Positions 1 to 64,000 of a stretch of DNA of 64,000 nucleotides are shown in pieces. Numbering within the stretch: position 1 is the first letter of the stretch; every line of letters starts with the position of its first letter. The notes below the pieces were generated by a model. It saw nothing but the letters and a program-made list of their open reading frames with translations, was not told where the DNA came from and did not search any database. The translations under genes and the position numbers were made by a program. Source of the stretch: Sulfurovum indicum (GTDB lineage: Bacteria > Campylobacterota > Campylobacteria > Campylobacterales > Sulfurovaceae); contig NZ_CP063164.1 in the NCBI RefSeq assembly GCF_014931715.1, positions 248,001 through 312,000 of the forward strand, read 5' to 3'.

Positions 1-542
1 TCGATGTCAGTATTCACTGCAAGTACAGCATCGAATGTATTTTTAAATACGTTCCAACCTTCAGAGAAAGCAAACGGAGAGAGTGCTTTTGGAAGTTCCT
101 GACGACCTGCTTTGAAGCTAGTGTTGTCAACACTGTATGTTAAATACATTTGAGAGATCCAGCCTCCATCTGTCATATCATCAATATCTCCACTGCCAGT
201 ACCTTGCATAACACCAGAAACCACGGAGTTTTCAAGATTAAGGGTAGAAAGACCGCTTACTTCCACACCGACACCGACACCGGCAAAAAGATCTTTATTT
301 ACTGCTCTTAGTTGAATACCGGCATCTGCTACAGAACCTTCTTGGCTAAACAGATCAGTCTCAGCGTAAACATCACTTGCTGTAGAATCGACTGTTTGGT
401 AATAAAGTACCGCCTGTCCGCTAAAGTCCCAACCGGATGTTTCTGCTATCGGTGCTTCTACTTCTGGCTCTACTGGAGCGATATCTCCACCTGCCATGAT
501 CATTGTTGACGCTATTACTGAAAGTAATAATGTTTTCTTCAT
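1..542 (-). CDS. Outer-membrane porin, N-terminal part (cut by window edge)
   Basis: The reading frame opens at an ATG on the minus strand and runs off the window, so only about 180 N-terminal residues are visible. It starts with a Sec signal peptide (MKKTLLLSVIASTMIMAGG) followed by a proline/glutamate-rich linker. The mature start (SGWDFSGQAVLYYQT) is typical of the large beta-barrel porins of Campylobacterota. It is a close tandem paralogue of the complete porin at 817-2058: long segments such as the one containing GRQELPKSLSPFAFSEGW are identical. Expected role: diffusion of small solutes through the outer membrane. The exact porin family (OprD-like or major OMP) cannot be fixed by eye. 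Confidence 0.85.
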   Translation of the reverse strand, partial: MKKTLLLSVIASTMIMAGGDIAPVEPEVEAPIAETSGWDFSGQAVLYYQTVDSTASDVYAETDLFSQEGSVADAGIQLRAVNKDLFAGVGVGVEVSGLSTLNLENSVVSGVMQGTGSGDIDDMTDGGWISQMYLTYSVDNTSFKAGRQELPKALSPFAFSEGWNVFKNTFDAVLAVNTDI

Positions 543-572
543 TGTAATCCCCCTGTTTTTTTAATATAGATG

Positions 573-602
573 ATTATAGCAAGTATGATAAGATAATGTC
601 AA
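573..602 (-). promoter_or_regulatory. Sigma70-type promoter of the first porin
   Basis: On the minus strand TTGACA (602-597) and TATAAT (578-573) are separated by 18 nt and lie upstream of the porin start at 542. Just upstream, at 607-623, is a direct repeat GTTAAT-N5-GTTAAT with an 11-bp period, which could be a response-regulator site, although the surrounding sequence is very AT-rich. Confidence 0.6.
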
Positions 603-816
603 TAAAGTTAATAAAAAGTTAATAAACTTACAAAAACTACGCAAATTAAAGAAGGGTTGCTTTTAAAAAACAATACTCTTCTTAAGAGTTTTCTAAAGAA
701 GTTGTTGATAAATTGAAGTAAAAATAATATAACAAATGTGGAAAGAGTAAAAAAAGAAAGGTTAGAGCCAGACCGAAGTCTGACTCCTAAGAGGTTGTAA
801 CTTTAAGAAGTGATTC

Positions 817-2058
817 TTAGAAGTTGTATCTACCCCAGAGACGAATATTATTTTGACTTTCAGCCCATGCATCAGCATCTTGGTAGATGTATCCAGCAAA
901 GAGTGTTGTAGAGTCGTTAAATACTTTTGTTTTATAGACAAGGTCAAGTTCTTGGTAATCATTGTTAGCAGCTGAGTTGTCAGATGTAGTATCATATGCC
1001 AGGGCAATTTTACCGCCAAGTGCTTTTACTGCAGCTCTTGCAACGAAAGTATCATTGTCTGATGCGATAAAACCTTGGTTAAGGATCATTTGAGTATAGA
1101 GAGGTGTTTTAACACCACCAACGTTAAAGACACCAGTATCGCCATCATCTACATTAGAGTAAGACAAAGAAAGATCGAACATATCGATTTTTCCACCGAT
1201 CTTAGCACCAAATGCTCTTGTATCATTAAGGAATGCATCACTCATTACTGAACCACCCTGAAGTGCAACATTTAGACCGGCAAGACCAAATTTAGCATCA
1301 CCCCAAAGAATGTTGATATCATCAGTTACAGCCATATCTGAACCAAAATACCATGAACCAGTTAAAGTTACACCTTCAAAAGATTTGTTTTGGACAGTTA
1401 GCATGTGAACACCGTCATCATCGTTGAGAGCATTAAAATCAGTTAGGTTACTGCCGAGCGCACCTAGACCATTGCTGTTTCCACCATATACCCATGCATA
1501 TACCAAAGTTGTATCTTTGATATCAGTATTTACAACAAGAAGAGCATCGAATGTATTTTTAAATACATTCCACCCTTCAGAGAAAGCAAACGGAGAGAGT
1601 GATTTTGGAAGTTCCTGACGACCTGCTTTGAAGCTAGTGTTGTCAATAGCGTATGTTAAGTACATTTGAGAGATCCAACCACCATCGGTCATATCATCAA
1701 GATCACCATTACCGACACCTTGCATTACGTCAGATACTATACTGTTCTCAAGATTCAGTGTAGAAAGGCCAGTTACTTCTACACCAGCACCGATACCTGC
1801 AACAACATCTTTGTTTACCGCTCTAAGTTGAAGACCAAAGTCAGCTCTTGAACCATCTTGATCAAAAAGATCTGCATCTACTGCTCCTGATGGAGCTGTA
1901 GCATAATCACCTGTTTGATAATAAACTACCGCTTGTCCGCTAAAGTCCCAGCCAGATACTGCGGCAGGTGCCTCTACTACTGGCTCAACTGGAGCGATAT
2001 CTCCACCTGCCATGATCATTGTTGACGCTACTACTGAGAGTAAAAGTGTCTTTTTCAT
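817..2058 (-). CDS. Outer-membrane porin, 413 aa
   Basis: Complete porin with signal peptide (MKKTLLLSVVASTMIMAGG) and a mature chain made of alternating amphipathic strands. It ends in an aromatic residue (RLWGRYNF), the usual C-terminal outer-membrane insertion signal. It is a tandem duplicate of the gene at 1-542, and the two spacers carry matching promoters. Likely a general or anion-selective diffusion porin. I cannot tell its substrate preference from the sequence. Confidence 0.85.
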   Translation of the reverse strand: MKKTLLLSVVASTMIMAGGDIAPVEPVVEAPAAVSGWDFSGQAVVYYQTGDYATAPSGAVDADLFDQDGSRADFGLQLRAVNKDVVAGIGAGVEVTGLSTLNLENSIVSDVMQGVGNGDLDDMTDGGWISQMYLTYAIDNTSFKAGRQELPKSLSPFAFSEGWNVFKNTFDALLVVNTDIKDTTLVYAWVYGGNSNGLGALGSNLTDFNALNDDDGVHMLTVQNKSFEGVTLTGSWYFGSDMAVTDDINILWGDAKFGLAGLNVALQGGSVMSDAFLNDTRAFGAKIGGKIDMFDLSLSYSNVDDGDTGVFNVGGVKTPLYTQMILNQGFIASDNDTFVARAAVKALGGKIALAYDTTSDNSAANNDYQELDLVYKTKVFNDSTTLFAGYIYQDADAWAESQNNIRLWGRYNF

Positions 2059-2089
2059 TGTAATCTCCTTGTTTTTTTGAATACAGGGT

Positions 2090-2119
2090 ATTGTAACACA
2101 TTGTATTTACCAATGTCAA
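2090..2119 (-). promoter_or_regulatory. Sigma70-type promoter of the second porin
   Basis: On the minus strand TTGACA (2119-2114), an 18-nt spacer and TACAAT (2095-2090) precede the porin at 2058. The same geometry is found upstream of the paralogous porin. TTAAC repeats with an 11-bp period (2125 and 2136) sit immediately upstream of the -35. Confidence 0.6.
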
Positions 2120-2303
2120 GTTAATTAACAAAAAATTAACCAGTGGTTTATTTTTCATTTAAAGTACACTGCAGTAGGGTTATAAAAGGGAAGAAGGTAA
2201 GAAACAAATTAAGAATCAGGCAGTTTTTTTACAGATATTTTTAAGTTTATTATGGAATAAAACTGTTTTTGTGTTCAGTTTTTAAGAAAAAGAACATGTA
2301 AGA

Positions 2304-2379
2304 TGGTGGCGCTGGACGGAATCGAACCGCCGACACAAGGATTTTCAATCCTTTGCTCTACCGACTGAGCTACAGAGCC
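2304..2379 (-). tRNA. tRNA-Phe (anticodon GAA)
   Basis: The minus strand folds into a complete cloverleaf: D arm GCTC/GAGC, anticodon stem AAGGA/TCCTT with loop TTGAAAA (anticodon GAA), T arm GGCGG/CCGTC with TTCGATT loop, and an encoded CCA end. The acceptor stem GGCTCTG pairs with CAGCGCC except for a U4-C69 mismatch. A TATAAT-like -10 lies about 25 nt upstream on the minus strand. Confidence 0.95.
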
Positions 2380-2595
2380 ACTGTTGTCTTGAAGTGGGTG
2401 AAATTATAGCTATGTAACCTTAAAGATTATTGAGAAATCGAGGGAGATTTTGTTTTTTCTTAAACTTTTTTGCTTTGAATAGAATTTTGATGAAAATTAT
2501 GATAGTTGAATAGTTTACTTAGGTCTTCAGCTTAGAGCGCTGAACAAGGATCTATTTTTAATGCAGAGTATATTTTTATTTGTGCAGGGGCCGTG

Positions 2596-2632
2596 CCTAT
2601 AGTCTGCCCTTTGGGCGGGTAGACTACAGGCT
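2596..2632 (-). terminator. Hairpin at the end of murD
   Basis: A long imperfect hairpin (GCCTnTAGTCT ... GCCC-AAA-GGGC ... AGACTAnAGGC) begins within the last codons of murD and includes its stop codon. There is no strong T-tract right after it, so it may act as an RNA-stabilising or weak terminating structure rather than a classical terminator. Confidence 0.45.
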
Positions 2633-3883
2633 CTTTACAAGCTTTACAAATCTCTCTCCCCGGTGTTTGTATGATGTAAACTGGTCAAAACTGGCTGCTG
2701 CCGGGGAGAGGAGGGCAATGCTCTTTTGGGTATGTATTGTATCGATCAATTTGACAGCATGTTCAAGGGTAACTGCCTCTTTCAGATCGATATTGAATTT
2801 TTTTGAAAGCTTTTTCACCTTTTGGCTGTTTGCTCCGATGCTATATAATGTAAGGTCTATATGTGCCAAAAGGCTGAAAAGCGGTGTAAGGTCTACCCCT
2901 TTGTCATCTCCTCCGAGAATAAGGTGAATATGGTTGTCACTGTAAGTCTTTACTGCCTGTATGGTTGCATCAAGGTTGGTTGCTTTGGAGTCATTGACCC
3001 AGAGTCTACCCTTTCTGTCTGTGAGCTCTTCCTGTCTGTGGGCATCCCGTTGAAAAGTGTTGAGCAGATCGTAGTCTGTTTCGTCAAAAAGTACCTTGGT
3101 AATGGAAAGAGAGAGCAGGGCATCTTGTAAAAAGGCCCCTTTGTAGTTGAGGTTGGCTGCATTCAGACCAAAGTAGTCACAGAGAAAGTTGTTGCTGTCA
3201 TACTCGACCACATAGGCATCAGTCCTGGGAAGGTTCATCCCTTTGGGGATCAGTGCCAGCTCTCCCTCTTTCATATTCAGCAGCGGTTTGAGCTTATCGG
3301 CTTCATAGGCTTGAGGGGTACTGTGCCAGTCCAGATGGTCAGGGGTGACAGGCAGAAGCAGATAGATGTCCGGTGAGGCGATTTTGGTATGATGCAGGGT
3401 AAAAGAGCTTGTCTCCAACACCCAGACAGGTGCTTTTTCATCAAGCTCTGCCAGTGGTGTACCGATGTTCCCACCGCTTACGGCACCGCGTTTTTTCAAA
3501 AGGTGGGTAAGCATCTGGGTCGTGGTGGTTTTGCCGTTGGTACCTGATATCCAAATCGTAAAAGGCGTTTTCCTTTTAAATGAGGAAGTAGGAAGTAGGA
3601 AGTAGGAATTGTGGTTTGCGTTATTTTCACCGCCTAAAAAGTAGTCATATTCACTTAGTAGATGTTTTGCTTTTTGAATAAGCGGGTGTTTTGGGGGCAA
3701 GCTGGGTGTAGTGACTTCCAATCGACTTTCATCGGGGTTGAACAGAGATGAAGGCTTGATGATATTGTTGTATTCATCAGTATAAGTTTCTTTACAGTTG
3801 TCGTCGAAAAAGGTACAGCCCCCACCCAGTTTTTTTGCTATGGCTTTGGTGGTAAGACCGTAGCCGAAAAGGGTTGGCTTCAT
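2624..3883 (-). CDS. murD: UDP-N-acetylmuramoylalanine--D-glutamate ligase
   Basis: Cytoplasmic Mur ligase adding D-Glu to UDP-MurNAc-L-Ala in peptidoglycan precursor synthesis. Seen: the ATP-binding P-loop GTNGKTTTTQ (about residues 114-123), an ETSSF motif, the HLDWH segment and the C-terminal domain with NDSKATN and LGGDDKG. Length (419 aa) is slightly below the usual ~440. Residues about 84-108 are an extra low-complexity stretch encoded by three perfect copies of the heptamer GGAAGTA (plus strand, 3584-3604) with flanking hairpin sequence, placed just before the P-loop domain and kept in frame. The start is preceded by AAAGGA lying in the loop of a perfect hairpin (3884-3906). It follows mraY in direction, as in other Campylobacterota, but is separated from it by a repeat cassette. 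Confidence 0.9.
   Translation of the reverse strand: MKPTLFGYGLTTKAIAKKLGGGCTFFDDNCKETYTDEYNNIIKPSSLFNPDESRLEVTTPSLPPKHPLIQKAKHLLSEYDYFLGGENNANHNSYFLLPTSSFKRKTPFTIWISGTNGKTTTTQMLTHLLKKRGAVSGGNIGTPLAELDEKAPVWVLETSSFTLHHTKIASPDIYLLLPVTPDHLDWHSTPQAYEADKLKPLLNMKEGELALIPKGMNLPRTDAYVVEYDSNNFLCDYFGLNAANLNYKGAFLQDALLSLSITKVLFDETDYDLLNTFQRDAHRQEELTDRKGRLWVNDSKATNLDATIQAVKTYSDNHIHLILGGDDKGVDLTPLFSLLAHIDLTLYSIGANSQKVKKLSKKFNIDLKEAVTLEHAVKLIDTIHTQKSIALLSPAAASFDQFTSYKHRGERFVKLVKSL
3556..3636. repeat. Heptamer-repeat/hairpin element inside murD
   Basis: Three perfect tandem copies of GGAAGTA (3584-3590, 3591-3597, 3598-3604) are flanked by AAAAGG...CCTTTT (3560-3577) and by GCG...CGC sequences. The arrangement resembles the intergenic heptamer elements found elsewhere in the window. 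It lies within the murD reading frame and adds roughly 25 residues without breaking it. Confidence 0.65.
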
Positions 3884-3963
3884 GAAAAATTCCTTTGGAA
3901 TTTTTCAAGTGAAGAGTGAAGAGTGAAGAGTGAAGAGTGTTGGTATGTTTTGCAGAGCAAAAC
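3884..3963. repeat. Heptamer-repeat/hairpin element, murD-side arm
   Basis: From left to right: perfect hairpin GAAAAATTCC-TTT-GGAATTTTTC (3884-3906), about four tandem GTGAAGA heptamers (3908-3939), TTGGTATG, and hairpin GTTTTGC-AGA-GCAAAAC (3947-3963). It is one arm of a cassette whose other arm (4348-4420) has the same parts in the opposite order and carries the four-helix-bundle gene between them. On the minus strand the loop of the first hairpin holds AAAGGA, the ribosome site of murD. Confidence 0.75.
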
Positions 3964-3970
3964 TTCTGCT

Positions 3971-4327
3971 TTATTTTTCATGATTGTTCTCTTTAGCTGT
4001 TTTAATACTGGATGCTAACATTCTAATAAGATTTTCTATATCATCCAATAGGCTTATTGCCAATTTTTCCTGAAGATAACTACAATCTTTTAGAAGGCTT
4101 AACCAATATTTTGTCTCATTCGCTTCTTTTAATGCAATAGAAAGTTTATTGATGAAATCTGATTTTGATTGGGCATATTTTCCTTCAGCAATCAAAGCTC
4201 CAATGGCGGTACCTGAACGTAAAACTTGTTTACTTAGGATAAACTCTTTTTTTTCTTGTTGTAAATATTCACTACACTTCACAATACGAATGGAAAAAGC
4301 ATAACTTTTCTCTTCTAAAATACTCAT
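3971..4327 (-). CDS. Four-helix-bundle protein (23S rRNA IVS / Avd-like family)
   Basis: 118 residues with four predicted amphipathic helices and the family signature segments FILSKQVLRSGTAIGALIAEG, SDFINKLSIALKEANETKYWL and a C-terminal helix ending in a charged tail. This matches the small four-helix-bundle family first found in 23S rRNA intervening sequences; the family also includes Avd, the accessory protein of diversity-generating retroelements. No reverse transcriptase or variable repeat is present here. The gene is enclosed by two inverted heptamer-repeat arms (3884-3963 and 4348-4420) and interrupts the mraY-murD pair, which suggests it travels with that repeat. Molecular function is unknown; nucleic-acid binding is inferred from the family. 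Confidence 0.8.
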   Translation of the reverse strand: MSILEEKSYAFSIRIVKCSEYLQQEKKEFILSKQVLRSGTAIGALIAEGKYAQSKSDFINKLSIALKEANETKYWLSLLKDCSYLQEKLAISLLDDIENLIRMLASSIKTAKENNHEK

Positions 4328-4347
4328 TTACTTCTCATCCAATAAAG

Positions 4348-4420
4348 GCTTTTTGTAAGAAAAGCTTACCATAACTCTTCACTCTTAGTTCTTAGTTCTT
4401 CACTTCAAAGCTTTGCTTTG
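4348..4420. repeat. Heptamer-repeat/hairpin element, mraY-side arm
   Basis: Read on the minus strand: hairpin CAAAGC-AAA-GCTTTG (4420-4406), heptamers of the GAAGTGAAGAACTAAG type, TTATGGTA, then hairpin GCTTTT...AAAAGC (4365-4348). The first hairpin ends next to the mraY stop codon at 4422. Orientation is opposite to the arm at 3884-3963, so the four-helix-bundle gene has inverted repeat ends. Confidence 0.75.
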
Positions 4421-4421
4421 A

Positions 4422-5480
4422 TCATCTGAATTTAAACGAGATCAACGCAAGTATATTGGCAATAAACGAAATCATCCAGAAACGTACGATGATCTTGTTC
4501 TCAGCCCAGCCCTTGAGTTCAAAGTGGTGATGGATCGGAGCCATACGGAAAATACGTTTTTGGCGCAGCTTGAAGCTCCCTACCTGCAAGATAACAGAGA
4601 CAGTTTCGATCACAAAGATCAGACCGATAAGTATGAGCAGTACTTCACTTTTCCCCAGTATGGCAAGATAGGCAAGGAGACCTCCGATAGCAAGGCTTCC
4701 GGTATCTCCCATAAAGACTTCGGCAGGGTAGGAGTTGTACCATAGAAACCCCATGAGCCCACCGCCCAGTGAGGCAGCAAGTATCATTACCTCTCCTACC
4801 CCTTTAATATTCGGAATAAGCAGATAGCTGCTGAAAATAGCATGGCCTGTCACATAAACGATGATGCCAAGGCTAAAGAGTGCAATGATGGAAGGAACTG
4901 TTGCCAGACCATCCAGTCCGTCGGTCAGATTAACAGCATTGGTTGCTGCCAAAAAGACTAAAACCCAGAATATGACTGCACCATAACCCATATCAAAGAG
5001 AGGTTTTTTGTAAAAAGGGATGTAAAACTCGGTAGAGAAACCGCTATATATGATCAGTGTTGTTACCAGTATGGCAATGATTGCAAGCAAGCCCATTTTC
5101 ATGCGTGGTGTCAACCCTTCGAGATTGTCCCCCGAGAGCACTTTCCCAAGATCATCTTTCAGCCCTACCAGTCCAAAACCAAGCAGTGTGATAATCCCTC
5201 CCCAGACATAAGGGTTGCTTAAGTCCATGGTGGCAAACACGGCGATCAGGGTAGCCAGAAGAAATATAGCACCGCCCATTGTCGGTGTATGGCGTTTCCC
5301 TTCATGGGAAGGAATATATTTACTGATAGGCTGATTGGCTTTTTTGCTGATCGCCCAGGCAAGATATTTGGGCATGATAAAAAGCGTCATGACAAATGCG
5401 ATAAGAAAAGCAAAGCCGGCACGTACTGAGATATAGCTAAAAAGATTGATGTCGAAAAGCTGGGAAAGGGTATAAAGCAT
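4422..5480 (-). CDS. mraY: Phospho-N-acetylmuramoyl-pentapeptide-transferase
   Basis: Integral membrane enzyme that makes lipid I from UDP-MurNAc-pentapeptide and undecaprenyl phosphate. 352 aa with about ten membrane spans. Visible signatures are the early RHTPTMGG segment, the catalytic [10 protein letters not shown] motif (Asp-rich, about residue 185), FMGDTGSLA and the histidine cluster [11 protein letters not shown]. Length and motifs are standard. The stop codon abuts a heptamer-repeat hairpin. Divergently transcribed from gpmI across 77 bp. Confidence 0.95.
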
Positions 5481-5557
5481 AGATAACTTTCAAAATAGGG
5501 ATTTAGGTTTACAAAAGCTTATTTTACTATGATTTCAATAAAAAAAGAGATGAGAGC

Positions 5558-7039
5558 ATGGATATTCAAAAGACGATATTGATTATTACCGACGGGATCG
5601 GGTATAAGCCCCATAGTGCCTGCAATGCTTTTGCAGATGCTGTAAAGCCGACCTATGATGCACTTGAGAATGTACCCCGGGCATTGATTTCCACTTACGG
5701 GCTCAGTGTGGGTCTTCCGGAAGGACAGATGGGGAATTCGGAAGTAGGGCATATGACGATCGGATCGGGTCGTATTTTGTACCAGGATCTTGTGAAGATA
5801 TCTTTGGCGCTGAAAGAGGGCGGTATTGAAGAGAACAGAGTACTTAAAGAGACGATGGGAAAGAGTGACCGTGTCCATCTTATCGGACTTTTAAGCGATG
5901 GCGGGGTGCATTCGCATATCGAGCATACGATCGGATTTGCCAAGTTGGCAAAGCGCAGAGGCAAAAAGGTCTTTTTGCATCTCATTACCGATGGACGTGA
6001 TGTAAGTCCGACGTCGGCCAAAACCTATATTGAACAGATCGAAGCGATCTGTGACAACGATATTCGTATCGCAACGATCGGCGGCCGTTTCTATACAATG
6101 GACAGGGACAACCGTTGGGAGAGAGTGGAGAAAGGGTATAGAGCGATTGCTGAAGCGACCCCGAAGACGGAACTTTCTCCCAAGGCGTATATTGATGCAA
6201 GCTATGCGAAAAATGAGACTGATGAGTTTATTGAGCCTGTGGCATTTGCAGGCTATGAAGGGATGCAGGAGGGTGATACAGTTATCGTAACCAACTTCCG
6301 TTCCGACAGGGTACGGGAGATCACGACTGCCCTTGGCGACCCTGGCTTCAGCGCTTTTGAGCGTACATTCATTCCTCTGCATATTGCAACGATGACACAG
6401 TATGATGCTGCTTTTCCCTACCCGGTACTCTTTCCAAAAGAGGCACCGAAGAATACACTTGCGGAAGTGATCGCGAATGCGGGTCTGCGTCAGCTGCATA
6501 CGGCAGAAACGGAAAAATATGCACATGTAACATTTTTCCTGAATGGAGGTATCGAAGAGCCGATGATCGGAGAGAGCCGTGTACTCATTCCCAGTCCGGA
6601 TGTCAAGACCTATGATATGAAACCGGAGATGTCTGCACCACAGGTGGGCGAGGCGGTACGTAAAGCGATGGATGAAGCCTATGATTTCATCGTGGTGAAT
6701 TTTGCCAATGGCGATATGGTTGGACATACAGGAAACTATGAAGCGGCCAAAGAAGCGGTACAGGCGGTAGATACAGAGCTTGGGAAGATCATTGCCAAGG
6801 CGGCAGAGGACGGCTATGCGATAGTGTTGACCTCTGATCACGGGAACTGTGAAGAGATGTGTGACGGAGAGGGGCATGTGTTGACCAACCATACGGTAGG
6901 CGATGTCTGGTGTTATGTATTGGCTGAGGGTATAACCAGAGTGAAAGAGGGGGGTGGACTCAACAATGTCGCACCAACTGTTCTGAAACTGATGGGGCTT
7001 GAGATCCCTGAAGAGATGGATGAGCCTCTAATAGTATAA
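5558..7039 (+). CDS. gpmI: 2,3-bisphosphoglycerate-independent phosphoglycerate mutase
   Basis: Interconverts 3- and 2-phosphoglycerate in glycolysis/gluconeogenesis. 493 aa, typical of the cofactor-independent, Mn-dependent alkaline-phosphatase-fold family. Seen: N-terminal ITDGIGY metal site, the phosphoserine loop [46 protein letters not shown] and the metal-binding [10 protein letters not shown]. The start ATG is preceded by a GAG-containing ribosome site. It stands as a single gene or leads the small gene at 7135. Confidence 0.95.
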
Positions 7040-7134
7040 TCGTTGTGCAGAACAATAATATTTTGGTACAATGATGGCAATAGTTCATTTTATATATCAC
7101 TGTGCTTAGTACGGTGATTGCAGAAGGTATCGAA

Positions 7135-7473
7135 ATGGAAAAGAAGATCAAAGAGTCAGTGGGGACCCTGCTGGCACATATTATCAAGATAGACAAACGG
7201 GATCTGGAGAAAGAAGCACCGCTCTTTTGTGATATCATGGGACAGAATTTCGACTGTAATCCGGAAGAGGCAAAAACATTTCTTCATGATATTATGGAGA
7301 AAGATTATGACCTGGACAAACATGTTGAGATCATCAATCAGGCCTTGGCCGATGACAAACTCTCAAAGTATCATCTTTTGGAACAGCTTAACCACATTAT
7401 CTACTCTGACAAGATCAGTGAAGAGGATTACAGGATCTTTGAAAACATCAAAGAGCGGCTGTTCCCCTCATAA
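7135..7473 (+). CDS. Small helical protein, possibly TerB-like
   Basis: 112 residues, all predicted helical, acidic, without signal peptide or membrane span. The segment order (helix, FCDIM, helical pairs, EQLNHIIYSDKISEEDYRIFENI) resembles the TerB/DjlA helical domain in layout, but I do not see its full signature, so this is a weak assignment. I chose the ATG at 7135, which has an AAGG ribosome site about 7 nt upstream, rather than the upstream GTG at 7102. Confidence 0.6.
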   Translation: MEKKIKESVGTLLAHIIKIDKRDLEKEAPLFCDIMGQNFDCNPEEAKTFLHDIMEKDYDLDKHVEIINQALADDKLSKYHLLEQLNHIIYSDKISEEDYRIFENIKERLFPS

Positions 7474-7703
7474 GTATCAAAACAGATGGGATATTGCAGA
7501 AAAAAGAGATAAAGCAGGGGGAGTGATGGGAGTGTAAACAGAAGCTCTTCTGAAAACACAGCCCCTTTATATACCGTGTGCAATCTGTTATGACAAAGTC
7601 GTGGTTCAATCGGATGATAATGCTTCAGGGTACTGTGAAGGATAATATAGCGGTAAATGATCGGATCTTTTAAAGGTACACTAAATTAAAACAAAGGATA
7701 TGA
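7474..7703. other. Spacer between the TerB-like gene and fabG
   Basis: No supported gene. A short stretch at 7550-7645 reads as a Cys-containing peptide (IPCAICYDK ... SGYCEG) in one frame but has no standard start codon. A typical ribosome site (AAAGGAT) precedes fabG. Confidence 0.4.
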
Positions 7704-8447
7704 ATGAAATTTTCCGGAAGTAATGTATTGGTAACAGGTGCAAGCCGCGGGATCGGTGCACAGATCGCAAAAACACTGGCACAGATGGGACTGAAAGTAT
7801 GGGTGAACTACAGAAGCGGTGAGGCAGAGGCAAAGGCTGTCAAAGCAGACATTGAAGCATCCGGAGGAAAAGCAGAAGTGATTGGTTTTGATGTGAGCGA
7901 TGAGGCGGCGTTTGTAGATGCGATCAAGCGTATTGTAGAGGCAGACGGTGAACTCTCCTATTTGGTTAACAATGCAGGGATCACCAATGACAAACTTGCT
8001 ATGCGTATGAAAACGGAAGATTTTATGTCTGTGATTGAAGCGAATCTGAAATCAACCTTTATTGGCTGCCGTGAAGCTGTCAAAGTAATGGGGAAAAAAC
8101 GTTTTGGATCGGTTGTTAACATTGCATCGATTGTTGGAGAAACAGGTAATGCAGGTCAGACGAACTACGCAGCAAGCAAAGGCGGAACAATTGCAATGAC
8201 AAAGAGTTTTGCCATTGAAGCGGCACCGAGAAACATCCGTTACAATACGATTACTCCGGGATTCATTGCAACAGAGATGACTGATGTACTTAAAGATGAG
8301 GTAAAAGATGCCTTTACCGCAAAGATTCCTATGGGTCGTTTTGGTGAACCTAAAGAGGTAGCTGAGGCTGTAGCGTTTCTGCTTTCCGATCACGCTTCTT
8401 ATATTACGGGCGAGACGTTGAAAGTGAATGGTGGGATGTATATGTAG
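7704..8447 (+). CDS. fabG: 3-oxoacyl-[acyl-carrier-protein] reductase
   Basis: NADPH-dependent SDR enzyme reducing 3-ketoacyl-ACP in fatty-acid elongation. 247 aa with the cofactor loop TGASRGIG (residues ~11-18), NNAGI, catalytic Ser in NIASIVGETG, and YAASKGG (the YxxxK motif), ending in GGMYM. In H. pylori and C. jejuni fabG lies close to acpP-fabF-accA; here those genes are 28 kb away at 36.5 kb, with the copper/nos region in between. A heptamer-repeat element starts right at its stop codon. Confidence 0.9.
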   Translation: MKFSGSNVLVTGASRGIGAQIAKTLAQMGLKVWVNYRSGEAEAKAVKADIEASGGKAEVIGFDVSDEAAFVDAIKRIVEADGELSYLVNNAGITNDKLAMRMKTEDFMSVIEANLKSTFIGCREAVKVMGKKRFGSVVNIASIVGETGNAGQTNYAASKGGTIAMTKSFAIEAAPRNIRYNTITPGFIATEMTDVLKDEVKDAFTAKIPMGRFGEPKEVAEAVAFLLSDHASYITGETLKVNGGMYM

Positions 8448-8578
8448 TTTTGCATTTGCAAAATTGCAAATTAGGAGTGAGGAATGAGGAGTGAAGTGTT
8501 GAGGTATGCATTGCTGTGCAATGCTTGTATTGTCGATTACTCATTACTCATTAGTCATTCTTCTTTTGTCGGAGACAA
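8448..8578. repeat. Heptamer-repeat/hairpin element (fabG to response regulator)
   Basis: Hairpin TTTTGCA-TT-TGCAAAA (8448-8463), GGAGTGA-type heptamers, GAGGTATG, hairpin GCATTGC-TGT-GCAATGC (8508-8524), then heptamers in the opposite orientation (ACTCATT-type, 8538-8560) and a terminal hairpin TTGTC-GGA-GACAA (8566-8578). The last loop carries the GGAGA ribosome site of the next gene. It looks like an internally deleted version of the four-helix-bundle cassette. Confidence 0.7.
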
Positions 8579-8580
8579 CC

Positions 8581-9243
8581 ATGGCAACTAAAATTCTTCT
8601 GCTTGAAGATGACAGGCTCTTTAACGAAACGCTTCAGGACTTTCTGGAAGAAGAAGGATTTGTACTCAATGTGGCACTTGATCCTTACACGGCATTGGAG
8701 CTAAGCTATGCGAATAAGTATGATATCTATCTCTTTGATGTTAACCTTCCCTATGAGAGCGGTTTTGATCTACTGAAAAAACTGCGTCAAAGCGGTGATC
8801 TTACACCAACAATATTTTTAACTTCACGTGAAGACCGTGATTCTCTGGCAGAGGGATTTGAGACGGGCGCTGATGACTATATGAGAAAGCCTATCGATCT
8901 GGATGAACTGTTGTTCCGTATACAGGCGATACTGCGTAGGCAGGTACGCCAGGAGCGTATGGTGTTTGGCGAGTACAGTCTTGATATGGTTGCCAAGACA
9001 CTTTATCACAACGGCGAAGCACTGGAAGTAACAAAAAAAGCGGTCGAGCTTCTTGTATTGCTGGTTGAATCAGGCGGGGAAGTGGTCAGAAGTGAGATGA
9101 TTAAGAACCGTTTATGGGCAGCGGGGCAGAGTGCAAGTGACGGATCGTTAAGGGTCTATGTTACGCAACTTAAGAAGTATTTCCCCGATGCTATTGTCAA
9201 TGTACGCGGTGTAGGTTACAAATGGCAGTTTGAAGGTCATTGA
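8581..9243 (+). CDS. OmpR/PhoB-family response regulator
   Basis: 220 aa. Receiver domain with acidic pair ED/D (9-11), phospho-acceptor Asp53 (YLFDVNLP), TSRE switch Thr/Ser and Lys in RKPIDLDEL, followed by a winged-helix DNA-binding domain (VTKKAVELLVLLVE ... YVTQLKKYF ... VRGVGYKWQ). I place the start at the ATG at 8581, just after the ribosome-site hairpin, because the frame upstream encodes only repeat sequence. It is followed after 3 nt by its histidine kinase. It resembles the second regulator at 15138 (same ELSYA...YLFD block), so the two systems look paralogous. Confidence 0.9.
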   Translation: MATKILLLEDDRLFNETLQDFLEEEGFVLNVALDPYTALELSYANKYDIYLFDVNLPYESGFDLLKKLRQSGDLTPTIFLTSREDRDSLAEGFETGADDYMRKPIDLDELLFRIQAILRRQVRQERMVFGEYSLDMVAKTLYHNGEALEVTKKAVELLVLLVESGGEVVRSEMIKNRLWAAGQSASDGSLRVYVTQLKKYFPDAIVNVRGVGYKWQFEGH

Positions 9244-9246
9244 ACT

Positions 9247-10089
9247 ATGAAAAAGCAGACGTGGCTGGCAGCCTTCGGTTATGTATTCAGTGTACTGATA
9301 CTGCTTAGTTTTCTTTACTGGCTTTTGAAGAATGAAGGATTTGATGAAACAACTTTTCTTATTGGAAGCGGATTTGTACTTCTTTTGAGTGTTGGCTGGG
9401 GGTACATCATCGCCTCTCATCTGTTGATACCCCAAAAAAAGACACAGGAACATCTGCTGCACTTGACCAAAGATATTATTCATGAACTGAATCTGCCTCT
9501 TGCGACTATCCAGGCCAATACTGCAATGCTTGCAAAAAATCGTACAGATGAGAAGTCTCTAAAACGGCTGAAGCGTATTGAAGACGCTTCCTTGAGACTG
9601 AAAAGGCTTTACGGAGAGCTGGTCTATACGATCCGAAAAGAGATGCATGAAATAGAAAGGGAGCGGTTTGATCTCAAAGCACTGGTAGAGGAGCGTGTGG
9701 AAATTTTCAGAGAGCAGAACCGCAACCCTGTTGTGATTGGGGTGGAGCGGTGTCAACTGTTGACAGACAAGATCGGTTTTGAGCAGATGTTTGACAATCT
9801 TGTCAGTAATGCCATGAAATATTCTGATAAAGAGTCTCCGGTAAAGATCATTTTAAAAGAGCATGTGCTTCAGATCATCGATGAGGGGATCGGCATGGAT
9901 GAAGCACAGTTGGTCAAAGTCTATGAACGCTATTATCAGGGTGACCGTCAAAAAGAGGGTGACGGGATCGGGCTGGCCCTGGTAAAAGCCTATTGTGATC
10001 AGGAAGATATAGGAATAAAGATCGAATCGAGAAGAGGCAGAGGAACGAAGGTCACTCTTGATTTGGGAAGAGTCTTATCTCAAGCGTAA
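9247..10089 (+). CDS. Sensor histidine kinase
   Basis: 280 aa. Two N-terminal membrane helices (about residues 8-26 and 37-58) with almost no periplasmic loop, then a HisKA domain with the phospho-acceptor His79 (KDIIHELNLPLA), and an HATPase domain with the N box (DNLVSNAMKYS), G1 (IIDEGIGM) and G2 (DGIGLALVKAY). The lack of a periplasmic sensing domain suggests it senses within the membrane or from inside the cell. It forms a pair with the regulator just upstream. Confidence 0.9.
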   Translation: MKKQTWLAAFGYVFSVLILLSFLYWLLKNEGFDETTFLIGSGFVLLLSVGWGYIIASHLLIPQKKTQEHLLHLTKDIIHELNLPLATIQANTAMLAKNRTDEKSLKRLKRIEDASLRLKRLYGELVYTIRKEMHEIERERFDLKALVEERVEIFREQNRNPVVIGVERCQLLTDKIGFEQMFDNLVSNAMKYSDKESPVKIILKEHVLQIIDEGIGMDEAQLVKVYERYYQGDRQKEGDGIGLALVKAYCDQEDIGIKIESRRGRGTKVTLDLGRVLSQA

Positions 10090-10313
10090 AGGATTTATCC
10101 GGCGTTTAAGTACTTAGTTACTGTAACATAAACCCGATAGCGCAAGTATTTGATGAACTTCGAGTGATTCTAATGCATATTTCGGGATAAATTGTCAGCA
10201 GAACAGATTATTGCAAATATTATGTTTTCCATAATCGATCTTCTCATTCTCTTCGGAAGTATGGAATGTGTTAAGTCTGTTTGGGCTATACTCAAATAAA
10301 AATGGGTTACAGT

Positions 10314-11222
10314 ATGATACGGATCATTTTAAACGGGAAAAAGGTGGCTGATGAGGATGTTCGTTATGCAGTTTCTGTTTTACGTGAAGAGGGTATCGAT
10401 ATAGAGGTAAGGGTTACCTGGGAACACGGCGATGCGCAGCGCATGGTTGCAGAGGCGAGTGATGAAGGCATTACACGTATTATTGCTGCAGGTGGAGACG
10501 GTACTTTGAATGAAGTTGTCAACGGGTTGGCACTGCTTCCAAAGGAGAAGCGTCCCCAGTTGGCAATATTGCCTTTGGGAACAGCCAATGATTTTGCGAC
10601 AGCCTGCCGGATACCATTTTCCCCATTGGAAGCATTGCGGCTGGCAGTTGAAGGAGAGGCTTACCCTGTAGATATTGTAAAAGCAAATGATCGGTATTTC
10701 ATTAATGTTGCTTCAAGCGGTTTTGGCGCACAGATCGTTGCGGATACACCAGCTTCCCTAAAGAACTTTCTTGGAGGTGGTGCCTATACGCTTTCAGCAG
10801 TGATCATGACCCTCAACTACAGTAGTCATGAAGGACGACTGATCGCAGATGATATTGATATTGAGGGAAAGAGTATTGCGGGAGTAATCTGTAATGGAAG
10901 ACAGGCAGGAGGAGGGCAGATGCTGGCACCTTTTGCCTATATTGATGACGGAATGCTCGATATTGTAGTATTTATGGAGTTTCCCATTACCGACCTGGGA
11001 CAGGTGATTGCGGAGATGTTTGACTATGAGCACTCAGGTACCTATATAAAGCGTTTTCAAAAAAGATGGGTGGAGTCCATTCCTCAACAGAAACGCTCAG
11101 TCAATCTTGACGGAGAACCTTATGAGGCGGACAGAATAAGGTTTGAAGTGTTGCATAAAGAGATCGACCTGATTCTTCCAAAAGGGTGTCCGGTGCTTAA
11201 AAATTCTGGATCGGGGAGTTGA
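10314..11222 (+). CDS. Lipid kinase, YegS/diacylglycerol kinase family
   Basis: 302 aa. The beginning closely follows E. coli YegS in pattern: ILNGK, the alternating REEG...VRVTWE block and the nucleotide-binding AAGGDGTLNEVVNGL (about residues 56-70), then LPLGTANDFA. The C-terminal part (NVASSGFGA, CNGRQAGGG, DGMLDIV, NLDGEPYEAD) completes the DAGK catalytic fold. Expected activity: phosphorylation of a lipid such as phosphatidylglycerol or diacylglycerol. The start could also be 10302 (MGYSMIRII); 10314 fits the family beginning better. Confidence 0.85.
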   Translation: MIRIILNGKKVADEDVRYAVSVLREEGIDIEVRVTWEHGDAQRMVAEASDEGITRIIAAGGDGTLNEVVNGLALLPKEKRPQLAILPLGTANDFATACRIPFSPLEALRLAVEGEAYPVDIVKANDRYFINVASSGFGAQIVADTPASLKNFLGGGAYTLSAVIMTLNYSSHEGRLIADDIDIEGKSIAGVICNGRQAGGGQMLAPFAYIDDGMLDIVVFMEFPITDLGQVIAEMFDYEHSGTYIKRFQKRWVESIPQQKRSVNLDGEPYEADRIRFEVLHKEIDLILPKGCPVLKNSGSGS

Positions 11223-11304
11223 ACGGAGCCTATAGACAGAAGTTCTCTATAATCTAATTTCCAATATAATCCTATAGATATTATACTAAATCAAAAGAGG
11301 TCAG

Positions 11305-11757
11305 ATGCCAGTAGAACAGATAAAGAATATTGTTGATTACGGGATCATAGGATTTCTCCTTTTTTTGAGTTTTATTACATTTGCATTCGCTATAGAGCGT
11401 GTACTTTTCTACCGCAGTGTCAAACTTGAGAACTATGAGCATGAGAAGGAGTTGGAACTGGATCTTGGAAAACATCTTTCTACTATTGCTTCTATTGGGG
11501 TGAATGCACCCTATATTGGACTTTTGGGAACGGTACTTGCGATCATTTTGACGTTTTATATTATTGGAGAACAACAAGAGAGTATTGACCCGGGAGAGAT
11601 CATGAAGCATTTGGCTTTGGCACTTAAAGCGACTGCCGCAGGTTTGATCGTAGCGATCCCTGCAACAGCGATTTATAATGCATTGCTGACAAAAGTTGAC
11701 AGAATTCTCTCAGAGTGGGAGATATACCGGGACAAACAGGGAAAACGCAACATATGA
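11305..11757 (+). CDS. exbB: MotA/TolQ/ExbB proton channel family protein
   Basis: 150 aa, short for the family but with the expected three membrane spans (about 12-32, 66-90, 108-130). The conserved TolQ/ExbB core is visible: APYIGLLGTVLAIILTF and the KHLALALKATAAGLIVAIPATAIYN block. Works with ExbD to turn the proton gradient into TonB movement. Good ribosome site (AGAGG) 7 nt before ATG. Its stop overlaps the exbD start (ATGA). Confidence 0.9.
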   Translation: MPVEQIKNIVDYGIIGFLLFLSFITFAFAIERVLFYRSVKLENYEHEKELELDLGKHLSTIASIGVNAPYIGLLGTVLAIILTFYIIGEQQESIDPGEIMKHLALALKATAAGLIVAIPATAIYNALLTKVDRILSEWEIYRDKQGKRNI

Positions 11758-12128
11758 GACGAGAGCGTTTTGACAAGATGAACGTTGTACCGTTCATCGA
11801 TATTGTACTGGTTCTGCTGGTCATTGTCTTGGCAACAGCAAGTTTTGTCACCAATAAAACCATCAAGATCGATCTCCCTTCGGCCAGTACAAAGAAAGAG
11901 GAAGATAAAAAGAGCATTGTTATTGCGATCAATAAGGAAGGAAAGTACTTTTACAACAAAGAAGAACTCCCTTTTGATATGATACAGGCAAGGCTGAATG
12001 CACTTGACCCCAAAAGTGATACAGTCTCTCTGCATACAGACAAGTTAACACCGTTTGACTACTTTGTTCAAGTGATCGATGTGATGAAAGCTAAAGGATT
12101 TGAGAACATCTCTATTGTTACCAAGTAG
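11754..12128 (+). CDS. exbD: ExbD/TolR biopolymer transport protein
   Basis: 124 aa; one N-terminal membrane helix (about 13-33) containing the proton-relay Asp (NVVPFIDIVLVLLVI) and a periplasmic domain (IKIDLPSA ... VSLHTDKLTPFDYFVQVIDVMKAKGFENISIVTK). Starts in a 4-nt overlap with exbB. The third partner, tonB, is 5 kb away at 17107, next to the copper receptor. Confidence 0.9.
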   Translation: MRRERFDKMNVVPFIDIVLVLLVIVLATASFVTNKTIKIDLPSASTKKEEDKKSIVIAINKEGKYFYNKEELPFDMIQARLNALDPKSDTVSLHTDKLTPFDYFVQVIDVMKAKGFENISIVTK

Positions 12129-12181
12129 CAGGTATGTCTTGAAAAATTGTTAGAGGGTATGGTAATAATGAAGATGGCGGG

Positions 12182-12472
12182 TTACCTTCTACCCCCACCT
12201 CTATAGATGATACCGCTGCCGGATCCGTCTCTGAGTCTCTGCATTGTCCCTTGACCTTTATCTGCGTTTTTTCTTCGTGCAGCTGCATATGCCTGGCGCT
12301 CTTCAGGGCTCATGGCTTTAAGTCTGTTCTGCATCTCTGCTCGGAATGCATCTCTTTCTTCTGTAGCTACTGTACCTCTCATCGCATTAAGTTGTTCCAT
12401 AGTCATTTGTGAAAAGTCTGTTGCCGCTAATCCGACCGTTAGCATACTTATTGTTAGAATGAGTTTTTTCAT
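12182..12472 (-). CDS. Small secreted protein, DUF1104-like
   Basis: 96 aa with a signal peptide (MKKLILTISMLTVGLAA) and a charged helical region: DFSQMTMEQLNAMRG and MSPEERQAYAAARR. This pattern matches the DUF1104 proteins of Helicobacter/Campylobacter as I recall them. The C-terminus is glycine/arginine-rich. ATG preceded by AAAGGAGA. About 140 nt upstream of the start lies a tandem GTAACA repeat with a -10 box, shared with other genes of the region. Periplasmic; function unknown, possibly a stress or metal-related chaperone by context only. Confidence 0.7.
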   Translation of the reverse strand: MKKLILTISMLTVGLAATDFSQMTMEQLNAMRGTVATEERDAFRAEMQNRLKAMSPEERQAYAAARRKNADKGQGTMQRLRDGSGSGIIYRGGGRR

Positions 12473-12615
12473 TGTCTCTCCTTTGAATTGTTTTACAGAA
12501 GTCACACTTTCTGAAGAGTGAAATAGGGGATACGTATTAATGATCACCAATCTCTTACAGGCTCATCAGAGCATGAGTAAGATATTTGGCATCTCCAATG
12601 CATAATCCGGGTTAA

Positions 12616-12647
12616 ATTGTAAAACAATATTGTTACCAGGGTGTTAC
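12616..12647 (-). promoter_or_regulatory. Direct-repeat operator and -10 box upstream of the DUF1104-like gene
   Basis: Two TGTTAC half-sites (12631-12636 and 12642-12647, 11-bp period) lie upstream of a minus-strand TACAAT (12621-12616). Counting one extra base for the half-site, the spacer to the -10 is 8 nt, the same as at four other promoters in this window. Confidence 0.6.
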
Positions 12648-12894
12648 TAAACAGTGTAGAAGTTGTATAAAAGTTTTAAGTCATTTATACTTAAAACTCT
12701 TACTGAAGTATCAGGAGTGGTTCATCATTGCCGTATAAAGACTATGACCACTATAGTACTGAGAGATGAACAGAAAGTGAAGTTTTTGTAAGAAGCAAAT
12801 GGTGCTCTAATATCTAAGGGAGTAGTGGTTTGAGGGGCCCATCCCGGTGCTGTTGCAAGGATGGGAAATGTAATTTCTGAAAGTCTATTACAGG

Positions 12895-14058
12895 CTACTG
12901 GGGTATATGACTGTTTTGTGGGTATTCCGGGTGACAGTAGTTTATGCCATCGATCGTACCTAAAGCACAGCATCCTTCCGTAATACCAAGATTTTTAAGA
13001 CCTGTATCAAAGGCCCAGTAGTGGTTGTAGCTTCCATCACGCAGATGACTGAATACAGCAACAAGATCAGAAGCATTTACTTCCTCTGCAATGGCTATTT
13101 CCTCATTGAGATCATTGATATCAGTAACCTCTACCATACATCCTACTTCAAGTGCATCCTGCTGTGACTGGCTTCCTATACTGTAGAGGGCATCGTAAAG
13201 ATCCTGTACAGCCTGAATACCGAATTGGCCAGGTTCAAAGGCTCTCAGCTCTTCTTCTGAATAATGTTCCGAGTAGTCTATCAAATTAGTGATATTGAGA
13301 TCATATCTTTGTACCAACTCTTCTACCAGTGCCTGATGTTTTGTTTCCGACCGGGTTGCAATATTTTCAAGTTGCTGGGTAGGATAGATGCTGTTGAGTG
13401 CAAGATAGAGATCTTTTGCCAGTTTCTCTTCATTCCACATAAAGGCGATCGTATATTTTTGTGCATCTGTCAGGTTGGATTCCGGATAGAGTGAAAGGTC
13501 AAAGCTATTGCCTGTACTCAGTATGACCTCCTGCAGGGTTTCTCTTAAATGCTCCTGTGCCTCTGTTTGCGTACGCAGCTGTATGGCAGCACGAAGAGCA
13601 TAGAAGTCAAGGTCCGATGCAGTAAAGTTTGCATCTTCGACAAGAGCTCTTTTGGCCTCTTCGGAGATTTGAATACCATTGGTCAAGTTGGCATCTTCAT
13701 CCAGTGACTGAAGGAGTTGTGCCATGGCAGTTACCTCTTCATTTTCGATCTGGTCTCTGGCCACACCTATGATATCCTGCGGAAAAACATATCCGTCTGC
13801 CGGCAATGCAGAAATATCTCCAAGAACCAAATAGCTCAGTCTAAATCGTACCTGATGCATATTTTGGCATGTAAATGCGCCGTCAGCACCGGTTGTTTTG
13901 TTGTAGTCACCGTCTGCAATACAGTCATAATCAACATTTTCTACAGCCGAGTCGACCAAATAACCTGTAGTTGAAGAAACTGTATCGCTGCTTCCTCCTC
14001 CACATCCTGCCAAAAGCAATACCGCCAGCGTTGATCCAATAAGATATTTCCTGATCAT
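12895..14058 (-). CDS. DUF2202-domain lipoprotein
   Basis: 387 aa. Lipoprotein signal with lipobox LLLAGC (Cys about residue 19) followed by a GGGSS linker. Residues ~25-200 form a domain I do not recognise. The region from about 205 (KYTIAFMWNEEKLAKDLYLAL) through ETKHQALVEELVQRY to the YNHYWAFDTGL end matches the ferritin-like DUF2202 family, with Glu/His residues that could bind metals. The upstream region holds the shared direct repeat and a TATACT box. Probably anchored to the outer membrane facing the periplasm or surface. Confidence 0.75.
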   Translation of the reverse strand: MIRKYLIGSTLAVLLLAGCGGGSSDTVSSTTGYLVDSAVENVDYDCIADGDYNKTTGADGAFTCQNMHQVRFRLSYLVLGDISALPADGYVFPQDIIGVARDQIENEEVTAMAQLLQSLDEDANLTNGIQISEEAKRALVEDANFTASDLDFYALRAAIQLRTQTEAQEHLRETLQEVILSTGNSFDLSLYPESNLTDAQKYTIAFMWNEEKLAKDLYLALNSIYPTQQLENIATRSETKHQALVEELVQRYDLNITNLIDYSEHYSEEELRAFEPGQFGIQAVQDLYDALYSIGSQSQQDALEVGCMVEVTDINDLNEEIAIAEEVNASDLVAVFSHLRDGSYNHYWAFDTGLKNLGITEGCCALGTIDGINYCHPEYPQNSHIPQ

Positions 14059-14093
14059 TCTTTTTCCTTCTTTTCTGTTAAGTTGTAAACAAA

Positions 14094-14125
14094 AGTATAA
14101 AAAATATTTGTTACTTCAATGTTAC
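14094..14125 (-). promoter_or_regulatory. Direct-repeat operator and -10 box upstream of the DUF2202 lipoprotein
   Basis: TGTTAC at 14109-14114 and 14120-14125 (11-bp period), overlapping the end of the histidine kinase gene, with a minus-strand TATACT at 14099-14094. The 8-nt spacer matches the other members of the set. Confidence 0.6.
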
Positions 14126-15127
14126 CTTCCCCAGATGCAGGTGTATGGTAACAGTACTGTCCGTTACTTTCAGTTCTTTTTCAATATCAAGCTCTGTACA
14201 TAATTTCTCTACAATATGCAATCCGATACCCAGGCCTCTGTCACTCTCTTTATAAAAGCGTTTGAATATTCTTGAAGGGTTTTTGATGCCATAACTGCTG
14301 TTGGAGATAGAGATGGTATCTTTATCGGCTTGTATTTTTATGAAACCTTTGGAAATATTATATTTGCACGCATTGCTGAGAAGATTGTATATGATGCGTG
14401 CAAGCGCATTTTTATCACTTTTGATAATGGTGTCCTGTATGTTTACCTCCCAGTCAAGATAGTGATACATCGGAGCAAAAAAAGCAACCTGTTCATTGAT
14501 GACTTCTTTAAGATGAAATTTTTCCTTTTCAAACGCCATCTCTTTAAGATAGGCATTAAGATTATAATGGAGCATGGAAATGGTCTTTGCACTGCTTGTA
14601 ATACTTTCCACCTCTTCATTTTTGGCATCCATCATTTTAAGGTTGATAAGGATGGAGGTAAGAGGTGTGTTGAGGTCATGGATAATATCTTTGATGAAAA
14701 CCTCTAAAAGCTGCAAAGAGTGACGCAAAGGGCTGAGTACATAGAAAGAGAACAGCAGTGAGATCAGGACAGCGATAAAAGAGAGGAAAAGAAATTGCCG
14801 AAGTATAGAGAGCTTAATGGTATATAAAAGTGCTTCATACTTTTTTTTGGGGTAAAAGACTTTGAGAAGGTCATTGTTGTCAGTAGGGAAAGGGATGAGG
14901 ATAAAGAGTGAATCCGTATCAAAATAAAGCTCATAGAATTTACTTTTTTTATCTCTCTGAACGATATCAATATCAAAGCGGTCATCATCAAAAAAGAGAC
15001 TGTAGTTCTTCATTTCCAAAAAAATATTCTCTCTTGTATGTTCTTCTTCTATTTTATAGTAATGATAGAAAATAAAGATCAGGAAGATCTCAATGACAAG
15101 AAAAAACAGGATAAAACTTTTAAGCAA
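14111..15127 (-). CDS. Sensor histidine kinase
   Basis: 338 aa. Membrane helices at about 4-22 and 111-132 enclose a ~90-residue periplasmic sensor region rich in Asp/Lys. Then HisKA with His150 (KDIIHDLNTPLTSI), N box (YNLLSNACKYN), and GLGIGLHIVEKL. It is the last gene of the minus-strand operon that begins at 16913. The periplasmic domain and the copper/nos neighbourhood suggest it senses a periplasmic signal such as copper or N2O-respiration status; that is inference. Confidence 0.9.
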   Translation of the reverse strand: MLKSFILFFLVIEIFLIFIFYHYYKIEEEHTRENIFLEMKNYSLFFDDDRFDIDIVQRDKKSKFYELYFDTDSLFILIPFPTDNNDLLKVFYPKKKYEALLYTIKLSILRQFLFLSFIAVLISLLFSFYVLSPLRHSLQLLEVFIKDIIHDLNTPLTSILINLKMMDAKNEEVESITSSAKTISMLHYNLNAYLKEMAFEKEKFHLKEVINEQVAFFAPMYHYLDWEVNIQDTIIKSDKNALARIIYNLLSNACKYNISKGFIKIQADKDTISISNSSYGIKNPSRIFKRFYKESDRGLGIGLHIVEKLCTELDIEKELKVTDSTVTIHLHLGKVTLK

Positions 15128-15137
15128 AGACTCTTTT

Positions 15138-15767
15138 TCAGATAATTTTATAACCTACTCCTCTTACATTTTTAATTTGAATATCAAGATTTTTCTTGAG
15201 TTTGGCAATGTTGACCCTCAGTGCCAGATCAGAAGGTTTTTCCAGCAGCAGCATAAGTTCATCTTTGGTAACAGGAGCAGGATGGTTTCGGACCAGTGTT
15301 GTAAAAATCTTTTTTTGTACTTCTCCCAAGTGTATGGGATTTCCCTGATGAAAAATCTCTTCTCTTCTGATATCGATCTCAAAATCTTTAAACTGGAGGA
15401 GTTCTTTTAATGTACTGGTTTTGGCCTTTATTCTTACAATAAGTTCATCCGGGTCAAAAGGTTTTTTTATATAGTCGTCTGCTCCGGCAATGAACCCTTT
15501 TGTTACCGAAGCGATATCTCCCAGTGCACTGATTATAATGGTCGGAGTAAAATCTTCTGCCTCCCTGAGGGCAGTAAGCAGATCAATTCCGTTCATTACA
15601 GGCACATTGATATCAAAAAGGTAAAGTGTGTAGTTACAGGCATAGCTGAGCTCTATCGCCTCTTCACCATTTTTGGCCCAGTCTACTTCATAGCCATGGT
15701 GTGCAAGATATTTTATCAGTGTTTTTGAAAGGGCAGGATCATCTTCAAGAAGAAGCAGTTTACTCAA
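15138..15767 (-). CDS. OmpR/PhoB-family response regulator
   Basis: 209 aa. Receiver with ED/D at 8-10, Asp52 (YLFDINVP) and Lys in IKKPFDPDEL; winged-helix output domain (GEVQKKIFTTLVRN ... LRVNIAKLKKNL ... VRGVGYKII). It overlaps the upstream outer-membrane protein gene by 8 nt and precedes its kinase by 10 nt. OmpR-class regulators bind direct repeats with a 10-11 bp period, and such repeats occur at the promoter of this very operon and at several nearby ones, so it is the best candidate to bind them. Confidence 0.9.
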   Translation of the reverse strand: MSKLLLLEDDPALSKTLIKYLAHHGYEVDWAKNGEEAIELSYACNYTLYLFDINVPVMNGIDLLTALREAEDFTPTIIISALGDIASVTKGFIAGADDYIKKPFDPDELIVRIKAKTSTLKELLQFKDFEIDIRREEIFHQGNPIHLGEVQKKIFTTLVRNHPAPVTKDELMLLLEKPSDLALRVNIAKLKKNLDIQIKNVRGVGYKII

Positions 15768-16554
15768 AATGTACTCCTACATTAAAAGATATGATATGGT
15801 CATAAGAGAGCTTATCCAGTGTATAGGCATAATTGCAGGTAACAAAAAGGTCTTTTGATACAGTATAAGCGTTGAACCATGAGAGCGCTTTATAGGCTTC
15901 ATTCTCCGGATAGGCAGAACCGGAGTAGCTGTAAGAGAGAGCACTGTACCATTTGTCGGTCAAGGCATAACCTGTTCCTGTAGAACAGGAATAAAAATTA
16001 TTATAGTCCATTGTTGGACTGTCACCGCTAACTGTATAACTGTAATAGAAAAAAATATTTTGTTTTGTGTTGATGAAATAGTCAAAGTTAACAGAGCTGA
16101 AATAATCATTGTCTCTACCGGATGTCTCATCACCCGTTAAAGAAAATTTTGTTCCCATTGATACTTTGGTGTTGAAGGAAGGGGTTTGAAAGAGGTATCC
16201 TGCCGTAAAATAGAGACTGTTTTCAGAGCGGGTAATCGTGTTGATATTGGTTGTACTGTAGTTTGAGCTTGAAAGGGAAAAACTCCAGTGACCATAATCA
16301 TAATTTACAAACAGGTTTAAATTGCTTGATGTGGCCGATAAGGTATTGAAGCTGATATCGCTTCCCAGCTGAAGAGTGATCTTTCCCGGGTATTTTTTGT
16401 CATATGGACAGCCTCTTTCATCTACAATGACATCAAAAGGGGTGTCTGCACAGAGGTCTTTGCTGTCATCTACACCATCAATATCCTGATCTTCATATGC
16501 CAAAAGAGCTGACGAACACAATAGTATGGATAGAGTGATTTTCAGAAGAGTCAC
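15760..16554 (-). CDS. Outer-membrane beta-barrel protein with thrombospondin type 3-like repeat
   Basis: 264 aa. Signal peptide (to about residue 19), then a calcium-binding type-3-like motif (DQDIDGVDDSKDLCADTP, about 22-39, followed by RGCP), then about ten amphipathic strands rich in Tyr/Ser/Asn ending in an aromatic residue pair region (FNVGVHFE). Likely a small outer-membrane barrel. Co-transcribed with the regulator/kinase pair (8-nt overlap downstream, ATGA overlap upstream), which suggests it belongs to the same envelope response. Confidence 0.75.
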   Translation of the reverse strand: MTLLKITLSILLCSSALLAYEDQDIDGVDDSKDLCADTPFDVIVDERGCPYDKKYPGKITLQLGSDISFNTLSATSSNLNLFVNYDYGHWSFSLSSSNYSTTNINTITRSENSLYFTAGYLFQTPSFNTKVSMGTKFSLTGDETSGRDNDYFSSVNFDYFINTKQNIFFYYSYTVSGDSPTMDYNNFYSCSTGTGYALTDKWYSALSYSYSGSAYPENEAYKALSWFNAYTVSKDLFVTCNYAYTLDKLSYDHIISFNVGVHFE

Positions 16555-16913
16555 CTGTGAGTCCCGCCTTGTCCATTTCTCATTGAGCCGTGTCCTCCCA
16601 GCTGCTGAAGTTGCATATGTAGCTGCATACTGTTCTGTATATCGGAGGTATCACGGGATTTTTGCACAGATGTGCTTTTGGCTGCAAAAGATTCCTGAAG
16701 ATCCAACATGATTTTTCGTCGGATCTCTTTATTCATTTTTCTAAGTTTTATTTTGAGCTTGTTCATTGCAATCCTCCGATCATCTGAAGAACTGTTTTTG
16801 ATCTGGGTGATCAATATGTTTAACTCTTTTGTCTGCTCCGTTGTCTCTTGGGCGCCAAGCTGAACGGCAAGTATAAAAAAGGAAATGCTTAAAATGATAA
16901 GTTTATGATGCAT
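16551..16913 (-). CDS. Small secreted helical protein with Met/His-rich tail
   Basis: 120 aa. Signal peptide (MHHKLIILSISFFILAVQLGA), a strongly charged helix-rich middle (KLKIKLRKMNKEIRRKIM) and a C-terminal tail with several Met, His and Gln residues (MQLHMQLQQLGGHGSMRNG...HR) that could bind Cu(I)/Cu(II). It resembles the Spy/CpxP type of small periplasmic proteins in layout only. First gene of the TCS operon; ATG at 16913 has GGAG 7 nt upstream, preferred over the upstream in-frame start. Confidence 0.65.
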   Translation of the reverse strand: MHHKLIILSISFFILAVQLGAQETTEQTKELNILITQIKNSSSDDRRIAMNKLKIKLRKMNKEIRRKIMLDLQESFAAKSTSVQKSRDTSDIQNSMQLHMQLQQLGGHGSMRNGQGGTHR

Positions 16914-16934
16914 AACAACTCCTACCTTCCGACG

Positions 16935-16966
16935 ATTGTATAGTAATTTTGTTAATAAAGTGTTAC
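16935..16966 (-). promoter_or_regulatory. Direct-repeat operator and -10 box of the TCS operon
   Basis: TGTTAA (16950-16955) and TGTTAC (16961-16966), 11-bp period, with minus-strand TACAAT at 16940-16935 after an 8-nt spacer. It sits 22 nt upstream of the first gene of the operon encoding the response regulator, consistent with autoregulation. Confidence 0.65.
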
Positions 16967-17106
16967 CAAACAGTGCCCATATACTTTTTCGTAAAATATA
17001 TTTTTGAAATGTATAAAAGTCAAGTTTTGATTTCAATTAATATTTCTTTAACATATCTTTGCTAAACTTCAACATCCTTATAAAATAAACTGTATAAAGG
17101 GATGTT

Positions 17107-17886
17107 GTGGTAAAACACCGGTACCTGATCTCCTTCCTTGGCACAACATTTCTCTACCTTTTACTGGCCGGAGCCTACTTTTATATACTGACCCGACATC
17201 CTGTATCAGACCAAAATTCTCAAGAAACAATTATGCATTTTTCCCTTGCTGCTTTCACTCCGGAGGTACTGTCTCCTGCCGAGAACTCCAAAGAGACAAA
17301 AACAGAAGAACAGACCCTGGAAACGGAGTCTGAAGCCAAACCTGATCCTCTACCGGAGGCTGAAGAGTCCAAAGAACCTGAACTAGAGTCTGATCCTTTG
17401 CCGGAGACTGAAGAGCCCAAAGAGCCCGAAATTAAAGAAGAGCCGGCAAAAGAGGAGGCCACTCATGAAACGGTCATCAAGGAGATACCGATAGTCAAAC
17501 CGGTTAAGAAGGTCACACCGAAACCCAAAAAGAAACCGGTTAAAAAGAGAAGAAAAGTACAGCAAAAAAGAGAGATAAACAGTGGCGGCTCTCCCCGTCA
17601 CAGCACTGCAGAGAAGAACAAGTTTTTGGCAGAGGTTCGCAGAAAGATCAATCGAGCCAAATCGTACCCGCGTATTGCACAAAGACGCGGGATGCAGGGA
17701 ACAGTGAAAGCGTGTTTTACTATTCTGGCCAATGGACAGGTAGGCAATATCTCTCTCTCCGGACCCAGGGTTTTTTATGCTTCTGCAAGAAAAGCCATCA
17801 AAAGTGCTTTCCCTGTAAATGTGAAAAAAGCACCGATCTCCCTGCCGGTTGTCGTTAACCTATCGCTCCGCTATAAACTCAGGTAA
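17107..17886 (+). CDS. tonB: TonB energy-transducing protein
   Basis: 259 aa. One N-terminal membrane helix (about 7-28), a long Pro/Glu then Pro/Lys-rich periplasm-spanning region (about 55-155, with PKPKKKPVKKR), and the C-terminal TonB domain (SYPRIAQRRGMQGTVKACFTI ... GPRVFYASARKAIKSAFPV). Starts at a GTG after AAAGGGA. Lies directly upstream of the TonB-dependent copper receptor; its partners ExbB/ExbD are at 11305-12128. Confidence 0.9.
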   Translation: MVKHRYLISFLGTTFLYLLLAGAYFYILTRHPVSDQNSQETIMHFSLAAFTPEVLSPAENSKETKTEEQTLETESEAKPDPLPEAEESKEPELESDPLPETEEPKEPEIKEEPAKEEATHETVIKEIPIVKPVKKVTPKPKKKPVKKRRKVQQKREINSGGSPRHSTAEKNKFLAEVRRKINRAKSYPRIAQRRGMQGTVKACFTILANGQVGNISLSGPRVFYASARKAIKSAFPVNVKKAPISLPVVVNLSLRYKLR

Positions 17887-17900
17887 ATTTTATTATAAAC

Positions 17901-17932
17901 TTAACACAAATTTAACACTAGCTTGGCATACT
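17901..17932 (+). promoter_or_regulatory. Direct-repeat operator and -10 box of the copper receptor gene
   Basis: TTAACAC at 17901-17907 and 17912-17918 (11-bp period) followed after 8 nt by CATACT (17927-17932), about 28 nt upstream of the receptor start. Confidence 0.65.
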
Positions 17933-17959
17933 CTTTTAAAATGATTTTAGGGGAGAAGA

Positions 17960-20005
17960 ATGATGATCAAAAAACAAACGATAGCCCTCTCACTGGTCTG
18001 TGCTGTATCACTGCATGCGGCACAGGCAGAATTGGGAACAATCGATGTGGAAGCCAACATCGATACGGAAGTGATCAAGGATGTACACGGAGAAGAGATC
18101 AAATCAGCAGACTTGGCAGAAGCACTTTTTAAGCAGTCACCAAGCGTGTCACTGGTCAGAAGAAGCGGTATTGCCAATGATGTGATCGTAAGGGGACAGA
18201 AAAAAGACAATATCAGTGTCACGATGGATGGAGTCAAAGTGTATGGTGCCTGTCCAAACAGAATGGATCCTCCTGTTTCTCATGTATTAACGAACAACAT
18301 TGATTATATCGAGATCAATGAAGGACCCTACAATGTAGAAGATTTCGGGGTATTGAGTGCAGATGTCAAGATACATACTATTAAACCGAAAAAAGAGTTT
18401 ACAGGAGACCTTAATCTTGGTTTTGGTAGCTGGGGGTATAAGAAGGGAGCATTCTCAATGAGCGGCGGTACAGACAGGGTAAGGGTCTTGCTAAGCGGTT
18501 CAGTTGAGACAAGTGGACAATATGAAGATGGCAACGGTGATGACTTTGTGGGACAGATAGCCAGAAATATTTCAGAAGGTGTAGTACCCCCGGATGCACA
18601 ATACCAGTCAGTCTATCAGGATATGGATGCCTATACAAAAAAAACATTTATGGCAAAACTCTTTTGGGATATTACTGATAATCAGGAGTTAAGGCTTGGC
18701 TATACAGCAAACAGAAGTGATGATATCCTCTATCCTTCTTCCAAAATGGATGCACTCTATGATGATTCAGACATTTATAATCTTGAATATATCGTAAAAG
18801 AGCTTGGCAGATATTCAAAAGAACTCGATTTTCAACTCTATCGGTCGACAGTTGAGCATCCAATGTCGACCATGTATCGTGAAACAGCAGTGATCAAAGG
18901 CTTTGAAATGACACATGCCCTGGAGACAAAAATGCAGGGAGCCAAGATCAAAAACCGTTTTGAACTTGATAACCATACGATCACAACAGGACTGGACTAC
19001 AGTCTGAGAAACTGGGACGGTGGATACTATAAAGATGGTGTTCCTCTGCCTGAATCCGTTTTTCACAGTATATATGATGTAGATACGAAGAATACGGCAG
19101 TATTTATCAAAGACAAGATCAAAATGGACAAACTCGTTTTGGAGGTGGGTTTACGGTATGACGATACAACGATCACTTCAGACAATGCTTCACAGCAGAG
19201 TAATGATTATAATGAACTGAATGGTTATATCTTTGGAACCTATCATACGGATACCGGTACCAAATATTTTATAGGGCTTGGAAAGTCATCAAGAGTACCT
19301 GATGCCAAGGAACTTTACTGGATAGGAAGTATGGGTAATGAGATCGGTACACCTGATCTGGAAGATACAGTGAATTACGAATTTGACATTGGGCTTGAAA
19401 AACAATTTGATAATGCAACACTGAAAGTAAAAGCATTCTACAGTATGCTGGATAACTATATTGCATATAATGCAAATAATGTGAATATGATGGGTGCAGC
19501 TGAAAATGCCTATGAAAATGTTGATGCAACAATCTATGGGATTGAATTAAGCGGTATATATATTGCAACAGAATCACTCTATTTTGATTATGGCATGTCA
19601 TATCAAAGGGGAAAAAAAGAGACTCCTTTAACTGGGCAGACTGGGACTAATATGCCTGAGATCCCGCCATTTAAACTCAATGCGGCCGTAAATTATGATT
19701 ATGATGACAGTTTGGTATTGCGAGCTGAACTGATTGCTTCTGACAGTTGGACGCATATTGACTGGGAAAACGGTGAGCAGGAGTTGGATGCCTATGCGAT
19801 ACTTAACCTTAAAGGAACAAAGAATTTTGGCAAGCATTTTGAACTGACTCTGGGCATAGATAATATATTTGATAAAACCTATGCAGTATCCAATACCTAT
19901 AAAGACCTGATCCTCCTTACCGATACAAGCGGAGGAGTGGATAATGTCATGTTGATGAATGAGCCGGGACGTTATTTCTATACAAATCTAAGCTATAAAT
20001 TCTAA
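17960..20005 (+). CDS. TonB-dependent copper receptor, OprC/NosA type
   Basis: 681 aa. Signal peptide, an N-terminal plug domain (ADLAEALFKQSPSVSLVRRSG ... NDVIVRGQ) and a 22-strand barrel ending in YTNLSYKF. The plug contains GACPNRMDPP (Cys98-x3-Met102), and a loop has HPM (His300-x-Met302). These equal the CxxxM and HxM copper ligands known from Pseudomonas OprC; NosA of P. stutzeri is the related receptor needed for active NosZ. Placed between tonB and nosZ, so a copper-supply role for nitrous oxide reductase fits well. Outer membrane; energised by TonB/ExbBD. The start may be the first or second of two adjacent ATGs, after AGGGGAGAAG. Confidence 0.9.
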   Translation: MMIKKQTIALSLVCAVSLHAAQAELGTIDVEANIDTEVIKDVHGEEIKSADLAEALFKQSPSVSLVRRSGIANDVIVRGQKKDNISVTMDGVKVYGACPNRMDPPVSHVLTNNIDYIEINEGPYNVEDFGVLSADVKIHTIKPKKEFTGDLNLGFGSWGYKKGAFSMSGGTDRVRVLLSGSVETSGQYEDGNGDDFVGQIARNISEGVVPPDAQYQSVYQDMDAYTKKTFMAKLFWDITDNQELRLGYTANRSDDILYPSSKMDALYDDSDIYNLEYIVKELGRYSKELDFQLYRSTVEHPMSTMYRETAVIKGFEMTHALETKMQGAKIKNRFELDNHTITTGLDYSLRNWDGGYYKDGVPLPESVFHSIYDVDTKNTAVFIKDKIKMDKLVLEVGLRYDDTTITSDNASQQSNDYNELNGYIFGTYHTDTGTKYFIGLGKSSRVPDAKELYWIGSMGNEIGTPDLEDTVNYEFDIGLEKQFDNATLKVKAFYSMLDNYIAYNANNVNMMGAAENAYENVDATIYGIELSGIYIATESLYFDYGMSYQRGKKETPLTGQTGTNMPEIPPFKLNAAVNYDYDDSLVLRAELIASDSWTHIDWENGEQELDAYAILNLKGTKNFGKHFELTLGIDNIFDKTYAVSNTYKDLILLTDTSGGVDNVMLMNEPGRYFYTNLSYKF

Positions 20006-20269
20006 AAGCTTGATTTTTGACAAGTATGAAGAGTCCACTCTTCATGCCCGGCCTGTCTTCTGTTTCAAACATCTATCTTTATCATAGCCTTATCCTCTCT
20101 GTTATTTCTCCTTTTATACTGTAATTCTGTTTTTACTGTTCCTATCTTTTTTATAAAACAATACATTCATCCATAAGAGAGGATCTTAAACTTTTTATAG
20201 AATCCTCTTGAAAATATCTCTTTTTCTATATAAGTTTGTTGATTTGACTGGTTTGTATTTATCAGAGAA

Positions 20270-20287
20270 GTGTTAAATTAGTGTTAA
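20270..20287 (-). promoter_or_regulatory. Direct-repeat operator upstream of nosZ (reverse orientation)
   Basis: GTGTTAA at 20270-20276 and 20281-20287 within a near-perfect 11-bp tandem repeat (GTGTTAAATT twice). It is the reverse complement of the repeats at 17901 and 31134, so it points away from nosZ and lies just upstream of the FNR box. Confidence 0.6.
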
Positions 20288-20291
20288 ATTC

Positions 20292-20334
20292 TTGATGTAA
20301 ATCAATTATATTTATAATAAGATTAAGATATAAT
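20292..20334 (+). promoter_or_regulatory. FNR-type box and -10 of nosZ
   Basis: Perfect palindrome TTGAT-GTAA-ATCAA (20292-20305) and TATAAT (20329-20334). With transcription starting about 7 nt after the -10, the palindrome is centred near -42, the classical class II position for FNR/Crp-type activators. Implies activation of nosZ under oxygen limitation or by a related Crp/Fnr regulator. Confidence 0.75.
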
Positions 20335-20389
20335 GAAAAGATGGGCGATAGTACTTTGTGTTATTGACTAAAATTTTAAGGAGGAAAAA

Positions 20390-22990
20390 ATGAGCTACAG
20401 ATTAAGCAGATTCGCATCGCTTGTTCTTGGTTCTGCACTGAGTGTAACGACACTTTTTGGTGCGGGAGAGCTGGATAAAGTGATGAAAGAGAGAGGGTTG
20501 ACACAGGCTGACCTGCTGGCAGCAGCAAAAACCTATACACCTAGTGGCGGACGTGACAAGTATATTGTATTCAGTTCCGGTGGACAGTCCGGACAGATCA
20601 TGGTCTATGGTGTACCCTCTATGAGGATCCTGAAATATATCGGTGTCTTTACCCCGGAACCGTGGCAGGGATGGGGGTACGATGATGATACCAAAAAAAT
20701 TCTTGCACAGGGTAATATCAGAGGCAAGCAGATCACATGGGGTGACACACATCACCCGGCTCTCTCAGAAACAGCTGGCAAATATGATGGGAAATGGCTG
20801 GTCATTAACGACAAGGCAAATCCAAGACTTGCAGTAATAGATCTTGCAGACTTCGTTACCAAGCAGATCGTGGTAAACCCGGTCTTTAAATCAGACCACG
20901 GTGGAGCGTTCTTTACGCCGAACTCCGAATATATTCTGGAAGCATGTCAATACGCAGCTCCTTTTGATAACAACTATCATCCCATCGAAGAGTATAAAGA
21001 GACCTACCGAGGCGGTGTGACAGTTTGGAAGTTCGATCATGAAAAAGGCAAGATCATTCCTGAGGAATCATTTACGATTGAAATGCCTCCGTATATGCAG
21101 GATCTTTCTGATTCAGGCAAGGCGGCAAGTAACGGTTGGGGGTTCACCAACTCTTTCAACTCCGAAATGTATACCGGAGGTATCGAAAAAGGGCTTCCGC
21201 CATTTGAAGCGGGTATGAGTCGTAACGATACCGATTTTCTGCATATGTACAACTGGAAGAAGCTGGCTGAACTTGCAAAAGATGACAAGAATGTGAAGAT
21301 CATTAACGGACATAGAGTTATTCCTATGAATGTCGCGATCAAAAATGATGCCCTCTTTCTGATCCCTGAGCCGAAATCACCCCACGGTGTAGATGTATCA
21401 CCAGATGGTAAAAGTATTGTTGTCTGCGGTAAACTTGACACACATGCAACAGTTTACGATTTTGACAAGCTTATGAAAGCAATCAAGAATAAAGATTATG
21501 TAGGAAAAGACCCATACGGTATTCCGATTTTAGATCTCAAGAAAACTATGCATTGTCAAGCTGAGCTTGGTCTTGGACCATTACACAACCAGTATGGAAA
21601 GAACTGGAAAGATGGTGAAATTTATACTTCTCTTTATGTTGATTCCCAGGTTGTCAAATGGAATTACAAAACATGTAAAGTAGAAGACAGACAGAATGTC
21701 AACTATAATATCGGACACCTTTGTGGTATGGAGGGCAAGTCAGCTGATCCTCAGGGAGACTACATCATTGCACTGAACAAACTGGCAATTGACAGATTTA
21801 ACGAGATAGGGCCATTGCACCCGCAAAACCACCAGCTAATAGATATCCGAGGCAAGAAGATGCAACTGCTTTATGATATGCCGGTACCTCTGGGGGAGCC
21901 GCACCAGGCAGTGGCGATAAGAGCAAGCAAACTGCATACACATGTACGCTATAAAATGGGGACAAATGCCTTTACCGGTGAAGTCCATGAGGGTAAAACA
22001 CTTGCAGGACAGGAGAAAATCGTAAGAAAAGGGAATCATGTCTATGTGTACGGTACTGTGGTGAGATCACATATTAATCCGGAGCGTGTAACGGTAAATA
22101 AAGGTGATATTGTAACTTTCTATTTGACAAATCTTGAAAGAGCACAGGATGAAACACACGGATTTACAGTGGACAACTATAATATACACACTTCACTCGA
22201 ACCGGGTAAAACCGTTGCCGCTACATTCAAAGCAGACATGGAGGGCGTATTCCCTTACTACTGTACAGAGTTCTGTTCCGCACTTCACCTGGAGATGATG
22301 GGATACCTTATGGTAAAAGATCCGAACAAGAAATATACAGCGGCTAAAAAACTCAAAATGGCAGCAATGAGCCCTGAACAGCTCAAAAAAGAGTATGAAC
22401 AGACTGTAGCTGTAAACAATGCGACTGATAAAGTTATTCAAAGTGTTGTGAAGTTCCTTAAAGATAACCACTATGAGAAGTATCCGACTGTCAAAGCTTT
22501 GGTTGTGGATGCATTGGATCAGTACGGTAAGATCGCTGAGCAGAAGAAAAAGTCTGATGCAGCAGTGAAAGCCGGAGATCTTGAAAAAGCGATCCTTTTT
22601 GAAAATATGATCTGGCAGTATATGGTCAAAACAGCTGATGTTGGTATCAGAGCGAAAGATCTCCTGGTCAAGAAAGTGGCAAAACCGATGAGTGAAGCAG
22701 CAAAACGAGGTGAAACCGCATATCTTGAAGGTGGGTGTAACGGATGTCATGTCATCGGAAAAGTATCTTCCGGTCCGGATTTGACAGGTGTACTCCAAAG
22801 ACATGAGAACGGGGAACAATGGGTAGCTGAGTGGATCATGCATCCTGAAAAAATGTATGAGAATGACTATATTAAGTCTATGATCAACTACTTCAATCTT
22901 AAAATGCCTAACCAGGGAATGACAGAACAGCAGACAAAAGATATCATTGAATATCTTAAGTGGATCGACGAAAACGCGAATCTCTTCTAG
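20390..22990 (+). CDS. nosZ: Nitrous oxide reductase, clade II with C-terminal cytochrome c domain
   Basis: Periplasmic enzyme reducing N2O to N2. 866 aa: Sec-type signal peptide (to about residue 25; no twin-arginine), seven-bladed beta-propeller with CuZ ligands (DTHHPALS, KSDHGGAF, SPHGVDVSPDGK, GPLHNQYG, PQNHQ, GEPHQA), a cupredoxin CuA domain (DETHGF ... CTEFCSALHLEMMGY) and a C-terminal monoheme cytochrome c domain (GGCNGCHVIGK, about residue 783, with Met ligand candidates in the MPNQGM region). The fused cytochrome and Sec signal define the epsilonproteobacterial cNosZ of Wolinella. Ribosome site AAGGAGG. Electron donor is probably NosC1/C2 via the fused heme. Confidence 0.98.
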   Translation: MSYRLSRFASLVLGSALSVTTLFGAGELDKVMKERGLTQADLLAAAKTYTPSGGRDKYIVFSSGGQSGQIMVYGVPSMRILKYIGVFTPEPWQGWGYDDDTKKILAQGNIRGKQITWGDTHHPALSETAGKYDGKWLVINDKANPRLAVIDLADFVTKQIVVNPVFKSDHGGAFFTPNSEYILEACQYAAPFDNNYHPIEEYKETYRGGVTVWKFDHEKGKIIPEESFTIEMPPYMQDLSDSGKAASNGWGFTNSFNSEMYTGGIEKGLPPFEAGMSRNDTDFLHMYNWKKLAELAKDDKNVKIINGHRVIPMNVAIKNDALFLIPEPKSPHGVDVSPDGKSIVVCGKLDTHATVYDFDKLMKAIKNKDYVGKDPYGIPILDLKKTMHCQAELGLGPLHNQYGKNWKDGEIYTSLYVDSQVVKWNYKTCKVEDRQNVNYNIGHLCGMEGKSADPQGDYIIALNKLAIDRFNEIGPLHPQNHQLIDIRGKKMQLLYDMPVPLGEPHQAVAIRASKLHTHVRYKMGTNAFTGEVHEGKTLAGQEKIVRKGNHVYVYGTVVRSHINPERVTVNKGDIVTFYLTNLERAQDETHGFTVDNYNIHTSLEPGKTVAATFKADMEGVFPYYCTEFCSALHLEMMGYLMVKDPNKKYTAAKKLKMAAMSPEQLKKEYEQTVAVNNATDKVIQSVVKFLKDNHYEKYPTVKALVVDALDQYGKIAEQKKKSDAAVKAGDLEKAILFENMIWQYMVKTADVGIRAKDLLVKKVAKPMSEAAKRGETAYLEGGCNGCHVIGKVSSGPDLTGVLQRHENGEQWVAEWIMHPEKMYENDYIKSMINYFNLKMPNQGMTEQQTKDIIEYLKWIDENANLF

Positions 22991-23001
22991 CATCTACAAT
23001 A

Positions 23002-23021
23002 TAAAGGGGACCCCCCCTTTA
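23002..23021 (+). terminator. GC-rich hairpin just after nosZ
   Basis: TAAAGGGG-ACCC-CCCCTTTA, 8-bp stem, 12 nt after the nosZ stop. No long T-tract follows, so it may be a partial terminator or a 3' stabiliser that raises nosZ mRNA over the downstream maturation genes, which have their own promoter. Confidence 0.6.
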
Positions 23022-23068
23022 TACACTATCCTATAAATAAAGCTTATGGTTTTAAAGTATAATTTAAT

Positions 23069-23115
23069 TTGATAGATATCAAGTATTATCGAAAGTGAAT
23101 AGGGTAGAATATACT
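23069..23115 (+). promoter_or_regulatory. FNR-type box and -10 of nosB operon
   Basis: Perfect palindrome TTGAT-AGAT-ATCAA (23069-23082) followed by TAGAAT (23105-23110), overlapping an alternative TATACT (23110-23115). The palindrome centre again falls at about -42 from the expected start. So nosB and the genes after it can be transcribed separately from nosZ under the same control. Confidence 0.7.
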
Positions 23116-23132
23116 GTATAAGGGATATAGGC

Positions 23133-23169
23133 ATATTTAAAAACTTGATTTGTTTGAGTTTTTAAATAT
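23133..23169 (+). promoter_or_regulatory. 5' leader hairpin of nosB
   Basis: Perfect 13-bp AT-rich stem (ATATTTAAAAACT / AGTTTTTAAATAT) with an 11-nt loop, ending 21 nt before the nosB ATG and just before its AAAGGA ribosome site. Could be a stability or translation-control element. Confidence 0.5.
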
Positions 23170-23190
23170 ATCTATAAAGAAAGGATATCT

Positions 23191-23973
23191 ATGAGTTCTT
23201 TGGCAAAGTCAAGACTGTTTACACTGTTGGCATTGGGTATATTGCTATATTGGTTCGTCATTCCTGCTGTATTTACACATAATGTTGTCGAGATGGGACG
23301 ACAGGGGAAAGGAGAGCATCTCTCTGATATGACGGTAAAGGTCTGGGACTATTATCAGAGTGGACGATATGTCTCTCCAAACATTCCTAAAGAGGATGCG
23401 AACAATCTGCGAAAAATGATCGCCGATGATATGGAGCTGAATGTAGTGACAGCACCGATCTGGTATGTGGCACTTGAAGCACCAAACTATCCTAAAGATG
23501 CATTTCCCGAAGGGATCCCTGTATTTTACCACTTTGACGGATTCAGCGGGGATGTACATGAGATGAATACGATCAATCATTATATCGGAATGGACCCGAT
23601 GGAGAGAGGAGCACCGTATCTTCGTATGTTGGCACCTTATGCCCTGATCTTTGTAGCATGGATCATGGCGATGTTCATGATCTATAACAATAGACTCTTG
23701 AATCTTCTTATGCTGATCCCTGTGGTATTGCCGTTGGTTTTCATAGGGTTCTACTCTTATTGGCTCTACTGGTTTGGACACCATATGCATGACTGGGGTG
23801 CATTCAAGATTAAACCTTTTACTCCTACGGTTTTTGGGGACGGGAAAGTAGCGCAGTTCATCACGCATTCCTATCCGACACTTGGTTTCTGGCTTTTGGT
23901 TGCGATCAGTGTGCTGAGTATTTTGGCATTGGCGGCAAAACGTAAATATCAGAAAAGTAAACAAGAAGTATAA
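23191..23973 (+). CDS. nosB: NosB, membrane protein of clade II nos clusters
   Basis: 260 aa with an N-terminal membrane helix (about 9-28), a ~115-residue extracytoplasmic segment and three C-terminal helices (about 150-170, 175-195, 232-252). It occupies the position of nosB between nosZ and nosD, as in Wolinella. Known to be typical of clade II nos clusters; its biochemical role is not settled. Conserved-looking His/Trp residues (YWFGHHMHDWG) face the loop between helices and could bind a metal or heme; that is inference. Confidence 0.8.
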   Translation: MSSLAKSRLFTLLALGILLYWFVIPAVFTHNVVEMGRQGKGEHLSDMTVKVWDYYQSGRYVSPNIPKEDANNLRKMIADDMELNVVTAPIWYVALEAPNYPKDAFPEGIPVFYHFDGFSGDVHEMNTINHYIGMDPMERGAPYLRMLAPYALIFVAWIMAMFMIYNNRLLNLLMLIPVVLPLVFIGFYSYWLYWFGHHMHDWGAFKIKPFTPTVFGDGKVAQFITHSYPTLGFWLLVAISVLSILALAAKRKYQKSKQEV

Positions 23974-23974
23974 A

Positions 23975-25198
23975 ATGATACAAAAGATCATAGCTTTCAG
24001 TATCGCAATAAGTTCTTTGTCCTCGGCAGGCAATGTATTGCAGGAGGCTATTGACAATGCAAAACCGGGATCACGTCTGGAATTGCCTGCAGGTATTTAC
24101 CGCGGGAATATTGTAATTGACAAACCGCTGATCATAGACGGTAAAGATCAGAAAGCAGTGATAGAAGGTGATGGCAAAAGTACGGTTATTACCATTTTGA
24201 GTTCCGGAGTTACTGTAAAGAATCTTACCATTCGAAACAGTGGGGAAAATCATGACAAAGTGGATGCCGGAATTGCCCTTAAGAAGGTGACACAGTGCAT
24301 AGTTGAGAATAACCGGATCGTTGACTGTCTTTTTGGTATCGATATGGCAGAAGTGACAAGCTCAGAGATCAATAACAACTATATTGAGTCTAAACCTTTT
24401 GACCTTGGTATTCGGGGTGACGGTGTACGGTTGTGGTACAGCAACGACAACCACCTGAGCGGAAACCATCTTTACAAGTCACGCGACTTTGTTGTGTGGT
24501 ACTCGCATGGAAACCTGATAGAAAAAAATCTGGGTGAGTATGGAAGGTATTCACTGCATTTTATGTATACAGGAAAGAACTTTGTAAGAGATAATGTCTA
24601 TAAACACAACTCTGTAGGGATATTCTTCATGTATTCACGTGATACGGTAGCTACAGGAAACCTGATACAAAACTCTCTGGGAACCACAGGACTGGGTATT
24701 GGACTGAAGGATGCCAGCAATTTTATCCTGAAGAACAACACGATCATCTATTGTGCAAGAGGATTATATGTGGACAGGTCACCATATGAACCCGGTGAGA
24801 CCAATCTGATAGAAGGAAACCGTATTATTTACAACAGTGAAGGGATTCATTTTCACTCTTTAAGTTTGCATAACCGCTTCGAGAACAATGTTTTTAAAGG
24901 AAATATTGAAAATATTGTTAATGATTCTTACAATACCAAGGTCACAGAGAATTATTTTGACGGGAACTATTGGGATGACTACGAAGGCTTTGATAGGAAT
25001 GGTGACGGTATAGGTGATAGTGCCTATAACTATTATGCCTATGCCGACAAAGTGTGGCTTCTCAATCATAATGTGAAGTTTTTTTACGGCTCACCGGTGA
25101 TTTCTATTTTGAACTTTTTGGCAAAGCTGGCACCTTTTTCGGAGCCGGTATTGTTATTGAGTGATGAACATCCTAAAATGTACGAAGGGCAGGTATAA
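23975..25198 (+). CDS. nosD: NosD copper-assembly protein
   Basis: 407 aa. Signal peptide (to about 18) then a right-handed parallel beta-helix with repeated N-rich turns (NNRIVD, NNYIES, NLIEKN, NNTIIYC, GNRIIYN). The end has the typical NYWDDYEGFD ... GDG DSAYNYY motif. Periplasmic protein needed, with NosF and NosY, to build the CuZ site of NosZ. Begins 1 nt after the nosB stop and overlaps the nosG start. Confidence 0.95.
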   Translation: MIQKIIAFSIAISSLSSAGNVLQEAIDNAKPGSRLELPAGIYRGNIVIDKPLIIDGKDQKAVIEGDGKSTVITILSSGVTVKNLTIRNSGENHDKVDAGIALKKVTQCIVENNRIVDCLFGIDMAEVTSSEINNNYIESKPFDLGIRGDGVRLWYSNDNHLSGNHLYKSRDFVVWYSHGNLIEKNLGEYGRYSLHFMYTGKNFVRDNVYKHNSVGIFFMYSRDTVATGNLIQNSLGTTGLGIGLKDASNFILKNNTIIYCARGLYVDRSPYEPGETNLIEGNRIIYNSEGIHFHSLSLHNRFENNVFKGNIENIVNDSYNTKVTENYFDGNYWDDYEGFDRNGDGIGDSAYNYYAYADKVWLLNHNVKFFYGSPVISILNFLAKLAPFSEPVLLLSDEHPKMYEGQV

Positions 25199-26019
25199 TG
25201 GAAGAGAAAGTACAACAGCCAGCTTCGAAAGAGGAGTTGAAACGACGCGCATTCATGAAACAGGCAGCCGGTCTTGGTGTGCTTGGGATTGCTGCAGCCG
25301 GAGGGATCTGGGCAGCAAAAGGTTTCAAGCCGGAAAAAGGGAGGTTAAGGCCTCCAGGTGCTGTACCTGAAGATCAGTATCTCTCTATGTGTATCAAGTG
25401 TGGGCAGTGTCTTCAGGTCTGTCCTTATGATTCCATCAAGCTGGAAGATATAGACGGGAAAGCTGGTGTGGGAACAGCTTATATTGATCCTCTGGCCAGG
25501 GGATGTTATCTTTGTGAAGCTTTTCCCTGTGTGTTGGCATGTCCGACCGGTGCACTTAACCATGAAGCAAATGTGATCGATAAAGTACATATGGGTATGG
25601 TGATCATCGTAAATGAAAGTGCCTGTATTGCATTGGAGAACAAAAAAGTCACCAGGGAGATGATCGGCCGTATCTATGACCATACGAAAGTGATCACAAA
25701 TGCAGAGCGGCTGGCACGAAAAGTAAACATTTACGATAATGACGAGGAAAAAGTGAAGCTGCAAAAAGAGCTTTTGCAGAAATTGAGTGCAGAGGAGGGG
25801 AAAATATGCAGTCTCTGTGCTGATATGTGCCCCTATCCTGCCCCTGAACAGGCTATTGGAATGGTCTCAAAGAACGGGGGACTCTTCCCTGAGATCAGGG
25901 ATGCGTGTGTTGGATGTGGTGCCTGTGTGGAAGTTTGTCCGACAAAAGTGCTCCAAATTCTTCCGTATGCAACGTATGCTGAAGTGTATGAAAAAAACAA
26001 AGGAAGTAAAAATGCGTAA
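25198..26019 (+). CDS. nosG: NosG, periplasmic four-[4Fe-4S] ferredoxin (NapG-like)
   Basis: 273 aa. Tat-like signal KRRAFMKQAAG followed by a hydrophobic stretch. Cys clusters for iron-sulfur centres: CIKCGQCLQVCPYD, CYLCEAFPCVLACP, CSLCADMCPYP and CVGCGACVEVCP. With NosH it forms a menaquinol dehydrogenase that passes electrons to NosC1/C2 and NosZ. Overlaps nosD by 1 nt and nosC1 by 8 nt. Confidence 0.9.
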   Translation: MEEKVQQPASKEELKRRAFMKQAAGLGVLGIAAAGGIWAAKGFKPEKGRLRPPGAVPEDQYLSMCIKCGQCLQVCPYDSIKLEDIDGKAGVGTAYIDPLARGCYLCEAFPCVLACPTGALNHEANVIDKVHMGMVIIVNESACIALENKKVTREMIGRIYDHTKVITNAERLARKVNIYDNDEEKVKLQKELLQKLSAEEGKICSLCADMCPYPAPEQAIGMVSKNGGLFPEIRDACVGCGACVEVCPTKVLQILPYATYAEVYEKNKGSKNA

Positions 26020-26584
26020 TACAGTATGGATCATCTCATTGGGAACAGCACTGGTCTGTTTTAATGGATGCAGTAGCGAAAAGCCAAGTGAATCAGCTTC
26101 AGAAGTAAAAACCACAGGAGATATCGTTGTAACGGAGGGGGTTGTAAAAACACTGAAAAAAGAGGGGGAGTCAAAAGAGAACAGCGGGCAATTCTATTAC
26201 TCCTACAATAAAGAGAAAAAAGGGAATGAATACAACTCTGAAACATCCAAGGTAAGAACAGAGCTTGATGCTTACAGAAATATCAAATCCCCATACGAGA
26301 GTGTACAGATTACACTGATGATACAGCAGTTGAGTCCTGATTACCGTCTTTTGTGTTCCGCCTGCCATGATGATTACGCGAACGGGGTGATCGGGCCAGC
26401 TCTGCTGGACAAGAATGCAACATTTATCTATGAACAGATCATTGCATTTAAAACAGGCAGGAAGAAGAATGAGCTGATGAGAGAGCTGGTCAATCGTATA
26501 GAGGAAGAGCGTCTCAAGGCTATTGCAAAAGAGATCGAAAGGTTTAACAGAGAAATCAGAGAGATGAGGAGTCAAGGAAAATGA
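26012..26584 (+). CDS. nosC1: NosC1, monoheme cytochrome c lipoprotein
   Basis: 190 aa starting at the ATG at 26012 (AGGAAG upstream), not at the longer upstream frame. Lipobox CFNGCSS gives a lipid-anchored periplasmic protein. One heme site CSACHDD at about residue 117, followed by GPALL and a helical C-terminus with KTGRKKNELM. Likely electron carrier between NosG/H and NosZ. Paralogous to the next gene. Confidence 0.85.
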   Translation: MRNTVWIISLGTALVCFNGCSSEKPSESASEVKTTGDIVVTEGVVKTLKKEGESKENSGQFYYSYNKEKKGNEYNSETSKVRTELDAYRNIKSPYESVQITLMIQQLSPDYRLLCSACHDDYANGVIGPALLDKNATFIYEQIIAFKTGRKKNELMRELVNRIEEERLKAIAKEIERFNREIREMRSQGK

Positions 26585-27105
26585 AACATGTATTAGCGGC
26601 TATTGTAACGGTACTGGCACTTGGAGCAATGTTTTTGGTATATCAGTCTGATAAAGAGGTCAATAAGCTTGAAGAGATCAAAAAAATGATCGCCAAGACA
26701 GAAGTAAAGGTGAAACTTGATACACAGACAGTTTTACAGGTGGAACCTGTAGAAAGCTTGAGCCAGGTAGAGATCGAAAAAGAGCAGGAAAAGAAAAAGA
26801 AAGAACTGGATGAGAAACTTCAGGCTCTGAAAGAGAAAGCAGGGAATGTAGCAGCATTCAATGTGAGCCCGCTCTATAAACAGAAATGTGCTTCCTGTCA
26901 CGGAGTAAACGGTGAAGGAATCATCGGTCCGAAACTCATAGGTCTCAGTGCACAAAAAGTTTATCAGGATTTGGTGGACTTCAAATCGGGTGCAAGGAAG
27001 AACTATGTAATGTATGGTCTGCTCAGTAAAATGGAAGAGAGTCAGATGAAAGAGCTCTCTGACGAGATTGGATCGTTCGAAACAAAACTGAAAGAGCAGC
27101 AGTAA
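26581..27105 (+). CDS. nosC2: NosC2, membrane-anchored monoheme cytochrome c
   Basis: 174 aa. N-terminal membrane anchor (about 5-21), a Lys/Glu-rich coiled-coil spacer (about 26-90) and a class I-like heme domain: CASCHGVNGEGIIGPKL, with FKSGARKNYVMYGLLSKM toward the end. Starts in an ATGA overlap with nosC1. Confidence 0.85.
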   Translation: MKHVLAAIVTVLALGAMFLVYQSDKEVNKLEEIKKMIAKTEVKVKLDTQTVLQVEPVESLSQVEIEKEQEKKKKELDEKLQALKEKAGNVAAFNVSPLYKQKCASCHGVNGEGIIGPKLIGLSAQKVYQDLVDFKSGARKNYVMYGLLSKMEESQMKELSDEIGSFETKLKEQQ

Positions 27106-27112
27106 GTGTCAT

Positions 27113-27132
27113 AGAAGTCGTTTCCGACTTCT
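27113..27132 (+). promoter_or_regulatory. Hairpin between nosC2 and nosH
   Basis: Perfect 8-bp stem AGAAGTCG-TTTC-CGACTTCT inside the only sizeable gap of the nosB-to-nosY operon. No T-tract follows. May tune the mRNA segments on each side. Confidence 0.5.
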
Positions 27133-27159
27133 GTTCCAGCCCCAAGCAAAGGATAGCAA

Positions 27160-28071
27160 ATGGATAGATATAACGGTAGCGTCAAGGAGTTGATCAATGC
27201 TCCTTTGTTGAGTACCTTGTATTACAAAACCAAAAACGGAAAACTCAGACTTACCCTCAGAGCATGGAGGTGGTTGAGTATCATCATCATTAATCTGCTC
27301 TTTTTCCTCTCTTTCCATATTGATCTGCAGATGCTGGAAGGTACACTGAACGGATCAAGACTGTTTGGATTTCACCTGGTCGATCCGTTTACCGCGCTGG
27401 AGATCTTTGCAGCAGAGCACCATTTCCATACCAATGTGATTATTGGTACGATGACACTGATCGTTTTCTATTTTCTTATTGGCGGTAAAGCATATTGTGC
27501 ATGGGTATGTCCGTATGGGATACTCAGTGAGATAGGAGAGCGTATTCATCAAATACTTGTGCGCAGAAAGATCATTAAGGAGCATAAATTCACACCGAAT
27601 GTACGCTTTGTTTTCTGGGGGATCTTTCTGGCAGCTGCAGCGATAGATGGCTATCTTGTTTTTGAAGTGATCAATCCTATCGGGTATTTGAGCCGTGCGA
27701 TTACATATGGATGGAGTCTGGCTTTTGTATGGGTGCTTGTGGTACTTTCCATTGAAATATTCTACTCCAGAAGGGCATGGTGTAAATATATCTGTCCGGT
27801 AGGTACAACCTACAATATGCTTGGCTGGGCAAGTATGACCAAAGTCAAGTGGGATATGAACAGATGTGACCACTGCGGTGCCTGTCTGAATGCTTGCTTT
27901 GAAGACCATGTCTTGGAGTTCATTAAACCAAAATATGACAAAGAGAGAAAAGAGAAAGGTGTGGAAACACAACTGGTGGTCAATGGTGACTGTACACTGT
28001 GTGGCAGATGCTTTGATGTGTGTCATACCGATGCCTACAATTATGAGTTTAGACTGAAGGATTTGATCTGA
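27160..28071 (+). CDS. nosH: NosH, NapH-like membrane iron-sulfur quinol dehydrogenase subunit
   Basis: 303 aa with four membrane helices and the NapH motifs CxxxCP twice (YCAWVCPYG, CKYICPVG) plus C-terminal ferredoxin-like clusters CDHCGACLNACFED and CTLCGRCFDVCHTD facing the cytoplasm. Oxidises menaquinol and passes electrons to NosG. Stop overlaps the nosF start by 1 nt. Confidence 0.9.
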   Translation: MDRYNGSVKELINAPLLSTLYYKTKNGKLRLTLRAWRWLSIIIINLLFFLSFHIDLQMLEGTLNGSRLFGFHLVDPFTALEIFAAEHHFHTNVIIGTMTLIVFYFLIGGKAYCAWVCPYGILSEIGERIHQILVRRKIIKEHKFTPNVRFVFWGIFLAAAAIDGYLVFEVINPIGYLSRAITYGWSLAFVWVLVVLSIEIFYSRRAWCKYICPVGTTYNMLGWASMTKVKWDMNRCDHCGACLNACFEDHVLEFIKPKYDKERKEKGVETQLVVNGDCTLCGRCFDVCHTDAYNYEFRLKDLI

Positions 28072-28712
28072 TGCTGGTTAAAGTCCAAAAGGTAAGCAAG
28101 GTGTTCATGGGAAGCAGAGTGCTTGACAATGTTGATCTTACTGTAGAACGTGGGGACCGTATTGCGATGATGGGACCTAATGGTGCAGGAAAGACTACGC
28201 TAGTACGGGCGATACTCGGGTTTTATCATATTGACAGTGGAGTGATTAGTGTCAACGGGTATGACCCTGTAAAGCAGAGAGTGGATGTGCTGAAGAACAT
28301 CAGTTTTATTCCTCAGCTGCCACCGCCTGTCAAACTGAGTCTTGAAGAGCTGCTTCTTTATGTGGAACGCAGTTCCGGAGTCTCCAGAGCAAAAATCTTT
28401 GAAGAATCCAACCGGATGGATCTGGACCTTAAAAAACATATTTCCAAACCCTTCTTCAAACTTTCCGGAGGAATGAAGCAAAAACTTCTGATCGCGATCG
28501 CTCTTTCCAAAAAAAGCGACCTGCTTATTTTTGATGAACCGACAGCCAACCTTGATCCGAAAGGACGAGAGAAGTTCTATGAACTTCTTGGTGAGATTGA
28601 TGTGTCATGTTCCACCCTTTTTATTACACACAGACTTGATGAGATCGAAGGGTTGGTTAATCGGAAAATCTATATGGATCTTGGAAAGGTGGTAGAAGAT
28701 GAAAAAGTTTAA
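28071..28712 (+). CDS. nosF: NosF, ABC transporter ATPase
   Basis: 213 aa. Walker A GPNGAGKTT, signature LSGGMKQKL, Walker B LLIFDEPTANLDP, and H-loop FITHRLDEIE. Partner of NosY and NosD in copper-site assembly of NosZ. Its end overlaps the nosL start by 14 nt. Confidence 0.92.
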   Translation: MLVKVQKVSKVFMGSRVLDNVDLTVERGDRIAMMGPNGAGKTTLVRAILGFYHIDSGVISVNGYDPVKQRVDVLKNISFIPQLPPPVKLSLEELLLYVERSSGVSRAKIFEESNRMDLDLKKHISKPFFKLSGGMKQKLLIAIALSKKSDLLIFDEPTANLDPKGREKFYELLGEIDVSCSTLFITHRLDEIEGLVNRKIYMDLGKVVEDEKV

Positions 28713-29172
28713 ATTTCTCTTTTTTACAGGGCTTCTTTTTTTACTGGTTTTTCCTGGCTGTGATAAAAAATCGACAGGAGAAGCAGTAAAAATGCACTGG
28801 GACCGGGATATGTGCGAACGCTGTAAAATGGCTATCAGTGAACGCAAATTTGCTGTTCAGATCATAGAGCCTGAAAGCGGCAGGGATTATAAATTTGATG
28901 ATATCGGCTGCGCGGTACTCTGGATAGATGAGACAAACATCCCGTGGAGAGATCAGGCAATCATATGGGTCACTGATGCAAAGAGTGGTTTATGGCTGGA
29001 TGCAAGACAGGCAAAATATACTGAAGGAGCGATCACCCCTATGGCATTTGGTTTTGCCGCATACAGTGATGAAACCTTGCCGGACGGAGCCAAAACATAT
29101 GATCTTCCACGTGTAACCGAGAAGATAAGAGAGATCGAAAAAAAGAACACACATAAAGTTAGGAACTACTGA
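28699..29172 (+). CDS. nosL: NosL, periplasmic copper chaperone
   Basis: 157 aa. Lipobox LVFPGC gives a lipoprotein. Cu(I)-binding CERCKM (C-x2-C-x-M, about residues 38-43), then the FDDIGCAVLW and LDARQAKY ... MAFGFAAY blocks typical of NosL. Delivers copper for NosZ. First of five NosL-type genes in the window; most similar to the one at 35921. Confidence 0.92.
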   Translation: MKKFKFLFFTGLLFLLVFPGCDKKSTGEAVKMHWDRDMCERCKMAISERKFAVQIIEPESGRDYKFDDIGCAVLWIDETNIPWRDQAIIWVTDAKSGLWLDARQAKYTEGAITPMAFGFAAYSDETLPDGAKTYDLPRVTEKIREIEKKNTHKVRNY

Positions 29173-29999
29173 TGAAAAATATTTTTCTTGTGGCATACCT
29201 GGATATAAAAGAGTCGTTGCGCTCAAAATGGTTCTATGTCTACTCTGTTGTGTTTGGTGGTCTGATGGCACTCTTTTTTATCACTGGAGTTTCAGATTCT
29301 GTGGTAATGGGCTTTACCGGGCTGAGCCGTATGTTACTGATTTTTATTCAGGTAACGATCATTATTTTGCCTATTTTCATTTTAATCACAACAGTAAAAT
29401 CGATCTCTGGAGACCGTGAAAGTAATGTCCTTGAATATATGCTCTCTTTTCCTGTGGCGTTAAAGGACTATTATTGGGGTAAAATGCTCGGACGGTTCCT
29501 GACGGTTTTTATGCCGGTTTTTCTCGCTCTTTTGCTTGGTGTTGTTTTCGGTCTTTTTAAAGGAGGTGAACTGCCGTGGCGTATGGTATTTCTTTACTCC
29601 ACGCTTCTCTTCTCTTTGAGTTTTGTTTTTTTGGGACTGGCATTTTTCCTTTCGACTCTGGTCAAGTCAACAGATATTGCACTGGGAAGTTCTTTTGTGG
29701 TCTGGATTGCAATGCTGGCATTCATTGATATTGCATTGATGGGACTGATGCTTCAGAACAGGATGAATGACGGATTGATCATTGTGTTGGCCATGCTCAA
29801 CCCTATAGAAGTATTCCGTATCGGGGCAATTTCACTTTTTGATCCCGAACTAACCGTTATAGGACCGGTTGCCTATTATCTTCTTGATACACTGGGAGCA
29901 ACACTCTTAATGGTATATGCCATCATATATCCTATCATAATGGGAGCAATTTTGGCATATTTGGGATATATTGCCTTTAGGAAAAAAGATCTTTTGTAA
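29172..29999 (+). CDS. nosY: NosY, ABC transporter permease
   Basis: 275 aa with six hydrophobic segments and the NosY/ABC-2 motif GDRESNVLEYMLSFP after the second helix. Forms the NosFY complex that acts with NosD. Begins in a 1-nt overlap with nosL. Confidence 0.9.
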   Translation: MKNIFLVAYLDIKESLRSKWFYVYSVVFGGLMALFFITGVSDSVVMGFTGLSRMLLIFIQVTIIILPIFILITTVKSISGDRESNVLEYMLSFPVALKDYYWGKMLGRFLTVFMPVFLALLLGVVFGLFKGGELPWRMVFLYSTLLFSLSFVFLGLAFFLSTLVKSTDIALGSSFVVWIAMLAFIDIALMGLMLQNRMNDGLIIVLAMLNPIEVFRIGAISLFDPELTVIGPVAYYLLDTLGATLLMVYAIIYPIIMGAILAYLGYIAFRKKDLL

Positions 30000-30008
30000 G
30001 GAGATTAA

Positions 30009-30488
30009 ATGAGAAAAATTATTTTAAGTCTGTTACTGTTTGCCGGAACAGGTATTGCCGGGACATCATTTAACAGCAAGATACTGTTGTTGAATCAAAA
30101 AGCTAACGACCCTGTTTATCAACTTCCTTTGAATCAATATATGGAGTGGCTCTGTGAAGCAGAGTTGAAAAACGGGGAAAAAGTACAGTTTGTATCTGTC
30201 AAAGCGATGATGCAGGTCTATCAGCATCAAGAATACTTTCTTGAACGGCAACTGCTTTCTGCACCTATAAGGATGATCTATGTACAGGATTTCATTAGTG
30301 GACAGAGAGTTGATGCAACCAAAGCGGTCTATGTATTCGGCAGCAGGATTGTCGGACCGCACGGAGATGAGCTGATCCCCTTTGGCTCGGAAGAGAATGC
30401 CAAACTTTTCATGATGAAAAATGGCGGAACAAAGATATTGCCTTTTACGAGAATAACCAAAGGTTTAATCAGATATTTAGACATGTGA
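30009..30488 (+). CDS. NosL-like protein lacking the CxxCxM copper motif
   Basis: 159 aa with a signal peptide (to about 17). The second half (VDATKAVYVFGSRIVGPHGDELIPFGSEENAKLFMMKNGG) matches the C-terminal half of NosL-type proteins in this window (compare 31975). The usual CxxCxM is missing: only a single Cys (WLCEAEL) remains at the matching place. May have lost copper binding or act as a scaffold/partner of the other NosL proteins. SD AAGGAG precedes ATG. Confidence 0.7.
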   Translation: MRKIILSLLLFAGTGIAGTSFNSKILLLNQKANDPVYQLPLNQYMEWLCEAELKNGEKVQFVSVKAMMQVYQHQEYFLERQLLSAPIRMIYVQDFISGQRVDATKAVYVFGSRIVGPHGDELIPFGSEENAKLFMMKNGGTKILPFTRITKGLIRYLDM

Positions 30489-30505
30489 GTCACGTTTTTA
30501 GTGAC
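30489..30505 (+). terminator. Hairpin after the NosL-like gene
   Basis: GTCAC-GTTTTTA-GTGAC immediately after the stop codon, followed by a GC-rich stretch with a second possible stem (GCGG...CCGC). No T-tract, so termination is uncertain. Confidence 0.35.
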
Positions 30506-30603
30506 GGAACCGGAGCGGTCGTAACGAAGTGGAGCCGCGAAGAGAGGAAATTGAAAAGTCGGTAAATGCTTTATATACCCAGCGATTCCAGACAGGAGGA
30601 AAA

Positions 30604-31128
30604 ATGATGAAGAGACCGGACCCCATTAATGAAGAGATAGAACTCAAAAACAATGTCTATATTGAGAGCGATACGGATCTTAAAGGCATTATCACATATG
30701 TCAATGACTATTTTGCAGAGATATCACGTTACAGCAAAGGTGAACTTGTCGGTCAGCCGCACAGTATTGTACGTCATCCCGATATGCCAAAGATCCTGTT
30801 CAAGATCCTTTGGGATCGTATCCAGCATGGACATAACTTTATTGCAGCGATCAAAAACCTTGCCAAGGACGGAAGATACTATTGGGTATTTACCGATTTT
30901 GATATACTTAAGGACGAGCATGACAACCCGGTAGGATATAAGGCCTCCAGGAAGAAGATATCCAAACATGTGACGGATATACTGGATCCGCTTTACAGAA
31001 AACTGGTTGAGATCGAAAAAGAGAGTGGTATGGAGGCTTCTGAAAAGTATTTGACAGATTTTTTGAAATCCCATGGAGATGATATTACCGTAGACAACAT
31101 GCTTGAAGAGATACATCGGATGTACTAA
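30604..31128 (+). CDS. Single PAS-domain protein (Aer-type)
   Basis: 174 aa. Residues ~15-120 form a PAS domain of the Aer class: DLKGIITYVNDYFAEISRYSKGELVGQPHSIVRHPDMP and FKDL-like region WDRIQHGHNFIAAIKNLAKDGRYYWV. No transmitter, HAMP or methyl-accepting domain follows, only a short helical tail. Aer PAS domains bind FAD and sense redox. I chose ATG 30604 after ACAGGAGG. It sits among nos accessory genes, so a redox adaptor role is possible. Confidence 0.8.
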   Translation: MMKRPDPINEEIELKNNVYIESDTDLKGIITYVNDYFAEISRYSKGELVGQPHSIVRHPDMPKILFKILWDRIQHGHNFIAAIKNLAKDGRYYWVFTDFDILKDEHDNPVGYKASRKKISKHVTDILDPLYRKLVEIEKESGMEASEKYLTDFLKSHGDDITVDNMLEEIHRMY

Positions 31129-31133
31129 ACAAT

Positions 31134-31165
31134 TTAACACTAATTTAACACAAATATATTATGAT
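31134..31165 (+). promoter_or_regulatory. Direct-repeat operator and -10 box upstream of the NosL-like block
   Basis: TTAACAC at 31134-31140 and 31145-31151 (11-bp period), 8-nt spacer, TATGAT at 31160-31165. Identical in the flanking bases (AATTTAACAC twice) to the repeat upstream of nosZ read in reverse. Confidence 0.7.
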
Positions 31166-31192
31166 ATATTATTAATATAATAAGGATGTAAA

Positions 31193-31930
31193 ATGAAAAA
31201 AATATTACTGGTTCTATTGGCAATAGGTACGATGGTAAGCTATTCCCATGCTGAGATGAAGTGTGCACCAGGCAAATGCGGGGCAGCGATGAAAATGCCT
31301 GGAAAACCTAAAAAGATGATGAAGATGTTCCAGTCGGTTTCCAAAGAGAAAGCCATACTCCTGCAGGAGGGTAAAGCAAAAGCGTTTTGTCCTGAGTGCG
31401 GAATGTCACTGCCGATGTTCTATAAAACGAACCATGCTGCACATGTGAACGGAAAAACGAAACAGTATTGTTCTATTCACTGTGTAGTAGAAGATATGCA
31501 AAAAGGTTCCACACTTACAGATATCAAAGTGGTTGATACAAACTCCCTGAAGTTCATTGATGCTACAAAAGCTTTTTATGTTGTAGGAAGCAGTAAAAAA
31601 GGTACTATGACAGCCGTGAGTAAATATGCTTTCTCTTCCAAAGCAGATGCAGATGCTTTTGCCAAAGTCAACGGTGGCAAAGTGGTTGATTTCAAAGGAG
31701 CATTGGAAGCCGCAAAAGCAGACTTTGCCAAAGACAGTAAGATGATTGCCAAAAAACAGGCAATGATGGCTAAAAAAGGTGAGATGATGTATGGTAAAAT
31801 GTGTCAAAAGACAGATAAAAAGTTTGCCACCACAGCAGAAGCCAAAGCTTTCATCATTGAGAATAAACTCTGTAAAGGTCTGAACGGCAAACAGTTACAG
31901 GCAGTCGGACTTTATCTTAAAAACAGATAA
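31193..31930 (+). CDS. NosL-family protein with C-terminal heme-less cytochrome-like domain
   Basis: 245 aa. Signal peptide (to about 20), a Met/Lys/Cys-rich leader segment (KCAPGKCGAAMKMPGKPKKMMKM), a NosL domain with FCPECGM (C-x2-C-x-M, about 64-70) and YCSIHCVVEDM, and the FIDATKAFYVVGS block. After a Met-rich linker comes a ~50-residue domain (GKMCQKTDKKFAT ... ENKLCKGLNGKQLQAVGLYL) with the outline of a small cytochrome c domain but no CxxCH. Start with AAGGATG. Likely periplasmic copper binding. Confidence 0.75.
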   Translation: MKKILLVLLAIGTMVSYSHAEMKCAPGKCGAAMKMPGKPKKMMKMFQSVSKEKAILLQEGKAKAFCPECGMSLPMFYKTNHAAHVNGKTKQYCSIHCVVEDMQKGSTLTDIKVVDTNSLKFIDATKAFYVVGSSKKGTMTAVSKYAFSSKADADAFAKVNGGKVVDFKGALEAAKADFAKDSKMIAKKQAMMAKKGEMMYGKMCQKTDKKFATTAEAKAFIIENKLCKGLNGKQLQAVGLYLKNR

Positions 31931-31974
31931 ACTGCAGGGTGTTCTCTTCCGGGGCACCCGATGGAGGAGAAAGA

Positions 31975-32649
31975 TTGAAAAAAATTATTTTTATAGTGTT
32001 ATTGTGTCTGGTTTCACTTTATGCCGCAGAGAGTAGTACTATAAAAGTAATCAAACTTGCACAGAAGGGTGAGCGTATTGCCAAAGTGATGTGTGATAAG
32101 GATAAACTGCCCAAAGCGACAGGAACAATTGAAGAGCTGACAGAAAAGATCAAAAGTTCCAAAGCCTGTTCTCCTCTTTCACAGTCAAAACTAAAGGCAG
32201 TAGCCTACTATGTGAGTAACGGCAGTATGAAGAGGGGCAGTCACCATATTCATGTACCTGACGAGGCTAAGTGTCCTGTATGCGGTATGTTCGTGGCCAA
32301 GTATCCAAAGTGGGCGGCAGTAATGGAAGTAGATGGAGAAAAACGGTATTTTGACGGGGTTAAAGATATGATGAAGTACTATATCTTTGATGGTGATTTT
32401 CCCTATGACCGAAGCCGTATTGCAAAGATAACAGTGAGCGATTATTATACGCTTGAAGCGATTCCCGCGGAAGAAGCGTTTTATGTGCTTGACCCGGATG
32501 TTTACGGACCGATGGGACATGAACTGGTTCCGTTTAAGAGTAAAGAGAGTGCTAAAATATTTATGTCCGAACATCATGGCAAAGCGCTTGTAGGATTTGA
32601 TGAAATTACCGATACAATGGTTATGGCACTGGATGGCATAGAACAATAG
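31975..32649 (+). CDS. NosL-family protein with N-terminal heme-less cytochrome-like domain
   Basis: 224 aa from a TTG start at 31975 preceded by GGAGGAGA; the upstream in-frame ATG lacks a signal peptide and a ribosome site. Signal peptide to about 17. Residues ~25-75 form the same heme-less module as at the C-terminus of the previous gene (AKVMCDKDKLPKAT ... SSKACSPLSQSKLKAVAYYV). Then a NosL domain with CPVCGM, YFDGVKDMMKYY and EEAFYVLDPDVYGPMGHELVPFKSKESAK. The two adjacent genes therefore have the same domains in opposite order. Confidence 0.75.
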   Translation: MKKIIFIVLLCLVSLYAAESSTIKVIKLAQKGERIAKVMCDKDKLPKATGTIEELTEKIKSSKACSPLSQSKLKAVAYYVSNGSMKRGSHHIHVPDEAKCPVCGMFVAKYPKWAAVMEVDGEKRYFDGVKDMMKYYIFDGDFPYDRSRIAKITVSDYYTLEAIPAEEAFYVLDPDVYGPMGHELVPFKSKESAKIFMSEHHGKALVGFDEITDTMVMALDGIEQ

Positions 32650-32697
32650 TCTGCGGGGGATGGATCACTGTATCCGTCCGGATGGATAGGGAATAAA

Positions 32698-32952
32698 ATG
32701 ATCAAACCGTTTTTTATACTTGTTTCATTATTGATGTTGATGGTGGGGATAACATTTATCCACTATGCGGGTGTAGGCCGTCAAACACCACAGCAAACCC
32801 TGGAAAGGATCAGCACTGTAACTCAGATTGTTTCACCGTCACTGAGTGTTGCCTACTATGAGCCAAGAGTGCTTTTTGTTGAAAAAGGAAGCAACCCGGC
32901 ATATCCGCAGATGCAGCCTATCGATAAAATGGATTTTGTATATGCAAAATAG
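32698..32952 (+). CDS. Small membrane-anchored protein of unknown function
   Basis: 84 aa. N-terminal membrane helix or uncleaved signal (about 5-25) then a ~58-residue extracytoplasmic part without Cys. No family recognised. Overlaps the permease start by 11 nt, so it is likely translated together with the ABC transporter; a small accessory subunit is possible. Confidence 0.6.
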   Translation: MIKPFFILVSLLMLMVGITFIHYAGVGRQTPQQTLERISTVTQIVSPSLSVAYYEPRVLFVEKGSNPAYPQMQPIDKMDFVYAK

Positions 32953-34120
32953 CGCATTTCTCTACTTTCTTACACTCATGCTCTTTAGGCAGAAAAGTAA
33001 ACATATAGGGGCCATAATGATCTCTGTGATCATTATTTTTCTCTTGAGTGCCGTTCTCTTCATCTCCTCTTCTCTGCAGTATTCACTTTTGGCAACACTG
33101 GAAGGTCAGGCAGATTTCAGTGTGAGCAGGGTTCAGGCAGGCAGACCGGTGAATACCCCGGTAGAGTGGGTAGAGAGGATACTTGAGATCAATGGGGTAT
33201 CCCATGTCGCACCAAGGATCTATGGAAGATACTTCTTTACACCGCGAGAAAAATCTTTTTTAGTGGTCGGTATAGATTTTTTCGATGAGCAAAACAGTAA
33301 AGCTATGGAAAAGTTGATAGAAGAGATAGATTTAAAACGTTTTCTCTCTGCCGAGAGTATGCTGGTAGGGGAAGGGGTGAAGAGATTTTTGGAAGCACAC
33401 TATTTTAAGAATGATTTTACCTTTAAGACCCCGAAGGGAACATTTAAAAAAGTAAAAATATACAAAGTGCTGCCTGAACAGACCAATCTTATAGCCAACG
33501 ATATGATAGTGATGCCGCTCGAACTGGCAAGAGAGGTATTTGGTATGAGGGATGATGAGGTCACAGATATCACATTCAATGTGCCCAATGATGCCGAATG
33601 GGACAATATCATTACAAAACTGCATTTGATGTTCTATGATGTAAGGGTGGTTGAAAAAAGAGAGATCAAAAAAGCGTATGAAAACCTTTACAACTACAAA
33701 GGAGGACTCTTTTTGATACTTTATCTGGTGAGTATTGTTACTTTTATGCTTGTTTTGTATCAGCGTTACTCCATGGTATACTCTACCGAGCGGAAAGAGA
33801 TAGGTATTCTTCGTGCGACAGGATGGAGTATCAAAGATATTCTGCGGTTGAAGTTCTATGAGAACCTGATCATTGTGATAGTGAGTTTTACTGTAGGGGT
33901 AGTCCTGGCATATCTTTATGTATTTATTTTTGATGCCCCACTGCTTAGCCAGATCTTTTTGGGTGGAGCAAATCTGCCTAACCGTGTCTCATTCATACCT
34001 GCACTGGAGTTCGGTATTCTGGGATCGGTTTTTCTTTTTTACGCTGTTCCTTTTTTGGCAGCAGTTTTGATTCCTGCATGGAAGATTGCAGTGACATCAC
34101 CGAGAGAGGCGATGCAGTAA
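32942..34120 (+). CDS. FtsX/MacB-type ABC transporter permease
   Basis: 392 aa from ATG 32942. One N-terminal helix (about 26-46), a large periplasmic MacB-like domain (about 47-255) and three C-terminal helices, with the family segment ERKEIGILRATGWSIKDILRLKFYE between the second and third helices and the SPREAM end. Such permeases transmit mechanical force to the periplasm or export lipoproteins/metabolites. In this place, next to NosL-like genes and a LolD-like ATPase, it probably serves copper handling. Confidence 0.85.
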   Translation: MQNSAFLYFLTLMLFRQKSKHIGAIMISVIIIFLLSAVLFISSSLQYSLLATLEGQADFSVSRVQAGRPVNTPVEWVERILEINGVSHVAPRIYGRYFFTPREKSFLVVGIDFFDEQNSKAMEKLIEEIDLKRFLSAESMLVGEGVKRFLEAHYFKNDFTFKTPKGTFKKVKIYKVLPEQTNLIANDMIVMPLELAREVFGMRDDEVTDITFNVPNDAEWDNIITKLHLMFYDVRVVEKREIKKAYENLYNYKGGLFLILYLVSIVTFMLVLYQRYSMVYSTERKEIGILRATGWSIKDILRLKFYENLIIVIVSFTVGVVLAYLYVFIFDAPLLSQIFLGGANLPNRVSFIPALEFGILGSVFLFYAVPFLAAVLIPAWKIAVTSPREAMQ

Positions 34121-34171
34121 ACAGTGAGGAGTGAAGAGTGAAGAGTGAAAGTATGCATTGCTCTGCAATGC
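34121..34171. repeat. Heptamer-repeat/hairpin element (permease to ATPase)
   Basis: GGAGTGA/AGAGTGA heptamers directly after the permease stop, then GTATG and the hairpin GCATTGC-TCT-GCAATGC (34155-34171). The hairpin differs only in its loop from the copies at 8508 and 44925. Confidence 0.7.
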
Positions 34172-34229
34172 CCGGATCAGATGGAGGGTACTCTGTTGTT
34201 ACAGTTGTATTTGTTAAAAAGAAGAAACT

Positions 34230-34910
34230 ATGGTAATCCTCGAAAACGTATACAAGATCTATAACGAAGGTACACCGCAGGCTTTTGAAGCGCTTAAATC
34301 GATCGATCTGAAGATTGCTGAGGGGGAAACGGTAATCCTGAATGGAGTAAGCGGCAGCGGAAAGTCGACACTGCTTTCGCTGATCGCTGCTTTGGATAAA
34401 CCGAGTTCAGGAAAGATCACTGTGGGTGGTGAACTGATCTCCAAACTGCCTGATCTGCATGCTTCAGCCTACCGTGCCAAAACGATAGGTGTTATTTTTC
34501 AACACTTTAATCTTTTGGAGGCATTGAGCGTGGAAGAGAATGTGATGGCTCCTCTGATCAACTCCAGACTTGATATGGCAACGATCGAACGGAGGGTAAT
34601 GAAAAGTATGGCGCTGGCCGCCATTTCACATAAGAGAGAAGGAGAGGTGAAAGCACTTTCAGGTGGAGAGAAACAGCGTTGTGCTATTGCCAGAGCATTG
34701 GTACATGAGCCTCAACTGATATTGTGTGATGAACCTACTGCCAATCTTGACAGAGCAAATTCACTCAAGTTCATAGAGATACTCCAATCTTTGTATGAGA
34801 TGGGAAAAACGATTATTGTTGCAACACATGATCCGCTTTTTGAAGGACTTTCGTTCGTCAATAAAGTGATACACATGGAAGATGGAAAAATAGTGAAGAG
34901 GGAAGAGTAG
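34230..34910 (+). CDS. LolD/MacB-type ABC transporter ATPase
   Basis: 226 aa. Walker A GVSGSGKST, Q-loop IFQHFNLLEALSVEENV, signature LSGGEKQRCAIARAL, Walker B LILCDEPTANLD and H-loop VATHDPLF. Partner of the permease at 32942. The gap between them (109 nt) contains a heptamer-repeat element, which suggests that the repeat inserted into the operon. Confidence 0.88.
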   Translation: MVILENVYKIYNEGTPQAFEALKSIDLKIAEGETVILNGVSGSGKSTLLSLIAALDKPSSGKITVGGELISKLPDLHASAYRAKTIGVIFQHFNLLEALSVEENVMAPLINSRLDMATIERRVMKSMALAAISHKREGEVKALSGGEKQRCAIARALVHEPQLILCDEPTANLDRANSLKFIEILQSLYEMGKTIIVATHDPLFEGLSFVNKVIHMEDGKIVKREE

Positions 34911-34955
34911 ATTCTCTATCTGCCCGCTGTATGAAATGAAAAGAAAGAAGGTATT

Positions 34956-35924
34956 ATGAATGAGATTCTCCTAAGCAACGAAGTCATCGTCTATCTTCTT
35001 TCCGAAGCAGTACTCTATATGCTGCTGTTCATTGCTTTTTTGGTGACACTGGGATTGGTAAGAAAGTGGAATTTTGATGCATTTACTTCAGAACAGTTCA
35101 TGTGGGAGAACCGCTCCTATCTGGTGGTGACCATTATCTCTTTTGCCATGCTTCTGAAACTATTACTGCTGCCTTACTTTGTCTATACAGTCGATAATCT
35201 CTCTGATCTTATTCCGGGAGCAATGTGTGGTGCAGGTGTGATCAAGGCAAATGAGTATGGGAATCCTCTTTTGGCACTAAAGATCATAGTGCTGTTTTTG
35301 AGTGGCCTGTGGTTAAGTATGAACAGTTTGGATCTAAAGGCGAAGAACTATCCTTATTTAAAAGCAAAGTCATGGTTTTTTATAGTTGTTTTTGTTTTTC
35401 TTAGTGTAGAATTTACTCTGGATATACTCTATTTTACCCATATAGAGACAAGCAATCCCGTAACATGCTGCTCTGTGATCTTCGGCGTAAGCGGAGGAGC
35501 GAACGATCTGCCTTTTGGCTTGAATATTCCCAGACTTTTGATACTCTTCTATCTGCTTTTTGCTTTGCTCGTGTTAACAGTTAATGCCTCTATGCCACTT
35601 GTCAGTATCGGTGCAAGCCTTCTTTTTGCCATAGTGGCTTATTATGCGGTTGTCTATTTCTTTGGTACCTATATTTATGAACTTCCTACGCACCAGTGTC
35701 CCTTCTGTATGCTGCAGAATCACTACAACTATGTTGGTTATTTTGTTTGGGGTTCATTGCTTTTAGGGATATTTTTTGTACTCGACAGTGCTGTGATGCA
35801 GCTGTTTTTTAAGCGTTCTTCCAAAAAACTAAAGAGAGTTTCGTTACTATTTCTAACATTGTTTGTCGTGTTGTGCAGTTTCTATGTGGGATTGTATTAT
35901 CTTGAAAATGGAGTGCTTTTATGA
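34956..35924 (+). CDS. Polytopic membrane protein with paired cysteines
   Basis: 322 aa with about eight membrane helices. Cys residues sit in three extracytoplasmic or membrane-edge motifs: GAMCGAG (about 92), VTCCSV (about 170) and HQCPFCMLQNH (about 248-258). The CPFC-Met-Leu-Gln site suggests thiol redox or Cu(I) binding. I do not recognise a named family. Followed by a NosL gene with an ATGA overlap and preceded by the ABC ATPase, so it belongs to the copper block. Confidence 0.7.
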   Translation: MNEILLSNEVIVYLLSEAVLYMLLFIAFLVTLGLVRKWNFDAFTSEQFMWENRSYLVVTIISFAMLLKLLLLPYFVYTVDNLSDLIPGAMCGAGVIKANEYGNPLLALKIIVLFLSGLWLSMNSLDLKAKNYPYLKAKSWFFIVVFVFLSVEFTLDILYFTHIETSNPVTCCSVIFGVSGGANDLPFGLNIPRLLILFYLLFALLVLTVNASMPLVSIGASLLFAIVAYYAVVYFFGTYIYELPTHQCPFCMLQNHYNYVGYFVWGSLLLGIFFVLDSAVMQLFFKRSSKKLKRVSLLFLTLFVVLCSFYVGLYYLENGVLL

Positions 35925-36424
35925 AAAAAATACTTATAAATATCGCTGTTTTTGTTATGGTGATTGCTGTGATTATCATACTGTTGCTCTCTTTCGGTAC
36001 CGATGAAGGGGCAAAGTATGTTTACAAGAACAATACAGCATACAAGATCGTTGAGCTCAAGCCCAAAGAGTATCAGTGCTCAGAGTGCAATATGGACGTA
36101 GCAGACCTTGAGTATGCCGTTCAGTTGATCACAAAGAACGGAAATACCTACTTCTTCGATGATATAGGGTGTGTTGTGCTCTGGTTAAAGAACAATTCAC
36201 CAAAGATCGTTAAACTGATGACAAAAACGTTAGATACCCATCGATGGATTGATGCAAAAAAAGCATGGTACAGCCGTACTGACAATACACCGATGGGGTA
36301 TGGCTTTGCCGCTTATGAGCATAAAGAAGAGGGCATGATACCTTATGAAGAGATGAAACTGCTTATGCTGCAAGGCAAGAACCTCCATGACCCATTCGTC
36401 AAAAAGCAGCTGCTTTCCAAATAA
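35921..36424 (+). CDS. NosL-like copper protein, membrane-anchored
   Basis: 167 aa. N-terminal membrane helix (about 5-25) instead of a lipobox, CSECNM (C-x2-C-x-M, about 54-59), [11 protein letters not shown] and [10 protein letters not shown] ... [14 protein letters not shown], matching the true NosL at 28699 along its whole length. Last gene of the copper block; overlaps the previous gene by 4 nt. Confidence 0.85.
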
Positions 36425-36429
36425 GTAAG

Positions 36430-36458
36430 ATAAGGTTTTATCATTTTTTTGCTATACT
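36430..36458 (+). promoter_or_regulatory. Weak terminator of the nos block and acpP -10 box
   Basis: GATAA-GGTT-TTATC followed by ATTTTTTT looks like a weak intrinsic terminator. TATACT at 36453-36458 is a good -10 for acpP, which has AAGGAGA before its ATG. Confidence 0.45.
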
Positions 36459-36492
36459 TATGCGTATTTTAAACACAATTAAGGAGAAATCA

Positions 36493-36726
36493 ATGGCATT
36501 ATTTGATGATGTAAAAGAGGTAGTTGTTGAGCAACTGAATGTGAGCCCGGATGAGGTAAAAGAAGAGTCTAAGTTCGTAGAGGACCTTGGGGCTGACAGT
36601 CTTGATGTCGTTGAATTGGTAATGGCGCTTGAAGAGAAATTTGATATTGAAATTCCTGATGATCAGGCGGAAGCGATCGCAACTGTAGCAGATGCCATCA
36701 AATTTATCGAGAATGCAAACGCATAA
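36493..36726 (+). CDS. acpP: Acyl carrier protein
   Basis: 77 aa, acidic, with the phosphopantetheine attachment motif [16 protein letters not shown] (Ser about residue 37). ATG 36493 after AAGGAGA, preferred over the longer frame from 36460. Carries acyl chains in fatty-acid synthesis; first of acpP-fabF-accA. Confidence 0.97.
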
Positions 36727-36734
36727 TCTAAACT

Positions 36735-36749
36735 CCTTCCTTCGGGAGG
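36735..36749 (+). terminator. Hairpin between acpP and fabF
   Basis: CCTTCC-TTC-GGGAGG, 6-bp stem, 9 nt after the acpP stop. No T-tract; likely a partial terminator/stabiliser that keeps acpP mRNA abundant relative to fabF. Confidence 0.5.
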
Positions 36750-36835
36750 GCACTAAGAGATAGATGAGTGTTTGAAAACATGAGAAGTGTAAATATTCAC
36801 CTATATCTTATGAAAGCAGACAGACAGGAGAAGCA

Positions 36836-38053
36836 GTGAAAAGAGTAGTGGTAACAGGTTTGGGAATGATCAACTCTCTTGGGTTGGATAAAGAGAGTGC
36901 ATTCGCTGCCATTGTAGAAGGAAAATGCGGGATCAAAGAGATCGGGGCTTTTGATACTGAGAAGCATTCAGTTAAAATTGCGGGGGAGATCACCGATTTT
37001 GACCCGACATCCGTTATGGATGCCAAAGAGGTCAAAAAAGCGGACAGGTTTATTCAGCTTGGTCTCAAAGCGGCAGCTGAAGCGATGGAAGATGCAAAAC
37101 TGCCTGAAAATGTGGACAGAGACCGTTTTGGTGTGGCCTCTGCATCAGGGATCGGTGGTTTGATCAATATTGAAAAGAACTCTATTATTTGTGCAACAAG
37201 AGGGCCCAAACGTATCTCTCCGTTCTTTATTCCGTCTTCACTGGTCAATATGCTTGGTGGTTTTGTTTCGATCTATCAGGAGCTTAGAGGTCCAAACCTC
37301 TCCTCTGTAACTGCCTGTGCTGCAGGGACGCATGCCATTGGTGAAGCTGCAAAGTCGATTATGGTAGGTACAGCAGACAAAATGCTTGTCATCGGTGCGG
37401 AAGCTGCGATCTGTGCTGCAGGTGTAGGTGGATTTGCTGCAATGAAAGCACTCTCTACACGCAATGATGACCCACAGCATGCTTCAAGACCGTTTGACGC
37501 AGAGCGTGACGGATTTGTCATGGGTGAGGGTGCTGCAGCATTGGTACTTGAAACCTATGAGGATGCTGTAGCACGTGGTGCAACGATCTATGGAGAGCTT
37601 ATCGGGTTTGGTGAGAGTGGTGATGCAAACCATATCACAACACCAACTATGGATGGTCCTCTTCGTGCCATGAAAATGGCATACAGTATGGCAGGTGAGC
37701 CAAAGGTAGACTATGTCAATGCACATGGTACTTCTACCCCGATCAATGATAAAAATGAGACTGCTGCACTGAAAGAACTTTTTGGCGGTAAAGAGAACTG
37801 TCCTCCTGTAAGTTCCATCAAGGGACAGGTAGGACACTGCCTTGGGGCTGCCGGTGCGATCGAAGCAGTCGTTTCATTAATGGCAATGAGAGAGAGTATT
37901 CTGCCTCCGACTATCAACTATACAACTCCTGATGAGAACTGTGATCTTGACTATATACCAAATGAAGCAAGAAAAGCAGAGATAAATGTGGTGATGAGCA
38001 ACTCCTTTGGGTTCGGCGGAACTAACGGTGTTGTTATCTTCAAGAAAGTATAA
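36836..38053 (+). CDS. fabF: 3-oxoacyl-[acyl-carrier-protein] synthase II
   Basis: 405 aa condensing enzyme. Active-site Cys in [14 protein letters not shown], His in [11 protein letters not shown] and in [16 protein letters not shown], final [13 protein letters not shown] start after AGGAGAAG. Extends acyl-ACP with malonyl-ACP. Confidence 0.95.
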
Positions 38054-38067
38054 GCAAGGATCTTTTG

Positions 38068-39003
38068 ATGGCAACCTATTTGGATTTTGAGAGTAAGATT
38101 GAAAAGATACAGGAAGAGATCGTATCTGCTCATGCTGTTGCCAATCTTGAAGCAGTAGAGAAGTATCAGAAAGAGTTACAAAAAGAGGTAGAGAAAACAT
38201 TCAGCTCCTTGAGTGACTATCAGAAACTCCAGCTTGCACGTCATCCGGACAGACCCTATGCGCTTGACTATATCAAACTGATCCTTGAGGATGCCTACGA
38301 GATTCATGGTGACAGAGCTTTCCGTGATGATCCGGCTATTCTCTGCTATATCGGATGGATCGATGGACAGAAGACTATGGTGATCGGTGAGCAGAAGGGA
38401 CGTGGAGTCAAAAACAAGATCAAGCGCAATTTTGGTATGCCCAATCCTGAGGGATATAGAAAAGCACTGCGTGCTGTACGTTTGGCTGAAAAGTTCAATA
38501 TTCCGGTGTTAATGCTTATAGACACTCCGGGTGCCTATCCCGGTCTCGGTGCAGAAGAACGCGGACAGAGCGAAGCAATCGCAAGAAACCTTTTTGAGTT
38601 CGCCTCTATGAAAGTGCCGATGGTCTCTGTGGTCATTGGAGAGGGAGGTTCAGGAGGAGCACTTGCTATCGGTGTTGCCGATAGACTGGCGATGATGCGT
38701 TACTCTGTTTTTGCCGTGATCTCTCCGGAAGGATGTTCGGCTATTCTATGGAATGATCCAAGTAAAGTAGAGACAGCAACCAAAGCACTCAAGATAACAC
38801 CTGGAGACCTGCTTGAACATGGACTGATAGATGATGTACTGGATGAACCGCTGATCGGTGCACACCGTGATAAAGTGACAGCGGCAGAAGTGTTGAAGAA
38901 CTACTTCCTGGAAACAGTAAAAAACCTTAAAGAACTCTCTGTAGATGAGTTGCTCGACCAGCGCTATAAAAGGCTTACTTCCGTTGGTGCATTCAGCGAA
39001 TAA
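38068..39003 (+). CDS. accA: Acetyl-CoA carboxylase carboxyltransferase subunit alpha
   Basis: 311 aa. Starts at ATG 38068 with AAGGA upstream. Family signatures include [73 protein letters not shown] and PEGCSAILW. Part of the carboxyltransferase that makes malonyl-CoA. Confidence 0.96.
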
Positions 39004-39012
39004 GCATACTGT

Positions 39013-39627
39013 ATGATACACGATATAGCAGCATTCCTTGTTGATAAAATAGGAGATATGGGCTATCTCGGTATCTTTATTCTGATGTTCCTTGAGAGTA
39101 CTTTTTTCCCATTCCCCAGTGAAATTGTCATGATACCGGCAGGCTATCTTGCCTATAAAGGAGAGATGAATCTCTACCTTATTGTCCTGACAGGAATTGC
39201 AGGTTCTGTTGCCGGAGCACTCTTTAACTACTATCTGGCACTTCACTTCGGACGTACTTTTTTGCTTAGGTATGGAAAATATTTTTTTATTAAAAAGAAG
39301 ACACTGGAGAAACTGGAAAGCTTTTTCCAAAAGCATGGAGAACTTTCTACCTTTAACGGAAGACTTATCCCGGGTATACGGCAGCTTATCTCTTTGCCGG
39401 CTGGACTGGCGCGAATGAACATTATCCATTTTTCATGCTATTCAGCTTTGGGTGCCGGTATCTGGGTGATCGTACTGGTTGCCTTGGGTTACCTGCTTGG
39501 GACAAATGAAACGTTGATATCCGAGTATCTGCATACAGCTACACTGATCGCACTCATCAGTGTCATATTGATCACGCTTTTTTATGTAATACGAAATAAA
39601 AGACGCCATAAGATACTGGAAGAGTAA
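39013..39627 (+). CDS. DedA-family membrane protein
   Basis: 204 aa with four to five membrane spans and the DedA signatures: [43 protein letters not shown], and a small-residue-rich GAGIWVIVL. Family members transport undecaprenyl phosphate or other lipids across the inner membrane. Starts 9 nt after accA; converges with dbpA. Confidence 0.85.
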
Positions 39628-39688
39628 ACGTATGTATACTCTTTTATCCCGAAATACAGTGATTTATATTGTATAATTTGGGTTTATA

Positions 39689-41053
39689 TCATGATCTCTC
39701 CAGTCGCCAGGCAACATATCTCTTTTTTTTGATCTTCGTATGCTTCAGGGCATTGACGGTTTTTTCGATAAAACTGTAATGTAGTACTATATAGGATCTG
39801 TTCTCTGTAATGGTGATCTTTCCTATCATCGTATTGTCAATACCTACCTCTTTACAGAGCGTTCCCAGGATATCACCGGCACGAAGTTTTGTCTTCTTAC
39901 CACCATTGATACAGAGAGTATCCCAGGGTGATATCATGGTAAAAGATGGGTCATTGTTCAGTGTCTGAAGTGCTCTTTCTTGTGCTCTTTCAAGAATATA
40001 GGCAGTTTTTTGGCTTCCGGACATATAGAATGAAACGGCTTTGCCGGTTGCATCTGCACGTCCTGTACGGCCGATACGGTGCGTATATACTTCCTGGTCG
40101 AAGGGAAGATCATAATTGATCACAAGATCGATACCTTTAATGTCCAGTCCCCTTGAAGCAACATCGGTAGCAACCATGATACGTTTGGTACCGTTGGAAA
40201 AGAGAATGACCGCCTCATTCCGCTCACGCTGATCCAGGTCTCCATGCAGATCTATCACATCATGTCCTTGTGTATGGAGGTACGCTGCAAGTGTGATCAC
40301 ATCGGCTTTGGTATTACAGAATATCAGAAGTGATTCCGGTTTAAAGGAGTGTATGATCTGTATCAGTGCTTTTTGTTTATTGTCTACTGTATAGACAAGC
40401 TCTTTGATCTTCTGAGCTTCCTGAACGGTATCTACTTTGATGATGTCAGGATCATGCAAAAGTGTTTTGGCAAGGGTTTCTATTTTTTGAGGGAAAGTAG
40501 CGGAAAAGAGCAGTGTCTGCTTTTTCTTGGGCATGGCTGAGGAGATCTTTAGAATATCATTATAAAATCCCATATCAAGCATCCTGTCCGCTTCATCAAG
40601 TACCAGTGTCTTTATCCCTTTAAGTGCCAAAGTACCTTTCTCAAGGTGATCCTGAAGTCTTCCGGGTGTACCTATGAGAATATGTGCTCCCTTTGCCAAC
40701 GAGTCTGCCTGTGTACGAAGCGGTACACCTCCATAGAGTGTAAGTATCTTGAGGTTGGATTTGTAAACAGAAAGCCTGCGAAGTTCCTCTGCAACCTGCT
40801 GTGCCAACTCCCGAGTCGGTGTAATGATAAGATGTTGTGGTGTGTGGCAGTTTGTATCTGTATGGATAATAAGAGGTATTCCGAAGGCTACGGTTTTCCC
40901 AGATCCAGTCTTTGACTGTGCCAGAACATCTTTTTGTGCCAATATTACAGGGATGGCTTTCTCCTGGATCTGTGTCATGGTTGTGAAATTGAGATGTTTG
41001 AGTGTCTCAAGAAGTGCTGAGGGAATGGTAGAGATGGAATCAAAGGTTGCCAT
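39689..41053 (-). CDS. dbpA: DEAD-box RNA helicase, DbpA type
   Basis: 454 aa. Q motif FTTMTQIQEKAIP, Walker A SKTGSGKT, DEADRMLDMGF, SAT (LFSATFP), and HRIGRTGRA. The last ~75 residues (TKLRAGDILGTLCKEVGIDNTMIGKITI ... YVAWRLE) match the DbpA RNA-binding domain that targets hairpin 92 of 23S rRNA. Role: large ribosomal subunit assembly. Confidence 0.9.
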   Translation of the reverse strand: MATFDSISTIPSALLETLKHLNFTTMTQIQEKAIPVILAQKDVLAQSKTGSGKTVAFGIPLIIHTDTNCHTPQHLIITPTRELAQQVAEELRRLSVYKSNLKILTLYGGVPLRTQADSLAKGAHILIGTPGRLQDHLEKGTLALKGIKTLVLDEADRMLDMGFYNDILKISSAMPKKKQTLLFSATFPQKIETLAKTLLHDPDIIKVDTVQEAQKIKELVYTVDNKQKALIQIIHSFKPESLLIFCNTKADVITLAAYLHTQGHDVIDLHGDLDQRERNEAVILFSNGTKRIMVATDVASRGLDIKGIDLVINYDLPFDQEVYTHRIGRTGRADATGKAVSFYMSGSQKTAYILERAQERALQTLNNDPSFTMISPWDTLCINGGKKTKLRAGDILGTLCKEVGIDNTMIGKITITENRSYIVLHYSFIEKTVNALKHTKIKKKRYVAWRLERS

Positions 41054-41112
41054 AGGGTCTCGCTTTAGAATATGAATAAAAATATGTAAGAGTTGAAATA
41101 GGGAAGGGTTTG

Positions 41113-41136
41113 AAAAAATGCGGGCAAAAGCCCACA
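41113..41136 (-). terminator. Intrinsic terminator of the YdcH-like gene
   Basis: On the minus strand GGGC-TTTT-GCCC (41133-41122, with flanking TG/CA pairs) is followed by six T residues, just after the stop of the gene at 41142. One of the clearest intrinsic terminators in the window. Confidence 0.75.
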
Positions 41137-41141
41137 GAAAA

Positions 41142-41366
41142 CTATGCTTTGCTTTTTCTGTAATCCAGGATCATTTTATACGCTTCATCTTTAAGAAGAA
41201 GCTTCTCTTTTTTAAGTGTTTCAATCTCCATATCTGTCATGGGGATGTCACCGTTCTCAGCTTTTTCGATCTTGTCGTCAAGTTCATTGTGCTTTTCGAA
41301 GATCCTTGCGAAATGGGCATTTTCCTGTTTCAGTTGATGGATTTCGTCTCTATATTCGTGTAACAT
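41142..41366 (-). CDS. YdcH/DUF465-family small protein
   Basis: 74 aa, two antiparallel helices rich in charged residues (MLHEYRDEIHQLKQENAHFARIFEKHNELDDKI ... LKKEKLLLKDEAYKMI), the typical pattern of DUF465. Cytoplasmic; function unknown. SD AGGAGT precedes ATG. Confidence 0.85.
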   Translation of the reverse strand: MLHEYRDEIHQLKQENAHFARIFEKHNELDDKIEKAENGDIPMTDMEIETLKKEKLLLKDEAYKMILDYRKSKA

Positions 41367-41426
41367 AGGTTACTCCTCTATCTATTTTCAGTATTCTATC
41401 TTTTTTGTAGTTAGAACCATGTTAAA

Positions 41427-42623
41427 TCAGGTTCGATATTCGGCATTGATCTTGACATACTCATAGCTCAGATCACAGCCATATGAAGTGTAGGCTCCAT
41501 CTCCCATACCAAGATCACAGGTAACGGTGAACTGATCTTGTTTCATGATCTTGTAGGCACTCTCTTCTCTCTCTTTGTCCAATTCTCTGAATGTATCGGA
41601 ATAGATGAGCAGTTCATCATAATGAATGGTCAGTTTCGTCTCATCGCACTCCACCCCGCTGGCACCTATGGTTGAAGCGATACGTCCCCAGTTGGGGTCC
41701 TCTCCAAAAAGGGCTGTTTTGACAAGCAGTGAGTTGCTAAGCGCAGTACTTGCTTTTTTTGCCTCCTCATCGCTTTTTGCCCCTTTGACTTCGAACGCAA
41801 CCACTTTGTTGGCCCCTTCACCGTCTTTGAGGATCATCATCGCCAGTTCAAACATAAGTTTGTTCAGTACTTCGGAAAATACAGCTTTGTCGTACGCAGT
41901 GCTTAGTTTATTGGTAAGCAGCATTACTGTATCATTGGTAGAGGTATCACCGTCAACCGAGATACGGTTGAATGAATACTCTGTACTCTTATGAAGAAGA
42001 TGCTCCATATCGGTTTTAGGGATATCTGCATCGGTAGCAATGAAGCAGAGCATCGTAGCCATAGCAGGGTTGATCATCCCGGCACCTTTACAAATAGCAG
42101 CAATATTGAAATGGGAGCCATCCTCAAGTTCGACACGGTAGGCCAGCTCTTTTTTAAAGCTGTCTGTAGTCATGATGGCACGTGCTGCTTTGTCAGAATG
42201 CTTTGCGTGGAAGTCCAGTTTGTCAAATGCAGAGATGATCTTGTCAATCGGAAGCCGATAGCCAATGACACCGGTAGAACTCATAACAGGGTTGAGTACC
42301 TCGATTTTTTGTGAAAGGGTTGACATAATAGTGTCAATGTCGTCAATTCCTTTCTGACCAGTCATGGCATTGGCATTTTTAGCATTGATCAATACGAAGT
42401 TGGTCTGAAAATCTTTTGGATAACGCTGATAGTGCTTGATTGGTGCTGCCTGAAACCTGTTGGAGGTAAAAACAGCAGAAATATCACAGGGAGGTTCCGA
42501 GCGGATAAATGCAACATCACCCTGGTCAGCATCGGGACGCATGCCGACATTGACCGCATCGCAAAAAAAACCTTTGACATTTGCAAGACCGCCATTAAGT
42601 GAAGTAATTGTATAGTTGGACAT
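41427..42623 (-). CDS. argJ: Glutamate N-acetyltransferase / amino-acid acetyltransferase
   Basis: 398 aa from ATG 42623, which has AAAGGAT 8 nt upstream. The family's self-cleaving site is seen as KGAGMINPAMATMLCF, cut before the Thr in MAT-MLC. Other signatures: TSNRFQAAPIKH, NAKNANAMTG, DGDTSTNDTV, GEDPNWGRI. Makes N-acetylglutamate and releases ornithine in the cyclic arginine pathway. The leader contains a heptamer-repeat element. Confidence 0.95.
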   Translation of the reverse strand: MSNYTITSLNGGLANVKGFFCDAVNVGMRPDADQGDVAFIRSEPPCDISAVFTSNRFQAAPIKHYQRYPKDFQTNFVLINAKNANAMTGQKGIDDIDTIMSTLSQKIEVLNPVMSSTGVIGYRLPIDKIISAFDKLDFHAKHSDKAARAIMTTDSFKKELAYRVELEDGSHFNIAAICKGAGMINPAMATMLCFIATDADIPKTDMEHLLHKSTEYSFNRISVDGDTSTNDTVMLLTNKLSTAYDKAVFSEVLNKLMFELAMMILKDGEGANKVVAFEVKGAKSDEEAKKASTALSNSLLVKTALFGEDPNWGRIASTIGASGVECDETKLTIHYDELLIYSDTFRELDKEREESAYKIMKQDQFTVTCDLGMGDGAYTSYGCDLSYEYVKINAEYRT

Positions 42624-42643
42624 AAATAAATCCTTTAGTAAAA

Positions 42644-42701
42644 GCTTTTCAAAAGAAAAGCATACCAAAACTATCTACTATTCACTATTAATTATTCACG
42701 G
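42644..42701. repeat. Heptamer-repeat/hairpin element upstream of argJ
   Basis: Read on the minus strand: GTGAATA-type heptamers (42698-42670), TTTTGGTATG, then the hairpin GCTTTTC-TTTT-GAAAAGC (42661-42644), ending 20 nt before the argJ ATG and close to its ribosome site. Confidence 0.65.
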
Positions 42702-42703
42702 AA

Positions 42704-43834
42704 CTATATATATTTAAGCTCTTCGGGTTTCTCTTTTTTACGGATGATCTTCTTTGCTTTTCTGATACCATCGCCGGTGCCTATAAGAAGGAGTTTTGAT
42801 TCAGGCATGATGATAGTATCACCTTTTGGCATGGGAATGAACTTTCCGTCTTTTTGTCGAATACCTATAATAGTGACATTCGCAACATCCCTGAAACGGG
42901 CTGTTTTTATTTTTTTCAGGGTCAGCCATGACGTTTTTGAGACTTTTGCCTCCTCCATATCAAGCGGTGTGTCTTTTTTGTAAAGAAACTCCTGAAGCAG
43001 ATTTTCCATATCAGGCCGTGCTGCCATTGCATTGATACGCTGTGCCATGAGCTTGGTAGCCGTAACCACTTTGTCTGCTCCAAGTTTGAGCAGTTTTGTT
43101 TCATCTTCATGGCTCTGTGCATTGGCGATGATGAGGTATTTTCTAGAACGTCCTATTTCACTTTCGTACAGTCGTGCCGATGCGATTGTAGCAATGTTGT
43201 CTGCTACATTATCAGCCAGTGTGATTACCCCTTTAGCCGAAGAGAGGTGTGATTTCAGTATCCCCTCTTCGGTGTGTGCTTCTGCTACAACAAAGTAAGG
43301 GTATTTGTGTTTTTTGGCGATCTCTTCGAGGTCTTCTCTTGGGTCAACAACTACGAAAGGAATATGGTTTGCACGTAACTGTTTGGTAACCTGAATGGTA
43401 AACTCATTGTGATAACAGACTACAAAGTGCTGTTTCAGCCTGGCGATCTCATAAAGCATTTTCCGCTCCTTGGCAGTTTTTTGAAATTCCCCTTTTTTCA
43501 CCACTTCGGCAATGACCCCCACGGCAATAGAGAAAATAATAAAACCGAAAATGATCAGTGTAATGGTAAAGATACGCCCAAGGTCTGAAATCGGTCGTAT
43601 CTCACCAAAGCCCACGGTGGTAAAGGTAATACCTGTCTGATAGATGGCATCCATCAGTGGAAAATCATCAATAATCATGTACCCGATGGTACCAAGCAAC
43701 ATGATCAGTACAGTAAGAATAAGAGGAAATCTAAATGGGGATAAATGACTATAATATTCGTCATTTAGGGTAATGTGCGGTTTGGGTGCGCTTCTCCAGC
43801 CGAGAAACTTTTTGAACTTGTCCAGATAAGTCAT
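42704..43834 (-). CDS. Potassium channel protein with TrkA (RCK) domains
   Basis: 376 aa. Two membrane helices flank a pore loop: YQTGITFTTVGFGEIRPIS, where TTVGFG is the selectivity filter. A cytoplasmic RCK/TrkA-N domain follows (FVVCYHNEFTIQVTKQL ... ITLADNVADNIATIASAR) and a TrkA-C-like end (ATVIGIRQKDGKFIPMPKGDTII). A gated K+ channel of the Kch/MthK type. Confidence 0.88.
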   Translation of the reverse strand: MTYLDKFKKFLGWRSAPKPHITLNDEYYSHLSPFRFPLILTVLIMLLGTIGYMIIDDFPLMDAIYQTGITFTTVGFGEIRPISDLGRIFTITLIIFGFIIFSIAVGVIAEVVKKGEFQKTAKERKMLYEIARLKQHFVVCYHNEFTIQVTKQLRANHIPFVVVDPREDLEEIAKKHKYPYFVVAEAHTEEGILKSHLSSAKGVITLADNVADNIATIASARLYESEIGRSRKYLIIANAQSHEDETKLLKLGADKVVTATKLMAQRINAMAARPDMENLLQEFLYKKDTPLDMEEAKVSKTSWLTLKKIKTARFRDVANVTIIGIRQKDGKFIPMPKGDTIIMPESKLLLIGTGDGIRKAKKIIRKKEKPEELKYI

Positions 43835-43867
43835 GATAAGAGAGTATACCCTCTCCTATCTGAAAAA

Positions 43868-44077
43868 TCAGTTAGCTGAAGCAGCTTGTGCAGCTTTTTT
43901 CTTCATTGTTCTGAGTGTTGATGCGGCTACTTTGATTCTTTTTGTCGTTCCATCTTCAAGAGTGACCTTTACAGATCTCAAGTTTGGAAGTTGTCTTCTT
44001 TTTGTCTTGTTGTTCGCGTGAGAAACATTGTTTCCTACAAGTGGACCTTTACCACTTACTTCACATTTTCTTGCCAT
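43868..44077 (-). CDS. rpmB: 50S ribosomal protein L28
   Basis: 69 aa, basic. [28 protein letters not shown] is the L28 N-terminus; ends with a Lys/Ala-rich tail. Start at 44077; the upstream part of the frame is non-coding. A single-gene unit. Confidence 0.95.
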
Positions 44078-44248
44078 GATCGTACCTTGTAATGTTAATG
44101 TAGACGGCACACGAGGGTAGCCGACCCGAATATTTTGTGGCGAATTATATAAAATAAATCCATAAATTCTGCTTAAGTAATTTACATAGAGAGCCAAAGT
44201 ATCATTTTGATATAATCTGAAATATTTTTATAGAAGAGTAGGAAAACA

Positions 44249-44890
44249 ATGTTAGTAGCACCAAGTATACTTTCGGCAGACTTTGGTTATTTGGCTGATG
44301 ATGTGAAGGCCATTTGTGAAGGGGGATGTGACCTTGTACATGTAGATGTGATGGACGGACACTTCGTTCCCAATCTGACGATCGGTCCGGTAGTAGTGGA
44401 AGCGATAGCAAAAGCGGCGACCAAACCGCTTGATATTCACCTGATGGTTGAGAATAACAGTTTCTTTGTTGATCTTTTTGCTCCGTTGAAACCGGAGTTT
44501 ATCTCTTTTCATATTGAAGAGGAGAAGCATCCTCACAGATTGATTCAGAAGATCCGCTCTTTGGATATCAGACCGGCGATCGTGCTGAATCCCCATACGC
44601 CGCCTGAAAAGATAGAGTTCCTGCTTGAATATGTTGATATGGTACTGCTCATGTCGGTTAACCCGGGTTTTGGCGGACAGAAGTTCATCCCCTCGGTCAT
44701 TGAAAAGGCACAGCGACTCAAAGCGCTTATTGAAAAACGCAACCCTGATTGTCTTATCGAAGTGGATGGCGGAGTGAATGATACAAATGTCAAAGTGCTT
44801 GCTGATGCCGGTGTGGATGTGGTTGTTGCCGGGTCATTTGTCTATAAACACCCTAAAGGGGTGGGAGAGGCGATCGCCTCTTTGAAGTGA
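44249..44890 (+). CDS. rpe: Ribulose-phosphate 3-epimerase
   Basis: 213 aa TIM barrel. Motifs: APSILSADFG, LVHVDVMDGHFVPNLTIGP, DIHLMVEN, MSVNPGFGGQKFIPS, EVDGGVND. Interconverts ribulose-5-P and xylulose-5-P. Its last codons contain the palindrome GAGGCGATCGCCTC, the first hairpin of a heptamer-repeat element that continues into the spacer. Confidence 0.96.
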   Translation: MLVAPSILSADFGYLADDVKAICEGGCDLVHVDVMDGHFVPNLTIGPVVVEAIAKAATKPLDIHLMVENNSFFVDLFAPLKPEFISFHIEEEKHPHRLIQKIRSLDIRPAIVLNPHTPPEKIEFLLEYVDMVLLMSVNPGFGGQKFIPSVIEKAQRLKALIEKRNPDCLIEVDGGVNDTNVKVLADAGVDVVVAGSFVYKHPKGVGEAIASLK

Positions 44891-45037
44891 AGAGAGAAGA
44901 GTGAATAGTGAATAGTGTCGGTATGCATTGCTGTGCAATGCTTTTATTGAAAGGAGAAGAGAATATGAAATATATCAAAATAGAAGTTTTTCGAAAGAAA
45001 AACAAACTAAAACTATTCACTTCTCCCAAAAGGGAGA
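44866..45037. repeat. Heptamer-repeat/hairpin element between rpe and trpF
   Basis: Parts in order: palindrome AGAGGCGATCGCCTCT (44866-44881, inside rpe), heptamers GTGAATA/GAGAAGA (44888-44916), TCGGTATG, hairpin GCATTGC-TGT-GCAATGC (44925-44941), a 44-nt middle, hairpin GTTTTTC-GAAA-GAAAAAC (44986-45003), reversed heptamers (ACTATTCACTTC), and terminal hairpin TCTCCC-AAAA-GGGAGA (45022-45037), whose right arm is the ribosome site of trpF. Confidence 0.7.
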
Positions 45038-45051
45038 CCTTGTGCGTGTGA
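44965..45051 (+). CDS. Possible 28-aa leader peptide within the repeat element
   Basis: ATG at 44965 has a strong AAAGGAG ribosome site 8 nt upstream. The frame encodes a Lys-rich 28-residue peptide (MKYIKIEVFRKKNKLKLF...) whose TGA overlaps the start region of trpF by about 10 nt. It may be a translated remnant of the element that couples ribosomes to trpF. No homology is recognised. Confidence 0.35.
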   Translation: MKYIKIEVFRKKNKLKLFTSPKRETLCV

Positions 45052-45632
45052 AAATCTGTGGTATTACTAATTTACGGGATGCGTTGCATGCCGTAGAGTG
45101 TGGTGCGGATGCATTGGGATTTGTCTTTTATAACCAATCTCCACGCTATATTACCCCCAAAGATGCCAAACATATTATTGATCTTCTGCCTCCTTTTGTT
45201 GAAAGGGTAGGGCTCTTTGTTGATGAAGGGGTAGAGACGATTGAAACCATTTGTAGATATACCAATATCTCACTCGCACAGATCCATTTTGATGTAGATG
45301 AAGAGTCTTTGGATGTAATTGACCTGAAAACACTGCCGGTAGTACGCACCAGATCACCTGAAGATATTCATCGTTTTTCAGACAGGTACCGTCTTGTCGA
45401 TGCCTATTGTGAGACCTATGGAGGCAGCGGTAAGCGTTTAAATCTTGAGTGGTTTGAAGGAGTGGACTGTTCGAAGATCATTCTTGCAGGCGGGTTGACA
45501 CCTCAGAATATTGCCGAAGTAAAAAAGTATGGTTTCTATGGTGTGGATGTCAGCTCCGGAGTGGAATCGGTCAAAGGGAAGAAAGACCCCAAGAAAGTGG
45601 AGCAGTTTATTACCTATGCGAAAAGTCTTTGA
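45042..45632 (+). CDS. trpF: Phosphoribosylanthranilate isomerase
   Basis: 196 aa from a GTG at 45042 (VRVKICGITN), with GGGAG 6 nt upstream in the repeat's last hairpin. Family signatures: KICGITNLRDA, ALGFVFYNQSPRYI, LVDAYCETYGGSGKRLNLEW, LAGGLTPQNI, GVDVSSGVE. Third step of tryptophan synthesis from chorismate. The longer frame upstream is repeat sequence. Confidence 0.93.
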   Translation: MRVKICGITNLRDALHAVECGADALGFVFYNQSPRYITPKDAKHIIDLLPPFVERVGLFVDEGVETIETICRYTNISLAQIHFDVDEESLDVIDLKTLPVVRTRSPEDIHRFSDRYRLVDAYCETYGGSGKRLNLEWFEGVDCSKIILAGGLTPQNIAEVKKYGFYGVDVSSGVESVKGKKDPKKVEQFITYAKSL

Positions 45633-46413
45633 TGAACTGACACGTGCATTCCGAAAGCATCAAGGTGTGCTGGCTGAAAAGCAGTATTCAGAGATCACAA
45701 TGAAACATACGACCCTGCTTGAAGACAGCGATACGATCTTTATCCTGCTTCAGGCATCCGGTTACCCTATTGAAGAGGAAGAGGGGTATTACCGGCTGAA
45801 AACCTGTTTTACCCCATACGAGGAACAGCGTTACTGTGTGATCGACATAGAGACCAACGGCAGCAAACCAGGAACCTCACAGGTAATAGAGATTGGTGCG
45901 GTCATGATAGAGAATGGTAAGCTTGTTGACAGTTATGAAACATTTGTAGAGTGTGCTTTTCTTCCCGAGTATATTACCAAGATCACCGGTATAGAACCTG
46001 AAGATCTCATTGGTGCACCGACACGCAGAGAAGCTCTGACAGGTCTGCGCCACTTTATGGGGGATGCTGTTTTTGTAGCGCACAATGCCAATTTTGACTA
46101 TACTTTTCTGGATGCCTCCTTTGAACGTTTCGGACTGGGTGGCATCGGCAACCCCAAACTTTGTACTATTGATCTTGCCAAACGTACTTTTGAGAGTGAA
46201 CGTTATGGGCTTGCTTATCTCATAGAATCTCTTGGTATGGAGGAGACTTCCCATCACCGTGCCTATTCCGATGCACTTTGTGCTTCAACAGTGATGCAGA
46301 AGAGTTTTGAAACCCTGCCGGAGTATGTCAAAACTACTGATGATCTGTTACAGTTTGCTGTTTCCAGTAAGAAAACAAGACGTTTGAAGAAAGAAGCGAA
46401 GGAGGGGCTGTAG
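45616..46413 (+). CDS. 3'-5' exonuclease, DnaQ/PolIII epsilon-like
   Basis: 265 aa from ATG 45616, overlapping trpF by 17 nt. N-terminal ~75 residues without a known domain, then the DEDDh exonuclease fold: VIDIETNG (Exo I), AHNANFDYTFLDASF (Exo II), HHRAYSDALC (Exo III with catalytic His). Ends in a Lys/Arg-rich tail. Likely DNA repair or proofreading-related; not necessarily the PolIII epsilon subunit. Its stop codon lies in an inverted-repeat end. Confidence 0.85.
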   Translation: MRKVFDELTRAFRKHQGVLAEKQYSEITMKHTTLLEDSDTIFILLQASGYPIEEEEGYYRLKTCFTPYEEQRYCVIDIETNGSKPGTSQVIEIGAVMIENGKLVDSYETFVECAFLPEYITKITGIEPEDLIGAPTRREALTGLRHFMGDAVFVAHNANFDYTFLDASFERFGLGGIGNPKLCTIDLAKRTFESERYGLAYLIESLGMEETSHHRAYSDALCASTVMQKSFETLPEYVKTTDDLLQFAVSSKKTRRLKKEAKEGL

Positions 46414-46492
46414 GGAGAGGTCTTATGCCTGACCTTTTGGGTTTGAAATATGACTGGTCTTTAAGAGTCGCCACAAGGGCGACCCCTACAGA
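46409..46492. repeat. Short inverted-repeat (MITE-like) element
   Basis: Ends TGTAGGG (left, 46409) and CCCCTACA (right, ending about 46490) are inverted copies. Each end folds by itself: AGGTC...GACCT on the left and GTCGCC-ACAAG-GGCGAC on the right. The same end type borders the larger element at 49888-50278. It uses the stop codon of the exonuclease gene. Confidence 0.6.
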
Positions 46493-46505
46493 GAAGGTCT
46501 TCCTT

Positions 46506-47156
46506 CTACCGTTTATCTAGAACATGATGCAAAAACAAGATCTGTGCAAAGACTGGTGAGAAGATGTTCAGCACAGGAATATAGTTGAGCCCTGAAGCAA
46601 TCATCGCCAGTACTGTGGTACCTTTTTTCTTCTCTTTGATCTTGGTTTTCTCTTTGATAAAAAGGGATGAGACATCATAGAGAGTGGGCTCTTTGATCAG
46701 GATCGACCAGAGCCAGAGCATCCATACAGCACCTATAAGCGGGATGAACATGATGGGGAATGTGAACAGGAAGAGGAGTAAAAAGACCATTCCCGCTTTG
46801 AGACTGAGGAGTATAGAGGTAGAGATGTCAGCGGTTCCTGCAACTGGTATATCAGGGTACTCTTTTTTTGCCAGCTTGATCAACAGTGGCTCGATCATCA
46901 GTGATGTGACAACAGCATGAATAAGAATGAAGATCGTATAGGCGATCGCAACAGTAGCTACGGCAGCACCACTGGTCTGTAACCACTCCCAGGGTATCCA
47001 TGAGAGATACCCCTTGATAAACCCTGTCAATATATCATTGACAAGCCATATGGCAATAGTGGTCACAACAAGAGAGATAAGTGTGGTTTTTGCCATAAAG
47101 GCAAGTACAGTAGCTGAAAAGAGGTCTTTAAAGCTTTTGGTAATCGTTTGGTTCAT
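46506..47156 (-). CDS. EI24-domain membrane protein
   Basis: 216 aa with four to five membrane helices and the EI24/CysZ-like arrangement (MFIPLIGAVWMLWLWSILIKEPTLYDVSSLF). ATG 47156 has GAGAA upstream; an in-frame ATG 12 nt earlier is possible. Function unknown; CysZ relatives transport sulfate. Confidence 0.75.
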   Translation of the reverse strand: MNQTITKSFKDLFSATVLAFMAKTTLISLVVTTIAIWLVNDILTGFIKGYLSWIPWEWLQTSGAAVATVAIAYTIFILIHAVVTSLMIEPLLIKLAKKEYPDIPVAGTADISTSILLSLKAGMVFLLLFLFTFPIMFIPLIGAVWMLWLWSILIKEPTLYDVSSLFIKEKTKIKEKKKGTTVLAMIASGLNYIPVLNIFSPVFAQILFLHHVLDKR

Positions 47157-47212
47157 GATTATTCTCACTATAACATTTAATATTTTTCAGGGTGTTGTGT
47201 CCTTACAGCACC

Positions 47213-47737
47213 CTACAGGTATTCATTTTTAAATTTCACATACCGCTCAGCAGAAGCATAAAGTTCTGCAACTTCCTCATCTGTCAGCTCTCGGACAACT
47301 TTTGCAGGACTGCCCATAATGAGGCTTCTTGGCGGAAACTTCTTGTTCTTGGTAACAAGACTTCCCGCTCCGACGATGGATTCTTTACCGATGACAGCAC
47401 CATCTAAAATAGTCGCACTCATGCCAATGAGGCAGGCATCTTCAATAGTACAGCCGTGCAGCATAACACGGTGTCCGACAGTTACATCATTTCCAATGAT
47501 GGTTGGGTTGCCGTCTGTCATATCTTCTCTTTTATGGTGCGTGACATGGATCATACTGAGATCCTGTATGTTTGTTCTCTCTCCGATGGTGATAAAGTGT
47601 ACATCTCCGCGTACCACACATCCAAACCAAACGGCCGAGTCTTCTCCCATTGTTACACGTCCAATAACAGAAGCGCCTTCTGCCACCCAGGCATTTTTTT
47701 TAAGTTGAGGTGTCCACTCTTTGAATTTGATCAGCAT
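47213..47737 (-). CDS. Gamma-carbonic-anhydrase-like hexapeptide-repeat protein
   Basis: 174 aa. Left-handed beta-helix of hexapeptide repeats (VIGRVTMGEDSAVWFGCVVRGD, IGNDVTVGHRVMLHGCTIEDACLIGMSATILDGAVIGKESIVGAGSLV), with metal-binding His in VTHHK and GHRVMLHG. Belongs to the YrdA/PaaY gamma-CA group. Activity as a carbonic anhydrase is not certain. It lies 1 nt after the ppk1 stop. Confidence 0.88.
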   Translation of the reverse strand: MLIKFKEWTPQLKKNAWVAEGASVIGRVTMGEDSAVWFGCVVRGDVHFITIGERTNIQDLSMIHVTHHKREDMTDGNPTIIGNDVTVGHRVMLHGCTIEDACLIGMSATILDGAVIGKESIVGAGSLVTKNKKFPPRSLIMGSPAKVVRELTDEEVAELYASAERYVKFKNEYL

Positions 47738-49825
47738 CTATGATTCCTTTAATATCTTGCTTGCCAGACGACTGACATAGTCAGGTGTCTCTTTTTTTGT
47801 TTTGTCATATATTTTGTTGACATATTGTTCAAGGATAAGGTGGTTGTTGACACTTTTCCCCAACGTAGGGACTTTGACATACTCACCGCTCTCCTGCAAC
47901 TCCCATCGAAGTTGATTGTCGGCCAGCTGCAGCATAAGGATCTGTTCTATCTTTTTTGAGAGATTCTCTTCCACGATAGGGGTCATCAGTTCGACCCGTC
48001 TTACAAGGTTACGCGGCATCAGGTCGGCACTGGAGATATAACATTTTATTTTTTGATTCCTAAAGTAATAGATGCGAGGATGCTCCAGATACTTTCCGAT
48101 GATGGAGGAGACTGTGATATTTTCACTCACTCCTTTCACCCCCGGTTTGAGACAGCAGATACCACGGATAATGAGGTCGATCCTGCAACCATCCTGTGAG
48201 GCTTTATAGAGTGCCTTGATAATGTCGATATCGACCAGAGAGTTTGCTTTGAGAATGATATGCCCGTTCTTTCCGTGTTGACTCTCTTTCTCGATGAGCT
48301 TGATCAGTTTTGGTTTGATCTGGACCGGTGACATAAAGAGTGTATCGAGCTTGGTGTAGGTAGAGAAGCCTGTAAGGAAATGAAAAAAGTGTGTTGCATC
48401 TTTGGAGAAAGCCTCTTTTGCCGTGAAATAGGAGATATCAGTGTATATTTTGGCGGTTGTCGGATTGTAATTCCCCGTTGCCAAATGGACGTAGCTTTGC
48501 AGCTTACGTCCTTTGCGTTTGATTACCTGTGCGATCTTGGCATGAACTTTAAGTCCCGGGATTCCATAAACGACATGTGCACCGGCATCTTCAAGTGCTT
48601 TGGCCCAGCGCAGGTTGTTCTCTTCATCAAAACGTGCTTTGAGCTCTACGAGAACAGTAACCTGTTTTCCATCACGTACCGCATCGATCAGAGCTTTGAC
48701 AATAGGTGATTTCTGCCCGGCACGGTATAGTGTCATGCGGATTGCTATCGTCTCCGGATCGGCGGCTGCCTGCTTGATGAACAGTACAACCGGTTCAAAG
48801 CTGTCGTATGGATGGTAAAGTAAAACATCCTGTTTTTCTATAGCTTCAAATATGTTCTCAGTATCCAATGGTGGCAGTGTTTTGGGCGTGAATGTCGGCA
48901 AAACAAGATGGGAGAGGCGTTTGTCCCCTACGATTTGCCAGAGAGCACCGAGGTTGAGGGGCAGGCTTTTATAGGGGTAGATATCATTTTCATCAAGGTT
49001 AAGGTGTGTCAGAAGGAACTGTAAAAGATCTTTATCGACCTCCTCAAGGAGTTCAAGCCTGATGAGAGAACCTTTATTTCTTGAACGCAGCCCCTCCTGA
49101 AGGATTTCCAGAAAATCATCTGCTTCCTCCTCTTCTATTTCAATATCTGCATTGCGGGTAACTCTGAAAGGGGTAGAGGCGAGTGGAGTAAAGCCTGGAA
49201 ATAATTCGGTAGTGAAGTGCTCAACTACACTTTCGATGGGAATGAATGTCTGATCGATCTGAATAAAACGAGGCAGGATACGCGGAATACGAATAAGACC
49301 ATGTTTAATGTGGTGTGATTCATCCTGCAGTGTAATAGCAAGTCCAAAACTGAGGTTGTTGAGATGGGGGAATGGGTGTGTGGCATCTACGGCAATAGGA
49401 ATGATGACCGGGTAGATCTCTTCAAAAAAGATTGTCTTGACCTCTTCCTTCTCTTCTTTGGTTAACAGATCAAAATTTTTGATGTGTACACCATGCGTAT
49501 GCAGTTCCGAAATAATGGAAGTATAGCAGGATTCCAGTACATGGTGTTCTCTATGCAGGTAGGCACGAATCTGTTTTAACTGCTCGGTAGGGGTAAGTTT
49601 GTCCGGCCCTGTCTGCTGGATGCGTGCTTTAAAAAGGCTTTTAAGCCCTGCTACACGGATCATGTAGAACTCATCGAGGTTAGTACCGTAGATGGCGAGG
49701 AACTTTAGTCTCTCCAGTGGCGGCAGCTTCTCGTCAAGCGCTTGTGCAAGTACACGTGAGTTGAACTGCAGCCAGCTGAGCTCGCGGTTGAAATAGAGCT
49801 GTGATGAATTGAGATCGATCGACAT
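47738..49825 (-). CDS. ppk1: Polyphosphate kinase
   Basis: 695 aa. Begins LYFNRELSWLQFNSRVL; catalytic domain with HPYDSFEPVV, RMTLYRAGQKSPIVKALI, RFDEENNLRWAKALEDAGAHVVYG and the autophosphorylated His in KVHAKIAQV; C-terminal RIYYFRNQKIKCYISSADLMPRNL. Makes long-chain polyphosphate from ATP. ATG 49825 (AAGGAAA upstream) preferred over the TTG at 49843. The MITE-like element lies 60 nt upstream of its start. Confidence 0.95.
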   Translation of the reverse strand: MSIDLNSSQLYFNRELSWLQFNSRVLAQALDEKLPPLERLKFLAIYGTNLDEFYMIRVAGLKSLFKARIQQTGPDKLTPTEQLKQIRAYLHREHHVLESCYTSIISELHTHGVHIKNFDLLTKEEKEEVKTIFFEEIYPVIIPIAVDATHPFPHLNNLSFGLAITLQDESHHIKHGLIRIPRILPRFIQIDQTFIPIESVVEHFTTELFPGFTPLASTPFRVTRNADIEIEEEEADDFLEILQEGLRSRNKGSLIRLELLEEVDKDLLQFLLTHLNLDENDIYPYKSLPLNLGALWQIVGDKRLSHLVLPTFTPKTLPPLDTENIFEAIEKQDVLLYHPYDSFEPVVLFIKQAAADPETIAIRMTLYRAGQKSPIVKALIDAVRDGKQVTVLVELKARFDEENNLRWAKALEDAGAHVVYGIPGLKVHAKIAQVIKRKGRKLQSYVHLATGNYNPTTAKIYTDISYFTAKEAFSKDATHFFHFLTGFSTYTKLDTLFMSPVQIKPKLIKLIEKESQHGKNGHIILKANSLVDIDIIKALYKASQDGCRIDLIIRGICCLKPGVKGVSENITVSSIIGKYLEHPRIYYFRNQKIKCYISSADLMPRNLVRRVELMTPIVEENLSKKIEQILMLQLADNQLRWELQESGEYVKVPTLGKSVNNHLILEQYVNKIYDKTKKETPDYVSRLASKILKES

Positions 49826-49887
49826 GTTAAGGTTTCCTTCCAAGCAGATAAATGAGAGATATTATAGCAAAAAATTCCAATATTGTG

Positions 49888-50278
49888 TGTAGGGGCAGGT
49901 CTTGTGCCTGTCCTTGGGGATAGAGATATGTTTGTTTTGATAACATATGATCGTTGGTATGTATTACCTACCAATTAAATACCTCAATCTTTGATGCTGC
50001 AATTTTGTTCACAGACAAGGCAGATTTTCACAGGACTAGCCGGAGGCTAATTCAAGAAAATCTAACACCGTATGTGGGCGAAAGTGCTGCACCCTTCGGG
50101 GAGAACGATACGAGACAACCTGCACGTAAAAAAATCTTTGAATTACCTACGGGTAGTCCTTCAGATTTTTTCACGCACATCTTGCCTCGTCTCGTTCTCT
50201 CAAAGTTTGAGGTATTTAGTTGGTGCGGTAATAAGAATATCCTGCACTCAAGGGTCGGTACAAGACCAGACCCCTACA
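49888..50278. repeat. 391-bp MITE-like element with inverted ends and two inverted structured modules
   Basis: Ends: TGTAGGGG (49888) and CCCCTACA (ending 50278), with the adjoining ~20 nt also inverted copies. Inside, 49962-49994 and 50200-50233 are inverted copies of each other (about 33 nt, four to five mismatches). The left module folds as AGATTTTC-N7-TAGCC-GGA-GGCTA-N6-GAAAATCT (50022-50063); the right module (50101-50199) is an inverted, diverged copy in which the inner stem reads TACC/GGTA, i.e. a pair exchange that keeps pairing. Open frames on both strands look non-coding. Confidence 0.7.
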
Positions 50279-50291
50279 GGGGGAGGTAGTG

Positions 50292-52265
50292 TTACAATTT
50301 TTTAACCTTGGCTATTTCATCCCGCAGTCTCGCTGCTTCTTCAAACTCCAGGTTCTTGGCGGCTGCAAGCATTTTTGCTTTAAGCTCCTTAATGAGCTGC
50401 TGACGTTCAGCTTTTGGCATTTTGTCAAGTTTGTCACGTTTGTTGTAAAGTTCTCCCGCATCATCCACTTTGAGATTGGTATCGAGTTCCCTGATAGTCG
50501 TTTTTGGTGTAATGCCATGTGCTTTGTTGTAGGCGATCTGTTTTTCTCTTCTCGTCTGAGTGATCTCGATAGTTGCTTTCATTGAGTCGGTTATTTTTTT
50601 GGCGTACATCAGTACTTTTCCATTTGCATTTCGGGCAGCACGGCCGGCTGTCTGTATTAGAGCTGTACGTGAACGGAGGAAGCCTTCTTTGTCTGCATCG
50701 AGTATGGCAACCAGAGAGACTTCGGGCAGATCAAGTCCTTCTCTAAGAAGATTAATGCCTACCAGGATGTCAAACTCTCCAAGTCGTAATGATCGGATAA
50801 CCTGGTTACGTTCAATAGCATCAAGGTCGGAGTGCATATATTTGGCTTTGAGTCCAAGGTCATTGTAGTAACTTGTCAACTCCTCTGCCATCTTTTTTGT
50901 CAATACAGTGACAAGTACTCGTTCACCTCTTTCAATGACCGGTTTCATGCGATCGTGCAGGTTTTCAACCTGGTAGGTAGAGTCGATGACCTCAATTTCA
51001 GGGTCAAGTAGTCCTGTGGGCCTGACAACTTGTTCGGCTACAGTGGAAGAGAGTTCCAGTTCCAGGTCAGCCGGCGTGGCTGAAACAAAGAGATAATGAG
51101 GTGCCTTGTTGATATACTCATCAAACATCAGCGGTCTGTTATCCAGAGCGGAAGGGAGCCTGAAACCATGATCGACCAATACTTCTTTACGACTTCTGTC
51201 GCCGGCATACATACCACGAAACTGTGGCAGTGAAACATGTGATTCATCGACAATGACAAGGTAGTCGTCATGCATAACTTCAAAGTAGTCCATCATTGAG
51301 TAGGGGGTCTCACCGGGTTTTTTGCCTGTAAGGTGTCTGGAGTAGTTTTCTATCCCTTTACATATTCCTGTGGCTTCGAGCATTTCCAGGTCGAACTCGG
51401 TTCGCTGTTTAAGACGGTTGTATTCTACCATACGTCCTTCCCGCTGAAAGTATGCCAGCCGTTCATCAAGCTCCTCTTCAATACTTTTAATGGCACGTGC
51501 GAGCTTCTCTTTGCCGACGATGAACTGATTGGCAGAGTAGACAGTAACCTCTTTCATGGCTTTGTTTTTCTCTCCGGTCAATGCATTGAATTCGTAAATA
51601 TCCTCGATCTCGTCGCCGAAGAACTCAATACGTACGGCAAATTCATCGGAGTATGCCGGGTAGATATCTATCACCTCTCCGCTGACACGGAAATTTCCGA
51701 TATCAAAAAATTCATCGTTGCGTTTGTACCCCATATCGACGAGTCGGAGCAGCAGCTCTTTTTGATTATACTCTTCTCCTACACACAGTTTCTGAACGAT
51801 GGAACGGTAATCTTCAGGTGAGCCCAAACCGTAGTTGGCCGAGACCGAAGCAATGACTATGACATCATCGTGACTCAGCAGCGAAGCAGTCGTACTCAGG
51901 CGCAGACGCTCCAGTTCCTGATTGATGGAGCTGTCCTTTTCAATGAAGAGGTCCTGGCGTGGCAGATAGGCTTCGGGCTGGTAGTAGTCATAGTAGGAGA
52001 TGAAGTACTCTACATGGTTGTTGGGGAAAAATGCTTTGAATTCTGAGTAGAGTTGTGCAGCCAGTGTTTTGTTATGTGTCATGACGAGGGTTGGCTTTTT
52101 GGTCTTCTCAATGATCTTTGCCATGGTGTAGGTCTTCCCTGAACCGGTCACACCAAGCAGTGTCTGATAACGGCTGCCTTTCAGTATGGATTCCGAAAGA
52201 GCTTCAATGGCTTCCGGCTGATCGCCGGAAGGGGCATAGGGGCTGTTTACTTTGAAGTTAGGCAA
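50292..52265 (-). CDS. uvrB: Excinuclease ABC subunit B
   Basis: 657 aa. Walker [11 protein letters not shown], beta-hairpin region [73 protein letters not shown] and the C-terminal UVR domain ([24 protein letters not shown]). Damage-recognition helicase of nucleotide excision repair. Confidence 0.97.
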
Positions 52266-52351
52266 AATATCTCCATCATGCTATTGGTATAGTTTTAATA
52301 ATTTTTGATATTATAACACAGCAAATTATTTTAAAGAACGATGGAGTTTTT

Positions 52352-52621
52352 ATGAGCGCATTACAGAGATTGCAAGAGAAGATCACACAGCTTAAAACAG
52401 ACTATGAGGCGATCAAGTCGCAGAATGAAGAGTTAAGAAACCAGCTGACCACTATGAGCAGTTCCCAGTCTGAACAGGAGATGCTCATCAGCAACCTCAG
52501 AGCAGAAGCTGAAAAGGTGCAATCGCTGGAGAGTACGGTAGCTTCACTCAAGCGTGAACTGGAGGAGAAAGATGCCGAGATTGAAAAGATCATTGCGCAG
52601 GTAGAATCGTTACTGGCATAA
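52352..52621 (+). CDS. ZapB-like coiled-coil cell-division protein
   Basis: 89 aa, almost one continuous coiled coil (MSALQRLQEKITQLKTDYEAIKSQNEELRNQL ... LKRELEEKDAEIEKIIAQVESLLA). Resembles ZapB in length and heptad content. Followed by the ZapA-like gene after a heptamer-repeat element, so the pair would act at the division ring. Low-complexity coiled coils make family assignment uncertain. Confidence 0.65.
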   Translation: MSALQRLQEKITQLKTDYEAIKSQNEELRNQLTTMSSSQSEQEMLISNLRAEAEKVQSLESTVASLKRELEEKDAEIEKIIAQVESLLA

Positions 52622-52714
52622 TGAAATGAAAAATTAGCAATTAAAAATTAAAAAAAGGGGCAGGGGACTTTTGATTTTTCCTTTTTAATTTTTAATTTCA
52701 ATATCCGAAGGATA
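52622..52714. repeat. Heptamer-repeat/hairpin element between the Zap-like genes
   Basis: AAAAATT/AGCAATT heptamers (52629-52656), a GGGGCAGGGG middle, heptamers in reverse (TTTTTAATTTTTAATTT), and a terminal hairpin TATCC-GAA-GGATA (52702-52714) with AAGGA, the ribosome site of the next gene, in loop and right arm. Confidence 0.65.
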
Positions 52715-52719
52715 AGAAG

Positions 52720-52941
52720 ATGAAAAACGTTGGACTGACCGTATGCGGGAACCGTTATGAGATCAAGCTAGAAGATGATTTTGCGGATTTTGTAAACAAC
52801 GACTTGCAGGAAGCAGGTGTGAACCTGTACACAGACAATAAACCTGACAAGCTGCTAAAGGCTTATTTACGACTTGCCAAACAGGCAACCTCTTATGAAA
52901 AAGAGATAGAGCTTCTTATAGAGACAATAGACGGATTATGA
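52720..52941 (+). CDS. ZapA-like small protein
   Basis: 73 aa. The N-terminal beta-strands (MKNVGLTVCGNRYEIKLEDDF) and a helical C-terminus (LLKAYLRLAKQATSYEKEIELLIETIDGL) resemble a short ZapA, an FtsZ-ring-associated protein. Pairs with the ZapB-like gene. ATG 52720 follows the repeat hairpin that carries AAGGA. Confidence 0.55.
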   Translation: MKNVGLTVCGNRYEIKLEDDFADFVNNDLQEAGVNLYTDNKPDKLLKAYLRLAKQATSYEKEIELLIETIDGL

Positions 52942-53049
52942 CATACCATAACATTTTTTAATTTTATATTGTTTTAAGTTTTAACATACTACTATTTTAA
53001 AAGACCAGTTATTGAATTGGTACTATATAAATTAACACAGGAGTTAATC

Positions 53050-53415
53050 ATGACAGAGACATCTAACATGAGACGCGGTTTCACAATGATCGAATTGATC
53101 TTTGTAATTGTAATTATCGGTATTTTGGCAGCAGTTGCCATTCCAAAACTAGCAGCAACGAGAGATGATGCAAAACTTTCTACAGCAATTGCAAATGCAG
53201 GTACGTGTGTGAATGAAGTAGGGTCGGCATATACAGCGGGTAACCCTATTAAAGCAACATCTGCTACAGTTGCATGTAGTACAGCTGATGCACACAGTGA
53301 TATTACTGTAAGTATTGACAGTACAAACGGTAGATATATCAAAATCACTGGAACAGGTATTTCTACGCTTGATACTACACATGATTTTGGTGGTACAAGC
53401 GTATCTTATAACTAA
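53050..53415 (+). CDS. Type IV prepilin-like protein
   Basis: 121 aa. Class III signal MTETSNMRRG|FTMIELIFVIVIIGILAAVAIPKL with cleavage after Gly and Glu at +5, then a short globular domain with two Cys (about 59 and 80) and Ala/Thr/Ser-rich sequence. A major or minor pilin/pseudopilin. Its N-terminal half is paralogous to the gene at 63744, and the glycan operon lies between them. Confidence 0.88.
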   Translation: MTETSNMRRGFTMIELIFVIVIIGILAAVAIPKLAATRDDAKLSTAIANAGTCVNEVGSAYTAGNPIKATSATVACSTADAHSDITVSIDSTNGRYIKITGTGISTLDTTHDFGGTSVSYN

Positions 53416-53423
53416 TTTAATAG

Positions 53424-53454
53424 AGAGGAGAAAAAGAAATTTCTTTTCCCCTCT
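53424..53454 (+). terminator. Terminator after the prepilin gene
   Basis: Stem AGAGG...CCTCT with a perfect inner AAAAGAAA/TTTCTTTT, followed by TTCTTC; starts 9 nt after the stop codon. Confidence 0.6.
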
Positions 53455-53759
53455 TTCTTCTTTTCGGCTTTCATCATACTCATTCAAATTCTTCCATTAT
53501 ATTTACGACTTTATCGTTTGTGTTAAGATATATTAAGCCAGTTATACGAGACATTATCGTGACCTCCAGTATTAGAAAATAGGTCAATTTTTAGAACGCA
53601 TTCGACATTGAAATACCAAACATCTTTAAAAGGGTGTCTGTGAGTAGCATGGGAGGATTACCCATGGATTTGCAGTTGAGGAGGGATTATGACGCACATA
53701 CTTTAATGGAAAGAGAGTCTTCTTTTGATCAGTTGTTAAACTTTTGGAGGATTACCATA
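53455..53759. other. Spacer between prepilin and glycan operon
   Basis: AT-rich. A GTG-started frame at 53634-53819 (with DLQLRRDYDAHTLMERESS) overlaps the end of the downstream minus-strand gene and is not supported by a family or clear ribosome site. A small inverted repeat ATGGG-AGGATTA-CCCAT is present near 53649. Nothing else recognised. Confidence 0.4.
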
Positions 53760-55694
53760 TCATTCTTTAATGTCTTGAATAGTCTTGATAATTTTTTTAT
53801 TTTTTTTAAAAGGAGTTAGCTGCTTACATGTGTCAGAAGTAAATTTATTATCTTTGATTCTATAAAGAGTTATGGTCCAAATACTTTTTGACGTATCTTT
53901 AAACGTTTTAAGTTTTTCAAGATCAAGTATTTCTGCATTTTTGATCTCATATGCTGAAAATATATATTTTACACCCATACAGTAAAGCTGCTGGGTATTG
54001 ATAAAGAGATTTTTGGCATCACGTGTTCTGTTGCTGTCTGGACTTCTGGAAATGCAGCCAGGTTGCAATAGATATACTTTACTGCCCCAGTCATCATATA
54101 CTTTACGGTCACCTATGTGAGGAGGTAGTTTGTTGAGGTAGTCTGACATAATAGAGCGGAATCTATGTTTGTATTTCAATGGATAGTTTGTAGAATAGCC
54201 GTCAATCGTATAAAATCCGTTATAGAGACTAACAGCAGGTTCTAATCCTAATGAAACGATTCGGTATGAGTGTTTATCTTTCCCTATATAGTGAGCAATT
54301 TTATCAAATAATGCTGTTGCGTAGTAGGTGTCATATGCTTTTTTTCTATGATCTCCTGTATGACTGAATAGTTTCCATGTAAATGCCAGATGTATTTGGA
54401 ATAATAAAAGAGCAATAATCCATAGGTAAGAAAATTTTACCTTTTTGATAAATTCATAAATTGAAAGTGCAAACATTAGGTACCAGATAGTTACTGTTAC
54501 AAAAATAAATCTGGAAAAGTGAAATGTTTTTATCAGTGGAAAATAGTCTAAAAACTGATTCCACCATGGACTTTGCCAAAAATCAGCCCAATAGGCAAGA
54601 AGAATTTGTATGATCATTAAAAAAGGCAAAAGCTTTTTTGTGCTTACAAGATATATTACCAGAGAAAAAAGAAGTAGCATTGGAAGTGAATATTTTGATG
54701 CCAGAAGCCAATGCCATCCGGAAAACAAGTAGAGCAATACAATTGTGATGTATAAGAAAATACTTTCTCTATTTCCAAGTTTTTTTCTAAATGGAAGTAG
54801 TAGCATTGTAGTGAGAATAAATGGTAAAATATAACGATAGTGTAATGGAATATTGTTATCTGTACCGTTTAAGAAGCGGGTATGGGCTGATTTGTAAAAA
54901 TGATCGAAAGTAAATATCTGTCTTAAATTAAATTCAGTTCTATGAGAAAGAAAACTGTGTTCTATCAAAATGCTATAAACAAGGCGATACTCTACCAGAA
55001 GGTATAGGCTTCCCATTACTATAAGAGCACTTAAGAAAAAGTAGTTGATTTTTTTTTCGGTAATAAAATCATAAATCCACAATATTCCCATTGCAAAAAG
55101 AAAAAATATGAAACTTAAAATAAGGCTGCTGTAGAAAGGCAGGAGTAGCAGGATAAGCCAGTTTTTAAGTGAAGTATCACCTTTTCTTATATTTAAAAAC
55201 GCATAAAGTGCTAGAGGCTGTCCGGCTACGCTTAAGCCGCCATGCGGCCAGAAAGGAACCAGTGCAAAAGCTATGGAGGGAATAAAAATATAAAGATATT
55301 TCCATTTTGATGTTATTTTTTGAAAAATGTATTTTTCAATAAGAATAAACATACTAAAGAAAGCAACAGTGTGTATCAAGATATCATTGATAATATAAGC
55401 GGTTAATGGTTCGAACAGATTATAGAAGAGATATAGAAGACTTAATTCACCAGGGTAGGCGATACGTGGTAAGCCATTCATCATGTTTGGTATAATTGTG
55501 TCACTTGCAGTAAATCCCATATGGTTTTCTGCCAGTATCTTATACCATATAATATTTGAGTCAAGGTTATCGTATTGAACCAAGAAGATATGTTTTCCAT
55601 AAATGAAATAGGGAAGAAAGTAGAAAAATAAAATGAATAAAGCTAACAGGTAAAATGTTTTTTTATTGTTTATAAGATACTCTATCTGTTTCAT
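53760..55694 (-). CDS. Large polytopic membrane protein, DUF6044-like
   Basis: 644 aa with about twelve membrane helices, then a soluble C-terminal part of about 200 residues. Contains QYDNLDSNIIWYKILAEN and IPNMMNGLPRIAYPGE near the N-terminus, repeated almost exactly in the next gene upstream, and SYRIVSLGLEPAVSLYNGFYTIDGY in the soluble part. The layout resembles the YfhO-like/DUF6044 membrane glycosyltransferase-type proteins. Start in ATGA overlap with its paralogue. Probably transfers or flips a sugar in glycan assembly; substrate unknown. Confidence 0.7.
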   Translation of the reverse strand: MKQIEYLINNKKTFYLLALFILFFYFLPYFIYGKHIFLVQYDNLDSNIIWYKILAENHMGFTASDTIIPNMMNGLPRIAYPGELSLLYLFYNLFEPLTAYIINDILIHTVAFFSMFILIEKYIFQKITSKWKYLYIFIPSIAFALVPFWPHGGLSVAGQPLALYAFLNIRKGDTSLKNWLILLLLPFYSSLILSFIFFLFAMGILWIYDFITEKKINYFFLSALIVMGSLYLLVEYRLVYSILIEHSFLSHRTEFNLRQIFTFDHFYKSAHTRFLNGTDNNIPLHYRYILPFILTTMLLLPFRKKLGNRESIFLYITIVLLYLFSGWHWLLASKYSLPMLLLFSLVIYLVSTKKLLPFLMIIQILLAYWADFWQSPWWNQFLDYFPLIKTFHFSRFIFVTVTIWYLMFALSIYEFIKKVKFSYLWIIALLLFQIHLAFTWKLFSHTGDHRKKAYDTYYATALFDKIAHYIGKDKHSYRIVSLGLEPAVSLYNGFYTIDGYSTNYPLKYKHRFRSIMSDYLNKLPPHIGDRKVYDDWGSKVYLLQPGCISRSPDSNRTRDAKNLFINTQQLYCMGVKYIFSAYEIKNAEILDLEKLKTFKDTSKSIWTITLYRIKDNKFTSDTCKQLTPFKKNKKIIKTIQDIKE

Positions 55695-57589
55695 TTATAA
55701 TCTTTCTTTTGTTGTTTTGGTTTATCTATACGGTAGAGCCAAACTTTCCAAATTGCATCATCCTTACTAATAAATACTTTTTCAAAATACAAATCATACA
55801 GGTTTTCATTTAAAATCTTTCTTGATGAAAGTAAATATCTTCCTCCCATGGCATATATCTGTGATGTATTAAGTTCGAGATTGGTATAGGGTTCAGTATG
55901 TATATATATGTCCTGTTCGGTTTTGTATGAATATCCTACATTATTGTCAAAAAGGTAGACTTTGCTGCCCCATCCATCAAATAGCTTGTGATGTGCAGCA
56001 TTTTTGCCAAGATGGGTTGCAATAATTTTCCTAAATTGGTGTTTGTATGTCAAGGGGTAATTAACTATATATCCATCTAACGTATAAAAGCCGTTAAATA
56101 AGCTTACCGACGGGTCTATACCAAGGCTGACTATCCTGTAGGAGTTAAGAGGCTTTTTGATGAAATTTTGTATCTGTTTGAATTGGGAAGAGGCATAATA
56201 TTTGTTAAAAGGAAGATAATATAGTTTAGGGGAAGTGTTGAAAAAAGCTTCTGTAACGGCAATATAGAACTGTATGAACATAAAAAGTACAGCAAACAGA
56301 GATCCGTAATGTATCTTTTGGAGAATGCTTCTTAGTGAATAGACAGCTATAAGGGCCCAGAGAAATGGTGAAAGAAAAAAGAATCTTGAGAAGTTGAACA
56401 TTTCCATCTTTGGGAAAAACTGAAATATAACTTCCCATCCCTGATAAAATGAAAATCCGAACCAGTAAGCTATGATAATTTGGGATAGCAGAAGAATCGA
56501 TAATATGTCTTTTTTAATATAAAGTATCACTAAAAGAAAAACCGTGATTACAGGCATTGTGAACTTTTGTGTAAACAGATATGTAAAGACATCTGAGTAT
56601 AAAAGAGTAAAAAAGAGTATAAGTAAAATTAGAGAAGTTCTTACAGAAAGCTTTTTGGGATAAAGCTGTAACAGTAAAGCAAAAAAAGATGTAGGCAGTA
56701 AAATTTTGAAATGTATTCCTTTTGCATGTGGAAGACCATTGATAAATTCGATATGTGCATTTCTGTATGCTTCCCAAAAGGATTTGTTGACAAGCGAAAA
56801 GTATTCTGTTCTATTTGAAATAAATCCATGTTCAATAAACATTTGCAGAACAAGCCGGTATTCCCGTAAAAGAAAAAGTGTTACAGAAAGTATAAGTGCA
56901 AACAAAAGTCTCCGGTGCAATATGCCTGTTTTGAAGAACAGATAACATATATAAATACCCAACAGAAAAAAGAAAAAGAAATAGACTATGATAAATTCGC
57001 TATATAGAGGAAGAAAAATGAGCAGCAGCCAGTCTTTCCATGTATCCTGTTTATTTTGGATATGGATAAGACTCAATACTATCAACGGCATGATCGGTAC
57101 ACTCAGCCCACCAGAAGGCCAAAACGGTAAGGTGGAAAAGTACAATGCCCCTATTGAAATATAGATGTATTTTCCCGGTTGAAGACTATTCTTGAAGATA
57201 ACTTTATCTAAAAATATATACATAGAGATAAAAGCAATACTGTGGAGTATCACTTCATTGATGATATAAGCTTGAAGAGGTGTGAAAAAATAGTATAGCC
57301 ACACAATAATATTAAATTCACTACCGTAGCATGAACGAGGTAATCCTCCCATCATGTTTGGTATAACAGTATCGTTAGATGCAAAGATCTTTCCGCTTTC
57401 TGCAAGAATTTTGAACCAAATAATATTTGAGTCTAAATTGTCAAATACCAGAACATGTAAATCGCCTTTATAGATGAAGAGTGGCAGCAGATAGAGTAGT
57501 AAAAGGAAAGTAGAGATGGATAACCAGGTCTCTTTCGATCTCAATGGAGAGCTATTGATGAAAAAAAGCATAGATGGTTTCAATGACAT
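55691..57589 (-). CDS. Large polytopic membrane protein, DUF6044-like (paralogue)
   Basis: 632 aa, same architecture as the gene at 53760: VFDNLDSNIIWFKILAES, IPNMMGGLPRSCYGSE, and SYRIVSLGIDPSVSLFNGFYTLDGY. Overlaps the aminotransferase gene by 38 nt; a second Met at residue 7 would shorten the overlap. The tandem pair suggests duplication followed by specialisation. Confidence 0.7.
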   Translation of the reverse strand: MSLKPSMLFFINSSPLRSKETWLSISTFLLLLYLLPLFIYKGDLHVLVFDNLDSNIIWFKILAESGKIFASNDTVIPNMMGGLPRSCYGSEFNIIVWLYYFFTPLQAYIINEVILHSIAFISMYIFLDKVIFKNSLQPGKYIYISIGALYFSTLPFWPSGGLSVPIMPLIVLSLIHIQNKQDTWKDWLLLIFLPLYSEFIIVYFFFFFLLGIYICYLFFKTGILHRRLLFALILSVTLFLLREYRLVLQMFIEHGFISNRTEYFSLVNKSFWEAYRNAHIEFINGLPHAKGIHFKILLPTSFFALLLQLYPKKLSVRTSLILLILFFTLLYSDVFTYLFTQKFTMPVITVFLLVILYIKKDILSILLLSQIIIAYWFGFSFYQGWEVIFQFFPKMEMFNFSRFFFLSPFLWALIAVYSLRSILQKIHYGSLFAVLFMFIQFYIAVTEAFFNTSPKLYYLPFNKYYASSQFKQIQNFIKKPLNSYRIVSLGIDPSVSLFNGFYTLDGYIVNYPLTYKHQFRKIIATHLGKNAAHHKLFDGWGSKVYLFDNNVGYSYKTEQDIYIHTEPYTNLELNTSQIYAMGGRYLLSSRKILNENLYDLYFEKVFISKDDAIWKVWLYRIDKPKQQKKDYK

Positions 57590-58685
57590 TATCCTGAGAA
57601 GATCTGTTTAAGTTATAAAACATAGGCAGTCTAATGATGCGCTCACTCTCTATGGTTGTGTAGGTATCCTCTCCGTTGAATTTACCAAATTTTAATCCGG
57701 CATCGGAGCTGTGAAGGGGAACATAGTGAAAAACAGCACCAACTTGATTTTTTTCCAGGTGAGCAAGCAGTGCTGTACGCTCTTGTAAATTTTTTGTCTT
57801 AATGTAAAACATATGGGCATTGTGCTGACACTCTTTGGGAGTATAGGGCAACTCTATGTGTTCCTGTTGTGCTAAGGGGGTTAACTTTTGATAGTAGTAA
57901 TACCATGAAGCGAGTCTGTTATGATTTATTTTGTCTGCATCTAAGAGTTGTGCATAAAGATAGGCTGCCTGTAATTCACAAGGCAGGTAAGAACTCCCTA
58001 GTTCTACCCATGTGTATTTGTCGACCTGGCCCCTAAAAAACTGATTACGGTTGGTTCCTTTTTCTCGTATGATCTCTGCATGGTCAAAATATTTCTCATC
58101 GTTGATAAAAATAACACCACCTTCTCCTCCACTGGTATAATTTTTGGTTTCATGGAAAGAGTAGGTACCTATATGTCCAATCGTTCCCAGCGGTTTATCC
58201 TTATATGTACTCATCATTCCCTGTGCTGCATCTTCTATAACAATGAGGTTATAACGGTCGGCAATCTCCATGATGGTATCCATCTCACAGGCAACCCCTG
58301 CATAATGAACAGGTATAATAGCTTTTGTTTTTGATGTAATGGCTGCTTCAATTTTGGTTTCATCTATATTCATGGTATCTGGGCGAATATCAACAAAAAT
58401 GATTTTGGCTCCTCTAAGAGCGAATGCATTCGCAGTTGAAACAAATGTATATGAGGGCATGATAACTTCATCGCCCTCTTTGAGATTGATAAGTAAAGCT
58501 GACATCTCTAATGCATGGGTGCATGAAGTAGTGAGGAGTGCGATACTTGCACCGGTTTTTTCTTCAAACCATTTTTGGCATTTTTTTGCAAAAAAACCAT
58601 CTCCGGCTATTTTCGTTTGCTTTAGCGCTGTTAAAACATACTTGTCTTCTGTACCAATATAGGGTGGTTGATTGAATGGGATCAT
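57552..58685 (-). CDS. dTDP-4-amino-4,6-dideoxygalactose transaminase (WecE/RffA-like)
   Basis: 377 aa PLP enzyme of the DegT/DnrJ/EryC1/StrS family. Begins MIPFNQPPYIGTEDKYV, substrate segments TTSCTHALEMSALL and EVIMPSYTFVSTANAF, EDAAQGMMS, and the PLP-Lys in SFHETKNYTSGGEGG, which is the WecE pattern. Makes a 4-amino-4,6-dideoxy-hexose nucleotide for surface glycans. Confidence 0.88.
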   Translation of the reverse strand: MIPFNQPPYIGTEDKYVLTALKQTKIAGDGFFAKKCQKWFEEKTGASIALLTTSCTHALEMSALLINLKEGDEVIMPSYTFVSTANAFALRGAKIIFVDIRPDTMNIDETKIEAAITSKTKAIIPVHYAGVACEMDTIMEIADRYNLIVIEDAAQGMMSTYKDKPLGTIGHIGTYSFHETKNYTSGGEGGVIFINDEKYFDHAEIIREKGTNRNQFFRGQVDKYTWVELGSSYLPCELQAAYLYAQLLDADKINHNRLASWYYYYQKLTPLAQQEHIELPYTPKECQHNAHMFYIKTKNLQERTALLAHLEKNQVGAVFHYVPLHSSDAGLKFGKFNGEDTYTTIESERIIRLPMFYNLNRSSQDNVIETIYAFFHQ

Positions 58686-59066
58686 TTATATGCTCTTACT
58701 TGTTATTAAAATACCGGAAGTAATCAGAAGAATCCCTATGAATTTATGCCATGTGATAGGTTCGTGGAATAAAAGGGCAGAAAAAATGAGAATAAAAACA
58801 AAACCCAAAGCTGTGAATGGATAGGCATAAGAAATATCGAATTTTGTCATGGCGATCATCCAAGATAAACCACTTAAAAGTGTGAGAAATATGGAGAGTA
58901 TAATATAAGGATTGAACAACATTGAAAAAGCAAAAGAAAATTTTTCTATAATAGAAGGGTATTGCGTAAGATCGTATTCATTCATTTTCCACTTGATGAC
59001 AAGTTGACTTGTCACTGCGAAGAGAATTGACAAAAAAATATATAAATGGTTGACAATATAAGTCAT
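58686..59066 (-). CDS. EamA/SMR-family small membrane transporter
   Basis: 126 aa with four membrane helices; contains SYAYPFTALGFVFILIFSALLFHEPITWHKFIGILLITSGILI, typical of ArnE/ArnF-like EamA proteins that flip undecaprenyl-linked sugars. Sits directly next to the transaminase gene, as arnE/F do beside arnB-type genes. Confidence 0.8.
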   Translation of the reverse strand: MTYIVNHLYIFLSILFAVTSQLVIKWKMNEYDLTQYPSIIEKFSFAFSMLFNPYIILSIFLTLLSGLSWMIAMTKFDISYAYPFTALGFVFILIFSALLFHEPITWHKFIGILLITSGILITSKSI

Positions 59067-60238
59067 AAAGCATACCTTATTTTAATTGTATTGGTTAATG
59101 TGTTTACTATATTTTGCATTTCATTTCTACTATTATATTTGATAAAGTCTATTTCTGCTTTATATGTCATAGGATTAGCAATGTAATCTCCTCTTTTATA
59201 GAAAATAAATTTATCAAAAATCTTAGAAGAGAGGTTTCCGTAGTCTACTTTTTTAATATATCCGGTTTTTTCTCCCATTACACAATGCCTTGTAATGTAT
59301 GATATCTTTTTATTATGATTGATAGTTACAGGATTTCCGGTTGCAAAGTCCACAATTGCCGTTGCCATGTCGAATTCTGTTGCATACTTTACAAGTTTCA
59401 CATAAAGATCTCCTGGGGTTCGCCTACAGATTTCTATAATATATGGTATTTGTCCTTTGAGTATAAACTGAACATGGAGTAATCCATCAGTAAGCTGTAG
59501 TTCAGATGCAATTATTTTCAAATCATCATTTAATTTTTGGGCTATTTGTTTAGTATAAAAAAGTGATGTAGAAGCACCTGAGACAAGATAGGGGTTTATA
59601 AAATAGTGTTCATCATCCATAAAGGCAAATACTACTTTTCCATTTTTGATAAATGTTGAGTAACCATGATTAGAACCGTTGACGAATTCCTCTATCACTA
59701 TGGTATCATTATAAGAGACAGAAAATGCTTTTTGAATAGCATTTTCTAGATATTTTTTTGATTCAACCTTTGTAACCCCTTTTCCTCCGGAAAGGTCAAT
59801 AGGTTTGACAATAAGTGGATAGGTAAGTTGTTTAATATCAGTCGTATAGATATTTCGATCTTTATGAATGTGAATAGCTTTAGGTACGGTAAGATCATGT
59901 TTTAAAGCAAATGTACGAAATTTATCTTTATGGTGAATAGTTAATGCCGTTTCAAAGGTATCGTGACCAGGTAAATGGAGTTTTTCAGCAGTATAAGCAC
60001 ATGAGAGAGCAGAAAAATCATTAGCGGAGGCACAGATTGCATCGATGTTCAAACTTTTTGCCAAAGCAAGTATTTTTTGTGGATTAGAATAATCCTCTGG
60101 ACAATATTGATCTGAAAACTGATGTCCAAGATCCTTTGGATTATTGCCACTTGTAATAACGAAATAATCTTTCTTCTGGGCTGCTTGAATAATAGGAATG
60201 TCTGCGTGACTTCCTCCCACGACTAATAGTTTTTTCAT
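59063..60238 (-). CDS. ATP-grasp domain protein
   Basis: 391 aa. N-terminal Rossmann-like pre-ATP-grasp domain (VVGGSHADIPIIQAA ... DAICASANDFS), central ATP-grasp (KPIDLSGGKGVTKV, VIEEFVNGSNHGYS) and metal-binding EICRRTPGD. Forms a carboxylate-amine or similar bond with ATP; substrate unknown. Next to an amino-sugar transaminase, so it may attach an acyl or amino-acid group to that sugar (inference). ATGA overlaps at both ends. Confidence 0.8.
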   Translation of the reverse strand: MKKLLVVGGSHADIPIIQAAQKKDYFVITSGNNPKDLGHQFSDQYCPEDYSNPQKILALAKSLNIDAICASANDFSALSCAYTAEKLHLPGHDTFETALTIHHKDKFRTFALKHDLTVPKAIHIHKDRNIYTTDIKQLTYPLIVKPIDLSGGKGVTKVESKKYLENAIQKAFSVSYNDTIVIEEFVNGSNHGYSTFIKNGKVVFAFMDDEHYFINPYLVSGASTSLFYTKQIAQKLNDDLKIIASELQLTDGLLHVQFILKGQIPYIIEICRRTPGDLYVKLVKYATEFDMATAIVDFATGNPVTINHNKKISYITRHCVMGEKTGYIKKVDYGNLSSKIFDKFIFYKRGDYIANPMTYKAEIDFIKYNSRNEMQNIVNTLTNTIKIRYAL

Positions 60239-61323
60239 GTGTCTGTCTTTGTATAAGGAATAAAAAACATAATGGTTTCAGATATACCTTCTGTATAATG
60301 CCTTAAGTAGATATTATAATCGTTACGTATATTTAAAATCAGTTTTGGAATTTTCCAGAAGTCATCTTTTTTGTGATAAACACTAATCGCTAGTCTGGGA
60401 TGGTATTTTTGAATTATTTTTTTTGCTCCCTTAATGGCTCTTTGTTCATACCCTTCAATATCCATTTTAATAAAGGTGACTTCTTCATTGATAAGATCAT
60501 CAAGTTTGTCAACATGTATAGTAAGTGCCCCATTTTCACTTATTTTTGAACTTGAACCGCTGACATCAAACCTTAAAGTCTCTTTTTTATCGGATAATCC
60601 AAGCTTAAAAAACTGAATATTGTAGGCACTCATCAATTCATTTTTAGCAGTTTCCATATTTTTTTCTTCTGGTTCAAAAAGAAAAACTTTCTTATAGTTT
60701 GGGCACCTTTTTATAAATTCTTTTGTTGTATACCCGTCAAATGCTCCAATATCAGCAAAACTTTCTCCATTGGGGTTCAACTGAAGAAAATCTTCAAAAT
60801 ACTGCTTATCTTCAATATTTTTAAAGCCTCTCATGTAATCTAGGTCATAAGAGATTCGAAAGTTAATAATATTAAAAAATTGATTTTTGGAAGTCTTGTC
60901 TTTTAATAATGTGTATATCCAGTTATATTTTGAAAAGTTTATCTTGATGTCTTCAGTCATACCCTCCCAAAACATAACTTGTTTAATAGGTAGATTAGAG
61001 TATTTAAAAAATGCATAATAATCTAGAGAATCGAACTGAAATCTGCGCATACTTTTTTCTGCAACGAATGGTTTTCCTTGTACAATCGAAACAACCATGG
61101 CATTGTTGGGTATGTCTTCTATTGGAACAATAGGTTTGTCCAAGTATTCCTTATCATGGGTAAACTCATCAATGAAGCCATCTACATCGATTATATTTGT
61201 AACACTTTTTGCCCAGTCATTTCGGCCAAAAATATATTTTGGTCTTTTTGACTCCAAAAATGCTTTACAGAACTCTTTTGCTTTATTATTTTCTGGTGTA
61301 GAGTTTATTTTCAACATTAACAT
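60235..61323 (-). CDS. FkbM-family methyltransferase
   Basis: 362 aa. The C-terminal ~190 residues carry the FkbM/SAM fold: SFADIGAFDGYTTKEFIKRCP, VFLFEPEEKNMETAK, LSDKKETLRF, VTFIKMDIEGYEQRAIKGAKKII, and RLAISVYH. An N-terminal ~170-residue region of unknown fold (NDWAKSVTNIIDVDGFIDEF) may recognise the substrate. Likely O-methylates a sugar. Start is ATG 61323 or the Met two codons later; it overlaps the upstream gene by 38 nt. Confidence 0.82.
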   Translation of the reverse strand: MLMLKINSTPENNKAKEFCKAFLESKRPKYIFGRNDWAKSVTNIIDVDGFIDEFTHDKEYLDKPIVPIEDIPNNAMVVSIVQGKPFVAEKSMRRFQFDSLDYYAFFKYSNLPIKQVMFWEGMTEDIKINFSKYNWIYTLLKDKTSKNQFFNIINFRISYDLDYMRGFKNIEDKQYFEDFLQLNPNGESFADIGAFDGYTTKEFIKRCPNYKKVFLFEPEEKNMETAKNELMSAYNIQFFKLGLSDKKETLRFDVSGSSSKISENGALTIHVDKLDDLINEEVTFIKMDIEGYEQRAIKGAKKIIQKYHPRLAISVYHKKDDFWKIPKLILNIRNDYNIYLRHYTEGISETIMFFIPYTKTDT

Positions 61324-62440
61324 ATTCCCATTTTTTACTTTGTATAGATGTTTCTATGGTTTGCATTAATGCTAATTCTGTAATAGATGCATTAATGTCA
61401 AAAACATATTTATTTAGATAATCACTATTTCCACTTTTGTAAGAGCGGAGTGCTTCATAAATATCAGTATAATGATTAGCAAAAGCTTCTATAAAACCTG
61501 CGGGGTGTCCGGATTTGAATCTGTTATATCTTTCTTTGTCGGCTATTTCTATATCTTTAGAAGACCTGTCCAAAATAATGTTTCTTCCTTGATTGTCATT
61601 GTACTCTAAGAACTCGGAGTTCATTTGATACCAGCTTGCCGAACCTTCTGTTCCATATATCTCTACTTTCAGACCATTCTTATGCCCAAGTGCAGATTTA
61701 CTATACCACATTTGGCAGTCTATATTATTTGTATATTTCACCATACATATTAAATTATCTATTACGGGATAGTGTCCAAAATTGTTTTGCATGGCAATGA
61801 CCTCTTTGGGAGTTTCTTTTGTCAAAAAAGAAATCATATTGGACAGGTGTGTTCCCAGATCTAAAGAGAGTATTGGAATGGATGTGTCTTTTAGTCTCCA
61901 TGATTGAGGCTTTGGAATATTTCCATTTTTATCCAAACGGATGAAACTTTCCTGGGGCATTTGAATATTAACTTGAATGATCTTCCCCAGTTTTCCAGTT
62001 GAGATCATGTTTTCTAACTCTCTAATCATAGGATAGCCAGTATAGTTGTAGGTAGTAACTAAAAAGTTTTTGTTTTTGTCTATGATATTTTTGATTTTCA
62101 ATGCATCTTCAAGTGATGCGGTCAATGTTTTTTCGCAAATGATGGGTATATTGAACTTTAGTATCTCGATGATGATGTCTGTATGACTGTCTGTCGGGGT
62201 TAATATGGCAATCGCATCTAGGTTATTTTTCTCTTTTTCCAGTAATTCCAGATAGTGTGTATAATATTTGGGTATAGACCATTGTGTTGCTGTCTTGGAA
62301 TTGATATTGGAGTGTCGGCTAAAGCAGCCTGCGACCAATTGAAACTTTCCATCCATTTGTGTAGCTATTTTGTGTGTTGTGCCTATAGCAGAGTTTAGCC
62401 CACCACCAACAAATCCTATTTTAAGTGATTCATGTTTCAT
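61286..62440 (-). CDS. Gfo/Idh/MocA-family oxidoreductase
   Basis: 384 aa. Rossmann NAD-binding start LKIGFVGGGLNSAIGTTHKIA, then AIAILTPTDSHTDIIIEIL and CEKTLTASLEDAL with the family EK-(P/T) motif. The long C-terminal domain covers SLDLGTHLSNMISFLT. Acts on a nucleotide sugar or cyclitol. Start at MKHESLKIG; the longer frame upstream overlaps the glycosyltransferase. Confidence 0.85.
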   Translation of the reverse strand: MKHESLKIGFVGGGLNSAIGTTHKIATQMDGKFQLVAGCFSRHSNINSKTATQWSIPKYYTHYLELLEKEKNNLDAIAILTPTDSHTDIIIEILKFNIPIICEKTLTASLEDALKIKNIIDKNKNFLVTTYNYTGYPMIRELENMISTGKLGKIIQVNIQMPQESFIRLDKNGNIPKPQSWRLKDTSIPILSLDLGTHLSNMISFLTKETPKEVIAMQNNFGHYPVIDNLICMVKYTNNIDCQMWYSKSALGHKNGLKVEIYGTEGSASWYQMNSEFLEYNDNQGRNIILDRSSKDIEIADKERYNRFKSGHPAGFIEAFANHYTDIYEALRSYKSGNSDYLNKYVFDINASITELALMQTIETSIQSKKWEYVNVENKLYTRK

Positions 62441-63383
62441 TTGTACTCTTTGTAAAAGTAGTCTCTTGTATAATATAAAGGGGTCTTTGTTTGACCTCAT
62501 CAAATATTTTACCTATATACAGTCCTAACATACCGATACTTCCAATAATCAGTCCAGCTAAAAAATAAAGAGAAACGATCAAGCTTGTCCAGCCAATGAT
62601 TGGAGTAGACCAGAATATATAGCTTATGACAAGCCATATGGAATAAAGGAGTGATAGAAAAGAAAGGATAAAACCAAATTGTACTGAAAGTTTCAGGGGT
62701 TTATTTGAATGTGCAACGATGCTATCTATAGCTAAGTTAATTAGTTTAGATAGTGTATATGAGCTTGTACCTTCCTGTCTTGGTGCATGTTTTATTTCAA
62801 TCTCTATTCTTGTAAAACCTGTCCAAAGTACAAAAAGACCAAAGGAACGGTTTTGTTCACGAAATAGTTTGACATTTTTAATGACTTGTTTTGAATATAT
62901 ACCAAAATTTCCAATACTTTTGTCAATTTGTGCATCTGTTAAATAGTTGTAAAGTTTATAAAAAAAATGAGAGCTGAGTTTCTTAAAAAAGTTATCTTTC
63001 CGTTCTATACGTTTACCGACAACAATGTCATACCCTTCCTGAGCCTTACGGTATAGTTTCAAAATCTCTTCAGGTTGATCCTGTAGATCACAGTCCATCA
63101 CAATGATCCAGTCACCTTGTGCATAATCCAGACCGGCCGTAATAGCCCGATGTTGACCAAAGTTTCTAGAAAAGTTAACTCCCTTGACACGAAGGTCACA
63201 TTGAGCAAGTTTTTTGATGATCTCCCATGCATTATCGGGGCTGGCATCATTAACCATAATGATTTCAAAGTTTGCATCTATTTGAGTCAATGTGTGTACA
63301 AGTCTTTCATAAAGTTGATCAAGTGTAGAAGCACAGCCGTAAATGGGCGTAATGACACTAATAAAGGGTGTTGATCGGTGCAT
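62430..63383 (-). CDS. Family 2 glycosyltransferase, polyprenyl-phosphate type
   Basis: 317 aa. GT-A domain: SVITPIYGCASTLDQLYERL, VNDASPDNAWEII, NFGQHRAITAGLDYAQGDWIIVMDCDLQDQPEEI (DxD), and KRIERKDNFFKKLSSHFFYK, followed by two C-terminal membrane helices (about 228-255, 262-290). This matches DPM1/ArnC/GtrB-type enzymes that load a sugar onto undecaprenyl phosphate. First gene of the glycan operon. Confidence 0.9.
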   Translation of the reverse strand: MHRSTPFISVITPIYGCASTLDQLYERLVHTLTQIDANFEIIMVNDASPDNAWEIIKKLAQCDLRVKGVNFSRNFGQHRAITAGLDYAQGDWIIVMDCDLQDQPEEILKLYRKAQEGYDIVVGKRIERKDNFFKKLSSHFFYKLYNYLTDAQIDKSIGNFGIYSKQVIKNVKLFREQNRSFGLFVLWTGFTRIEIEIKHAPRQEGTSSYTLSKLINLAIDSIVAHSNKPLKLSVQFGFILSFLSLLYSIWLVISYIFWSTPIIGWTSLIVSLYFLAGLIIGSIGMLGLYIGKIFDEVKQRPLYIIQETTFTKSTNET

Positions 63384-63743
63384 AAGATTTCTCCAACTGT
63401 TTTTCTATCATTGTTTAAAGTTATTATTGTTACTTTAGTTGTATTAACTATTATTAATTAACTATCTATCGGTGTTTGTGGTACTTTGGACAATTATTTA
63501 TAGAAATAATAAATTCTTCATAAGTTTAGTATTTTTTCTTTGTTAGAAACTATTGTATCCAAAGTTTTACAAAAAATCTCTGTTGTGGTGAATACATTAT
63601 GAAATAAATCAGAAAGAAAACCTGATAATTGAATATATTGTAGTTTAATACATTTAAAGTTTGAAATATGTTATACTTTAAAAGGTAGTGAGGAGATTAC
63701 GAAACAGAGTGATTTGTTTATAAGCGATACAGAAGGATAGCAG
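63384..63743. other. AT-rich divergent spacer with prepilin promoter
   Basis: Very AT-rich; holds the promoters of the glycan operon (minus) and of the second prepilin (plus). TATACT at 63672-63677 is a good -10 candidate for the prepilin, with AGAAGGAT before its ATG. No ORF is supported. Confidence 0.5.
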
Positions 63744-64000
63744 ATGCGTAAGGGTTTCACAATGATTGAGTTAATCTTTGTAATTGTGATAGTAGGTATT
63801 TTGGCATTAATAGCGATTCCAAGACTTAATGCAAGCAGAGATGATGCAAAAGCAAGTGCAGAGCTTTTGAATTTGGCTATTAAAGTTAAAGATATATCCA
63901 CCTACTATATGGCTACAGGGGAAGGGGATGTAAATAGAAGCAGTGTAAATGTCAAGTGTTTTGACATTGCTTTAGTTGATATGAATGGAACATTAAGTAT
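63744..64000 (+). CDS. Type IV prepilin-like protein (cut by window end)
   Basis: N-terminal 85 residues: MRKG|FTMIELIFVIVIVGILALIAIPRLNASRDDAK has the class III prepilin cleavage site with Glu at +5. Shares FTMIELIFVIVI and the (A/S)(T/S)RDDAK block with the prepilin at 53050, so they are paralogues. The globular part continues beyond the window. Confidence 0.88.
   Translation, partial: MRKGFTMIELIFVIVIVGILALIAIPRLNASRDDAKASAELLNLAIKVKDISTYYMATGEGDVNRSSVNVKCFDIALVDMNGTLS

Follow-up and report, generated by a model that had tools for sequence, protein, structure and literature searches.

The murD gene of Sulfurovum indicum carries, immediately ahead of the P-loop, a perfect run of tandem heptamers that is read in frame within the ORF. 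How does such a repeat come to lie inside an essential ligase gene? We analysed a 64,000-nt stretch of this genome, referred to here as the window. The run has period 7 over 26 nt (3583-3608, word GGAAGTA), with three complete units at 3584-3604, and the expected count of GGAAGTAGGAAGTA in shuffled sequence was 0.00. The three in-frame GGAAGTA units that a preliminary description of this DNA had reported before the P-loop are therefore real and beyond chance, and the ORF is intact. Only one MurD match was found in the 2.21-Mb single-contig genome. The murD locus consists of the following parts.

2624..3883, minus strand: murD, single copy, 419 aa (Pfam Mur_ligase_M and Mur_ligase_C; the model matches solved MurD structures)
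3554..3640, minus strand: variable linker between MurD domains, residues 82-110 (here 29 aa, vs 9 aa in 40/87 relatives)
3559..3578, no strand: palindrome A of the murD insert, hairpin TAAAAGGCGTTTTCCTTTTA, flanking the array on one side
3583..3608, plus strand: in-frame heptamer array (AGGAAGT)3.7 (period-7 run, shuffles)
3609..3633, no strand: palindrome B of the murD insert, a decayed remnant (relatives keep the intact form GCATCGCAAAGCGATGC)

Flanking hairpin sequences had been described for the array. One is present at 3559-3578, and the outer arm of this palindrome A is native murD sequence (Pro-Phe-Thr codons); on the other side only the decayed remnant at 3609-3633 was found. Covariation of palindrome A with the host codons was weak, its own pairing being 6.3 vs 5.7 with the native sequence of other alleles. 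The insert has no S23p gene and has lost its second array, and its own RNA fold was ordinary (z = -0.4). The earlier figure of about 25 extra residues was too high: the linker is longer by about 20 residues (29 vs 9), and the array itself encodes about nine. Residues 86-104 had a pLDDT <50 in the structure model, the remainder of which matches solved MurD structures. The insert peptide is probably without function in MurD.

MurD proteins from 87 relatives, one genome per species, were compared. A 9-residue linker between SEYDY and WISGTNGKTTT was present in 40 of the 87, and in other families of the order a short linker is the usual form. The remaining linkers were 11-49 residues long. Many of the long ones were encoded by heptamer arrays with varied words (TTCACTC, CTCCTAC, AGGGAGC, AGGGAAA, AACGCTC), often arranged, in many species, as array, hairpin GCATCGCAAAGCGATGC and inverted array. 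About four units of a different word were found at the same linker in L185, a genome of another family. On a MurD tree built without the linker, heptamer inserts required at least 12 changes on the best tree, and 7-8 changes between short and long linkers were forced by well-supported branches alone. Recombination of murD alleles could explain part of these changes. It had been suggested that an element of this type can enter coding sequence, with an alignment of MurD from close relatives proposed as a check. The alignment agreed: 40/87 MurDs lack the segment, many others have it in a different form, and the composite was also found in frame in murG.

In other Sulfurovum species (L016, L047, L052, L032, L013 and L017), the murD linker is encoded in frame by GTAG-type palindromes (REP/BIME). 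As these palindromes sit at the same linker, it receives several unrelated kinds of element, and part of its variety being of this other kind argues that the site is simply permissive.

Of the 2.21 Mb of the genome, 464 kb were read (the window and a 400-kb sample of stretches). Period 7 gave 24 long runs, vs 0-5 for any other period. Over 1.2 Mb including relatives there were 97 arrays of period 7, vs 0-5 for each other period from 4 to 15. The arrays behave as heptamer repeats, that is, tandem 7-nt units which are dispersed and mainly intergenic; in a set that over-represents murD loci, 63 were intergenic and 51 coding. On the purine strand the composite has the order palindrome A, 4-5 heptamers, TTGGTAT, palindrome B GCATTGCnnnGCAATGC and TTTTATT. 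Palindrome A is variable in sequence and abuts the array; an arm of at least 7 was found in 26/92 vs 32/1,500 controls. A GGTAT tag lay within 16 nt of the array in 17/92 vs 16/1,500 controls. The distance from palindrome A to GTAT was 33-35 nt, which equals five heptamers, in 9 of 19 measurable copies; this is suggestive only of a fixed 35-nt spacing. The same anatomy of array, tag and hairpin was common to the murD linker alleles and the intergenic copies, and a search of Rfam gave no match. Solo composites in the window are given below.

8473..8559, plus strand: array, GGTAT, palindrome B and inverted array, without an S23p gene
34123..34171, plus strand: array, GTAT and palindrome B
44886..44942, plus strand: array, GGTAT and palindrome B

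At 52624-52698 of the window, an AATTAAA array and a TTTTAAT array lie about 30 nt from each other as an inverted pair, also without an S23p gene. The tagged hairpins followed the leading strand in 15/17 cases, with the orientation switching at the terminus near 1.1 Mb (two-sided binomial ~0.002). The glycyl-tRNA synthetase beta gene also contains an array (660951), but the residues that it encodes look native in comparison with other GlyS proteins, and it was set aside as probably due to chance.

An intact unit with an S23p gene is located at 3883-4421, between mraY and murD and 300 bp from the murD insert. The full unit consists of palindrome A, about five heptamers, the tag with palindrome B, the S23p gene, palindrome B again, an array of a closely similar word inverted, and palindrome A.

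3883..3907, no strand: palindrome A, murD end of the unit
3908..3939, plus strand: heptamer array (AGTGAAG)4.6, murD end
3942..3963, plus strand: GGTAT tag and palindrome B
3971..4327, minus strand: S23p / 23S_rRNA_IVP gene encoding a four-helix bundle of 118 aa, at the core of the intact unit (PF05635, E 3.5e-27)
4348..4365, minus strand: palindrome B, mraY end
4374..4403, minus strand: inverted heptamer array (GTGAAGA and AAGAACT type), mraY end
4405..4421, no strand: palindrome A, mraY end, abutting the end of mraY

The RNA fold of this unit gave z = -5.5. The gap between mraY and murD was 3-265 nt at the 82 loci without S23p and 336-544 nt at the 8 loci with S23p, as expected for an insertion between the two genes. 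Several intermediate gaps hold arrays only.

Arrays within 300 bp were counted for 57 distinct S23p ORFs, with 547 ORFs of this genome as control. They were found on both sides of 31/57 S23p genes but of 0/547 control ORFs, and on at least one side of 46/57 vs 54/547. When only the loci from the PF05635 family search were used (n=49), 25 were two-sided, and a detectable array was absent at 10/49. The two arrays of one unit share a word in inverted orientation. Their words differed by 1.37 mismatches of 7, vs 3.09 when permuted, and 0/5,000 permutations were as low; the same-strand comparison gave 3.56 mismatches of 7. Predicted RNA pairing was 18.0 bp between a unit's own arrays vs 6.7 with the array of another unit, and own-array pairing of at least 10 bp was predicted in 31/37 two-sided units. 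S23p units and solo derivatives co-occur in the same genomes.

Among 37 genomes of the same genus, the number of copies of one common word followed the number of S23p genes (rho = 0.86). S23p was present in 16/16 genomes with arrays and absent in 16/21 without them. Heptamer inserts in murD were found in 13/14 genomes with arrays vs 3/15 without (p ~1e-4). Five of six phylogenetically independent pairs agreed for murD insert and array content, which is not significant with only six pairs. In another family, the genome G039 contains five S23p genes as well as 64 copies of the reversed AGTGAAG word that served as a control; this genome seems to have a heptamer vocabulary of its own.

S23p genes on plasmids from five other phyla (Treponema, Bernardetia, Monoglobus, Chlorohelix and several cyanobacteria) were associated with heptamer arrays in the same way. 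Arrays were near the gene at 13/13 of these loci and on both sides at 10/13, for example GTCGGAA / ACTTCCG and GTAATTC / AATTACG. On three of these plasmids, two-sided flanking was found for 0/70 other genes, while two of their three S23p genes were two-sided and one was one-sided. The plasmid units L292, L295, L296, L297 and L299 lie between or beside functionally linked genes (cas2/cas1, beside cas1, hsdS/hsdR, helicase/methylase).

The murD gene is not the only coding sequence of this genome with such an insert. The murG gene (L136:12298-13482, minus strand; genome 1882298-1883482) contains the same hairpin-plus-heptamer composite in frame (EVSQSDTSQNSSPFTLHSSL). The insert was absent in about 24 of 29 MurG loci, and a few others had different heptamer words there. 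The N-terminus MKSLLLPTSYFLL of a tilS-like gene (L121:16226-17233, minus strand) is encoded in frame by GGAAGTA units. An S23p unit adjoins this gene (genome 245266-245565); one of its arrays is the tilS-like N-terminus and the other runs as far as the C-terminal end of a radical-SAM (UPF0004/TRAM) gene. A Y1 transposase gene at L142 (genome ~1239671) has GTAG-tagged palindromes on both sides (REPtron). The terminal repeats are of a different kind at 1118494 and 1121466, where two Y1 genes identical to each other are located.

Unit number was compared between murD alleles with matched flanks, which had 1 vs 4 units (L058/L041 and L030/L010) or 2 vs 5 (L028/L011). Changes of three heptamers, which had been noted as frame-preserving, thus do occur. 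Counted from the tail, the right array of murD had 1, 2, 4 or 5 units and never 3, in agreement with the argument from the reading frame. The further suggestion that copy number is under selection was not supported in that form. The intergenic arrays (n=63) had 3 units in 8 cases, 4 in 33, 5 in 19 and 6 in 3, so that 52/63 had 4-5 units; as they have the same size, array size belongs to the element and not to the reading frame, and we reject the idea that arrays have four units because copy number is selected. There is a clear sign that selection in murD acts on the array staying readable in translation: where the coding-strand word contains TGA, the would-be in-frame TGA codon reads TTA, TTG or ATA in 5/5 murD alleles. 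Coding arrays with a stop in the purine word were read mainly on the pyrimidine strand (17 vs 4). A function of the words as stops in all frames was considered and rejected. A stop is present on the purine strand of 28/38 words, yet purine-richness with one T yields that, and the array at 3908 of the window is oriented wrongly for its operon.

Several explanations of the murD insert were weighed. We consider it probable that the segment is an in-frame, solo derivative, lacking S23p, of a selfish element resembling the intervening sequences (IVS) of 23S rRNA. Since the insert is without S23p, has lost its second array and has a decayed hairpin B, its descent from a unit is argued from the alleles of relatives. 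A plain microsatellite, in which native linker codons were expanded through polymerase slippage with no mobile element, would agree with the single AACGCTC unit of L058 vs four in L041 between identical flanks, and slippage has been proposed for the heptamers over-represented in many bacteria (PMC4692102). We regard it as unlikely, because array size peaks sharply at 4-5 rather than decaying, only period 7 is involved, GGTAT-tagged hairpins accompany the arrays at the frequency given above, and S23p genes are flanked by mirrored arrays of the same word. Mobilisation by a RAYT, as for REP/BIME elements of the GTAG kind, is somewhat less probable again. The genome has four Y1 transposase genes, the corresponding murD linker of some other species (L016, L047, L052, L032) holds GTAG palindromes, and the tagged hairpins keep to one replication strand. 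However, the tag is GTAT and not GTAG, REPs as described contain no heptamer arrays, and the composites flank 0/4 Y1 genes; mobilisation by RAYT was rejected as the composites show no link to these genes.

The insert might instead be adaptive for MurD, as a loop for regulation or interaction, or act as a switch in phase variation; in favour of this, it is in frame in an essential single-copy gene and recurs at the same position in many species. It is nevertheless absent in close relatives, differs everywhere in sequence and length and is predicted to be disordered, and phase switching is implausible as a change of one unit would destroy an essential gene. We give this explanation very little weight. 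Least probable of all is an artefact of assembly or annotation: repeats are prone to mis-assembly, but the genome is a single contig, the ORF is intact and analogous inserts are present in dozens of independent assemblies.

The proposed derivation from an S23p element invites comparison with known systems. The IVS in the 23S rRNA of Coxiella burnetii has an S23p ORF, GACAGAT heptamers upstream of it in a copy number that varies among strains, and a terminal stem of 28 bp that RNase III cuts; IVS are also named for Leptospira and Brucella, and no function is known for the S23p family (PMC4990558). The unit at 3883-4421 likewise contains an S23p (PF05635) ORF, which is absent from the murD insert, with tandem heptamers directly upstream of the ORF as in Coxiella burnetii. 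Pairing of terminal inverted repeats is predicted for the units (31/37), but not for the decayed murD copy. IVS lie at helix 9, 25 or 45 of 23S rRNA, whereas the units here are located between or inside protein-coding genes, in this locus between mraY and murD and inside murD, where the copy is without S23p. There are also many units per genome, each with a private heptamer word, together with palindromes A and B. By analogy, the unit appears to resemble an IVS in its working, and it is not classed as one.

Heptamers of Xanthomonas and Nostoc (GGGAATC / GGGGA(C/T)T) show a four-unit preference, with sites kept and words changed, and this preference was attributed to G-quadruplexes; the over-representation of heptamers in many bacteria was left unexplained (PMC4692102). 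TAACTGA arrays in Beggiatoaceae enter ORFs in a stop-free orientation (PMC4679880). The arrays described here resemble these and the cyanobacterial STRR in having period 7, in being dispersed and mainly intergenic, and in occupying the same sites with different words in related genomes; as with TAACTGA, coding copies are read on the strand that is free of stops. They differ in being linked to S23p, a link not reported in the two papers. The G-quadruplex explanation is weakened, since the preference for about four units is also found in words such as AGTGAAG that cannot form G-quadruplexes. Intragenic palindromes (Rickettsia RPEs, REPs) are known to lie in frame within functional genes, where linkers or loops probably tolerate them (PMC3733652), and the murD insert is likewise an in-frame palindromic insert in a protein gene. 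RPEs and intragenic REPs have no heptamer arrays and no S23p and have GTAG or CGTC tags. The tag at the hairpin foot is here GTAT, mostly GGTAT, and not the GTAG of the REP/RAYT system; a RAYT gene is there flanked by the same repeat, whereas the flanks of the four Y1 genes here carry other repeats. Searches of the open-access literature gave no paper that connects S23p genes in general with mirrored arrays of heptamers.

With somewhat less confidence than for the murD insert, we favour a wider reading, in which S23p genes are the core of widespread small selfish elements with mirrored, unit-private heptamer ends. These elements and their S23p-less derivatives would be the source of much of the bacterial heptamer excess, and the 23S rRNA IVS would be a special case that landed in rRNA. 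The two arrays are predicted to pair into an RNA stem of 20-30 bp, akin to the RNase III-processed stem of the IVS. Units and solo copies would insert at many sites, possibly with S23p aiding copying or integration, and the matching end words may arise by copying one end from the other through snap-back or template-switch synthesis. Most coding insertions would be lost. The exposed inter-domain linker of MurD may tolerate an insertion whose length is divisible by three and whose strand, as read, contains no stops.

Two puzzles may thus be one, namely the unexplained excess of heptamers in bacteria (PMC4692102) and the S23p family, so far without a function (PMC4990558). If S23p units do end in mirrored arrays, one would expect S23p to act on these arrays or on the RNA stem that they form, and heptamer loci to mark where insertions once took place. 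MurD and MurG, as single-copy genes, offer natural series of insertions in frame, in which the element is present or absent.

Follow-up and report, generated by a model that had tools for sequence, protein, structure and literature searches.

The interval between mraY and murD in the window (the whole 64,000-nt stretch of DNA that was analysed) is filled by a compact cassette that carries one gene of the 23S rRNA intervening-sequence (IVS) protein family between two inverted arrays of five heptamers. The element is of the IVS kind in a new form: the protein and the closed-stem plan are the same, but it resides in a protein operon, and its heptamer anatomy is common to an rRNA IVS. On balance, it is regarded as probably a member of a widespread IVS-class family in which a five-fold ring protein would sit on the heptamer arms, the insert would be looped out of the transcript, and relocation would be rare. 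The same package, with its own repeat in each case and usually five units, recurs at gene junctions in many bacterial phyla and in a 23S rRNA gene. Two puzzles that had been studied separately, the role of the S23/IVS helix-bundle protein and the nature of intergenic heptamer arrays, are thereby joined, and the numerical match between five-unit arrays and five-chain homologues makes both testable together.

The cassette gene (positions 3971-4327, minus strand) encodes a four-helix-bundle protein of 118 residues. In profile searches against the two models of the 23S rRNA IVS-protein family, this protein scored 95 bits with PF05635 (cutoff 33.8) and 103 bits with TIGR02436. Its AF2 model had a mean pLDDT of 92.6, and the top fold match was 2rld. 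The original prediction of an IVS-type helix-bundle gene splitting mraY from murD was thus borne out, as was that of a compact cassette with a single protein: the PF05635 gene is the only ORF, and a transposase gene is absent. Upstream lies mraY (4422-5480, minus strand; recognized from its ORF translation, named from sequence, and conserved in position in relatives), and downstream lies murD (2624-3883, minus strand; also recognized from its translation, with orthologues in 57 of the 61 genomes of the genus). All three genes are on the minus strand, and the cassette, at 3884-4421, takes up the entire gap between the mraY stop and the murD start.

Both ends of the cassette are made of the same parts in mirrored order, namely an outer hairpin, five heptamers, a TGGTA box, and an inner hairpin. 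At the mraY end, the outer hairpin (4405-4421, TCAAAGC-TTT-GCTTTGA) adjoins the mraY stop. It is followed by the 5' (upstream) arm (4373-4404, minus strand), 32 nt of five degenerate heptamers (AGTGAAG AACTAAG AACTAAG AGTGAAG AGTT) in inverted repeat with 3908-3939, then by an ATGGTA box on the minus strand (4367-4372), which is present in gene-less copies too, and by the inner hairpin AAGCTTTT-cttac-AAAAAGCCTT (4345-4367, minus strand). At the murD end, the 3' (downstream) arm (3908-3939, minus strand) is a perfect inverted heptamer array of 32 nt that reads on the plus strand as four AGTGaag units plus AGTG (TRF period 7, 100% match); inward of it are the box TGGTATG (3941-3947, plus strand) and the hairpin GTTTTGC-AGA-GCAAAAC (3947-3963, plus strand). 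The outer hairpin adjoining the murD start (3883-3907) has 11-nt arms that are 100% complementary, one side being the murD leader GGAATTTTTC and the other an inverted copy of that leader. With all parts located, the two arms form a 60-nt inverted repeat (73%), in agreement with the mirrored architecture claimed earlier, and structure prediction for this element gave 21 arm-arm pairs. The arrays are perfect or near-perfect, intergenic, and 7-nt in period, i.e. heptamer tandem repeats of the LSSR/STRR class. Inverted terminal repeats, a trait of DNA transposons and MITEs, are present, and the unit differs between copies. An Rfam scan of 3500-9000 returned no matches. A perfect in-frame heptamer array (AGGAAGT) was also noted within murD itself (3583-3608), in a variable loop ahead of the WISGTNGKTTT motif; the MurD proteins of several relatives have different insertions at that loop, some with heptamer-encodable peptides such as SLFTLHSSL.

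Inverted arms are a general companion of PF05635 genes. The 2.21-Mb source genome has nine such genes, each with inverted short-repeat flanks on inspection and each with its own repeat. An inverted-flank score of 30 was reached by 6 of the 9, compared to 2 of 386 other genes; a score of 25 was reached by 11 of the 386. Two of the nine loci (L003 and L009) were below the score cutoff. The family is present in 31 of the 61 genomes of the genus, in 1 to 11 copies each. A set of 120 loci was drawn from the genus, 80 named genome records, and plasmids; the 80 named-record loci belong to a single subfamily and were picked by similarity to the query. Scores of at least 25 were found for 105 of the 120 loci and of at least 28 for 96, while only 2 of the 88 control genes from the neighbourhood had such arms; because the loci were similarity-selected and some are orthologous, the significance of this enrichment is overstated as regards independence, the effect size being unaffected. 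The arms are therefore commoner around family genes than around other genes, as had been proposed, and helix-bundle genes devoid of arms were not found as a rule. Several of the 15 loci under 25 were false negatives, e.g. that of Azospirillum, where the arm extends into the assigned ORF. Loci with arms span Campylobacterota, Bacteroidota, Pseudomonadota, Chloroflexi, and cyanobacterial plasmids. On plasmids of Pseudanabaena and Anabaena (L153 and L160), the cassette occupies a matching spot within a type I-D CRISPR locus, flanked by cas6 and cas4.

Within arms, identity was 0.74 at lag 7 and about 0.3 at other lags, and unsupervised phasing of 170 arms yielded the inward consensus A-R-T-K-R-R-N. 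Read inward, the arms contain 4.6% C, with a fixed strand polarity. Each element has a repeat sequence of its own, to which both of its arms conform. Of 121 downstream arms, 48 spanned exactly five units, 20 had four, and one had six; the maximum in shuffled flanks was four. The modal length of downstream arms was 32 nt and the median was near 32 for both arms, with exceptions in the form of cassettes with 6-nt units or longer arrays. Five chains are present in each of two solved homologues, the close 2rld and the more distant 2gsc, and XCC0516 (2gsc) is described as a homopentamer of four-helix bundles (PMC4990558). The five-unit mode hence agrees with the five-chain homologous structures, the window protein's own stoichiometry aside, and from this agreement we infer one subunit per heptamer, such that the protein would form a pentameric ring on a single-stranded array. 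On general geometric grounds, a duplex of 32 bp would be both too short and too stiff to wrap such a ring; a single strand is therefore more likely as the bound form. TRAP is a ring protein that binds tandem RNA triplets, and by analogy the cassette protein, like TRAP, would have as many subunits in its ring as there are repeats, whereas the folds are unrelated.

In the transcript, the arms would otherwise pair with one another in a stem of about 20-30 bp, and the gene would be looped out as in a 23S IVS. An arm-arm stem was predicted in 56 of 60 transcripts, with a median of -31 kcal/mol. Arm mismatches comprised 69 of the sense-wobble kind and 129 of the opposite kind; selection on sense pairing would favour G-U wobbles. 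Selection for a sense-RNA duplex, as judged by wobble asymmetry, was thus unsupported, the asymmetry running the opposite way, perhaps owing to a more AT-rich upstream arm. Were the insert cut out or insulated, the flanking operon genes would still function and the insertion would be tolerable. By likeness to rRNA IVSs, for which stem formation and RNase III-type processing are documented (PMC4990558), RNase III-type processing or insulation may be envisaged. Three-frame stops occur in 61 of 88 upstream arms, and 44 of 88 downstream arms are stop-free; both features may help an intergenic insertion to be tolerated, and stop-free downstream arms could be read as the beginning of the gene that follows, as in TilS. 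The rimO-tilS arms (L231-L260) are translated in occupied genomes, where they encode the RimO C-terminus and take the place of the TilS N-terminus.

The resemblance to rRNA IVSs extends beyond the protein. A 23S rRNA IVS with an S23/IVP ORF, e.g. that of Coxiella burnetii (PMC4990558), likewise has terminal inverted repeats that form a stem and a PF05635 ORF in the loop that the stem closes, in sense orientation and with a transposase absent. It sits in a 23S rRNA helix, whereas the present cassette is located at a protein operon junction, outside any 23S rRNA gene, and is accordingly classed as IVS-like, not as an rRNA IVS. A plasmid of Azospirillum lipoferum carries a PF05635 gene within a 23S rRNA gene (Rfam LSU hit at 783-3981 of L159), and this IVS is framed by inverted heptamer arms of 36 nt; in this one case, therefore, a classical IVS shares the cassette anatomy. 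A heptameric make-up of IVS arms was not found described in the literature on IVSs examined. The rRNA IVSs would seem to represent a single kind of landing site in a much wider family of operon-dwelling cassettes.

Heptamer arrays of similar form have been reported elsewhere. They include GGGAATC arrays in Xanthomonas, many in convergent pairs, and arrays in Nostoc (PMC4692102); the repeat TAACTGA in Beggiatoaceae (PMC4679880); and five-unit MTYCTGA and four-unit GGGACCG arrays in Geobacter (PMC2700814). Such simple-sequence repeats resemble the cassette arms in their 7-nt period, their count of about four to five units, and their intergenic location. Those of Xanthomonas also often lie between co-oriented genes and as inverted pairs (PMC4692102): the G-rich strand is the sense one downstream of stop codons and the antisense one upstream of starts, which is the polarity of the cassette arms. 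These papers propose G4 formation, binding by Csp/S1/Csr, or an unnamed regulator (PMC4692102, PMC4679880, PMC2700814). No report tying heptamer arrays to PF05635 genes was found in the searched text of these papers or by searches of the openly licensed literature, an earlier report elsewhere being possible. An Acidobacteria copy of the cassette (L141) has AACTGAT units, which equal the TAACTGA repeat known from Beggiatoaceae.

Copies with both arms but no gene had been predicted at three further places in the window. That at 8448-8578 (plus strand), between two codirectional genes, indeed has both arms, with a left array, a TGGTA box, a TGCATTGC hairpin, and a right array. At 44866-45037 (plus strand), the derivative is internally deleted, with a full left arm and a short right arm, and by eye it contains a remnant resembling the 3' end of the deleted gene. 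The third pair (52622-52714, plus strand) held up poorly, being weak and AT-rich with AATTAAA units. A solo arm with the same TGCATTGC hairpin as the 8448-8578 copy is present at 34115-34175 (plus strand). Genome-wide array counts were based on samples of 400-464 kb. Period 7 was dominant, with 22 arrays in 464 kb versus 0-1 for each of the periods 8-11, and gene-less arrays were numerous, at about 47 per Mb in G000. Gene-less arrays may arise through the decay of cassettes. A strict need of the arrays for the protein was rejected, as a complete genome without a PF05635 gene (G050) still has arrays at 20 per Mb.

The abundance of gene-less arrays could also mean that the PF05635 ring is a TRAP-like global post-transcriptional regulator, the flanking arms being autoregulatory sites and the gene-less arrays its regulon. 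Purifying selection on the cassette genes (dN/dS 0.00-0.23) and their long residence at the priA-ispG junction in many species are in keeping with such a role, and Geobacter annotators predicted that their five tandem heptanucleotides, mainly paired, are sites of a global regulator (PMC2700814). We nonetheless consider it unlikely, since the gene is limited to about half of the genus, arrays are found in a complete genome that lacks it, and a private repeat for each element fits poorly with one protein and one regulon. The reading as an IVS-class family with a ring protein is preferred, and it too is counted against by several results: the wobble asymmetry, the arrays without a PF05635 gene, the lack of near-identical copies, and the 6-nt units or longer arrays.

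Mobility, another element of the original prediction, is supported by presence/absence variation, decayed gene-less derivatives, and apparent relocation between junctions. At mraY-murD, an intact gene was found in 6 genomes of the genus, degraded genes with arms in two, and arms only in several; relatives without the element have spacers of 1-14 nt, so that the comparison of spacers proposed earlier did expose empty sites next to arms-only and degraded ones. Presence, arms-only, and empty states also vary at priA-ispG, where 14 of the 52 genomes having ispG contain the element, and at rimO-tilS, occupied in 10 of 54. In the protein tree, mraY-murD elements fall in separate clades, intermixed with elements from other sites, and tree comparison indicated that the repeat sequence tracks the protein, not the site. 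Judging by these sequence comparisons, whole cassettes, with gene and arms, seem to have moved among mraY-murD, priA-ispG, and rimO-tilS; such rare moves would call for an enzyme encoded outside the cassette. Over element positions 60-240, the mraY-murD cassette of the window (L007) and L189, from two species, are about 98% identical, while their flanking genes are 73-75% identical. This patch therefore indicates recent local transfer or conversion and makes the L189 counterpart a mosaic, so some of the mixing in the tree may reflect recombination, not insertion. No near-identical copies at different sites within one genome were present among the fetched elements, and for that reason mobility is inferred from trees. 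The element is not simply restless or selfish, because many copies share one orthologous junction under purifying selection.

The priA-ispG copies record how arms and flanks change. Species differ in whether the repeat reads GTGAAGA, GTGAATA, or GTGAGGA, and both arms follow; an arm matched its own partner better than arms across species (permutation p=5e-5). For most copies, the end of priA recurs in inverted form as the outer left hairpin, which tracks species differences in the last codons of that gene (GAATTTTC/GAAAATTC, GAGTTTAGC/GCTAAACTC, GGAGTTCAG/CTGAACTCC). Hairpin stems at occupied sites are 6-12 bp and those at empty sites 2-7 bp. The inverted copy may have originated either at insertion or through later selection. 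Arms that change fast while keeping their mutual complementarity, along with inverted copies of the host flank, point to an unusual mode of insertion and tolerance. A bolder reading, held tentatively and more doubted than believed, is that of a transposase-free, RNA-level insertion element across many phyla: a five-fold ring would read a five-fold heptamer code, arm and protein would drift together to private codes, the host flank would be copied inverted at insertion, unlike in known transposons, and the rRNA IVSs and the orphan heptamers of cyanobacteria, Xanthomonas, Geobacter, and Beggiatoaceae would be its parts or remains.

The same inverted host copies, together with arm units that change in concert and arrays that occur without the gene, even in frame inside MurD, would fit a passive origin, in which slippage and fold-back template switching would propagate the heptamer arrays, with the gene hitch-hiking between two arms. 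This account leaves the specific enrichment of the PF05635 family, the sharp five-unit mode, and the conservation of the protein unexplained, and we judge it very unlikely.

A DNA-level miniature element was also weighed, in which a Y1 (RAYT/IS200-like) or other transposase in trans would recognize the arm hairpins and the helix-bundle protein would be an accessory. Hairpin modules are indeed dispersed: the inner hairpin TGCATTGC-TNT-GCAATGC occurs 23 times in the genome versus 0 for a control pattern. Gene-less inverted pairs exist, Y1 transposases were found in 47 of 61 genomes, and some of the cassette junctions are taken by REP-like GTAGGG..CCCTAC elements. REPIN/RAYT systems share with the cassette inverted hairpin-bearing ends, gene-less non-autonomous derivatives, and intergenic placement; the cassette differs in lacking both an internal Y1 transposase gene and a GTAG head, and in having tandem-heptamer ends and a strong sense bias. 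Y1 transposase genes lie elsewhere in the genome, not between the cassette ends. Relative to co-directional neighbours, 97 cassettes were sense and 6 antisense, which is unexpected for a DNA transposon. The gene is present without a Y1 transposase match in six genomes (G019, G031, G033, G037, G041, and G054), the cassette itself carries no transposase, and a comparison by eye of occupied and empty mraY-murD sites revealed no consistent repeat as a clear direct target-site duplication. A miniature element of this sort is consequently held to be quite unlikely.

Programmed variation by the Avd route of diversity-generating retroelements (DGRs), which had been suggested for the cassette, did not survive the analysis. 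The four-helix-bundle fold is common to the cassette protein and Avd (4dwl, 8ub7, and related structures), 4dwl and DGR RNP structures being matched at a TM of about 0.75, and a DGR-derived element might draw on a reverse transcriptase supplied in trans. Avd systems have a reverse transcriptase, whereas the cassette has none; the Avd-specific model (NF033474) gave 14.6 bits, far short of its cutoff of 80, and the complete genome has no RVT_1 match. Nor did a reverse transcriptase in trans gain support, as reverse transcriptases occur in 10 of 29 genus genomes with the gene and 6 of 32 without it, with no clear tracking. A DGR-derived origin is largely refuted for this genome and regarded as extremely improbable.

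Two features of other loci were recorded in passing. REP-like GTAGGG...CCCTAC hairpin pairs with variable stems are present in the priA-ispG and rimO-tilS junctions of other species (L203-L224, L248, L260). At G000:C1:737244-746850, four cassettes of the family are located within 10 kb, and one of them (L001) has a 6-nt unit instead of a 7-nt one.
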